A stretch of 35,177 bases of DNA from a virus, in IMG/VR virus record IMGVR_UViG_3300042557_000095, positions 1 through 35,177 of that record; one strand, written 5' to 3'. A program made the translations under genes and the position numbers. Below, piece by piece: positions 1 to 35,177 of this stretch (the first letter of the stretch is position 1; each line of letters opens with the position of its first letter). Under the pieces are notes generated by a model. It had not been told where the DNA came from. It saw only the letters and a list, made by a program, of their open reading frames with translations, and made no database searches.

Positions 1-127
1 TCACACGTGCATTATCTACAATGAAGGACTTAACTGTGTCATGGATGGTTACAGACTTGATTATGTCCCTTGTTTTCCAATTGGTGATATAAACAAATTC
101 GTTTACTTTTTGTGTGTCAACTTGAAT
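1..127. repeat. Exact 127-bp copy of 34488-34614
   Basis: This stretch is identical to 34488-34614; the first mismatch is at 128 (A against G). It lies inside the spanin-like lipoprotein gene. It is one of two anchors of exactly 127 bp that flank a variable locus present at both contig ends, so it is best read as assembly overlap of a circular genome and not as a biological repeat. Confidence 0.9.
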
Positions 128-322
128 ATCTATGTTCACTAAAGTGTCAAACTCAACCAAGGTATCAGACTTTACAATAAAGGTAGTGTCATTAGCACAC
201 ATACCTGATTTAATGACCTCTTTAGCAACTTGGTCAAATTTGTTTCTATCTTTTAATACTTGTTTTACTGGATTGCAAGAAACAAAAAATGTGATAATAA
301 AAAGTATGTAATATTTAAACAT
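1..322 (-). CDS. Spanin-like lipoprotein, endonuclease-plus allele (3' end cut by window)
   Basis: The gene starts at the ATG at 322 and runs off the left edge, so only the N-terminal 107 residues are present. The product opens with a hydrophobic stretch and a lipobox ending FFVSC (Cys15), predicting an outer-membrane lipoprotein. From about residue 47 (CANDTTFIVKSDTL) it matches the complete copy at 34351-34806 almost exactly, but the first 40 or so residues differ strongly. Its start overlaps the end of the homing endonuclease gene by 8 bp. The full-length homologue has a C-terminal membrane segment, so the role is inferred as a single-protein spanin that joins inner and outer membranes at lysis. 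Confidence 0.75.
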   Translation of the reverse strand, partial: MFKYYILFIITFFVSCNPVKQVLKDRNKFDQVAKEVIKSGMCANDTTFIVKSDTLVEFDTLVNIDIQVDTQKVNEFVYITNWKTRDIIKSVTIHDTVKSFIVDNARV

Positions 323-911
323 ATTTTATTTTTGTTTTATTTTTCCTTTGCCCATTTAAATATGCTCTTAAAGTAGATTGTTTATAACCTAATTCTATTG
401 CACATAATTTTATGCAATCCCATACTTTATTTGTTTCTGTGCAATATACCTTTTTTGCTAAATTGTGATTACCTAAACTATTTGCTTTTGATAATTTATC
501 TCTATACTCTTTAGAAAATACTTTACCATAATTAGGATTATTTGCTCCAAGTTTTTTTTGCCTTACTTTTTCTATATGACTTGGACTAAGTTTTTTTCCT
601 TTGCTCGGAGAAGGCATACCTAAAGTACCATCTCCTCCATCAGTTAAATTAGATAATATTCCTGTTTTATTATTAATTCTACCATATAATTTAATAAATT
701 CTTTTTCTTTTATTTTTGCATCTTCATAAGATATGTCATCAAATAATATTTCTACTATATAATCTGTTTTAGAAACAATCCTGCCCCATACCTCATTTCT
801 CTGTTCTTTACTATTTGCTCTTGTATACGAATAATTATTATTACAAGAACTAATTCCTATATAAAAAGGTTGATTCTTGTCAGTTCTAATATGTCTATAA
901 ACGTATGCCAT
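315..911 (-). CDS. GIY-YIG homing endonuclease with NUMOD motifs
   Basis: This 198-residue protein is a free-standing homing endonuclease that would cut an allele lacking it and spread by repair. The N-terminal GIY-YIG domain (about 1-90) starts AYVYRHI, carries PFYIGIS at 15-21, a Glu in KEKEF (69-73) suited to metal binding, and NLTDGG at 88-93. Two NUMOD3-like DNA-binding motifs follow (about 102-120 and 122-143), then a NUMOD1-like segment near 153-188. An in-frame TTG lies at 914, but the ATG at 911 begins the conserved domain. The gene is visibly AT-richer than its neighbours and sits between the holin-like and spanin-like genes without breaking either. It is absent from the other allele at 34790-34806, which marks it as a recent mobile insertion. 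Confidence 0.92.
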   Translation of the reverse strand: MAYVYRHIRTDKNQPFYIGISSCNNNYSYTRANSKEQRNEVWGRIVSKTDYIVEILFDDISYEDAKIKEKEFIKLYGRINNKTGILSNLTDGGDGTLGMPSPSKGKKLSPSHIEKVRQKKLGANNPNYGKVFSKEYRDKLSKANSLGNHNLAKKVYCTETNKVWDCIKLCAIELGYKQSTLRAYLNGQRKNKTKIKYV

Positions 912-920
912 CAAAATATA

Positions 921-1130
921 TTAATCATCCTTCTTGAATATTTTCTCTGCTGAAGTTAAACCAAGGCAACCAAACGCAAGAGCAGATACAGAGTAAACCA
1001 GTGCTTCACTTGGTTCAGTTTCGTAGAATGAATTGTGATACATTGTTACGCAAATAATTATTACGCAGATAAATCCACATAAACGCTTCATTGATAGTCT
1101 GCCGTTTTCTTCACAAAAGAATTGTTTCAT
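921..1130 (-). CDS. Holin-like small membrane protein (endonuclease-plus allele)
   Basis: The product has 69 residues and two likely membrane segments, roughly 18-33 (CGFICVIIICVTMYHN) and 44-60 (VYSVSALAFGCLGLTS), with a charged tail KIFKKDD. Size, topology and position in a lysis block with lipoproteins and an endolysin suggest a holin. The start MKQFF..ENGRLSMKR is the form often seen in Bacteroidetes phage holin-like proteins. The ATG overlaps the stop of the upstream lipoprotein gene (ATGA). The allele at 34790-35008 is three residues longer and differs at several sites. Confidence 0.65.
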   Translation of the reverse strand: MKQFFCEENGRLSMKRLCGFICVIIICVTMYHNSFYETEPSEALVYSVSALAFGCLGLTSAEKIFKKDD

Positions 1131-1480
1131 TGATTTTCTGTTGAGTCAATTGATGAAATGGAATCCGTAGAAGTTTTCTTTCTACCCCAAAAGTTTGTCT
1201 TTTCCTTGATGATAATGGTATCTCTAATTGTAATAGTCTTAACTATTTTTGCATCCTCTTTTAACTTAGCATTTTGCAATTTGATGCTTAATACGTTTAG
1301 CAATACTTGCTTCTCTGCTTTCTCAATATGCTTGTCAACTTTTGGGAGGAACTTTACAATAGTGTCAACGTGTTCCCTTGATTGCATAAGGATAGTATCA
1401 ACCCTATCAAAAAGGACTTTCTCCTCCTTGACAGGGTTGGCACATGATGAGATAAATAGTAATACAATTAATCGTTTCAT
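1127..1480 (-). CDS. Small lipoprotein with helical body; possible outer-membrane spanin subunit
   Basis: The 117-residue product has a short signal sequence and lipobox (LLFISSC, Cys13), then a charged, helix-prone body, consistent with a periplasmic lipoprotein anchored in the outer membrane. It overlaps the upstream single-TM coiled-coil gene and the downstream holin-like gene by 4 bp each, so translation is probably coupled. TM-coiled-coil protein followed by lipoprotein is the layout of two-component i-spanin/o-spanin pairs. A second lipoprotein with spanin features lies just downstream, so which one disrupts the outer membrane is open. Part of the gene is repeated at the right contig end. 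Confidence 0.6.
   Translation of the reverse strand: MKRLIVLLFISSCANPVKEEKVLFDRVDTILMQSREHVDTIVKFLPKVDKHIEKAEKQVLLNVLSIKLQNAKLKEDAKIVKTITIRDTIIIKEKTNFWGRKKTSTDSISSIDSTENQ
1173..1299. repeat. Exact 127-bp copy of 35051-35177
   Basis: This stretch is identical to the last 127 bases of the window; the base just outside (1172, A against G) differs. It is the second anchor of the duplicated locus and lies inside the small lipoprotein gene. Confidence 0.9.
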
Positions 1481-1752
1481 TTGATTTTCCCAAGTTCTTG
1501 AAGGACTAAGATTTTAGATGTTGTAGCAGAGAGCAATGAATCAGACCTCTTGAGTTGAATCCCAAGAGCATCAATTTTTGCTTCTAACTTTTCTATCTTG
1601 CTTCCTTGCCGTTCAATCTGCTCGGTATATTGCATCTTTTGGTCTACATACAAGTAACCAATTGCAATAAGTGTAATGAACAGAAAACCTTTAACTGGGT
1701 CTTTGCTGAACTGCTCAAATGAAATCGGTAATGCACTAATTTTTTTATCCAT
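1477..1752 (-). CDS. Single-pass membrane protein with coiled coil
   Basis: The ATG at 1752 (MDKKISALPI) is chosen over an upstream start because it overlaps the end of the 43-residue gene before it (ATGGATAA). The 91-residue product has one hydrophobic segment near residues 23-37 (FLFITLIAIGYLYV) and then a heptad-like helix (QIERQGSKIEKLEAKIDALG). This is the shape of an inner-membrane spanin subunit or another lysis accessory protein. The stop overlaps the following lipoprotein gene. No family is recognised with certainty. Confidence 0.6.
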   Translation of the reverse strand: MDKKISALPISFEQFSKDPVKGFLFITLIAIGYLYVDQKMQYTEQIERQGSKIEKLEAKIDALGIQLKRSDSLLSATTSKILVLQELGKIK

Positions 1753-1876
1753 TTTCGTTTTTCTCTTTTTGGAGTTCTTCTGCAATCTTTTGATTAACCT
1801 CTTGGAGTTGCTTTTGCAAGTGTTCCAAATTTGCCAATAAATCGTAAGCAGCACCTTTCAATTCTAATAGTGTCAT
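1745..1876 (-). CDS. 43-residue coiled-coil protein
   Basis: The ORF runs from the ATG at 1876 (MTLLELKGAAYDLL) to a TAA overlapping the next gene. The product is almost wholly helical, with Leu/Ile heptads (NLEHLQKQLQEVNQKIAEEL). It lies between the 98-residue gene and the membrane coiled-coil gene in the late operon. Small coiled-coil proteins of this size are common downstream of fibre genes in Bacteroidetes phages; the function is unknown. Support comes from tight packing with overlapping stop and start. Confidence 0.6.
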   Translation of the reverse strand: MTLLELKGAAYDLLANLEHLQKQLQEVNQKIAEELQKEKNENG

Positions 1877-1901
1877 AGTTTAAAATTTAGATTCAAATTT
1901 A

Positions 1902-2198
1902 CTAAATAATTGTGAGATTAAGTTTCTCAGCCGACCAATTGTAAATCCAAGCGTTGATTGCCATTGCAGGTTGGTCGCCCCAAGCGATGTAGTCCGCACC
2001 ATCAATGGTAAGATTGCCTTGAGCAACTTGCTCACCCATTGATTCAACACCTTCAGCATCTACAACTTTGGTGAACAACTGCCAATAATTCGTAGCACTT
2101 GATTCGTAATTGTCATTGATGCAAGTCACTTGAAAATACTCTGCTTGTTTGCTTTCGCCATTTACCCATACATTGATAGGTGAGATTTGTTTTGCCAT
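1902..2198 (-). CDS. Hypothetical protein downstream of the tail fibre
   Basis: This 98-residue soluble protein follows the fibre gene by 18 bp behind an A-rich leader (AAATAAAATAAAAATG). It is rich in Trp, Tyr and Asn and has no membrane segment or motif that I recognise. Its position next to the fibre would suit a fibre-associated or virion protein, but this is position-based inference only. Confidence 0.6.
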   Translation of the reverse strand: MAKQISPINVWVNGESKQAEYFQVTCINDNYESSATNYWQLFTKVVDAEGVESMGEQVAQGNLTIDGADYIAWGDQPAMAINAWIYNWSAEKLNLTII

Positions 2199-2216
2199 TT
2201 TTATTTTATTTTAAAT

Positions 2217-5033
2217 TTATATAACGAATGTCCATCCTGTGGATTTATAAACATATAACCCCTCTGTTGCATCTGTTTGATAAACGATGAGACCAACAGC
2301 TGGAGATGAGATGGCAGCACGTTGGGTACTTGTCATCCGAGGAGGAAGGAAGCCTTTGGTATTTGAATCTGCTTGTAGTATTGCTGATGCGTTTGCAGTT
2401 CCTCCACCTATGTTTACATTATTGCTGAACGCAGTAGCACCTGTGGTGGTATTTAATGAAATACCAATACCATTAAAAGCACCACCTATCCCACCACCAC
2501 CAATTCCATATACATTTGCAGCTGTTTCAGCAATTATAAAATTTGAGCCAGTGCCATTGTTTGAAAAAATATTACCGCTATTTGAACCTCCTATCCTAGC
2601 AATTGAACTTATATAACCACCATTAGATGCTGATATAGCCGCTGTTGTTGAAGTAAAAACACCACTTGATGCAGTAACACTACTTGAAATTGTTGCAGCA
2701 CCTGTTACCTGCAAACGGCTACCATTGTCAAACGTAGTTCCCACAAGGAGGTTGCCACTGGTTGGTGCTATAATAATATTATTTGCACCTGTTTGATTAC
2801 CTTGTATTGATAAAGCACCTGTTGATGCATTTCTTGAAAAATCATAATAAGTAGTTGCATTACCAATCCTAAGTATAGAACCACTATCGTTTGCTACTCT
2901 GTCAAATACAGCATTTGCTGCCGTTACACTACTTGAGAATGTAGCTGCCCCTGTGGATGCTATTTTAAATATATCATCAGCACTTGATTTACCTATTTGT
3001 AAAAAGTTGTATGCTTGACTTGCATGACCCTTTACACTAAAAGGAACCCTATCTCCGCTAAATGCACTTGTGTCTATATCTACTACACTTTGCCCAACAG
3101 TAGTACCTGGGCGAACTAAAAATAAATGACTAAAAGTTCCACCCGTAATCCTCGCAGTTCCGTTGACATCAAGTAAAAACGTACTCTCTGTTGCCGTTCC
3201 CAAAAGTAATCGCCCGTTTGGAGTTAGTCGCATCCTTTCAGAACCATTGACAATAGTAACTAACGGATTGGCATTTTTCTGTTCAATATACCCGGCAGAC
3301 CCTCCACTATACATTTCTAAAAATGCATTACCTGAACTAAAACTTGTTCTAATTGCACCACCTAATACATCTAATTTTGCTTGAGGCGATGAAGTACCTA
3401 TACCTACGTTAGCATTTTGAATAATGTAGTTTGAACCTGATGTAAGCGGTGTCCACGCCCAACTATTTGTATTTGATTGTTGAAATGAAAAACCATCTGT
3501 TGCTCCATTTCTTATTTGTATACCTGAAGCACCTACAACTTCTAATTTTGTCGCAGGTGTAGTAGTCCCAATCCCCAACCTTGCATTAGCAGCATCCCAA
3601 AACAGATTATTTGAACCCGTCTGACTACTCGTTCCATTCCAATATGCAACTTGTCCCGTTACACCGCTACCGCCAACCTTACCGCTAAACGTTGACCAAT
3701 CAGCAGAACTCAATGCACCCCTATTGGTTGCACTTGCCGTTGGTAGGTTAAAAGTATGTGTATCTGTTGCTGAACTAATCGCAAAGTCAGTTCCACTTGT
3801 ACCCGTTGCAAAATATTGCGTGTTCGCAGTCAATCCATTCAACGATGCTACACCACCTGCAAATGTTGTAATGATTTCACAAAGGTTGTTATCTTCAGTA
3901 TGCAAAGTGATATTCCTTCCACTTGTTATTACATATACTCTTATTGCGAGTCTGTCTGTTGCAAGTAATGTAGTCTGTGGAACTGCAAGAGATGACAAAT
4001 AAAGGTCAACCGCAGTTCCTCCTGTAATTGTTTCGGGATTTGTTGAACCATTGGAAATGCTTGTGAAAGTAGTTCCATCATATTTAAGCAATTCCAAATA
4101 AAACGCAGGAGTTCCCCCTGCTGATGAAACATTAAAATACATTTCAAAGTTCCACGCACCTGCTGGAATCTCTAATCTATTTGGGTCATTTGCATCCGTA
4201 ATGAATTGAGCAATTAACCCATCTCCTTGCAAATTAGTTCTTGTAAAGTCTGTACCTGTACCAATTACAGGTATTCTATTCATTTCGTAGTAAACGCTGC
4301 CACCTATTGTTCCTTGATTAACACTACCATTAAGATAGTAGTTAACTGAGGAACCACCACCTGCACCGCTTGGTAATGTAGCAAGTTGACCATCACCTCT
4401 GACATATTGAGATGCCGTACCTGCACCCGTTACCGCTATTGTTCCATTGCTTGTTAGAGGTGAATTACTAACCGCAAATGCTGAAGGCATGGAAAGTCCA
4501 ACCGATGTAAGACCAGGTGTAATATCACTCAACAATGCCAATGTACCACTAAGGTTTGGCAAGGTGTATGTCCTAAGAGTATTGTCAGTTAAACCACTTG
4601 GGTTTAAGACAAAGTTTTTAAAATTTGGCGAAGTAGTAGCAGCTGTAAAATAAAATACTCCTGTATTTAAAGTGCTTATTGTAGAATAACCATCCAAGTT
4701 CGCAGCAGAACTACCGAACTGTTTTATTCTTAATGCACCACCTGCTCCAGTAGCACCTTCTACAAATACTGAACCTGCCTTTAAATCATTGCCACCTAAA
4801 TCAACATCACCCGTTGCACCGCTATATGGAACACCTGCATTATCTGCCGACCAAAAGGTATCGTAATTTGTTCCACTTGACTTCTTCAATACTTGACCCG
4901 TAGTTCCACCAACGGGAACACCTACACCCGCAGGACCTTGAGGACCTGCTGCGTTGCTCACATTTACAACTATGTCTTCACTGCTCTCAGTAACTATGAC
5001 TAAATCATTCTGAACATTTACATCAATACTCAT
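2217..5033 (-). CDS. Tail fibre / receptor-binding protein
   Basis: The 938-residue product is the likely host-binding fibre. The N-terminal part includes a short collagen-like stretch (GPQGPAG, 30-36) followed by GTTGQVLKKSSG, a common fibre linker. The body is dominated by Ser/Thr/Gly/Asn and repeats modules of the type LGIGTTTPATKLEVVG, VGIGTSSPQAKLDVLG and LLVGTTFDNGSRLQVTG, typical of beta-structured trimeric fibres. The C-terminus (SNTKGFLPPRMTSTQRAAI ... GLIVYQTD..GLYVY) is the tip motif often found in Bacteroidetes phage fibres. No Cys-rich or intramolecular chaperone domain is evident. It lies last among the structural genes, before the lysis genes. Confidence 0.88.
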   Translation of the reverse strand: MSIDVNVQNDLVIVTESSEDIVVNVSNAAGPQGPAGVGVPVGGTTGQVLKKSSGTNYDTFWSADNAGVPYSGATGDVDLGGNDLKAGSVFVEGATGAGGALRIKQFGSSAANLDGYSTISTLNTGVFYFTAATTSPNFKNFVLNPSGLTDNTLRTYTLPNLSGTLALLSDITPGLTSVGLSMPSAFAVSNSPLTSNGTIAVTGAGTASQYVRGDGQLATLPSGAGGGSSVNYYLNGSVNQGTIGGSVYYEMNRIPVIGTGTDFTRTNLQGDGLIAQFITDANDPNRLEIPAGAWNFEMYFNVSSAGGTPAFYLELLKYDGTTFTSISNGSTNPETITGGTAVDLYLSSLAVPQTTLLATDRLAIRVYVITSGRNITLHTEDNNLCEIITTFAGGVASLNGLTANTQYFATGTSGTDFAISSATDTHTFNLPTASATNRGALSSADWSTFSGKVGGSGVTGQVAYWNGTSSQTGSNNLFWDAANARLGIGTTTPATKLEVVGASGIQIRNGATDGFSFQQSNTNSWAWTPLTSGSNYIIQNANVGIGTSSPQAKLDVLGGAIRTSFSSGNAFLEMYSGGSAGYIEQKNANPLVTIVNGSERMRLTPNGRLLLGTATESTFLLDVNGTARITGGTFSHLFLVRPGTTVGQSVVDIDTSAFSGDRVPFSVKGHASQAYNFLQIGKSSADDIFKIASTGAATFSSSVTAANAVFDRVANDSGSILRIGNATTYYDFSRNASTGALSIQGNQTGANNIIIAPTSGNLLVGTTFDNGSRLQVTGAATISSSVTASSGVFTSTTAAISASNGGYISSIARIGGSNSGNIFSNNGTGSNFIIAETAANVYGIGGGGIGGAFNGIGISLNTTTGATAFSNNVNIGGGTANASAILQADSNTKGFLPPRMTSTQRAAISSPAVGLIVYQTDATEGLYVYKSTGWTFVI

Positions 5034-5036
5034 CTC

Positions 5037-5384
5037 TTATGGTTTAGTTACATCATCATAAACAATAAAATCACCTTCAAGGTAGGTCTTTACAGTAGTA
5101 TCAGAAAAGGTTACTTGCATATCCCACACATAATTACCTTTTGCAATATCAACCAACTTGTTAACTGTTATTTGGTTATTGCTCACACCTCCGATAGTCA
5201 CACCGCTACCATTGGTCAAACTAAGGGCAAGAGTACCTCCGCATCCTTTACGGACCTGAATATAAACTGTTGCACCAAGCAAACTGATTGGTGTAGTATC
5301 TGCTAAAAGAGTAAACACCTGCTGCCAAGTGTCATTCCTCCAAATTTGAATATCAAGTTTCCCTGGTCTGAAATCTGATGCCAT
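5037..5384 (-). CDS. Virion protein with Ig-like/baseplate-like fold candidate
   Basis: The 115-residue product begins MASDFRPGKLDIQIWRNDTW and has an alternating beta pattern (ATVYIQVRK, NYVWDMQVTFSD, YLEGDFIVYDD). Short beta-sandwich proteins of this type precede fibre genes in many phages and resemble the N-terminal domain of BppU-like baseplate proteins. The resemblance is by pattern only. The gene is 3 bp upstream of the fibre gene in transcription order, suggesting fibre attachment. Confidence 0.55.
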   Translation of the reverse strand: MASDFRPGKLDIQIWRNDTWQQVFTLLADTTPISLLGATVYIQVRKGCGGTLALSLTNGSGVTIGGVSNNQITVNKLVDIAKGNYVWDMQVTFSDTTVKTYLEGDFIVYDDVTKP

Positions 5385-5405
5385 TTTCTTTTTCTTTAAA
5401 TAGGT

Positions 5406-5852
5406 TTATGATGGATAAGTGTAGTCTGTTGGAACTTCACACCTATTCTGTAAGTATGGTAAATCAAGTGCAATAGTTGCACTAACTCCTGCTAAGTATT
5501 CGGGTGTGTCCTCCGTAAAGAAGTCAAGTGTTACCGCATCTTGCAAAACAAAGTCAAAGTCATTGTAGTGCAACTGTGCTACTATATCTTGAGCAGTTAG
5601 TAATTGGTCCGATAGAACCTCTTGCTCGTTTGATTGTTCAGGAAGTACCCTATCACAAAAAAACATGGTAAAGTTGACAGTTGAACTCTTGCCATTGATG
5701 GATGCACCCGTGAGGTCAAAGAATAAAGCAGGGTAGACATTGTCAGTACCCTTACTCAAAAAATCAAAAGCGTTTCCGTAATAGGTTGTCTTGATTTGTT
5801 GATGGGCATTTCCCAAGTCCTCTATTGTCTTTATGATTTGGTTTAGGGTCAT
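5406..5852 (-). CDS. Probable tail terminator / tail completion protein
   Basis: The 148-residue protein starts MTLNQIIKTIEDLGNAHQQI, then alternates beta strands and helices (YPALFFDLTGASI, STVNFTMFFCDRVL), with a helical QLLTAQDIVAQL. Proteins with this layout between the connector and fibre genes of Bacteroidetes phages act as minor tail or tail-terminator proteins. It follows the 197-residue connector candidate by about 60 bp. Function is inferred from place and fold pattern. Confidence 0.5.
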   Translation of the reverse strand: MTLNQIIKTIEDLGNAHQQIKTTYYGNAFDFLSKGTDNVYPALFFDLTGASINGKSSTVNFTMFFCDRVLPEQSNEQEVLSDQLLTAQDIVAQLHYNDFDFVLQDAVTLDFFTEDTPEYLAGVSATIALDLPYLQNRCEVPTDYTYPS

Positions 5853-5911
5853 CCTTTTTTATTTTTTCAAGATAGACACGGAGTTTCTCTTGGTTCTTTT
5901 TAGTGTATGTT

Positions 5912-6505
5912 TTATTCGCCACAACAACGATTTATATCTCCTTGATATTTTTCTTCAAATGTTTTGTATCTACCGCAATCATAATCCCCCAACCAAATTG
6001 TAGTGGTGTAGGCATCATTGTCTGGGACAATGGTATCAACACCAGTTCCAGGATTAATGTATTCGGGATATTTAGCACTCGCTTGAGATTCTTGCTTGAG
6101 GTACTTGATTAACCTTTGTTTGTAGAACTCCGCCCTTGCACCATACCTATTCGCTACATCTGCCAACTCTGACGCACTCGGTTCTGTTTGGTTATCACCT
6201 GACTTCCTTACTACTCCCTTATTGTAGAACTGGTAAGACAATGCCATTGGGAGTTCACTCATTACATAGTAAACCAAGCAAGGTGTTATGTAGGTGTTAA
6301 GCAAAGTTTCCTCATCGCAAGTCAAATCACCGCATTCAATACCCGTTTGTAACTTCTCATAAAGTGCAGTTCCCAAAGCAGGGAGGATATATGCATCCTG
6401 TGCATAAAGGATATCAGGAAAGACTAACTTAGGGTCTACATTTACATGAAGTCCTGTTCTGTCCTTTATCGTATCTACTGAGATAAATAATATATTTCTG
6501 CTCAT
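5912..6505 (-). CDS. Head-tail connector-like protein
   Basis: The 197-residue product begins MSRNILFISVDTIKDRTGLHVNVDPKLVFPD and is mainly helical (YAQDAYILPALGTALYEKLQ), the pattern of Bacteroidetes phage adaptor proteins analogous to the gp6-type connector below the portal. The C-terminus is Cys-rich (YDCGRY ... NRCCGE). It starts one base after the portal stop behind a short A-rich leader, so it is probably co-translated with the portal. Confidence 0.55.
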   Translation of the reverse strand: MSRNILFISVDTIKDRTGLHVNVDPKLVFPDILYAQDAYILPALGTALYEKLQTGIECGDLTCDEETLLNTYITPCLVYYVMSELPMALSYQFYNKGVVRKSGDNQTEPSASELADVANRYGARAEFYKQRLIKYLKQESQASAKYPEYINPGTGVDTIVPDNDAYTTTIWLGDYDCGRYKTFEEKYQGDINRCCGE

Positions 6506-6506
6506 T

Positions 6507-8495
6507 TTATTTCTTCTTTTTTACTACTACATTTCGCCTCCATTCGTGCCTGCAACTTGGTGAATCTCCCCACCAACCACCGCCTCTATCAAAGACTGAA
6601 TAACCAAGTCTTGCACTTAGCATCTCTATCCCGCTTCTACTCCAAAGTCTTTGCTCACCATACAACTTCCGACAAAAAGACCTTGAAGGTTTTTCTAACG
6701 AATCTCTATCCTCTTTTGGTACAATCGGTTTCCACTCGTAAGAATACTTAACCTCAAAGGTTGTTACATCCATATCATCAACCAACTTGCTCAATGGTTT
6801 GGTTAACTTCCTTTCATCAATCTTAGGGTCATAAGTTACTGCACCCGATTCAACCAAGTAATACAATCTCCCTTGTACAACCTCTCTGCTTTTCCTTACT
6901 GCACTTGCAATGTCATCAATGCTTATTTTCCTATCCTTGTCAATTAAGGCAAGGATTTGCTTATCAAGTGTCTTGTCTATCAAATCACCCTCTGCAAACG
7001 CATCCCGACTGCTAAAAACCGCCTTTGAATTGATTATGGTATAATCACTCTTAGGTTCTCCAACCTCCCTAAATAAGCCTATAACAGTGTCCTCATCCAA
7101 TGCAGAAAAACTAAAGTCCTCGGTCATTGGGTCATCATCTATGCCGAGCATAGCATTAACCTCATTGTCGGTCATTCCAAGACCCGATTTGAGCATAGTT
7201 ACTGCAATCTCTTTGGATATCTTACCTTGAGAAAACTGCCTAATAACACGCATCAAGTGTTGGTATTGTCTACCACTAAGATTCTTTAGATTATCGTTTA
7301 CCTCTACTTGTTCTTGATTCAAACTTGGTTGAGTTGCTTCAGTTGGTGCATATTTTGCAACATCAATACCTGCCTTTTCCAATAACCACTCTTTAGGAGC
7401 AATCTGCAAAAGTGCTTGTTCGCTTAACTCAAACCCGATAGGTTCTACTGGTATAATGCTTATCTCTGAAGTCGCACCTTTTAAGGTTGCAAGTTGAGTA
7501 AAGATAGATTCAAGGAACTGCTGCTTATCGTTTACATAGGTGTTCTTAAATATCTCATAAGAATCCCTTATTTGTGTTCTGCTGCCCAACTGCCCAGGTT
7601 CGGCAATACCGAAAAGACTTGGTGAGGTGATTTGATGACCTGCAAACAAGTTATTCTGTATAATCAAGTCAACCCTTGTGAAGTCCTCTTTTGTAATATC
7701 ACTTGCACCAAGGTCCTCTATAATTGGTTTTCTTGCAGGGTCAGTGGTAAATGACAAGATAAATTTCTTTCCATCACTACCACTAAATCTATCTGTAAAC
7801 CTTCTTTCAATGTTTCTCTTCTCATCGGGTGAAGGTTCACCATTTGGAAGGGTAATAAGTTTGGATGCACTGAATCCCGTTTGAGCATTGCCAAGAACGT
7901 GTCTGCTGACTTCTATATCAGATTCAATATAGTTCAATGCACCCATATAACCAGGCAAAGCATAAGTATCTAAACCTGGTCTATATTCCTTAATGTAAAG
8001 TATCTGCTTCCCTTGACGCACTTTCGTGTTGAATGCCATCATAGGGATTAACTCATCCTTTCTTTCGTTCCAATCTTTTTTGTACCAAAACTGTGTATTG
8101 TCCGTGTTGGACCTTATTTTGGTATAGTCAATATGTAAGACATCGGTTAACTGCCCACCCGTTACGGACCAAATCACCTCAAGGTAAGCACCTCCAAAGA
8201 TTTCAATGTCAATAGAAACCTTCCTTGTCAAATCGTTCAAGGATTCAAACTGATTAGGTTGTGCAATGAATTGGTCCGCAATAGGGTCTACCTCATCACT
8301 CTTCCATCCGTTTCCGATAATGTAATTAACCTTACCTTTTACGATAGCATTGTGTTTTGCACTTTTATTGTAAAGCGATAAAAGATAGTTAGGGTAATCG
8401 TTCTTTTCACCGAATTCAATATATCCCTTGCCCCTCTTTTCTCTATATTCGGGTTGCCTTGCCTCTTGAAAATTAAGTATTACTAAATCATTCAT
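6507..8495 (-). CDS. Portal protein with C-terminal winged-helix-like and CRH extensions
   Basis: The first 380 or so residues look like a phage portal: YPNYLLSLYNKSAKHNAIVKGK near the start, a long central segment with VDLIIQNNLFAGHQITSPSLFGI, and stem-like helices. The 662-residue protein is longer than many siphovirus portals. Residues about 511-555 (KQILALIDKDRKISIDDIASA ... GRLYYLVESGAV) have the shape of a winged helix. The last part holds SRSFC (604-608), a GGGWWGD turn and CRHEW (648-652), recalling the C-terminal part of Mu F/SPP1 gp7-like minor head proteins. This may be a portal with minor-head functions attached. It overlaps the preceding gene by 4 bp. Confidence 0.8.
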   Translation of the reverse strand: MNDLVILNFQEARQPEYREKRGKGYIEFGEKNDYPNYLLSLYNKSAKHNAIVKGKVNYIIGNGWKSDEVDPIADQFIAQPNQFESLNDLTRKVSIDIEIFGGAYLEVIWSVTGGQLTDVLHIDYTKIRSNTDNTQFWYKKDWNERKDELIPMMAFNTKVRQGKQILYIKEYRPGLDTYALPGYMGALNYIESDIEVSRHVLGNAQTGFSASKLITLPNGEPSPDEKRNIERRFTDRFSGSDGKKFILSFTTDPARKPIIEDLGASDITKEDFTRVDLIIQNNLFAGHQITSPSLFGIAEPGQLGSRTQIRDSYEIFKNTYVNDKQQFLESIFTQLATLKGATSEISIIPVEPIGFELSEQALLQIAPKEWLLEKAGIDVAKYAPTEATQPSLNQEQVEVNDNLKNLSGRQYQHLMRVIRQFSQGKISKEIAVTMLKSGLGMTDNEVNAMLGIDDDPMTEDFSFSALDEDTVIGLFREVGEPKSDYTIINSKAVFSSRDAFAEGDLIDKTLDKQILALIDKDRKISIDDIASAVRKSREVVQGRLYYLVESGAVTYDPKIDERKLTKPLSKLVDDMDVTTFEVKYSYEWKPIVPKEDRDSLEKPSRSFCRKLYGEQRLWSRSGIEMLSARLGYSVFDRGGGWWGDSPSCRHEWRRNVVVKKKK

Positions 8496-8869
8496 CTTGT
8501 TATATATGTATTGTCAACCTCGTGCTGCGTATATTCAAAAGTGGTTGATGGTGACAGTTTCATTATCCCTTCCTCAAGCAATGTAGTCGCTTGGGTATAG
8601 TCTACATTGTAAGCACTTGTTTGCTCATAGACATAATACAACCACTCTCCGATATTACCCAATCCAAAATACTTCGGTACTTTGATGCTAAACTTGTTGT
8701 ACCTATCCTTAAAAGGTGATACATCAAGAGCATTTAGCAAAACAAAAGTAACCTCATCCCGTGTGGTCCTATTGACAAAACGAAACAGGTAATTAGGTGA
8801 AGCAAGTGTCTGCTTCTCCGTTAATGTTAGGTAAATGAACTCAGTCGCCCCTTGTGTCAGTTGTATCAT
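8492..8869 (-). CDS. Small virion protein candidate upstream of portal
   Basis: The ATG at 8869 (MIQLTQGATEFIYLTLTEKQ) is preferred because a more distal start at 8917 would run through the terminator hairpin. The 125-residue product has a beta-rich pattern (YLFRFVNRTTRDEVTFVLL, YNKFSIKVPKYF) like the 115-residue protein at 5037-5384, including a similar early segment with bound-Ig character. Both may be related baseplate or fibre-linking proteins. Its stop overlaps the portal start (ATGA). Confidence 0.55.
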   Translation of the reverse strand: MIQLTQGATEFIYLTLTEKQTLASPNYLFRFVNRTTRDEVTFVLLNALDVSPFKDRYNKFSIKVPKYFGLGNIGEWLYYVYEQTSAYNVDYTQATTLLEEGIMKLSPSTTFEYTQHEVDNTYITR

Positions 8870-8902
8870 TGTATCTAAATAGGTAATCTGCAAACTTTTA
8901 CC

Positions 8903-8934
8903 CAAAAAGAAAGGCATCCGATATGGATGCCCTT
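8903..8934 (-). terminator. Intrinsic terminator after the tail-tube candidate
   Basis: On the minus strand AAGGGCATCC and GGATGCCTTT form a 10-bp stem with one G-U pair around the loop ATATC, followed by CTTTTTGG. It lies between the 170-residue gene and the portal-side genes, so it would reduce readthrough from the highly expressed capsid/tail-tube genes into the portal. Confidence 0.75.
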
Positions 8935-8956
8935 ACTTCATTCTAAACCTTCCTAT

Positions 8957-9469
8957 TTACGCAGTAAGACCTGCAATTATTGAACTTGAAACTTCAGGAG
9001 CAAGTGCAGGTTCATTACCTGTAAAGGTCAATGTATAACCATTCCTATCTCCGAAAGCAGCACCAGTCGCACCATTACCACCAGTCAAATCAGCACCATT
9101 TACCTTTCCAAGCAACCAATATTTATCGTTACCATCCTGAACTACTGCAAGGAGATTGTTTTTTGCAAGAAGCAAAATCTCGTTTCTTGTAGATGCTTGA
9201 AGTTTATTCAAAATGATTGACAATTCTTGAGCATAAAAAACAGTACCATTCTCAACAGAGGCGGTAATGTTTTCGGTAAGTGAAGAGGTTTGCTTTACAA
9301 GTTGATACTTATAAAACACCTTTCCTGCTGACTTTGTAATAGTAGTAACAACGCCTGATGCCTCTGTAATCGTAGTAACATCACCGAATGGAATGAACCA
9401 AACTGCTTTGATGCCACCAATGGACTCTTTACAGTCCAATACATATCCTTGAGTTAAAGCACACGGCAT
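8957..9469 (-). CDS. Major tail (tube) protein candidate
   Basis: The 170-residue protein starts MPCALTQGYVLDCKESIGGIKAVWFIPF and is rich in beta strands with an ITKSAGKVFYKYQL segment, a central helix (AQELSIILNKLQASTRNEILLL) and a Gly-rich loop (GADLTGGNGATGAAFGD). Length, composition, place directly after the capsid gene and its own terminator all fit an abundant tail-tube subunit. No diagnostic motif was identified; another virion role is possible. Confidence 0.55.
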   Translation of the reverse strand: MPCALTQGYVLDCKESIGGIKAVWFIPFGDVTTITEASGVVTTITKSAGKVFYKYQLVKQTSSLTENITASVENGTVFYAQELSIILNKLQASTRNEILLLAKNNLLAVVQDGNDKYWLLGKVNGADLTGGNGATGAAFGDRNGYTLTFTGNEPALAPEVSSSIIAGLTA

Positions 9470-9490
9470 AATTATAAATTTTATAATGAA

Positions 9491-9517
9491 GGCAAGGGAT
9501 GTAAACCACCCCTCACC
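9491..9517 (-). other. Weak hairpin between capsid and tail-tube candidate genes
   Basis: In the minus-strand RNA GGUGAGGG pairs with CCCUUGCC through two G-U pairs around an 11-nt loop. It lacks a following U-tract (UUCAUU), so it is not a clear terminator. It could mark mRNA 3'-end protection or processing after the capsid gene. Confidence 0.35.
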
Positions 9518-9528
9518 ATCAATGTTAT

Positions 9529-10479
9529 TTAAACGAAGAACTTAACAATCTCATCAGGGAAAGCAAAGTTGATTCCCATTTTGAATTCAGACACAAACCT
9601 AACTTGGTCTGCTTCCTTAGCATAGAAGATTTCAAATCTTTCCTCTTCGTTCAAAAGGTCTGTACCGATGAAGAAGTTAGAAATCCTTGCAGCAACGATG
9701 TCATTTGTACCATTCAGACCTTGAACTGCGATTACACGCACGTTAGTACCTGGGAGGAAGAACTGACCATTTGCAGCCTCATCGTACTTGTAATGGAACA
9801 AGTTAGAAGACTTCAACTTTACAGTGTAAGTACGGAAAGTGTCCATACCGCAGAAGATAACCATATCATCCTTGTCAACTACTTGAGCAGGAATTGCTTT
9901 GTAGATATCATCAAAGATGCTAACTACATTTGTATCAGTGATGGCAGTTTCAACTACTCCGTGAAGTGCTACGCTATTGGCATTTACAACTGATGCACCT
10001 GCTGAAGTAATCAAAGAAATCAATCCTGTGAACTTGTTAAGGTTTACATCAACACTTGCAGTGTTACCTTGCCACAATGCCTTCTCAAGTTGTGAAGAAA
10101 TCTTCTCTGTTTTACGCTTAGAATACTCTTCAGCATAAATCATTGAATCATACATAGAACCAGCAGGAAGTGCTTTCTGCAAATACTTTGCTTCAAGGTC
10201 TTTCAAGCAAAGTGCTTCATTCACTTTTATCTTCCCGACTGTAACTGTACGCTGCGTGAAGCTGGTCAGACCAGAGGCGTTGAATCCGCAAGATGAACCA
10301 TCTTGGAAGATTGCATCTGTATCCATAATGTTGATGGTTTCGGCGGACTTAACACCTACCATCACGTTTCCTTGCTCCTTAATTAAAGAAGCGGTTTTGC
10401 TACCAAGTACAGAAGAAGCGACAAGCAGTTGCTCGTTCTCTTTAGTATAGGCTGCCAATGTTCCTACTGAAAAACTCAT
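9529..10479 (-). CDS. Major capsid protein (HK97-fold candidate)
   Basis: The 316-residue product (MSFSVGTLAAYTKENEQLLV) follows the scaffold gene directly, as expected for the capsid subunit. Central features include a long helix (YDSMIYAEEYSKRKTEKISSQLEK), the segment DDIYKAIPAQVVDKDDMVIFCG typical of the A-domain of Bacteroidetes phage capsids, and a C-terminal FEIFYAKEADQVRFVSEFKMG. The call rests on these patterns, length and the protease-scaffold-capsid order. Processing by the upstream protease would probably act on the scaffold, since no long delta domain is seen here. Confidence 0.82.
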   Translation of the reverse strand: MSFSVGTLAAYTKENEQLLVASSVLGSKTASLIKEQGNVMVGVKSAETINIMDTDAIFQDGSSCGFNASGLTSFTQRTVTVGKIKVNEALCLKDLEAKYLQKALPAGSMYDSMIYAEEYSKRKTEKISSQLEKALWQGNTASVDVNLNKFTGLISLITSAGASVVNANSVALHGVVETAITDTNVVSIFDDIYKAIPAQVVDKDDMVIFCGMDTFRTYTVKLKSSNLFHYKYDEAANGQFFLPGTNVRVIAVQGLNGTNDIVAARISNFFIGTDLLNEEERFEIFYAKEADQVRFVSEFKMGINFAFPDEIVKFFV

Positions 10480-10509
10480 TTTATTTAATTTTTATTGTTT
10501 GAGAAATTT

Positions 10510-11100
10510 TTACTTAATAGATTTAGCAAAATCAAGAAAGCGACTAATTTTATCTTCCTTCTTTTCAATGTGCTGATTAAACTTTTCTTTTGGTGCTTCA
10601 GTAGCATTTGCAGATGGTGTGTTCAAAAGTTGAACCAAAACATCTGAAATGTCACTCATACCCTTGCTGAACTTTGCTTCTTGAGAGGCAAGTTTGGCAT
10701 CGTATGCCATCTTAATCTCATCAAGTTGCTTCTGCATTTCAGCAATCTTTTTCTTCATCATGTCCTCTTCTTCCTTAGATTCAACAGAAATCTCAACCTC
10801 AGGAACTTCAGGAAGTTCAACTTCAGGTACTTTAATTTCTACAATTGTTGATGCCTCATCAAGCAGTATAACAGAACCATCAATGAGTTCATGTTCACCA
10901 GCAGGAGCAGGAACTTCGTTTCCACCCTCATCTACCAGTGTAACCTTACCACCGACTTCTAACTTATCAATCATTACCTTAGCACCACTCTTCAGCGTAT
11001 ATTCCGCAAAAGATTGGAGAGGTTCAGCAGAAGGCATAGGCATTTCACCTGCTTCTGCGAACATTTGTTTAATCTTGTTAATTGCTTCCAAAGTTGTCAT
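10510..11100 (-). CDS. Capsid assembly scaffold protein candidate
   Basis: The start is placed at the ATG at 11100 (MTTLEAINKIKQMFAEAG); the region upstream is the terminator of the protease gene. The 196-residue product is acidic in the middle (VPEVELPEVPEVEISVESKEEE), then has a long coiled coil (MMKKKIAEMQKQLDEIKMAYDAKL) and a basic C-terminus (KKEDKISRFLDFAKSIK). This is the usual architecture of phage scaffolds, whose basic tail binds the capsid subunit. It sits between protease and capsid genes. Confidence 0.75.
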   Translation of the reverse strand: MTTLEAINKIKQMFAEAGEMPMPSAEPLQSFAEYTLKSGAKVMIDKLEVGGKVTLVDEGGNEVPAPAGEHELIDGSVILLDEASTIVEIKVPEVELPEVPEVEISVESKEEEDMMKKKIAEMQKQLDEIKMAYDAKLASQEAKFSKGMSDISDVLVQLLNTPSANATEAPKEKFNQHIEKKEDKISRFLDFAKSIK

Positions 11101-11148
11101 AATAACTTTTGGTAATAAATAGGAGGCATTTCCCAATGTACCATATAC

Positions 11149-11178
11149 AAAAAAAGGCAGGTGTAGAAACACCCGCCT
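11149..11178 (-). terminator. Intrinsic terminator after the prohead protease
   Basis: The minus strand reads AGGCGGGTGT, loop TTCT, ACACCTGCCT, then seven T residues: a 10-bp stem with one G-U pair that would be an A-C mismatch if read from the plus strand. It lies 23 bp past the protease stop and about 50 bp before the scaffold start, so it should lower or uncouple scaffold/capsid transcription from the tail genes. Confidence 0.85.
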
Positions 11179-11201
11179 TAACCAAACGCTATGAAAAAAT
11201 G

Positions 11202-12098
11202 CTACTTAACTTTAGATAGCACTTTTAGGACATTTTCCCAAAGTTGCTCAATCTTTTTATCGCCACTCTTCTTGTAATTAAATTGCCCTTCAACGGAGAA
11301 TCCTCTTACATTCCCTGCCTTAATCTCTGCCCATACTTCGGGATTGTCTACCTTGAACGAACCGAACCAAGACCCATCGGGTACATCCTCAAATCCTTTC
11401 ATCGGGTATATTCCCCTCACCTTGTCACTGATAAATGATTCAAACATTGTCACACCTTCAACCGATTGACCTGAATCGTGCATAAGGTTCACGTTTGCTT
11501 GATACCCTTTCTTGAAGTACCTCTGTGCAATCTTTTTTATCGTTTCCTTTGTAAAGACTACATAATATTCCCCGTTGTGGTCATTGCGGTAAATAGGAGT
11601 ATCTGCCAACATTAATGGACCGCTAATGATTTGTTGGTCCTCATCTTGGATGACAAAGTTCTGTCGGTCAAGTTTTTTGAGTTTGTTACTTGACCATTCA
11701 ATCATAGAAGTACCTCCCCAAGCATCCCACATAAGACCACCGCATCCTTCGGAATAGGGAACATCTTTATTCTGTTGATGCCTTTTGAATCCGCTAATTC
11801 TTGCGATTGTTTCACGTGAAATCGGTTCTCCCTTTGCGATTTGGTTTGCCCTTATCTTTCCAACCTCCGTGCCACATTCTCCCCATCCGTTTTTCTCTGC
11901 CCAATCCAATGCCCTCTGTGCGTTGTTCTTTGCACTTTCGGGATAGTCTGTGTAGGATTCAGCAAACTCATCTTCAGTAAAGGCAAGGAAGGACCGCTCT
12001 ATGGCAGGTCGGTCAACCAAACTAATCACATCCACCTCAACATCATCCTCAAGGTCATTGGTTATTTCTAAGTTGAAAATTGGTATATTCTTTTCCAT
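11202..12098 (-). CDS. XkdF-like prohead serine protease
   Basis: The 298-residue protein matches the XkdF-type phage protease. The N-terminus (ITNDLEDDVEVDVISLVDRPAIERSFLAF) is typical, and the C-terminal half carries FTKETIKKIAQRYFKKGY, NLMHDSG with His207, DGSWFGSFKV and the GFSVEG box with Ser268, consistent with a His-Ser catalytic centre as in herpes/HK97-type assemblins. Residues about 45-130 (ESAKNNAQRALDWAEKNGWGECG, SRETIARISGFKRH) form an extra domain resembling those that accompany XkdF proteins. It would mature the procapsid by cleaving scaffold. It lies just upstream of the scaffold and capsid genes. Confidence 0.85.
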   Translation of the reverse strand: MEKNIPIFNLEITNDLEDDVEVDVISLVDRPAIERSFLAFTEDEFAESYTDYPESAKNNAQRALDWAEKNGWGECGTEVGKIRANQIAKGEPISRETIARISGFKRHQQNKDVPYSEGCGGLMWDAWGGTSMIEWSSNKLKKLDRQNFVIQDEDQQIISGPLMLADTPIYRNDHNGEYYVVFTKETIKKIAQRYFKKGYQANVNLMHDSGQSVEGVTMFESFISDKVRGIYPMKGFEDVPDGSWFGSFKVDNPEVWAEIKAGNVRGFSVEGQFNYKKSGDKKIEQLWENVLKVLSKVK

Positions 12099-12122
12099 TT
12101 TTGTATTTTTTATAAACTATTA

Positions 12123-13835
12123 TTACCCAAGTCTTGCTGCTCGGTTTATTCTTATTATCTTTTCTTGTTGGTTAGTGATGTCAGATTCCACAACGTATGC
12201 TCTTCCCGTTGCAGACCCCATCTCGTTTATAGATGCTTGATTTAATTGTGTTACTGTGTTCACAGTTGATAATTGTGGACTGACAGGAGCAGATGCAAGA
12301 CCGCTACCTGATGGTAGATTTACCCCACCTGCACCACCTTTAACTTGAGATAGAACTTGTTTTGCTTTACCTGCTGCACCTAAAACCGCAGCAATCTGTG
12401 ATGCATAGAATATTGGGAATGCAAAAGCAGCAGCAGGACCAGTTCCTTTTGCAGACTTTTGTGCAATATCTAAACCATTTATAAAACCTGTTGCAGTACC
12501 AAGACCAATCTCGGCAATAGCAGCAATTTTACTTGCAGCAGTACCTTGCTCAAACAATCCTGATAAAGTACCGAATACGCTACCTATTTGATTTAAAAAT
12601 TGAAGTTGTGCAGAAAGTCTTGCATCAAGGATTGCTTGTTCATCAGCAGCAGTCTTTTTGTCTAATAATATTTTCTTGTTAGAAGTTTCTTGTTGCTTTC
12701 CTTGTATCTCATTCTCTATCTCAAACTGCTTCGCTAAATTCTCTTCATCAAGTTTTGCTTGTTCTTCTGCTGCCTTTGTTTTATTATCTGCTGCCTGTAA
12801 TTGTAATTGGAACGCTTTAGATTCTGCTGCTAATGAATCATCTAATACCTTTTGCCTTGCTGCTGCTTCTTCTTTTATTATTTTATCTTGCTCATCTCTA
12901 AATGCTTTTTGCTCATCTGATAATTTTTTATTTGCATCTTTAAATGCTTTATTTCTATCCTCATCAGACTTGGCAATTTCTCTATTTGCCTTCTCCCTTG
13001 CTTGTCTTATAAATATGTTTTTCTGCTCTTCTGATAATTGCTCATCATTCTTGAACTCATTTTGCTTCTTTAAAAATTCAATGTTTGCTTTTATTTTACG
13101 TTGAGTAAACTCATCATATTTATCTCCATTAAGTTCAAGGTTTCTTTCTCCTTCCTTAATTGCTTTCTCATTATCTTTAATAAGTTTTTCAGTTGCTCTA
13201 CCTGCCTCACTTGTTATACCAATAAAGTCTGTTACTTTATTTACAAGGTTGCCAATAAAGTCTGCAACGCTTCCAAGTCCAGGTATTAGGTTTAAAACAA
13301 CCTTTTTAACTGTGTCAAAGTTGGCAGCAACAAGACCAAGAGCAACCACAAAAGCACCTATACCAGTAGCAATCAAACTGCTTCTTAATGTGCTGAAAGT
13401 TGTTTTTATTGATTTGCCGAAAGATGAGAAGGTGTTGGTAATTGCACCTCTAAACTCTGTAAGATTCTGAATCGCATCACCAATGGCAAGAGCAGACTGA
13501 ATCTTTGCAAGTTGTTTGATTGTGTCCTCACCTGCAAGACCTGTCAACTCTAAAGCACCTTGAACGCCACCATAAGCAGCAGACAATGCACTTACAGTCT
13601 TTGCTGCATCATCAATACGCTGATTCTGTTGGTCAATCTTTTTGTTAGTGATGTCTTGAAGTTGTGCCAATCGTTTCTGCCCTTCAATTGCTTCCTTACT
13701 CTGCTCTCCGTAGGCTTGTTGCAAACGCTTAACCTCTGCCTCTGTTTCTACAATCTTTTTACGCAAGTCACCTACCGACTTATTCATGTCAGTAGCATCC
13801 ACCTGTATCTTGACGCCTACAATTTCTTCTGCCAT
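12123..13835 (-). CDS. Tape measure protein
   Basis: The 570-residue protein starts with a long coiled coil (KKIVETEAEVKRLQQAYGEQ), has a central hydrophobic part (SLIATGIGAFVVALGLVAA and VLNLIPGLGSVADFIG, about 150-200), then a second, Lys/Glu/Ala-rich coiled coil with many Gln and Asp (EEQAKLDEENLAKQFEIENE), and a Gly/Ala-rich hydrophobic C-terminus. This is the standard architecture of tape measure proteins that set tail length and help DNA entry. At about 0.15 nm per residue it would give at most an 85-nm tail. It follows two large tail genes. Confidence 0.85.
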   Translation of the reverse strand: MAEEIVGVKIQVDATDMNKSVGDLRKKIVETEAEVKRLQQAYGEQSKEAIEGQKRLAQLQDITNKKIDQQNQRIDDAAKTVSALSAAYGGVQGALELTGLAGEDTIKQLAKIQSALAIGDAIQNLTEFRGAITNTFSSFGKSIKTTFSTLRSSLIATGIGAFVVALGLVAANFDTVKKVVLNLIPGLGSVADFIGNLVNKVTDFIGITSEAGRATEKLIKDNEKAIKEGERNLELNGDKYDEFTQRKIKANIEFLKKQNEFKNDEQLSEEQKNIFIRQAREKANREIAKSDEDRNKAFKDANKKLSDEQKAFRDEQDKIIKEEAAARQKVLDDSLAAESKAFQLQLQAADNKTKAAEEQAKLDEENLAKQFEIENEIQGKQQETSNKKILLDKKTAADEQAILDARLSAQLQFLNQIGSVFGTLSGLFEQGTAASKIAAIAEIGLGTATGFINGLDIAQKSAKGTGPAAAFAFPIFYASQIAAVLGAAGKAKQVLSQVKGGAGGVNLPSGSGLASAPVSPQLSTVNTVTQLNQASINEMGSATGRAYVVESDITNQQEKIIRINRAARLG

Positions 13836-13836
13836 A

Positions 13837-15864
13837 TTAAACGTATGTTAATTCAATTACTTTAAGTAGTTCAATCTTTGTCACGTTAAAGTCCATAGGG
13901 TTATAATCCAAGACCTTATTCAACCTCCAAAGTGAACCATCAATATAAATTAGTTTGCTAAAATCAAGGTTATAAATGTCCACCTCATTCAACTTTACCG
14001 AGCAAGTAAGCATCTTACTATTTTGGTCTATTATCTCTGCAATGTATTCGGACCAATAACCTGCAAAGAGGTTCGCTGCCGTTACCGCAGATGCAGTATA
14101 GAATAGTTCCTTAGTTGCTCCCCAGTTAATATCTGCTTGTGGGTTTATAGGGTCATCAACGTGTCCAGCGTAACCATAAGCAGTGTAACTCGCCAAAGTA
14201 GTTGCCCCGTTCTTTATTGCCCAAGTAGTTACACCTGTTATCTTCTTTGCTTGTAGAATCCGTACAACAGAATCCATCTTATCTTCTACTGCATTATTGT
14301 TTGATTTCTTGTAGATGGTTGAGTATATCTTATCTGTTCCGCTATACTGCGTTAAAACAGTACCTGCAAAGATTAACTCAGTTGCATCAACCTCCTTTAC
14401 AAATTCGTTCTCTGTATCATAAATCAAATCACCATACCCTTCATTGTACTTTTTACGATAGTTCTCAGCATAAAAGTCATTGTCTTGCTTGTACTTATAA
14501 TCGTAATAACGGGCAGTAAACTCTGACATTGGTTTCAATCTCATAACGCTTCCCCTATCTACCTTATCGGTCCAATCAATCTGACTGCCATCATAGAAAT
14601 CAATAAAAGGTTTGATGATAAGTTTCTTCTCTACCAGTCTATCCTCATAAACGTAAAGGTTAAACATCTTTACAATAGAGGCAAAGAAATCCTTTTGGAA
14701 GATTCCCTTTGGTATTGTGTCATTAATTACAATGCTATCCCCATAGTTTAACGCTACATCAGTAGGAGTGGTAGATTCAATGAGCAAAGTATCACCATAC
14801 AACCTATAACTGTTCGTAGTCGCTACCACGTTCACTGCAAGGGTATCTGAAGGACTTATAATAACATTTGGAACAGATAGGTTGACTGTAAAATAGTATG
14901 GCGTATATGCCACGAAAATGCTCTGTACCGCTATCAGTGTAGCATTCTTCATGAACTCAAAATAAACATAACCGTTATTTGGGTCAATGTCATTGAATTG
15001 TCCGCTAATGGTAAAAGATATATTTGTAGTTATTGCACTTGCACCGCCATAGGTTATGATATCAGTCCCTGCGTTTAGGGTAAAACTTCCAAGCGTTACA
15101 CCTGTGAATTTTACTTGAGTTGCTGAGGTATAGGTTACATCCGTAACGTTTGCCTTGAATACTGTTGTACTGCTTTTGGTCAGTGTCTTCTGATTGTTTG
15201 GTATTACCAACCTGTTCATCAGTGCCGTACTCAGTAAAGGAAAGTCATAGGTGTAACCTGACCCATCTAATAATTTAGTCAAGTATTGCTTTACATAAAG
15301 TGCAGGTCTGAAGGCATCATAAGAAAAGTCAACCTTATTGGTTGATACCTGACCATTATCAATAAGAGGATAGTAGACCCCAGTCCCGCTAATGTTATCC
15401 CAACTACTTGAGATATTAGTTACGTTCCAAGTTTGGTCTGCAATCCCAAAGTCTATGTTTTCTAACTTCTTATTACCAAGTGCAGTGATAAACCCACCTA
15501 ACTCACCAAAGACCGCCACCTCATACTCAATGTGTTTACCATCTATGATGATTTCAAGCAATCGTAAAACACCTTTAAAAATCTGAATCTTATCTACCAA
15601 GATGATGCAAGGTACTGACTTGGTAGCGTTGAAGTTGTAACCCACGTTGGATTCTGCTGGGTTATAGTCATTTGATAACCCGAACTCAAATACGTTACCG
15701 AATAACTTATTATTAGTATCATTGCCAGGTAGTATTATTGTTTTACTAAATGAGGTGTTCCTTGTTGCAAAGTCTTGTATCTCGTCAATGGCATAGGTGA
15801 ACTCTGCTGAGATTTCCTTTGTTAGGTCAAGTCTATTGTTATCTATGTATACCTCAGTCCTCAT
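13837..15864 (-). CDS. Large tail-tip / baseplate protein
   Basis: The 675-residue product (MRTEVYIDNNRLDLTKEISAEFTYAIDE) contains FATRNTSFSKTIILPGNDTNN near the start, a segment found in conserved Bacteroidetes phage structural proteins, then many beta strands and FFASIVKMFNLYVYEDRL..KKLIIKPFIDFYDG around the middle, which recalls tail-tip hub domains. It overlaps the 395-residue tail gene by 4 bp and abuts the tape measure gene. A tail-tip or distal-tail role is inferred from place and beta-rich composition; no enzyme motif was found. Confidence 0.6.
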   Translation of the reverse strand: MRTEVYIDNNRLDLTKEISAEFTYAIDEIQDFATRNTSFSKTIILPGNDTNNKLFGNVFEFGLSNDYNPAESNVGYNFNATKSVPCIILVDKIQIFKGVLRLLEIIIDGKHIEYEVAVFGELGGFITALGNKKLENIDFGIADQTWNVTNISSSWDNISGTGVYYPLIDNGQVSTNKVDFSYDAFRPALYVKQYLTKLLDGSGYTYDFPLLSTALMNRLVIPNNQKTLTKSSTTVFKANVTDVTYTSATQVKFTGVTLGSFTLNAGTDIITYGGASAITTNISFTISGQFNDIDPNNGYVYFEFMKNATLIAVQSIFVAYTPYYFTVNLSVPNVIISPSDTLAVNVVATTNSYRLYGDTLLIESTTPTDVALNYGDSIVINDTIPKGIFQKDFFASIVKMFNLYVYEDRLVEKKLIIKPFIDFYDGSQIDWTDKVDRGSVMRLKPMSEFTARYYDYKYKQDNDFYAENYRKKYNEGYGDLIYDTENEFVKEVDATELIFAGTVLTQYSGTDKIYSTIYKKSNNNAVEDKMDSVVRILQAKKITGVTTWAIKNGATTLASYTAYGYAGHVDDPINPQADINWGATKELFYTASAVTAANLFAGYWSEYIAEIIDQNSKMLTCSVKLNEVDIYNLDFSKLIYIDGSLWRLNKVLDYNPMDFNVTKIELLKVIELTYV

Positions 15865-17048
15865 CGGAATTGACTATATTTTTTGTTCGCAATCTGCACA
15901 TCAAGTTCAAGATTAAATATCTTGTCTGCTATCCTCTTTTTCTCTTCCCAATTGCTTGTCATAGTGACCACAGGGTAGTAGTAACCTCCTTGCTCAAAGT
16001 AGACTTCGGGTGATTGTATTAACTCCGCTAACCAATTATAGTCAGTCACATTTAAGTAATTACTTCGCAGTTTGTACATTGTAGAATGCTCAACCACGAA
16101 CTTTGTAGCACCTGGGTTTATTCTGTTGAAGTCATCATAGGACCGCATTGCAGTAGCAGAAGCGTTGTATCTAAACTTGCTGCCTTCATACTGCTTAGAT
16201 TCCACGTTCCTTGCTTCTTTGTTTACCAATCTGAAGTGCATTGTATCGTAACCTCCTAACTGATTTAGGAAGTGCAATGCTATTGGTGAGTAGTTAGGAT
16301 TGCAAACAAGTTTAACCCTTACCTCATCCCCGAATCCTACCCCATTGTGCAATTTAATGCCGTATGAGTATGCAGATTGTGGGATTACTGTTGACCCATA
16401 CCAGTCATTGATGGCAGTCGGTGAGATATCAAGCAAACTAAATGATTCCTGTGGGTCTGTTGCGGTTGTTAAAGCACTTCCGCTTGTAGTCCCGTTCTCG
16501 TTGTAAAGTTGCACCGATGGGTAGACATTTGTAGTCACACCACTTGCAAACATATAACCGATATGCAACTTATCGGTAAATGCACATTCCACATTGCTCA
16601 AGTCCCTATTAGTTAACCATTCATTGATGTATGACTTAAAGTAAGTTGGAGATTGAGCAGGATTATAAAAGTCAGGGTAGTAGAAGTTGAATGCTACATA
16701 GGTTTGCTCAAGCAGATTGGTATAGGTTACCCCTCCGTACTCTTCACCATACTTTATGGTGTACTCCTTATAAATGTTATCGTTTGAGGCACTGAATAGG
16801 GTAGTAGCAGGGTTAGGGGTAAAGTATGAAGATGCATAATTCCTCATTATGTTACCTGCATTAAATATCCCTTTTGTGCTTGTCACATCAGGGAACTGCT
16901 TTATTCTTGCTACTAAGGTCGCATCCACATAAACATCAAAGACATACTTAAAGTTTGTTGATGCCACATTGGTGCTGGTTGCTACAAACCAAAGGTCATC
17001 GTGAAGGGATGCGTATTGTTCGGGTATGCTATTAACTGTTATTGCCAT
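15861..17048 (-). CDS. Tail structural protein
   Basis: The 395-residue protein begins MAITVNSIPEQYASLHDDLWFVATS, a start that recurs in predicted tail proteins of Bacteroidetes phages. It is rich in Tyr, Asn and Thr, with beta strands (TNFKYVFDVYVDATLVARI) and no membrane segment. It is coupled to the 675-residue tail gene by a 4-bp overlap. The two probably act together at the tail tip, but no motif fixes its exact role. Confidence 0.55.
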   Translation of the reverse strand: MAITVNSIPEQYASLHDDLWFVATSTNVASTNFKYVFDVYVDATLVARIKQFPDVTSTKGIFNAGNIMRNYASSYFTPNPATTLFSASNDNIYKEYTIKYGEEYGGVTYTNLLEQTYVAFNFYYPDFYNPAQSPTYFKSYINEWLTNRDLSNVECAFTDKLHIGYMFASGVTTNVYPSVQLYNENGTTSGSALTTATDPQESFSLLDISPTAINDWYGSTVIPQSAYSYGIKLHNGVGFGDEVRVKLVCNPNYSPIALHFLNQLGGYDTMHFRLVNKEARNVESKQYEGSKFRYNASATAMRSYDDFNRINPGATKFVVEHSTMYKLRSNYLNVTDYNWLAELIQSPEVYFEQGGYYYPVVTMTSNWEEKKRIADKIFNLELDVQIANKKYSQFR

Positions 17049-17050
17049 AA

Positions 17051-17743
17051 TTACTTGTTCTCTTCATTAATTAGCGAAGCAGCCTGTTTTATGTACAACC
17101 TCACATCTCCACCAACTGCTTCTGCCATTTTGTTATAAAATTGGTCATTAAATACCTGAGTAATGGCATCATCAAAGAATCCCGTTCTCGGTAATCCCCT
17201 TTGCTTTATCTTTCTTGCGATTAGGTAGGCAGTGGTTCTGCCAGTGTTTAATTCGGAAACAGACTTTCTTTTCCTTTGTAGACCCGATAGGTTATACTTT
17301 TGGTCTTCCCTTCTTGCTAACTTTGAGTTTCTCTTTACCCACTTTTGGATAGCGGTAACCATTGGACCATTGATGGAAGGGTATGCAGACCTAAACCGAT
17401 ATGGTGAATTAGGTGTTCCTGTATTGAAACCTTTTACCCCTTTGTTTACAAAGTCATAATACTTTGCTGCTTCTGAACTCTTAGGATAACCGATGTCTAT
17501 AAGATAAGACCCGTTTGCCTTTATGATATCACCTTGCTGAATATCCCTTTCAAGTCTACCTGTATCGGTCTTATTATCATTAATCAAGTTCTTCTGCACC
17601 TGAATAATGAATCTTGCAGCATAAGCAATCATTACCTTCTCAACGAATGGTAATTCCTTTAATGAGGCATAATCTTTACGCTTTAATGCCTCCGATTCAA
17701 TTATCGCATCATCTACTACTACAACTGTATCAACTTTTGCCAT
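17051..17743 (-). CDS. HK97 gp10-like tail completion / minor tail protein candidate
   Basis: The 230-residue protein is basic and has FIIQVQKNLINDNKTDTGRLERDI, which resembles the TGxLRxS region of HK97 gp10-type head-tail joining proteins, followed by YYDFVNKGVKGF and a conserved-looking C-terminal KIKQRGLPRTGFFDDAI. These segments are frequently seen in gp10-like tail completion proteins. It overlaps the preceding -1-frame ORF by 14 bp in the tail operon. Confidence 0.55.
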   Translation of the reverse strand: MAKVDTVVVVDDAIIESEALKRKDYASLKELPFVEKVMIAYAARFIIQVQKNLINDNKTDTGRLERDIQQGDIIKANGSYLIDIGYPKSSEAAKYYDFVNKGVKGFNTGTPNSPYRFRSAYPSINGPMVTAIQKWVKRNSKLARREDQKYNLSGLQRKRKSVSELNTGRTTAYLIARKIKQRGLPRTGFFDDAITQVFNDQFYNKMAEAVGGDVRLYIKQAASLINEENK

Positions 17744-17903
17744 AACTCTTCCGTATTAATTCATTATCGTGCTCCATCTTCGCTTTGAGGTAGGCAAGGT
17801 CATTGAGAAAGTTTATGACAGGTAAGTTAAATGCTTCGTCAAGTGTGATTCCTTCAAACTCGGCAACCAGTTTGGTTTGGTATATCCATCCATAATGGTG
17901 CAT
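17730..17903 (-). CDS. Overlapping -1-frame ORF: C-terminal part of a tail assembly chaperone, or separate 57-residue gene
   Basis: The frame is -1 relative to the 225-residue gene and overlaps its last 91 bases. From MHHYGWIYQTKLVAEFEGIT onward the sequence is protein-like with good helices (LDEAFNLPVINFLNDLAYLKAKMEHD). The frame stays open without stops back to the T9 run at 18010-18018. Siphovirus tail chaperones such as lambda G/GT have this overlapping arrangement, with the second frame made as a frameshift fusion. It could instead start at the ATG at 17903. Confidence 0.65.
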   Translation of the reverse strand: MHHYGWIYQTKLVAEFEGITLDEAFNLPVINFLNDLAYLKAKMEHDNELIRKSYGKS

Positions 17904-18490
17904 AAAACCTGATGCACTTCTTCCGCTTTCTTCCTCTCCACTCCCTGCTCCATCATCTGTTGGACCATATAGTCCTGAGAATTCTTTATCCAAAGTCTGT
18001 ATACTTGATAAAAAAAAACCACCGAACCTAAAACGGATTGGATAGGTGCTTCAAGCATATCCTGTGCGTAGTCACTATGTTTACCTGCATCGTACTTGTC
18101 ATCTACCCATCCCAAGAATACTTTCTTCTGTGGTATTACCATACACGCCATTATCTTATGCAAGTTACCCATCACATCAGAACTAAAGTGCTTACTCTCT
18201 ATGTACCTGGAGGCAGGGATATTCCGCACATCGTAAACGCACTTGTACCTTCTGCCATTAATCTTCAGCACCTTTACTGCTTCGGGTTTTATATCCTCAT
18301 TGATAAAAGCAATGGATTCAAGCAAAGGTCCAAGTTCCTTAACGGGTAAACTATCAATCTGATTCTCCGTTTGGTTGGTAAGTATTGAAGCAACCTTTAC
18401 GCTTATATCAAGGTCAGTAAGGTCCTTGCTATTCGCATAGAGTTCATTAATCTGCTGGTATTGGAATACTGTAACGTTTGACCAATTCAT
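17813..18490 (-). CDS. Tail assembly chaperone (G-like, zero-frame product)
   Basis: The 225-residue protein starts MNWSNVTVFQYQQINELYAN; residues 1-160 form a helical domain with SKDLTDLDISVKVASILTN. It lies upstream of tail completion, tail-tip and tape measure genes and overlaps an open -1 frame, as G/GT chaperones do. The coding character of the zero frame stays good to about residue 203 (KKAEEVHQVLCTIMDGY) and weakens after that, so most of the tail may be genuine rather than readthrough. Its stop at 17813 lies inside the -1 frame. Confidence 0.6.
   Translation of the reverse strand: MNWSNVTVFQYQQINELYANSKDLTDLDISVKVASILTNQTENQIDSLPVKELGPLLESIAFINEDIKPEAVKVLKINGRRYKCVYDVRNIPASRYIESKHFSSDVMGNLHKIMACMVIPQKKVFLGWVDDKYDAGKHSDYAQDMLEAPIQSVLGSVVFFYQVYRLWIKNSQDYMVQQMMEQGVERKKAEEVHQVLCTIMDGYTKPNWLPSLKESHLTKHLTYLS
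18010..18018 (-). other. T9 slippery run, candidate -1 frameshift site
   Basis: Codons 158-161 of the chaperone gene read GTT TTT TTT TAT, giving nine T residues in a row. A -1 slip here enters an open frame that continues without a stop to 17732 and would give a fusion of about 253 residues. The position before the -1 ORF matches G/GT logic. The slip could instead occur nearer GGTTTTATG (about 17905), where -1-frame coding quality begins. Confidence 0.45.
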
Positions 18491-18521
18491 AATGTTAAAT
18501 AGTTTAAATGTGAGTAAGTGT

Positions 18522-18713
18522 TCAAGTATTCAGATAGTCAATAGTTGTCTTCTGTGATGCCCATTTAGATTTCAGAGCATCTATTTTCTGTTGTACCTTC
18601 TTATCTTTCTTGGTTAGTCTATATGACTTCCCATTACTTGCCTTGTAGTTATTCTTAGTTGCTTTATACATATATGCTTGAGGATTTGGAGTCATTGTGA
18701 TAGGTTTAAGCAT
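18522..18713 (-). CDS. Small basic hypothetical protein
   Basis: The 63-residue product (MLKPITMTPNPQAYMYKATK) is Lys/Tyr-rich with a C-terminal helix (KDKKVQQKIDALKSKWASQK). It is the first gene after the late promoter candidate and its structured leader, and precedes the tail chaperone. A nucleic-acid-binding role would suit the charge, but there is no recognisable motif. Confidence 0.55.
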   Translation of the reverse strand: MLKPITMTPNPQAYMYKATKNNYKASNGKSYRLTKKDKKVQQKIDALKSKWASQKTTIDYLNT

Positions 18714-18954
18714 AGTTAGTCCTAATCAGGTTTTAACCATCCTTTGCCCTACCACAAACATTATGCTTTGAGTTTCCTCGCCACTGCTTAAGGTTAGGTA
18801 GTACTCAACTGATTAACTACCCGTTACAATCACTTTTTGAGTTTCAGTACTCAAGATGGAAGGGTTTTGTAATTCGCACTCCCTTGGCAATCTCCATCAT
18901 CCCATTCTGTTGCCTTAAACCTTTTGACCGAACCGAGATTAAAAACGCATAAGT
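18714..18954 (-). ncRNA. Structured leader of the late operon
   Basis: No gene of more than 20 codons is seen here. The minus-strand RNA can form GATGG/CCATC (18855-18859 with 18894-18898) enclosing AAGGG/CCCTT (18860-18864 with 18881-18885); TTGAGT/ACTCAA with a 6-nt loop (18837-18854); and GGTAGT/ACTACC (18797-18802 with 18816-18821). TTGAGTACT and GAAACTCAAA each occur twice, allowing alternative pairings. A leader with switching structures, a small RNA or a processing region is possible. Confidence 0.45.
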
Positions 18955-18962
18955 CAAAGGTA
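18955..18962 (-). promoter_or_regulatory. Late promoter candidate (-7 element TACCTTTG)
   Basis: The minus strand carries TACCTTTG, a perfect match to the Bacteroidetes -7 form TAnnTTTG. The expected -33 TTTG at a 19-bp spacing is missing (CCGT there); the nearest TTTG is 24 bp upstream. It sits just past the early terminator and upstream of all structural genes. A weak -33 suggests dependence on an activator, perhaps the sigma-like protein at 25583-26098. Confidence 0.5.
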
Positions 18963-18986
18963 TCAATCTGAAAAATAGGGTACGGA

Positions 18987-19023
18987 CAAAAAATAACCCA
19001 TACAGATTACGGCTGCATGGGTT
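18987..19023 (-). terminator. Terminator of the early/terminase transcription unit
   Basis: On the minus strand AACCCATGCAG, loop CCGTAAT, CTGTATGGGTT form an 11-bp stem with one G-U pair, followed by ATTTTTTG. Read from the plus strand the wobble would be a mismatch, so the structure suits minus-strand transcripts. It lies past the terminase and HNH genes and just before the late promoter candidate. Confidence 0.88.
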
Positions 19024-19025
19024 TG

Positions 19026-19062
19026 AAAAGAGAACTCTTTTATAGAGGTCTATAATCAGACC
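19026..19062. repeat. Two short inverted repeats next to the terminator
   Basis: AAAAGAG/CTCTTTT around two bases (19026-19041) is directly followed by GGTCT/AGACC around six bases (19047-19062). Neither has a U-tract. They belong to a run of symmetric sites in the gene-free region and could be protein-binding sites or extra hairpins. Confidence 0.5.
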
Positions 19063-19107
19063 CGAATAAACACCGTAATTATCTAATCGGATTGACTATG
19101 CGAAAAT

Positions 19108-19156
19108 ACTAAATATTTTAGATAACCAACTTTTTTAGTAAAATATTTTAGTTGGT
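19108..19156. repeat. AT-rich block with direct and inverted repeats (origin- or packaging-like)
   Basis: AAATATTTTAG occurs twice (19111-19121 and 19141-19151), and ACCAACT at 19125-19131 is inverted as AGTTGGT at 19150-19156. The block is nearly pure A/T and lies beside 11-bp tandem repeats. The combination resembles a DNA unwinding element next to iterons, or a terminase recognition site given its place past the terminase genes. Confidence 0.4.
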
Positions 19157-19166
19157 AGTTTAAGAC

Positions 19167-19199
19167 TACTTAGTCCCTACTTAATCCCAACTTGGTCCT
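19167..19199. repeat. Three imperfect 11-bp tandem repeats
   Basis: TACTTAGTCCC, TACTTAATCCC and AACTTGGTCCT follow each other without spacers, ending at the HNH stop codon. An 11-bp period places equivalent bases on the same face of the helix, as in iterons or protein arrays. Confidence 0.6.
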
Positions 19200-19667
19200 T
19201 TAGGCGAATGAATATTCTTTGAATAATTCTTTTGACTTTTGATTATAAACCAGTTCTGCCTCTTCTATTGTTTTGTAAGTTCCAAGTCTAATCTGCTTAC
19301 CTTCTTGCATAATTCTTGCAATATATCCTGTTCCATTCCTGCTAACACCTTTTGGAAGTTGTTTATTTAACCAACCATTATTATTAGCAGAATTTTGCGA
19401 AACTGTGCATTCCCTTAAATTCTCAATTCTATTGTCTGTCTTGATTCTATTTATATGGTCTATGTACTTTGGTAAGTATTTATGATTAAGTAGAAATATA
19501 ATCCGATGGCAGTAATATTGTTTGCCTTGATATTTTACTTGTTTGTATATTCCTAATTCATGCTTATACCCTGCAATTTTACCTTTCTTTTGAGGACCAT
19601 TAGAAACATTCCAATAAAGTTCCCCATCTTCATAAAACCATAAGTTAGATGCAATTTCGTATGTCAT
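19200..19667 (-). CDS. HNH homing endonuclease with AP2 domain
   Basis: The ATG at 19667 (MTYEIASNLWFYEDGELYWN) is preferred to a TTG 24 bp upstream. The 155-residue protein has an HNH_3-type core (YYCHRIIFLLNHKYLPKYID followed by HINRIKTDNRIENLRECT) and a C-terminal AP2 DNA-binding domain (GYIARIMQEGKQIRLGTYKT with an EEAELVYNQ helix). Such free-standing enzymes often sit next to terminase genes in phages. The gene is AT-richer than its neighbours. It lies directly downstream of the large terminase gene without interrupting it. Confidence 0.9.
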   Translation of the reverse strand: MTYEIASNLWFYEDGELYWNVSNGPQKKGKIAGYKHELGIYKQVKYQGKQYYCHRIIFLLNHKYLPKYIDHINRIKTDNRIENLRECTVSQNSANNNGWLNKQLPKGVSRNGTGYIARIMQEGKQIRLGTYKTIEEAELVYNQKSKELFKEYSFA

Positions 19668-19712
19668 ATTACTATTTCTTATAAATAGCAATCTTATGCA
19701 AATATGTACCAG

Positions 19713-20885
19713 TTAACAAAAACTATATCTACCACTCCCTACATTCTTTTGGAGGTGTTGCCAAGCAAGGGACAGACTAACCACGCAGTCATCGTGGAAT
19801 CCTTGAGGTGCTGAATACTTTACCCCGAAGGAAGTGTACTGATACTCAAAGATTTCAAGTTCATCCACGATAGGACCTGGTGGGAAGGTTATCTTCCTTT
19901 GATGAATAGCGGAGGCAAGACCCTCCATAAGCATCTGCTTTGAGGTAGAACTAAACTTATACCCTTGAACATCTAATCCTTCCCTTTGCATATCCTCAAA
20001 GATTGGGTCACCTACCCCCGTAGAATCCATAAGGATAGGTGCTTTAGGTAGATTGACAATGTACTCCTTTGTTTGCCTCCAATCCCTTTGGAATCTTTCG
20101 TAATGGCACACAGACCCATTCTTATCAAGTCCAATCACCACAGTCCAGTCTACTGCTTTGGCAAGGTCTATGCCGTAACAAGCAACAGGATTGGTAGACA
20201 TTGGGAAGATACATTGCCTTATGTAAGCAGACCCGAATGGATTGGCAGCGTTCTCAGCAGGGTTTGCCATATACTCTTGTTCAAAGACTACCTCAGGCAG
20301 TTGCATCCTTGCACTATCAACCTCACTCTTATCTATGTACGGATTGTCATAAGTGCTGAACTTGAAACTTTGCCAATCTTCCTCACCCCAGTTCCCTTTC
20401 ATAAACAAAGAGTAAAAGTAGTTTTTCCCCTTTGGAGTAGACAAGAACAATGCCTTGCCCTTGTAATCCGTTAGGGTAGGTCTGATACTATTTAACCAAC
20501 CGCCTTCAAGGTCGGGGATGAATGATGCCTCATCAATGATGCAAAGGTGAAACTTCAATCCACGGAGGTTATCTAACCTTTCACCCGTAAAGAATCGGAT
20601 TGTACCACCAGTAATGAAGGTGATGACAAGGTCTGCCTCATTCTTCTTGTATATCTCAAGAGGTAACATCTCAATCAACTCCTGAAAGAATATCTTACCA
20701 AGTTGATAGGTTGGTGTAATGTATGCCACCCTCTTACCCTCTATACCGCTTTCTAAGGCAATTGTCTGACTGATTAAGGATTTGCCAAACCTTCGCCCTG
20801 CCATCATCACGATAAACCTTTTATCGCAGTCTATGACCTTCTTTTGGGCATCGTGTGGATTGTAAAGTTTTACGTTAGCGGTCAC
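19713..20885 (-). CDS. terL: Terminase large subunit
   Basis: The 390-residue protein packages DNA into the procapsid. The ATPase domain has Walker A GRRFGKS (30-36), Walker B LCIIDE with Glu119 and a coupling motif FLSTPKG (148-154). The RNase H-like nuclease domain shows acidic residues in YGIDLAK (Asp240), ILMDSTG (Asp287) and GFHDDC (Asp365/366). All key residues are present, although the protein is somewhat shorter than many large terminases. It overlaps the small subunit gene by 11 bp. Confidence 0.95.
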   Translation of the reverse strand: MTANVKLYNPHDAQKKVIDCDKRFIVMMAGRRFGKSLISQTIALESGIEGKRVAYITPTYQLGKIFFQELIEMLPLEIYKKNEADLVITFITGGTIRFFTGERLDNLRGLKFHLCIIDEASFIPDLEGGWLNSIRPTLTDYKGKALFLSTPKGKNYFYSLFMKGNWGEEDWQSFKFSTYDNPYIDKSEVDSARMQLPEVVFEQEYMANPAENAANPFGSAYIRQCIFPMSTNPVACYGIDLAKAVDWTVVIGLDKNGSVCHYERFQRDWRQTKEYIVNLPKAPILMDSTGVGDPIFEDMQREGLDVQGYKFSSTSKQMLMEGLASAIHQRKITFPPGPIVDELEIFEYQYTSFGVKYSAPQGFHDDCVVSLSLAWQHLQKNVGSGRYSFC

Positions 20886-21303
20886 GGGTAATCTTTATCT
20901 CACTTACCTCATGTTTATTCTCGGTCTTCTCAACGAGGTTGTTCAATCTTTGGGTTATGGATGGATTAAATATCCCTGCCATGCCTCCCTTAATTTGGTC
21001 ATCCCTGATTTCCTTCCTTATGCGTGTACAGATACCGACAAAATCCTCGTACCTTCCTTCCCGATTGCTAAAATAGTGGTCCATTTGTGACATTATGCCT
21101 TGTCTAAAGCAATAAATATCAAACCCCTCCATAGTTAACGGGACTTCTTTCTCCCTTACCACAGGCTTTGCCATACCTCCGACCCAATCCTTAACCTTGA
21201 TGGGATTTGCTTTGGTATGTTCGCAATACTCTTGGAAGAGGTCATACATCACTTCGGGTGATTCTATTGCTTTAGGTCTTCCTTTACCTTTCTTCTTTTC
21301 CAT
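20875..21303 (-). CDS. terS: Terminase small subunit
   Basis: The 142-residue protein begins with a basic MEKKKGKGRPKAIES and has a DNA-binding helical region (MYDLFQEYCEHTKANPIKVK, TMEGFDIYCFRQGIM). The C-terminal VEKTENKHEVSEIKITRDR is typical of small terminase subunits of Bacteroidetes phages. It recognises the packaging site and delivers DNA to the large subunit, whose gene it overlaps. The upstream stop touches its start codon. Confidence 0.85.
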   Translation of the reverse strand: MEKKKGKGRPKAIESPEVMYDLFQEYCEHTKANPIKVKDWVGGMAKPVVREKEVPLTMEGFDIYCFRQGIMSQMDHYFSNREGRYEDFVGICTRIRKEIRDDQIKGGMAGIFNPSITQRLNNLVEKTENKHEVSEIKITRDR

Positions 21304-21974
21304 TATTTCAGTTTTGTAAGTACCCTATTGTGTACTAAGTTTAGTTCATGCTTCCATTGTTCGTTCTGTCCTTCTCTTGGGAGGAATTGGTCCACTGCGT
21401 TTGATACTGATTGAATACCTGCGAAGTAACCCCAAGGCATAGGAATTGCATTATTGCAGTCATCTATGACCAGTGTACCGCCTACCTTTAGGATTGGGAG
21501 ATAGTTCTTGAGGTCTGCCATTACAACCTCATAAGTATGTCCTCCATCTATGTAAAGCACATCAGGAGGATTCTGTGCGGCAAGATTCACCGCAACGGGA
21601 TTGGTTGAATCTAAGGTGATTAATTCATAATCATCCGCAATCTTAAATGTGTCATGCAGTTTCTTGATGTCTGCTTCGTAGTCAGATTCCCAATGTCCAT
21701 CACTTGTGTCAAGAGGAGTGATGCCGATTCGCCTAACCTTCTTGCCATGTCTATCCGCTAATATCCGTATAAGTCCGAGAATCTGACCTCTGAAGACCCC
21801 GATTTCCATAAAGGTAAACTCTTGAGGCATCTTTTGTACTATCTCATTCCACATCCAAAGGAAGCATCTCTCACCGAATCCGAATGCGTTTGCTTCAATC
21901 CAGTCCCTATACTCTTTGAGTTCTTGGTCCGCATTGACCTTATCGGTGTATTCTTTAACTATCCATTCCATCAT
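21303..21974 (-). CDS. Class I SAM-dependent methyltransferase (Methyltransf_24-like)
   Basis: The 223-residue protein has a class I Rossmann signature: motif I FMEIGVFRG (55-63), acidic ITPLD/ITLDS strand ends, YIDGGHTYEVVMADL (141-155) and GGTLVIDDCN (165-174). This is the Methyltransf_24 pattern, often linked to sugar or natural-product modification and related to cephalosporin hydroxylase-type folds. It is the last of a cluster with three glycosyltransferases and probably methylates a glycan or a protein. Its start overlaps the PLOD-type glycosyltransferase gene by 4 bp. Confidence 0.75.
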   Translation of the reverse strand: MMEWIVKEYTDKVNADQELKEYRDWIEANAFGFGERCFLWMWNEIVQKMPQEFTFMEIGVFRGQILGLIRILADRHGKKVRRIGITPLDTSDGHWESDYEADIKKLHDTFKIADDYELITLDSTNPVAVNLAAQNPPDVLYIDGGHTYEVVMADLKNYLPILKVGGTLVIDDCNNAIPMPWGYFAGIQSVSNAVDQFLPREGQNEQWKHELNLVHNRVLTKLK

Positions 21975-22591
21975 AATAAGTAAAATTTGCTCATGTCAGT
22001 CTTTCCGTTCCCATGAATGAACATCGGGAAGGTATGCGTTTTATTGTTGTACAATCTATTGTACGTTAGCGTAAAGTCACCTTCAACCTCAAACGCAACC
22101 GATTGAAAGATGTTACAATAGTCAAGTCCTATCTTGTCAGGCATTGCAAGGTATCGTTCTGTGTACCAACGCTGGTCATCATCTTCAAACCTCGGAGGAT
22201 TGGTATTGTAAATATTTATGAAGTGTTCCTTGTTTCCGTAAATCTGCCCACTGTTCAAGAACTTCCATTCGTGGTTAACCACTGGGAACATTCCCATCTT
22301 GTGCGTATCGGGATAGCAACCTTTTTCACTTGATACTATCATCGGGTAGTCCTTCTTTTTAAACTTAAACTCTTGGGGACCTGCTATGCAGTAATTATCG
22401 TAAGCATCAAGGTAGATAAACTCATCCGTATCGGTTGAACAAAGGTATTCATAAAGTCCTATAATCTTAGTGCCAAACCCTTTCCATTCTGTTACGATTG
22501 GATGGTAATCCCAACCATGCCGTTTAAGAGATTCTTCCAACTTCAACCAACCTCGGTGCTGTGGATTGTCAAGTGATACTATTACTTTCAT
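21971..22591 (-). CDS. PLOD-type glycosyltransferase
   Basis: The 206-residue protein has the short catalytic domain seen in procollagen lysyl glycosyltransferase-like (PLOD/GT25-related) enzymes: DEFIYLDAYD (57-66) as the metal-binding acidic motif, PMIVSSEKGCYPD, FLNSGQIYG, then EDDDQRWYT and a C-terminal FIHGNG. It would transfer a sugar to a protein or glycan. The gene overlaps its neighbours on both sides by 4 bp, so it is in one operon with the GT2 and methyltransferase genes. Confidence 0.75.
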   Translation of the reverse strand: MKVIVSLDNPQHRGWLKLEESLKRHGWDYHPIVTEWKGFGTKIIGLYEYLCSTDTDEFIYLDAYDNYCIAGPQEFKFKKKDYPMIVSSEKGCYPDTHKMGMFPVVNHEWKFLNSGQIYGNKEHFINIYNTNPPRFEDDDQRWYTERYLAMPDKIGLDYCNIFQSVAFEVEGDFTLTYNRLYNNKTHTFPMFIHGNGKTDMSKFYLL

Positions 22592-23370
22592 TGAAAAGGA
22601 TTATAATATATTGGTCTTGTTCCGTGATAGTATTCATGGGTCATTTTTATGACTTGTTGTGTTACCTCCGAACTGTGTTTCTCTTTCCAAGTTTGGTATT
22701 CCGTTTCACCTTTGTCAATATGCTCTATCTCAATATGAGGCAGGAAGACATTCCACATACCTGCAACTGTTGACCTATGAGATGCTAAAACATCATCATA
22801 ACCATAGAGGTTAGGTTGACAAAGATACCCTATTTTGTCAAGCAAAGCGGATGAATACATCTGACAAGTTCCTATAATGTGATGGCACTTCTCAACTATT
22901 ATCCACCTCTGACCTGCGAAGTGTGGTAGCATTATTAACTCACTTCTCCAGTCAGGTAATGCGTGATTCGGTTCTTCCCAACAATCCTTTCGCTTCAGAC
23001 CTACAATACCTATCTTAGGTTCACGCTCAATTGCCTCAACCATTTCCTTAACCCAATCAAGATAATTAATGGTAACATCGTTATCCATCTTGATGCAATG
23101 CTGACCTGCTTTACGATTCTTCCAAGCAAGGTTAACCGCTTCAGCAGTTCCAATGTTCTGTTCATTTGTGATTAGGTTTATTAAACCAACTTTTGCCCAA
23201 GAATTCAGTATTTCTTTAGTTTCATTGCATGAATTATTATCTATCACCCAAACATCATGCTTATCAAATACATATTGAAGATATAATGATTTTAAAACTT
23301 TGTCTGTAAGTTCTGACCTTTTATTCTCTTCAGTGTCATGCACTGCCATTGCTATTAAGACTTTATCCAT
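22588..23370 (-). CDS. GT2-family glycosyltransferase
   Basis: The start is set at the ATG at 23370 (MDKVLIAMAVHDTEENKR), which overlaps the stop of the small gene before it; an upstream in-frame start would run through that gene. The 260-residue product has a GT-A fold signature: VWVIDNNSCNET (40-51), NIGTAEAVNLAW and the metal-binding DND in CIKMDNDVTI (Asp96, Asp98). It belongs to a three-gene glycosyltransferase cluster and likely builds a glycan on a virion component or alters the host surface. Confidence 0.85.
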   Translation of the reverse strand: MDKVLIAMAVHDTEENKRSELTDKVLKSLYLQYVFDKHDVWVIDNNSCNETKEILNSWAKVGLINLITNEQNIGTAEAVNLAWKNRKAGQHCIKMDNDVTINYLDWVKEMVEAIEREPKIGIVGLKRKDCWEEPNHALPDWRSELIMLPHFAGQRWIIVEKCHHIIGTCQMYSSALLDKIGYLCQPNLYGYDDVLASHRSTVAGMWNVFLPHIEIEHIDKGETEYQTWKEKHSSEVTQQVIKMTHEYYHGTRPIYYNPFQ

Positions 23371-23530
23371 TGCGTTTATTTTTTGTTTTCTTTGCATTTG
23401 GTTTCTTATCTGAATATTTACCTCCTGCAAGGATTGCGGTCCATACCTCAGTTGCTTTCTCTTTTGTATCATAGATGCACTGACCAGACCCGATGCGATA
23501 CTTTCCGTTGCTGCATTTAATTACTGGCAT
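23363..23530 (-). CDS. Small conserved phage protein (MPVIKCSNGKYRIGSG family)
   Basis: The 55-residue protein begins MPVIKCSNGKYRIGSGQCIY, then DTKEKATEVWTAILAGG and a very basic C-terminal tail. The N-terminal motif recurs in small phage proteins encoded near packaging or structural genes. It might bind metal through the two Cys or contact nucleic acid through its basic tail. Its stop overlaps the GT2 start by 8 bp. Confidence 0.7.
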   Translation of the reverse strand: MPVIKCSNGKYRIGSGQCIYDTKEKATEVWTAILAGGKYSDKKPNAKKTKNKRNG

Positions 23531-23532
23531 AC

Positions 23533-23775
23533 TTAGTTAATTAATTCTGATATGATAATATTATGGTCACTCATCAATAGTTCAAACTCATCAAAGACCA
23601 ATTCAACTGCCTCATATTCGCTTAAACCTTTTTCCTCTACCAAGTTAATTAATCTTTTCTTGGTGTTGTAATGGAAGGTATGGATTGCAGACATCAATGC
23701 CTCAGACTTAATGCACCTTAAATGTGCAGTCCTTTCATCAATATCATCAAGGTCAAAGGTTAACTGTGCTTTCAT
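23533..23775 (-). CDS. Hypothetical acidic helical protein
   Basis: The 80-residue product (MKAQLTFDLDDIDERTAHLR) is acidic and helix-rich (YEAVELVFDEFELLMSD). The opening KAQLTFDLDD recalls small phage proteins of unknown function that begin with a beta strand followed by acidic residues. It overlaps the GT4 gene by 4 bp and stands two bases before the small MPVIKC gene. Confidence 0.6.
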   Translation of the reverse strand: MKAQLTFDLDDIDERTAHLRCIKSEALMSAIHTFHYNTKKRLINLVEEKGLSEYEAVELVFDEFELLMSDHNIIISELIN

Positions 23776-24773
23776 AATGCGTTGAATATTTGTGTTCTTA
23801 ATTTATTTACCTTGACCAAGTTAAAGTTCTCCCTGCACCACTCACCATTAGCAAGACCCATCTCTTGTCTATATATAGCATCTTTAACAAGTTTTTTAAT
23901 ATTTGTAAACCAATCTGACTGATTGTTTACGGGAATGATATGCTTACAATCTGCATAAGGTTTCACATTGGAACAGATAACAGGTGCATTCTTAGTTGCT
24001 GCCTCCAAGACTTTAAGGTTGCTCTTCATAGAGTTGAACTTGGAATCTACCAAGGGAACAAGACAAGCATCTGCCTCATTGTAAAAGTTCATGTATTGGT
24101 CAACTGGTAACGCACCCCGTATGTACCCATCAACCTTGAAACCGCACATATAGTCATTAATCATTCTGCCCCAAGGTTCTGCTACTTGCTTGTCCTCTGA
24201 GTAACCGCAAAGAATAAAGGTTGCGTTATTTTTTACCATTGAATCTCCTGCTACTCTTTTCATTGGATTCTTTAGGATTGCGATGTCTTTCTCGTGAGTT
24301 ACCGAACCTGCATAAACAAAGCGTACCTTTTCAGATTCAGTCTTTACATCTGTGAACTGGTCCTCACCATAAGGTAGTGCGTTTGGTATTACTACGCAAT
24401 TCGGATTAAGTTCATCAATATGGACTGCTAAATCATTGTTAGAGCAAGTAACTAAGTCTGCTACCTTTATATGGTCTATGACCTTTTTGGTAGGATATTT
24501 CCCGTAAAGGATATGCCACGGGTCAAGATGCCAAAAGTCATCTATATCAACTACCAACTTGAATCCGTACTTTTCACGCAACCTTACCACTTCCTCAATC
24601 TCCATCCCTGCTATGTACCGATTGATAAAAAGTATGTCATATCCTTTCTCAAGTTCTTCCTCGGTTAGTACATCTGTCATCATTGCGTAATCCTTTGGCA
24701 AGTAGATTAAAGGATTGAACAACCTATGGAAAGATACCCCTGAGTTTCTTTGACCGACTGTGATTATTCTCAT
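23772..24773 (-). CDS. GT4/GT1-like glycosyltransferase (GT-B fold)
   Basis: The 333-residue protein has an N-terminal MRIITVGQRNSGVSFHRL, an acidic VVDIDDFWHLDP, ADLVTCSNN, VIPNALPYGED, VRFVYAGSVTHEKDI and a C-terminal YNEADACLVPLVDSKFNSMKS region followed by KVLEAATKNAPVICS. These are the marks of GT-B retaining glycosyltransferases. It opens the sugar-modification cluster on the early/middle transcript and overlaps the next gene by 4 bp. Confidence 0.85.
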   Translation of the reverse strand: MRIITVGQRNSGVSFHRLFNPLIYLPKDYAMMTDVLTEEELEKGYDILFINRYIAGMEIEEVVRLREKYGFKLVVDIDDFWHLDPWHILYGKYPTKKVIDHIKVADLVTCSNNDLAVHIDELNPNCVVIPNALPYGEDQFTDVKTESEKVRFVYAGSVTHEKDIAILKNPMKRVAGDSMVKNNATFILCGYSEDKQVAEPWGRMINDYMCGFKVDGYIRGALPVDQYMNFYNEADACLVPLVDSKFNSMKSNLKVLEAATKNAPVICSNVKPYADCKHIIPVNNQSDWFTNIKKLVKDAIYRQEMGLANGEWCRENFNLVKVNKLRTQIFNAL

Positions 24774-25072
24774 TTCTTGTTTTTAAAAGGTCTACCTTTC
24801 TTTTTCGGTACTTGTACAGGTTCTTGTACAACTTCCGCATCAAGCAACTTGGATGCTTGGTAAGAATCCCAATAGTTGCTCAAGCGTTTCATCATGTCCG
24901 CTACGCAATTCGCACACCAACTGGTCAAAATAAAACCAGGGTCAAGATATCTGCGGTAAATCTGCTCATATCCAACCAAGATGTGCAAGGGTAGGTTCTT
25001 CATGAACCCAATCTTTACGCATTCAAAGTTGTAGATGTTGTCTTGAATGAATTGCTCGTCTTCCTGATTCAT
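24770..25072 (-). CDS. Hypothetical protein with AT-hook-like tail
   Basis: The 100-residue protein has an acidic helical N-terminus (MNQEDEQFIQDNIYNFECVK), a central YLDPGFILTSWCANCVADMMKRL, and a basic end KKKGRPFKNKK that resembles an AT-hook (GRP core). Its CANC pair could bind metal. DNA binding is possible, but the family is not recognised. It overlaps both neighbours by 4 bp. Confidence 0.6.
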   Translation of the reverse strand: MNQEDEQFIQDNIYNFECVKIGFMKNLPLHILVGYEQIYRRYLDPGFILTSWCANCVADMMKRLSNYWDSYQASKLLDAEVVQEPVQVPKKKGRPFKNKK

Positions 25073-25341
25073 TTTTTATAGGTTTCGTTGTAGTATTGTT
25101 CTGCTTCATTAAGTAAAATATCAGTTCCCGTTTTACTGCAATCAATTTTATGCATTTGCATAGCAAAATCTACTATCTGCTCTTTCTCCATTGCTTTTGC
25201 TTGTTCTAAAACATTATACCAATCTGTCATTGGAGTAAGTGCTAATGTCATAAATAACCATTCAACTGCTGTTAAGTTTTTAAGTATTCCAATATTCATA
25301 TCGGCATTACTTGTTTGTGTTATTTTTATTTGTTGTGCCAT
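25069..25341 (-). CDS. Hypothetical helical protein
   Basis: The 90-residue product (MAQQIKITQTSNADMNIGIL) is predicted mainly helical, with a hydrophobic TAVEWLFMTLALTPM segment too short and polar to be a clear membrane anchor. It starts behind an A-rich leader just past the small membrane protein gene. No motif is recognised. Confidence 0.55.
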   Translation of the reverse strand: MAQQIKITQTSNADMNIGILKNLTAVEWLFMTLALTPMTDWYNVLEQAKAMEKEQIVDFAMQMHKIDCSKTGTDILLNEAEQYYNETYKK

Positions 25342-25344
25342 AGT

Positions 25345-25596
25345 TTATTTTTTAAAGAATATGTTATTCATAAGGTTTCTAAATAGTGGAGCACATACCC
25401 CTGCAACGAATGCCACTAAAACGCAATTAAGGACCATTACGGGCAAGAAGTATAAAATGATGGCAATATATACACTGAGGCACATATTGCAGTTAAATGG
25501 TTTAAAATTGACCTTTAATTTCTCAGGCAGTCTTGCCATTTCTATAAAGTAGAACACAAAGAAAAGTGATGCGATAACAATTTTAAGGAGTAACAT
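25345..25596 (-). CDS. Small two-pass membrane protein with CxxC
   Basis: The 83-residue protein has a hydrophobic N-terminus (LLLKIVIASLFFVFYFIEMA), a middle FKPFNCNMCLSVYIAIILYF with a CxxC pair at the edge of a second hydrophobic run, and a third hydrophobic segment (VLNCVLVAFVAGVCAPL). Proteins with this FxCxxCLSF/W layout recur in Bacteroidetes phages, function unknown. It overlaps the end of the sigma-like gene by 14 bp. Confidence 0.65.
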   Translation of the reverse strand: MLLLKIVIASLFFVFYFIEMARLPEKLKVNFKPFNCNMCLSVYIAIILYFLPVMVLNCVLVAFVAGVCAPLFRNLMNNIFFKK

Positions 25597-26098
25597 GGTT
25601 TTTGATTTTATATTTAAGTAATGTCTTGGTCTTCTTAATTGTCTTCATAAGGGACCTGTAAGGAATGCCAGTGTCCCGTGAAAGGGACATTATGTTCTGC
25701 CCATTCTCGGAGTACAAGCGTAATATCTCAAGTTCATACCAATGCAGAATCTTTAAAGAGTTATTCAGTTTTACAGTTATCTCATCGGTTTGGATGGTAT
25801 CACTTACATCAGGTGCATCGTGTTTCTCGGTCCATTCGGTAAACACCCTGCGGAACTTATTAAAGAAGGTTGACCTATCGGACTTTATCATTGAGAGCAT
25901 TGTGCGGACCAAGTAGAACTTCAAGAATCCACCCGTATGCATTGACATAAACTTGACCTCATCCATCTCACAAAGTACCATAAACATCTCTTGCCTCAAG
26001 TCATCTTGCAACTCAAAAGGTTGCATCTTCTTGATGGCATTGTCTATATCCTTGTCCGTGTATAGACCTGCGATAATATCGTTCTTTGTCAGACCCAT
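25583..26098 (-). CDS. Sigma-factor-like / HTH transcription regulator
   Basis: The 171-residue protein has a region resembling sigma domain 2 (LQDDLRQEMFMVLCEMDEVK, about 31-50, then FLKFYLVRTMLSMIKSDRST) and a C-terminal sigma-4-like helix-turn-helix (ILHWYELEILRLYSENGQNI followed by MSLSRDTGIPYRSLMKTIKK). A two-domain layout of this length matches ECF-type sigma factors and small phage late regulators. It is an early/middle gene and could drive the late promoter candidate, which lacks a -33 box. Similarity is by pattern only; a replication or terminase-type HTH protein remains possible. Confidence 0.6.
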   Translation of the reverse strand: MGLTKNDIIAGLYTDKDIDNAIKKMQPFELQDDLRQEMFMVLCEMDEVKFMSMHTGGFLKFYLVRTMLSMIKSDRSTFFNKFRRVFTEWTEKHDAPDVSDTIQTDEITVKLNNSLKILHWYELEILRLYSENGQNIMSLSRDTGIPYRSLMKTIKKTKTLLKYKIKNHVTP

Positions 26099-26394
26099 TC
26101 GTTAAGTTCGGGGATGCCTTTGTTATCAGTTGCAAGGTAACACAATGCTCCTGCATTTTTTGCTCTACTAAGAAAAACTATTTGAAAGTCGCTAAGTTTA
26201 TCCTTAATTGTTTTAACCTCACAATAGACCGCCTTGCCCGTTGACTTGCAGAATCCCGTAATATCGGCAACACCTCTCTCCCCAATGAACTTTCTGCCAG
26301 GTACGGATAGATTATTATTTCGCCAAACGTAGTAACCTTTGGATTCCAACTTAATAAGTGCGAACTTAGTTATCATTCCTGCGGTCAAGTCCAT
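26089..26394 (-). CDS. VRR-NUC nuclease
   Basis: The 101-residue protein is a minimal VRR-NUC (PD-(D/E)XK) nuclease: GVADITGF with Asp44, YCEVKT with Glu59 and Lys61, and a helix with Gln71 (DKLSDFQIVFLSRAKNAGA). Stand-alone phage VRR-NUC enzymes act on branched DNA or flaps during replication, recombination or packaging. It overlaps the sigma-like gene by 10 bp. Confidence 0.88.
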   Translation of the reverse strand: MDLTAGMITKFALIKLESKGYYVWRNNNLSVPGRKFIGERGVADITGFCKSTGKAVYCEVKTIKDKLSDFQIVFLSRAKNAGALCYLATDNKGIPELNEWV

Positions 26395-26398
26395 ATAT

Positions 26399-27250
26399 TC
26401 AATTTTTTTTAAATATTAAAACATTTTGATGAATCTTTACAAGTTTTTGCGATTTCATATTCCCATTCGCCCTCATAGATGCACTTGCTATGGCATTTAG
26501 TAATATTGCTTCATTATAATAACTCATATTTGCTTTCTTAAATGCGTTGATTGTGTCGGGGACAAAACCAATATAGTTACCATTTTTATCTCTAACCTCA
26601 CCAACAACAAAACAAGCATAACCACCATTTTTTAAAAGATTACAACTTTTTTCAATTATGCTTTCATATAGTTCTAAAAATTGTTTGTATGGTTTATTGG
26701 AAATATCCCCATCTAAATCACTATAAACTTCCAAATCAGCGTAAGGTGGACAACTAAAAACAAAATCAAACTTAGATTCCCAATCATCATTCAAAACTTT
26801 ATTACTATCTCCCACATACCATTGAGGTTGATTATTTATTGGCAATATTTCTAATGCTTGTTCTCTATTTGAATCAACTTGCTCTTGCCTAATGTCAATT
26901 CCAGTATAATTATAACCCAAATAATTTGCAACTATTCCTCTCACCGAACCTCCAGCAAATGGGTCTAAAATTTTACCTCCTTGTGGGCAAAACCAATGAT
27001 ATAATACTTCACATAACGCTGGGTCAAAAACAGAAACATATTCAACGGAATTGTTTTCTTTAGATTTAGTGTCCATATTAATTACACTAACATCTCTACC
27101 AATTTCACTTTTAATTCCTTTTGAAATCCACAATTTTTTTCTTCTTTGCCAATTACCACTTTTTGTATCAAGTATGCTAAAAGGTGGTTCAATGAATTTA
27201 TCTCTTAATAATTCATCTTTAACTATTTCGTTTCCAAATAAATCTATCAT
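26399..27250 (-). CDS. Orphan DNA methyltransferase (amino-group type)
   Basis: The 283-residue protein has SAM-binding motif I DPFAGG (96-101) and catalytic motif IV SCPPY (166-170), with acidic TGIDIRQEQ between them, placing it among N6-adenine or N4-cytosine methyltransferases. Motif I precedes motif IV. No restriction endonuclease is next to it, so it likely shields phage DNA from host restriction or marks it for replication or packaging. The gene is visibly AT-richer than its neighbours, which suggests recent acquisition. It starts behind an A-rich leader. Confidence 0.88.
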   Translation of the reverse strand: MIDLFGNEIVKDELLRDKFIEPPFSILDTKSGNWQRRKKLWISKGIKSEIGRDVSVINMDTKSKENNSVEYVSVFDPALCEVLYHWFCPQGGKILDPFAGGSVRGIVANYLGYNYTGIDIRQEQVDSNREQALEILPINNQPQWYVGDSNKVLNDDWESKFDFVFSCPPYADLEVYSDLDGDISNKPYKQFLELYESIIEKSCNLLKNGGYACFVVGEVRDKNGNYIGFVPDTINAFKKANMSYYNEAILLNAIASASMRANGNMKSQKLVKIHQNVLIFKKN

Positions 27251-27255
27251 AATTT

Positions 27256-28011
27256 TTATTTTATAAGTTTATCAAAGTATTGTGATACCGCCATCCGATA
27301 GCACTGATGCTCCATGTAGTCATCATCCTTCATCTTGTTTCTTATGTCTATCTTGTCCTGCCTTGACCCTTCAAATAATTTCTCATTCATTGCCTTTAGA
27401 ACCTTATCATAGGTATCATCAACTTCTACAATTATTTTGCCTTGCTTATGCAGGATATGGAACACATCCACTCCGAACACGATGCTATCCCAAATGCGAA
27501 ATTTTTTATAACAATCAAAAGCGGTTTCTATCTTTTCATCATCCGTGATGTATCTTGGTTGCCAATTAATATTCTCAACTGGTTTAATTTCATTGAGTTT
27601 CTGCATACCATACCTTGCGAATGACCTAAGTAACCTGTGAAGATACAAGACTGAAAAGTTTTGGTAGGTTTCTGCTTCCATATCAAGTTTTCCCTTACTT
27701 GCTAAATCAAAAGCAAGTGATAACTCACCAAACTTGATGTTAGGGTATTCCTCAACGATTGACTTGTACATTACAGATAGTTCCTCTTTGTTGGGTATCT
27801 TATCTCCCTTGATGCCAAGTTTATGCATTCCCCTTATCAGTTCATCAACTACAAGAGCAATGCTGACAGTGTTTAACTTTTCCGATGACCTTGCAAGTTT
27901 AAAGCGTTCCAAGTCCAGTTGCTCGGAGTCTGTCAATCTCGGAGAAGTAGTCATGGAGTTCGTTTCGTTTCTCATTATAGATGTCAAAGTTTGACTTAGT
28001 GCTTGTTCCAT
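27256..28011 (-). CDS. Hypothetical replication-region protein
   Basis: The 251-residue helical protein has charged segments such as PNKEELSVMYKSIVEEYPNI and VLKAMNEKLFEGSRQDKI. The ATG at 28011 follows AAACTAAAA, a typical A-rich leader, but makes a 113-bp overlap with the preceding gene; Met20 at 27954 would shorten it to 56 bp. Helicase-loader-like proteins often take this place after an HTH replication protein in small phages. That role is inferred from position only. Confidence 0.6.
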   Translation of the reverse strand: MEQALSQTLTSIMRNETNSMTTSPRLTDSEQLDLERFKLARSSEKLNTVSIALVVDELIRGMHKLGIKGDKIPNKEELSVMYKSIVEEYPNIKFGELSLAFDLASKGKLDMEAETYQNFSVLYLHRLLRSFARYGMQKLNEIKPVENINWQPRYITDDEKIETAFDCYKKFRIWDSIVFGVDVFHILHKQGKIIVEVDDTYDKVLKAMNEKLFEGSRQDKIDIRNKMKDDDYMEHQCYRMAVSQYFDKLIK

Positions 28012-28657
28012 TTTTAGTTTCTTTTAGTTTAAATAATCCTTTGTAATTGTTTGAGATGCTTTGATTGATAACTTTTTTCGCAGTTTCTAAATTACCTCCC
28101 GAAAGTTCAACCAAGTTGTTTATGGCAGTTTGTTCTGTTTTAGAACTTTTGAACTTATTACCATGCTCAACCTTTTTATAGTCCATCCATCCTTTCCAAA
28201 CATTTTCCCAATCATCAGAAATGAACTCTAATTCTTTTATTTGTATTAAATCTTTCTTTTGTATGGAATTAGTCTTTTGTATAATGGCACTTTTACCGAA
28301 GTCGGTAATTTCCGAAGTCGGGTTTTCCCGAACTCGTATAGGTTCACTTTCGGCAGGTATGTCATAAACAATATGATTCCAACCTACAAACCTTCCTGTG
28401 GTTTGGTCATGCATCTTTATTGATAAGATATAACCTTTAGACTGCAACCCCTTAAATGCCCTATCTATACTACCTGGTTTATCGGGAAGGTTGTTGTACA
28501 GATTCTTTTTGTAAATCACCCAATCTGATGGAAGTGATAACAAATAACTCAAAAGACCCTTTTCATCAAGTGATAAAAACTTGGACTTTATCAACTCATT
28601 TGGTAAAGTTGTAAACCTTTCGGTTGACTTGCTCTTTACAATTTGTCCAGTATTCAT
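27899..28657 (-). CDS. Winged-helix replication protein candidate (DnaD/replisome organiser type)
   Basis: The 252-residue protein starts MNTGQIVKSKSTERFTTLPN and has a winged-helix-like N-terminus: LIKSKFLSLDEKGLLSYLLS, DWVIYKKNLYNNLPDKPGSI, DRAFKGLQSKGYILSIKM. This pattern is common in phage replication organisers. The C-terminal part (NNLVELSGGNLETAKKVINQ with SISNNYKGLFKLK) matches the conserved end of DnaD-like proteins. It would bind an origin and recruit host replication factors. Its ATG follows a U-tract directly, unlike other genes here. Confidence 0.7.
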   Translation of the reverse strand: MNTGQIVKSKSTERFTTLPNELIKSKFLSLDEKGLLSYLLSLPSDWVIYKKNLYNNLPDKPGSIDRAFKGLQSKGYILSIKMHDQTTGRFVGWNHIVYDIPAESEPIRVRENPTSEITDFGKSAIIQKTNSIQKKDLIQIKELEFISDDWENVWKGWMDYKKVEHGNKFKSSKTEQTAINNLVELSGGNLETAKKVINQSISNNYKGLFKLKETKNGTSTKSNFDIYNEKRNELHDYFSEIDRLRATGLGTL

Positions 28658-28797
28658 AAAAAAAATACCTTAAAAAGGTTCGGGGGAAACAAGTTTGCTT
28701 TCGCAGAACTTCCAAACCTTTCTAAGGCATTAATAATTTTTACTTGCACTTGGGTTTCCCTACCAAGTACCCCTAATATACAAAATTTATTTAACAT
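28654..28797 (-). CDS. Possible 47-residue leader ORF through the RNA hairpin
   Basis: An ATG at 28797 (MLNKFCILGVLGRETQVQVK) opens a frame that overlaps the end of the upstream gene by 11 bp and ends in TGA overlapping the replication gene's ATG (ATGA). Overlap at both ends is the usual sign of coupled genes, but the frame runs wholly through the stem-loop, so it may be chance. If translated, ribosomes would open the hairpin, which would link leader translation to readthrough. Confidence 0.35.
   Translation of the reverse strand: MLNKFCILGVLGRETQVQVKIINALERFGSSAKANLFPPNLFKVFFL
28658..28727 (-). promoter_or_regulatory. Terminator/attenuator-like RNA structure before the replication gene
   Basis: In the minus-strand RNA, CCUUAGAAAGGUUUGG (plus 28727-28712) pairs with CCGAACCUUUUUAAGG (plus 28683-28668) over 16 bp with two G-U pairs. 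Inside is an 8-bp stem AAGUU-UGC/GCA-AACUU with one bulged C and a GAAA tetraloop; GUUUCCC bulges on the 3' side. Eight U residues (28658-28665) follow, directly before the ATG at 28657. Read from the plus strand both wobbles would be mismatches, so the element is tuned to minus-strand RNA. Confidence 0.7.
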
Positions 28798-29035
28798 CTT
28801 CCACCTTTTTCTTAACTCTGACCGCATAGGTTTTTCCATCAAGTCTGCTGATAACCTTGCGACCAACCTGCCTCAAGTCGCTAATTTTATTGGGAGGATA
28901 TCCCATAAAGTTGCAAACGCACTTGCCTGACCGATACGTGACCGCCTTTGCCCTGCGTTCTTCTATGTCCTCAATGCTTAGGTCATAGACAAGATACTCA
29001 ACTGCATTCTCTAAATGATAGGTTATATCCCTCAA
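28787..29035 (-). CDS. Hypothetical protein, TTG start
   Basis: The 82-residue product would start at TTG at 29035, which overlaps the stop of the small membrane protein gene (TTGA); there is no ATG before the middle of the frame. It has an acidic helical N-terminus (DITYHLENAVEYLVYDLSIE) and a basic C-terminus (GRKVISRLDGKTYAVRVKKK), with Cys in GKCVCNFMG. Basic end and Cys pair would fit nucleic-acid binding, though no family is recognised. Confidence 0.55.
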   Translation of the reverse strand: MRDITYHLENAVEYLVYDLSIEDIEERRAKAVTYRSGKCVCNFMGYPPNKISDLRQVGRKVISRLDGKTYAVRVKKKVEDVK

Positions 29036-29148
29036 AACTTTGGTTTTAATAGTGAAATAATGGTTGCACCCACATAAAATATGACCGCCAATGGAACTGA
29101 AATGACAAAAAAATAAATCATGTAGAATATTTTAATTAATTTCATCAT
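29032..29148 (-). CDS. Small single-pass membrane peptide
   Basis: A 38-residue ORF begins ATGATG (29148 or 29145) and reads MMKLIKIFYMIYFFVISVPL, AVIFYVGATIISLLKPKF. Nearly all of it is one or two hydrophobic helices with Lys at both ends. It overlaps the nuclease gene before it (ATGA) and the TTG-start gene after it. It could be an inhibitory or superinfection-exclusion peptide, but the function is unknown. Confidence 0.6.
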   Translation of the reverse strand: MMKLIKIFYMIYFFVISVPLAVIFYVGATIISLLKPKF

Positions 29149-29639
29149 AACTCCATTTTAAGTCTGTCTTGTGATATTCCGTAGGTCGGACCATGTCCAA
29201 GGTCTACAAGGTTCTCATCTTTAAATACCTGAGGACCTGGGAAGTACCCCTTGAACTCAAAGTCAGGAAACTCACCCACCATCAAAGCATAATAGTCGGG
29301 TATTGACCTTGATTTCCAAACTCCAACTAAAAGCATTCCGTTTGTCTTCTTAGTTGTTTTGACATCAATATATCCGTGACCATTAATATAGCAGTCAAAA
29401 GGAATAGGATGGTCTATGGTCATGTCAGGATAGATATTTTTCAGTTTGCAAAAGGCAAACTCTCCACCAATACCTTCAAGGTTTATAAGTAGGTCATCTC
29501 CATTGCCCATCTTGTAAGACCTGCTGCCTCTGTCTATATTGCTATTGTGTCTTGCTAATGCTAAAGTTCTGACTATTTCTTGCTCGTGATTGTCTAATGT
29601 GATTTGCATTTGATTTGGTTTTAATGTGGGTGAGGTCAT
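29145..29639 (-). CDS. PD-(D/E)XK nuclease candidate
   Basis: The ATG at 29639 (MTSPTLKPNQMQITLDNHEQ) is preferred to the TTG at 29663; Met at 29609 is another option. The protein contains LINLEGIGGEFAFCKLKNIY, IPFDCYINGHGYIDVKTTKK and a C-terminal LKMEL. The spacing of Glu in GGEFAF, Asp in PFDCYI and the DVK motif fits a PD-(D/E)XK core. Proteins of this kind beside SSB-like genes are likely recombination or replication nucleases. It is followed by a small membrane peptide gene. Confidence 0.6.
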   Translation of the reverse strand: MTSPTLKPNQMQITLDNHEQEIVRTLALARHNSNIDRGSRSYKMGNGDDLLINLEGIGGEFAFCKLKNIYPDMTIDHPIPFDCYINGHGYIDVKTTKKTNGMLLVGVWKSRSIPDYYALMVGEFPDFEFKGYFPGPQVFKDENLVDLGHGPTYGISQDRLKMEL

Positions 29640-29663
29640 TATAACCCCACCCTTGGTTTTCAA

Positions 29664-29927
29664 TCAGAATGGCAAGTCTTGGGGTTCTTCTTGCTTTGAA
29701 GGTCCACCTGCTGCCATAAATTTAGCATTCCCTATGATTGTACCTTTAAGACCTTTCTCCCTTTCTTCCTTGGTGATGGATTCAACAATAAATCCATTGT
29801 TTCCGTACTGGTCTACCTCTTCCTTGAGAAATAAGGTAGCAGATAGGTACTGTCCTTTTTTGCCCTTGTACAATCTTTTAGGGTCAATTTTACTCACATC
29901 AATGTTTAAACTAATTAACTTTTGCAT
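29664..29927 (-). CDS. SSB-like protein with acidic C-terminal tip
   Basis: The 87-residue protein has OB-fold-like beta alternation (KLISLNIDVSKIDPKRLY, GQYLSATLFLKEEVDQYG, NNGFIVESITKEERE) and ends EEPQDLPF. A short acidic tail closing with a Pro-Phe-type tip is the hallmark of single-strand DNA-binding proteins, where it recruits partner enzymes. It is shorter than bacterial SSB and has no clear canonical SSB motif otherwise. It lies between a coiled-coil protein with the annealing protein upstream and a nuclease downstream, forming a recombination module. Confidence 0.6.
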   Translation of the reverse strand: MQKLISLNIDVSKIDPKRLYKGKKGQYLSATLFLKEEVDQYGNNGFIVESITKEEREKGLKGTIIGNAKFMAAGGPSKQEEPQDLPF

Positions 29928-29935
29928 ATTTGTTT

Positions 29936-30367
29936 TTATTTACTGAGTTGAATTTTGAAGGTTGAAGTTACTGACTTAATAGGTAGGTCACCCTTATGGT
30001 AGGTCTTTTCTTTGTCCTCTATTTCCTTTTGCTTTTCCTTTAGCAAGGTAATCTGCTCTTCAAGTTCTGACCAACCTGCAAGGTCTGAAAAGTCATACTT
30101 GATACTTTCCATATTGGAAACAACTGCACCAAGTACCTCTGCTTTACCTTTTGGGTGTTTCATAAGTTCTGTAAGAACATTCTCGGTAATTCGGGATTTA
30201 ACCGACTTAACCAGTTGCTCTAAACTATTAAACTTAATTGCAACCTCTAATGGGTCAAGCAGTCCATCATTGACTTGCTCTTGGATAGCATCTGCCATTA
30301 ACTCAATCCCAAATTTGGTGGGAGCAATATCCCCCACCTTTATTTCATTAACCTTTAAGTAACTCAT
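29936..30367 (-). CDS. Coiled-coil protein of the recombination block
   Basis: The 143-residue protein starts MSYLKVNEIKVGDIAPTKFG, contains helices DAIQEQVNDGLLDPLEVAIK and NSLEQLVKSVKSRITENV, then a charged coiled coil (LEEQITLLKEKQKEIEDKEK). It lies between the RecT-like and SSB-like genes and overlaps the former by 20 bp. In phages, such partners of annealing proteins may be nuclease inhibitors or accessory factors, but no family is firmly recognised. Confidence 0.55.
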   Translation of the reverse strand: MSYLKVNEIKVGDIAPTKFGIELMADAIQEQVNDGLLDPLEVAIKFNSLEQLVKSVKSRITENVLTELMKHPKGKAEVLGAVVSNMESIKYDFSDLAGWSELEEQITLLKEKQKEIEDKEKTYHKGDLPIKSVTSTFKIQLSK

Positions 30368-31061
30368 TTTTTCTTGCTTTTAGTTGTTCCTTGATAAATG
30401 TGTTTGTTTCAATCTTATGCTTATTGGCATCGTAGACCGCCTTGAGTTCCACAATGTTACTTGCCTTCTTTATAGCAATTGCAAGTCTACCAATGCTTAA
30501 CTCAGGGTCTTCCTCAATAACCTCAACCACTTCCACCTCCATTTGAGGCAATGCTTCTACCATTGTCTGCAATGCCCCTACGGATGCATTAGGGATTGTT
30601 TCTGCCTCTGATTCATCAAGAACACCCAATCCCAAGAGGTCTAAGGTTGCCCTCCGTTTTGCCTTAGTTTCTGCCTTCATAATGGCATTAGCATAAGCCT
30701 CACCCTTTAGACCTGCAATGTTAACCGCCCCAATTGATTCGGTACATCTACCATCGGGAAGGGATGCTTTGCTTGTTACAATGTAAACCCCTGCTTCTGC
30801 ATTGGTATCTCTACTGGTAATCAAGTGAGAAACTTTGTGCAGTTTGTTAAGTTGCTGAGTTCCTGAACGTGTGCAGTAAAGTACCTCTTTTCCGTTAAGT
30901 CTAAGGATGTCAAAAGGTTTGGTAAATGGGTCTAATCCCATCCTTTCGCAATACCCGTTGTAATACCTAACCTTGTCCCCTGCCGACAGTTTGCTCAAGT
31001 CCCCCTGAAGGATTAACTGGTTCGCAATGCTGGTCTGTTGATTCTGATTCTGTTGTGTCAT
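30348..31061 (-). CDS. RecT/Red-beta-like single-strand annealing protein candidate
   Basis: The 237-residue protein has the phage annealing-protein pattern: YCERMGLDPFTKPFDILRLN, then GKEVLYCTRSGTQQLNKLHK, a strand-rich centre (GVYIVTSKASLPDGRCTES), GLKGEAYANAIMKAETKAKR and RATLDLLGLGVLDESEAE. This arrangement is widely seen in phage genes next to SSB-like proteins and is consistent with a RecT superfamily member. The C-terminal third is acidic and less conserved in appearance. It would anneal single strands during replication and recombination. Confidence 0.6.
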   Translation of the reverse strand: MTQQNQNQQTSIANQLILQGDLSKLSAGDKVRYYNGYCERMGLDPFTKPFDILRLNGKEVLYCTRSGTQQLNKLHKVSHLITSRDTNAEAGVYIVTSKASLPDGRCTESIGAVNIAGLKGEAYANAIMKAETKAKRRATLDLLGLGVLDESEAETIPNASVGALQTMVEALPQMEVEVVEVIEEDPELSIGRLAIAIKKASNIVELKAVYDANKHKIETNTFIKEQLKARKNELLKG

Positions 31062-31320
31062 TGTTTTGTGATTTTTTTAAATATGGAAAAGGTTTTTCAA
31101 TTCTGAATGGTGATGAGTTCTCCATCGTTGATTTATGGGTGATGTAGATTTCCCAATCTTTGATACTTTTTAACCCATAAAAGTAATACCACTGATGCCT
31201 CTGTCTTTCAATGCTATCATGGTTACGCAAAGGGAATGCCGTTGCTCGGACTTCATCACGGACCATTAAGGTCATTTCTATTCTATCATAGTACATAGTC
31301 TGAATAGTATTCGTGGTCAT
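30967..31320 (-). CDS. Hypothetical protein with long overlap into the annealing-protein gene
   Basis: The ATG at 31320 (MTTNTIQTMYYDRIEMTLMV) overlaps the upstream gene by 35 bp. The 117-residue product is basic and aromatic (QRHQWYYFYGLKSIKDWEIY), followed by a low-complexity tail. Its last 95 bases lie in another frame of the annealing-protein gene. The first 85 or so residues fill the gap between neighbours and look coding; the tail could be a by-product of the overlap. Confidence 0.5.
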   Translation of the reverse strand: MTTNTIQTMYYDRIEMTLMVRDEVRATAFPLRNHDSIERQRHQWYYFYGLKSIKDWEIYITHKSTMENSSPFRIEKPFPYLKKSQNNDTTESESTDQHCEPVNPSGGLEQTVGRGQG

Positions 31321-31567
31321 AATTACTGTCCATCTTGAACGTAAAAGCATCCATGCATTTCTGCTCTACCAACTCATAAAAAGCAGAATGAAATTGAGGC
31401 AGAATGTTTATGCAGTGATACCCTGGGATGACTATCTCCCTAACTTGGACATCAACGTAATCCTCTGCATCATTAATGGTAGCAGTAACCATTATCATAA
31501 TGTCTGCGATGCTGACCTTTAACCATTCCGCAGGTATGCGGACATTTGTTGTGACTTGTTTTTTCAT
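31286..31567 (-). CDS. Hypothetical protein
   Basis: The 93-residue product (MKKQVTTNVRIPAEWLKVSI) has a mixed beta-alpha pattern (ADIMIMVTATINDAEDYVDV, QVREIVIPGYHCINILPQF) and ends with Asp/Tyr-rich HEYYSDYVL. It follows the XRE gene by 28 bp behind an A-rich leader, and is the first of several uncharacterised early proteins. No motif is recognised. Confidence 0.55.
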   Translation of the reverse strand: MKKQVTTNVRIPAEWLKVSIADIMIMVTATINDAEDYVDVQVREIVIPGYHCINILPQFHSAFYELVEQKCMDAFTFKMDSNYDHEYYSDYVL

Positions 31568-31595
31568 TGCGTTTGTGATTTATTTAATGTTAAAG

Positions 31596-31766
31596 TTAAT
31601 TAATTTCTTCTAAAACTTGAAATAATTTTTGCATAGTTCCAAGTCTGACCTTACCAGTCTTTTCTGCTCTATTAACTGTGGCAAGTGAGATACCTGACAA
31701 TTCTGCCAACTTTTCCTGCGTTACTTCTTTTGCTCTTCTTGTTCTTCTAAGTTCTTCCTTTGTCAT
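31596..31766 (-). CDS. XRE-family helix-turn-helix regulator
   Basis: The 56-residue protein MTKEELRRTRRAKEVTQEKL, AELSGISLATVNRAEKTGKV is a minimal HTH_3 domain: TQEKLAELSGISLATVNRAE is the helix-turn-helix. The ATG at 31766 follows an A-rich leader (AAACAAATAAA). It lies 800 bp into the early unit, and the early promoter overlaps the palindrome TTTGATATATCAAA, so it is a natural candidate for feedback repression of its own operon. No integrase is found, so a lysogeny switch is not implied. Confidence 0.85.
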   Translation of the reverse strand: MTKEELRRTRRAKEVTQEKLAELSGISLATVNRAEKTGKVRLGTMQKLFQVLEEIN

Positions 31767-31784
31767 TTTATTTGTTTTGCTTGT

Positions 31785-31943
31785 TTAAAATATGCGGTAT
31801 AAATCGGAGTAGATATCTATTTTGTTTTTCTTAATACCCTTTTCGCATTCCCTGCACCTACTTGCTAACCTATCCTTTGAGGATGCATTCTTGTTGAATT
31901 GGTCCTTTGGTTTCTCTTGCTTACATTTCGTGCATTGTTTCAT
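31785..31943 (-). CDS. Small zinc-finger protein
   Basis: The 52-residue protein begins MKQCTKCKQEKPKDQFNKNA and continues SSKDRLASRCRECEKGIKKN. CxxC plus CxxC with the K..KP...F..N.....L...C..C spacing is the zinc-ribbon frequently seen in phage HNH-associated and regulatory proteins. Without an HNH core it is probably DNA- or protein-binding. Its start overlaps the end of the preceding gene by 23 bp. Confidence 0.75.
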   Translation of the reverse strand: MKQCTKCKQEKPKDQFNKNASSKDRLASRCRECEKGIKKNKIDIYSDLYRIF

Positions 31944-32127
31944 TATCTTCATTTTGAGGTAAAATAATTGACTTAACGTAACCCATTAATCTGAACTGCT
32001 CAACAGTTGCTTGAAGGTGTTCTACTGCTTCGCCTGAATAAATCATGGCATCAATTAACTCGCCAAGTAACTTGTGTCTTTCAACAGTGTTTAGGTCGCC
32101 CCATTTAGGCAATTGCATTTCGGACAT
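31921..32127 (-). CDS. Hypothetical early protein
   Basis: The 68-residue protein (MSEMQLPKWGDLNTVERHKL) is mostly helical (LGELIDAMIYSGEAVEHLQA) with acidic end (PQNEDNETMHEM). It could start at Met1 (32127) or Met4. It overlaps the short zinc-finger genes on both sides (37 and 23 bp), typical for densely packed early genes. Function unknown. Confidence 0.55.
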   Translation of the reverse strand: MSEMQLPKWGDLNTVERHKLLGELIDAMIYSGEAVEHLQATVEQFRLMGYVKSIILPQNEDNETMHEM

Positions 32128-32216
32128 AGTGATTGTGTTTTAATTGTGATTGTGTAAAGTGATTTGCATAATCTGCATTTTACCCATATAGGTTGCAGTA
32201 TTTTCTTGATATTCAT
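32091..32216 (-). CDS. Short Cys-rich zinc-ribbon protein
   Basis: The 41-residue frame reads MNIKKILQPIWVKCRLCKSL, YTITIKTQSLCPKCNCLNGA. CRLC and CPKC form a four-Cys zinc ribbon. The ATG shares its A with the stop of the 28-residue gene before it (TAATG), showing coupled translation; an upstream extension of the frame would cross that gene and is rejected. Such ribbons bind nucleic acid or mediate protein contact. Confidence 0.6.
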   Translation of the reverse strand: MNIKKILQPIWVKCRLCKSLYTITIKTQSLCPKCNCLNGAT

Positions 32217-32302
32217 TACCTGCAAAATTGGTCTTGTATCTGACCTACGACCCAAAGCATTGCGATGATAACTGCCCAAGTGATGATGGTTTTTGATTTC
32301 AT
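32216..32302 (-). CDS. 28-residue membrane peptide
   Basis: The ATG at 32302 follows an A-rich leader (AAAACCAAAAACA). The product MKSKTIITWAVIIAMLWVVG, QIQDQFCR is a single hydrophobic helix with a basic N-terminus and polar C-terminus. Its TAATG link to the next gene and the good leader support it despite its size. A role in inhibiting host membrane proteins or other phages is possible. Confidence 0.6.
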   Translation of the reverse strand: MKSKTIITWAVIIAMLWVVGQIQDQFCR

Positions 32303-32323
32303 TGTTTTTGGTTTTGTGTGATT

Positions 32324-32539
32324 TTATAACTTTATTTTCCAAGCAATATCAGACCAGTATTCACGACCTTCATCAGATTTGTCCCAATCAAATGCAAATA
32401 AAACTACATCTGCATTGCTGGAAGCTGATTTGCATAATGCTTCAAATTTTTGAAAATCTGTACAATTCTTAACAAAGTTAAAGGTAACTTCTGCATTGAA
32501 TTTAGTAGTCAGTTCTGTGAGAAATTTTGTAGTGTTCAT
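32324..32539 (-). CDS. First gene of the early operon, hypothetical
   Basis: The ATG at 32539 (MNTTKFLTELTTKFNAEVTF) is chosen because it lies about 26 nt past the predicted transcription start behind an A-rich leader (CAAAACACAAAAA); the longer frame would begin inside the promoter. The 71-residue product has alternate strands and helices and a DWDKSDEGREYWSDIAWKIK end. It resembles no family that I recognise. Being first on the early transcript, it is a candidate for host take-over. Confidence 0.65.
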   Translation of the reverse strand: MNTTKFLTELTTKFNAEVTFNFVKNCTDFQKFEALCKSASSNADVVLFAFDWDKSDEGREYWSDIAWKIKL

Positions 32540-32559
32540 TTTTTGTGTTTTGATTGTGA

Positions 32560-32573
32560 TTTGATATATCAAA
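32560..32573. promoter_or_regulatory. Operator-like 14-bp perfect palindrome
   Basis: TTTGATATATCAAA reads the same on both strands and overlaps the last four bases of the early -7 element and the likely start of transcription. A repressor bound here would block the early promoter. The XRE-type protein at 31596-31766 is the natural candidate. Confidence 0.65.
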
Positions 32574-32600
32574 GATAATACTTTTATTCAAACAAACAAA
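32570..32600 (-). promoter_or_regulatory. Early promoter: TTTG-N19-TATCTTTG
   Basis: The minus strand has TTTG (32597-32600), exactly 19 bases, and TATCTTTG (32570-32577), matching the Bacteroidetes sigma promoter form TTTG-N19-TAnnTTTG in every fixed position. Three tandem TTTG units give alternative -33 boxes at 19, 15 and 11 bp. Transcription would start near 32565 and run through the early genes. Confidence 0.85.
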
Positions 32601-32643
32601 TCTTTTTTAATCTTTTTTAAAATATTTCTTTGCGTTTACCCAT

Positions 32644-32676
32644 AAAAAAGACCCCCAATATAGAAATATCAGGGGT
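32644..32676 (-). terminator. Terminator of the late unit
   Basis: The minus strand reads ACCCCTGATAT, loop TTCT, ATATTGGGGGT, an 11-bp stem with two G-U pairs, then C and six T residues. It lies past the 79-residue gene at the end of the lysis block and immediately before the early promoter, so it separates the two units on the circle. Confidence 0.9.
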
Positions 32677-32707
32677 AAATCACATTAATAAACACAATTA
32701 AAAACAG

Positions 32708-32947
32708 TCAGATGTCATTAGTAAATAGCATTCCGTGCATGGATTTTACAGAATATTCAAGCATTTCCAAACAAAGTTTCTTTAGTTCTTGCATCTTTTC
32801 AACCTCTTCCCTTGTCATAGGATTAGCACTTTCAAGCATTGTAAGGACCTCAACCGATGAAGATATATACTCGGGATAGGTGTATCCTATCTCTTCCTCA
32901 ACATATTCAACCTCTTCGCCTTCGCCTAAAATGAGGTCCTCTTCCAT
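32708..32947 (-). CDS. Acidic hypothetical protein, last gene of the late unit
   Basis: The 79-residue product begins MEEDLILGEGEEVEYVEEEI and is strongly acidic, then helical (REEVEKMQELKKLCLEMLEY). Its ATG follows the phosphoesterase stop by one base. Acidic phage proteins of this type can be DNA mimics, but there is no specific evidence. It ends 32 bp before the terminator stem. Confidence 0.6.
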   Translation of the reverse strand: MEEDLILGEGEEVEYVEEEIGYTYPEYISSSVEVLTMLESANPMTREEVEKMQELKKLCLEMLEYSVKSMHGMLFTNDI

Positions 32948-32948
32948 A

Positions 32949-33914
32949 CTAAAGAACTTTGCCTTTGAATATCCTTTTATTTCTTACCTCAAAGTTTTGC
33001 CCGTCAATATCTATTAATGCCATACCCCAATTCCATTTGTTTATGGGGAGATAGGCAGGATGCAATTCACATAGGCAACCAAGCGACCAAGTAGTGGTTA
33101 TTTCCCCGTTCATGTTTGATTCCGTATGTTCACTCGTAGAATGGTTATGACCTTGCATTGCAGATACCTTACCCTTCAAAAACAAACCCCTTGCAATGTT
33201 TACGGGACTGAATACCGAACCACCAAACTCATGCCCATGAATAATATTAAGGTCACCTGCTTTCATTATCCGCTTGTCCTTAATTATCTCTATACCTTCT
33301 GCTCTTGACTTAATAATGTTTTCAAGTTCAAACTCTTCTACCCCAACAATCTCATGTGCTTTCATCCAAAGGAAATGGAAATACCTTTCCTCGTGGTTAC
33401 CAATCTTGAAGTAAATCTTGGCATCAAATGTACTTTTCAGCACATCCATAAACTCCTTAAATGTTTTTAGTTCATGTGCAAATGACCTCGCCTTTGGGTC
33501 TTTGGCAAACCTTGACAATCCAAAAAAGTCTAAGGTGTCACCATTCAAAAGTATTGCATCAGGCTTCTCATCTTTTGCATAATCAAATGCACAGGTTAAC
33601 GCATCAATACTATGGTAAGGAATGTGGATGTCGGAAAGAACCAGCAAACGCTTCGCTTTTAGTTGATAAGGTTCATAAATTGCCTCATCAGATTGTGGCA
33701 AGTTATAAGGATTCTTAGGTCTTCCATCAACCTCTTTTCTGATTGCTACTCTCTGACCTGCTTTACCTTCTATGCTTCTCAAACAAGTTCTTGCCGTTTC
33801 AAGTGAATTAAATAGCAAAGGATTATCTTGATAGACAATCCTTGCAAGTTTTAAGGTCGGCATATCCCATCCGAACCTTTCACGATAATCTGCACAAATG
33901 TTAACCTTTGTCAT
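32949..33914 (-). CDS. Calcineurin-like metallophosphoesterase
   Basis: The 321-residue protein has the metallophosphoesterase motifs in order: SDIH (94-97), NGDTLD (124-129), GNHE (172-175), HGHE (226-229) and GHNH (255-258), which bind two metal ions. The first 80 residues are a separate helical domain (RERFGWDMPTLKLARIVYQD), followed by a linker. Phage versions may act on nucleic acids or nucleotides. It is encoded after the endolysin with a 4-bp overlap, an uncommon place for a DNA-metabolism enzyme, so a late role is likely. Confidence 0.88.
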   Translation of the reverse strand: MTKVNICADYRERFGWDMPTLKLARIVYQDNPLLFNSLETARTCLRSIEGKAGQRVAIRKEVDGRPKNPYNLPQSDEAIYEPYQLKAKRLLVLSDIHIPYHSIDALTCAFDYAKDEKPDAILLNGDTLDFFGLSRFAKDPKARSFAHELKTFKEFMDVLKSTFDAKIYFKIGNHEERYFHFLWMKAHEIVGVEEFELENIIKSRAEGIEIIKDKRIMKAGDLNIIHGHEFGGSVFSPVNIARGLFLKGKVSAMQGHNHSTSEHTESNMNGEITTTWSLGCLCELHPAYLPINKWNWGMALIDIDGQNFEVRNKRIFKGKVL

Positions 33915-34354
33915 TTGAAATATAGATTAGATTCTGCTTCTCTTCTTCTTGTAAGACCTGCAAGAACCTTGCCACCTGCTTTGTTCCACTTTAAGAACTC
34001 TGCCTTTATGCTTGGGTCATTATGATTAGCAATAACCTTTTTCAACAATGTTGACTTCTGAAGATTAGCAATGCCACAATTATATGCAAAAGAAACTAAT
34101 GCACCGAATTGGTTAGGGGTTATATGCGATGGCACTAATTTTACAATCTTAGCAGAGAAATCATTTGAAATCAGTTCAAAAAGTTGCTCTGCTTTCTCTT
34201 GAGATATTGCATTTCCTGCAACAACTGGTGTACCATCTTCAAAGAAAGTATTTCCATACCCAATAGTCCACTTCATTGCAGAGCATTGGTATGCTTTAAG
34301 TTTACATCCTTCAAATGATTTAATTAAGTCTGCACCTTCTTTGTTCAGTTTCAT
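33911..34354 (-). CDS. Endolysin, T4-type lysozyme (GH24)
   Basis: The 147-residue enzyme cuts the peptidoglycan glycan strand at lysis. The catalytic triad has the E-8-C/D-5-T spacing of the GH24 family: Glu15 in SFEG, Cys24 in YQCSA, Thr30 in WTIGYG. The C-terminal domain has FGALVSFAYNCGIANLQKST and LAGLTRRREAESNLY. No signal or anchor sequence is present, so release across the inner membrane depends on the holin-like protein. It overlaps the spanin-like gene by 4 bp. Confidence 0.95.
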   Translation of the reverse strand: MKLNKEGADLIKSFEGCKLKAYQCSAMKWTIGYGNTFFEDGTPVVAGNAISQEKAEQLFELISNDFSAKIVKLVPSHITPNQFGALVSFAYNCGIANLQKSTLLKKVIANHNDPSIKAEFLKWNKAGGKVLAGLTRRREAESNLYFK

Positions 34355-34806
34355 ATTTTAGATTTAATGTATAATGCACCCAATATCATTGCAATGATTG
34401 CAAACAACCAAATTTGCCTTCTTTTTGCTTTTCCTTTCCATTCTATTACCTCGCCTCCTAAACGTGCTGAATCTGCCTGTAATAACCTCACACGTGCATT
34501 ATCTACAATGAAGGACTTAACTGTGTCATGGATGGTTACAGACTTGATTATGTCCCTTGTTTTCCAATTGGTGATATAAACAAATTCGTTTACTTTTTGT
34601 GTGTCAACTTGAATGTCTATGTTCACTAAAGTGTCAAACTCAACCAATGTATCAGACTTGACAATAAAGGTAGTGTCATTAGCACACCATCCTCCCTTTA
34701 CTACAACCTTTGCGACTTCTTCAAGTTTATCTTGGTCACGCAATACCTGCTTAACAGGGTTGCACCCAATTAACAAAAGCAATGAAAGACTAATCCTTAT
34801 TTTCAT
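34351..34806 (-). CDS. Unimolecular spanin candidate (lipoprotein with C-terminal TM)
   Basis: The ATG at 34806 (MKIRISLSLLLLIGCNPVKQ) gives a 151-residue protein with lipobox LLIGC (Cys15) and, at the other end, a hydrophobic segment IWLFAIIAMILGALYIKSKI. A lipoprotein anchor in the outer membrane and a C-terminal helix in the inner membrane are the defining features of u-spanins such as T1 gp11, which fuse the two membranes at lysis. The middle is charged and beta/helix mixed (FVYITNWKTRDIIKSVTIHD). It overlaps the endolysin and holin-like genes. This is the endonuclease-free allele. Confidence 0.75.
   Translation of the reverse strand: MKIRISLSLLLLIGCNPVKQVLRDQDKLEEVAKVVVKGGWCANDTTFIVKSDTLVEFDTLVNIDIQVDTQKVNEFVYITNWKTRDIIKSVTIHDTVKSFIVDNARVRLLQADSARLGGEVIEWKGKAKRRQIWLFAIIAMILGALYIKSKI
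34488..34614. repeat. Exact 127-bp copy of 1-127
   Basis: This segment is identical to the left end of the window. See the entry at 1-127 for its reading as assembly overlap of a circular genome. Confidence 0.9.
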
Positions 34807-35008
34807 CCTTCTTAAATATTTTCTCAGCACTTGTCAAACCAAGGCAACCAAATGCAAGAGCAGACACAGAGTAAACAAGTGCTTCTGATGGTTCAGTTTC
34901 GTAGAATGAGTTATGGTACATTGTAACGCAGATGATGACTACGCAAGTAAAACCGCAAAGTCGCTTCATTGATAGTCTGCCGTTCTCTTCACAAAAAAAT
35001 TGTTTCAT
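34790..35008 (-). CDS. Holin-like small membrane protein (endonuclease-free allele)
   Basis: The 72-residue product matches the 69-residue protein at 921-1130 except for a few substitutions and a C-terminal KKDENKD. It has the same two membrane segments. Here the stop overlaps the spanin-like start by 17 bp, a compact link that is lost in the other allele where the endonuclease lies between the genes. Confidence 0.65.
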   Translation of the reverse strand: MKQFFCEENGRLSMKRLCGFTCVVIICVTMYHNSFYETEPSEALVYSVSALAFGCLGLTSAEKIFKKDENKD

Positions 35009-35177
35009 TGATTTTCAGTTGAGTCAATTGATGAAATGGAATCGGTAGAGGTTTTCTTTCTACCCCAAAAGTTTGTCTTTTCCTTGATGATAATGGTATC
35101 TCTAATTGTAATAGTCTTAACTATTTTTGCATCCTCTTTTAACTTAGCATTTTGCAATTTGATGCTTAATACGTTTA
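35005..35177 (-). CDS. Small lipoprotein, C-terminal part (5' end beyond window)
   Basis: This is the second copy of the gene at 1127-1480; only the last 56 codons and the stop lie inside the window. It ends SSIDSTENQ with the TGA overlapping the holin-like ATG. The last 127 bases match 1173-1299 exactly. Confidence 0.8.
   Translation of the reverse strand, partial: NVLSIKLQNAKLKEDAKIVKTITIRDTIIIKEKTNFWGRKKTSTDSISSIDSTENQ
35051..35177. repeat. Exact 127-bp copy of 1173-1299
   Basis: The right end of the window repeats 1173-1299 without a mismatch; the base before it (35050, G) differs from 1172 (A). It is the right-hand anchor of the duplicated lysis locus. Confidence 0.9.

Follow-up and report, generated by a model that had tools for sequence, protein, structure and literature searches.

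The window analysed here is a whole virus record of 35177 bases (IMGVR_UViG_3300042557_000095), and it contains the junction between a holin-like and a spanin-like gene twice, once at each end. In one copy a reading frame for a homing endonuclease lies between the two genes, while in the other the genes overlap. The locus therefore raises the question of whether a selfish gene has been caught moving among related phages, and if so how much of the surrounding DNA has moved with it. Positions 1-1299 align to 34488-35177, with a length difference of 609 bp, and define the two alleles:

1-1299, unstranded: endonuclease-carrying allele (arm 1 of an assembly bubble), aligned to 34488-35177 apart from the insertion.
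34488-35177, unstranded: endonuclease-free allele (arm 2), from the same alignment.

Both the alignment and the open reading frames bear out the original prediction that the endonuclease gene is present at the holin-like/spanin-like junction in one allele only. Counted in steps of 50 bp along the short allele, the mismatches number 0, 0, 1, 2, 22, 14, 11, 5, 8, 9, 2, 2, 0 and 0. The genes at the two junctions are:

2-322, minus strand: chimeric spanin-like lipoprotein gene of the carrier allele, continuing into 34351-34487 on the circle.
315-911, minus strand: freestanding homing endonuclease of 198 aa with a GIY-YIG nuclease domain, a NUMOD3 motif and a C-terminal helix-turn-helix (from the ORF, profiles and fold).
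921-1130, minus strand: holin-like gene of the carrier allele, 69 aa, with a C-terminus ending in KKDD (from size, hydrophobicity and position).
33911-34354, minus strand: endolysin (Phage_lysozyme, by family match), the next gene of the lysis cassette.
34351-34806, minus strand: native spanin-like gene with a u-spanin-like layout, i.e., a lipobox near the N-terminus and a hydrophobic C-terminus.
34790-35008, minus strand: holin-like gene of the endonuclease-free allele, with an overlap of 17 nt between its 3' end and the start of the spanin gene.

The names holin-like and spanin-like are assigned from size, hydrophobic segments, the lipobox and position; profile searches gave no family match for either protein. 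A second small lipoprotein-like gene (MKRLIVLLFISSCANPVK...) is found upstream of the holin-like gene, at 1127-1480. In the carrier allele the holin-like, endonuclease and spanin-like frames are all intact, and the holin stops slightly earlier, at KKDD, than that of the endonuclease-free allele. The endonuclease ORF is freestanding: it has a start and a stop of its own and lies between two intact genes that, like it, are on the minus strand. It starts 9 nt past the holin stop, and at its stop it overlaps the start of the spanin gene (ATG) by 8 nt; its GC content is 26.1%.

The endonuclease protein matches NUMOD3 above the Pfam cut-off and PHROG 314, homing endonuclease, with an E-value of 6.9e-18; the Pfam GIY-YIG model itself is absent from its Pfam matches. 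The GIY-YIG residues Y5, Y17, G19, R31, E71 and N88 are invariant in a comparison of 35 sequences. A sequence-profile search against solved structures returned nothing related, although the fold search did. The predicted structure (mean pLDDT 72.5) aligns to the catalytic domain of I-TevI (1ln0) with Z 8.8 and an rmsd of 2.1 over 81 residues, and to the GIY-YIG domain of UvrC with Z 7.4, while its C-terminal domain aligns to the DNA-binding domains of I-HmuI (Z 6.6) and I-TevI (Z 6.1). Catalytic motifs, a predicted GIY-YIG fold and homing-type DNA-binding modules are all found in this protein, as in a GIY-YIG homing endonuclease. The predicted fold and the order of domains, GIY-YIG, NUMOD3-type motif and helix-turn-helix, are those of I-TevI, the endonuclease of the T4 td intron. 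However, the endonuclease of the window lies outside introns and is only 16% identical to I-TevI over the catalytic domain.

Relatives of the endonuclease were sought in 2.9 million viral contigs, a search in which records very near the window may be omitted. It revealed one identical copy, in the 8749-base contig IMGVR_UViG_3300043568_000186 (L010), and 61 further relatives at much lower identity. An exact DNA search agrees, as L010 is the sole other contig with this endonuclease gene. A search of bacterial genomes gave one weak match only. The identity between the two carriers extends beyond the gene:

195-962, unstranded: transferred tract, 768 bp identical to L010, with switch points at 194-201 on the left and 957-963 on the right.

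There are no mismatches between the window and L010 within 195-962, compared to 56 in 1-194 and 42 in 963-1299. Outside the tract L010 differs by 8-29%, with 29% just to the left and about 12% to the right. When the window is compared with about 190 fetched loci, the tract is also the only exact match longer than 300 bp. The next longest, 291 bp, has surroundings that are 96-97% identical, and those of most other long matches are 94-99% identical, whereas the flanks of the endonuclease tract are 71% and 88% identical. Sites that are informative among the carrier, arm 2 and L010 show the same edges. In 1-194, 54 sites group the carrier with arm 2 and one with L010; in 195-286 all 36 group the carrier with L010, as do all eight in 924-962, and the native type is found again at 963 and 965. 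The tract thus reaches past the gene by about 115-120 bp towards the spanin and by about 46-51 bp towards the holin. Judged from these alignments, the endonuclease with its short flanks is a recently copied tract that is present in two phage backgrounds.

The presence/absence polymorphism consists of these two carriers, the window and L010, against 52 endonuclease-free alleles, i.e., arm 2 and 51 contigs, a set that was widened by a search with the holin-like protein. All seven contigs with the 1-127 flank are without the endonuclease. In the exact search the chimeric junction of the window is found in no other contig, while the junction of arm 2 recurs in L004 and L199. Searched as DNA against the phage collection, 30001-35177 gave zero matches, and the portal gave distant matches only, to the Nonlabens phages P12024S and P12024L. 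With two carriers the independent transfers cannot be counted, and either carrier may have received the tract first, from the other or from elsewhere.

On the spanin side the divergence peak of the original prediction is real and sharp, with dense mismatches from 201. Over 1-200 the carrier hardly differs from arm 2, L004 and L008. In 201-286 it is instead identical to L010 and differs by about 40% from the endonuclease-free alleles. This segment is part of a longer one:

201-322, minus strand: foreign spanin 5' end travelling with the endonuclease (from flank and protein alignments and GC content).

An endonuclease-free allele with the flank of the carrier would have spoken against homing; on this side the carrier sequence at 201-322 is found in none of the 52. 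The same is true of the spanin N-terminus that both carriers have, MFKYYILFIITFFVSCNPVKQVLKDRNKFDQVAKEVIKSGMCANDTT (MFKYYILF...CANDTT). The C-terminal part of the spanin, in contrast, is in each carrier of the type found in its own relatives, and differs between the window and L010. The foreign end has a GC content of 24.6%, against 38.7% in the native equivalent. From the shared foreign N-terminus joined to different resident C-termini, we conclude that a cassette of the endonuclease and a spanin 5' end entered two backgrounds, and the alignments show that the 5' end of the native spanin gene gave way to the tract. In a donor search with the foreign end, L010 was the sole match besides the window, so the original donor was not found; the next-nearest matches are partial, at most 75% identical, and the DNA fetched for them contains no endonuclease relative. 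Past the conserved CANDTT motif, the spanin-like proteins of otherwise similar phages have C-terminal halves of at least two types, which are shuffled among these phages. As seen in these alignments, CANDTT is a recombination boundary independent of the endonuclease.

The holin side is different, and there the original prediction holds in part. The mismatches at 936-957 fit the transferred tract, while those at 975-1083 do not. Moreover, the endonuclease-free contigs L004 and L008 do match the carrier at 925-962, bar at most two bases, so this flank carries little information about homing. Further out, L010 is no longer on the side of the window:

963-1172, unstranded: holin-side polymorphism unrelated to the endonuclease donor, a pre-existing mosaic (from the three-way comparison).

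In 986-1100 there are 20 sites at which L010 sides with arm 2 while the carrier differs, and at 987-1083 L010 has the type of arm 2. In the endonuclease-free L004, on the other hand, 1047-1083 is almost entirely of the window's type. The whole divergence peak cannot be a single co-conversion tract, since L010 has the other, endonuclease-free type at 975-1083. By this comparison, the divergence at 975-1083 is an older, separate mosaicism of the holin gene.

Given such mosaicism, it has to be asked whether ordinary homologous recombination simply swapped a short segment in which the endonuclease lay by chance, without any cutting. Spanin C-terminal types are indeed shuffled among contigs without any endonuclease, the holin block at 1047-1083 recurs in L004, as described above, and one breakpoint of the tract is at conserved codons. 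However, an exact match of this length is found nowhere else among the loci compared, and it is centred on the endonuclease between strongly diverged flanks. In addition, a different endonuclease lineage is present at the same holin 3' end in two other contigs (L031:135-590 and L039:5001-5342), which favours targeting; this holin 3' end has probably been invaded at least twice. We therefore consider recombination without cutting unlikely.

Relatives of the endonuclease also occur at other sites. They are found at the end of a phosphoesterase-like gene in four related phages (L018, L019, L020 and L021), a site that is empty in the window (32949-32980), and directly after a portal-like gene (L043:3263-3901), where the window is also empty (6503-6519). 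In L031 there is a second endonuclease after the endolysin (about 1517), so that the lysis cassette is interleaved with endonuclease genes, and an endonuclease stop overlaps the endolysin start.

We suggest that this is most probably a freestanding GIY-YIG homing endonuclease gene that moves among related phages by intronless homing. The original prediction that it spreads with co-converted flanks is strongly supported by the tract shared with L010 and the foreign spanin 5' end, although the co-converted part is smaller than first proposed and excludes the wider holin divergence. The edges of the co-conversion tract are sharp and directly visible in the alignments, and its origin by cutting is the probable explanation. 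In a mixed infection, the endonuclease would cut the native site, most likely in or beside the spanin 5' end (34688-34806). Resection of the break would proceed to the nearest homology, and repair would use the carrier as template, by which the gene is inserted and its flanks are co-converted. The recoded spanin 5' end would then shield carriers from self-cutting and, as its ATG lies within the overlap with the endonuclease stop, would keep the lysis gene expressed. On either side the tract stops at a short stretch of homology, at the conserved ANDTT codons and at the holin 3' end respectively; edges at the first good homology beside a diverged segment fit this model of cutting, resection and repair. 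The version without the endonuclease is still found in this assembly, as well as in about 50 related contigs.

Endonuclease-free phages have a well-conserved native spanin 5' end, and the carriers a recoded one, which makes this end the likeliest target region:

34688-34806, minus strand: native spanin 5' end, the region in or near which cleavage is predicted (from conservation and recoding).

The cut site proposed originally, at the endonuclease-free junction 34790-34806, lies inside this region and is a possible candidate, but the spanin 5' end as a whole is at least as good. Cleavage, the target and biased inheritance are all inferred. More tentatively, and with about even chances at best, the mobile unit may be the endonuclease together with the recoded spanin 5' end as its immunity; in one step, a recipient would then exchange its native site for a resistant one and acquire a new signal sequence for a lysis lipoprotein.

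All of this presumes that the contig is correct. A fragment of an L010-like phage might have been misjoined to this one during assembly, and the wrap-around join of the two arms with exact 127-bp overlaps indicates that the assembler did make choices here. However, a misjoin in a de Bruijn graph needs a long shared k-mer, and at the left switch L010 and the native sequence share only six identical bases (195-200), or about 22 with one mismatch, far below the usual k. The same kind of spanin chimera is also present in L010, a separate contig, with a different native part. For these two reasons we reject a misjoin as very improbable.

The ends of the contig are best explained by the assembly. 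At each outer end there is an identical run of exactly 127 bp, with 1-127 equal to 34488-34614 and 1173-1299 equal to 35051-35177. A de Bruijn assembler run at k=127 leaves an overlap of exactly 127 bp. The two runs fit a bubble in such an assembly graph, with k deduced from the sequence itself. Consequently, the contig says nothing about how similar the alleles are beyond the bubble, and the low divergence farther out that had been taken as a sign of co-conversion or of segment replacement is partly set by the assembler. We read the contig as arm 1, a shared circle and arm 2, with both alleles present in the sample, and the phage as mapping to a circle of about 34 kb, i.e., 34487 bp with the endonuclease and 33878 bp without it. 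That one phage genome contains both copies, as a diverged terminal repeat or a duplication, is suggested by their presence in one contig but is extremely unlikely, as the outer identities are exactly 127 bp at each end and related contigs have the locus once, except for a 43-kb wrap-around contig in which the distance between the copies is the genome length. In that contig (IMGVR_UViG_3300046820_000897, 43229 bases) the holin junction is found twice, as L096 and L099, about 34.5 kb apart; it is another wrap-around contig of a circularly mapping genome.

Intronless homing with co-conversion is established for the seg genes of T4, whose freestanding endonucleases cut a neighbouring gene of the non-carrier, after which the break is resected and repaired from the carrier with co-conversion (PMC2988022). 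For SegF and SegG, both intronless homing and marker exclusion are described (PMC2988022). As here, a freestanding GIY-YIG gene lies between two phage genes and is absent from relatives, the neighbouring gene differs between carrier and non-carrier, the flanks are co-converted and the target is expected in the neighbour. Unlike T4, the present case concerns an unrelated phage of about 34 kb and a lysis cassette, the tract is shorter than 770 bp, and the activity and the cut site are predicted.

Similarly, in HEG islands and at boundary HEGs, an endonuclease is found at the centre or edge of a segment of high identity between otherwise diverged phages, and different endonucleases occur at the same site (PMC10448857). 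However, these regions exceed 10 kb, while the segment here is below 1 kb and its cargo is a 120-bp piece of one gene. The I-HmuI-like HNH endonucleases of Skunavirus, for which marker exclusion activity is reported, also vary in number and insertion site within a natural group of phages (PMC12724721); they belong to the HNH family and to cultured dairy phages, in contrast to a GIY-YIG enzyme in metagenomic contigs. In the literature, as covered by open-licence papers, no direct precedent from metagenomes was found. The class of mechanism is not new. This is a well-resolved natural case of a known process, and a cleaner one than most.

The locus also shows that an assembly bubble can preserve a segregating selfish gene, and it provides a warning, as contig ends that are identical over exactly 127 bp are an assembly overlap and not biology. 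What is known of co-conversion around freestanding phage endonucleases comes mainly from crosses of T4-like phages in the laboratory. The window and L010 give a base-resolution view of it in uncultured phages, with an invaded allele, an empty allele and a second invaded background. The case predicts a cut site and suggests that, through homing, a lysis protein can have its signal end rebuilt. If the recoded spanin 5' end does act as immunity, homing would also exchange part of a lysis protein among phages.
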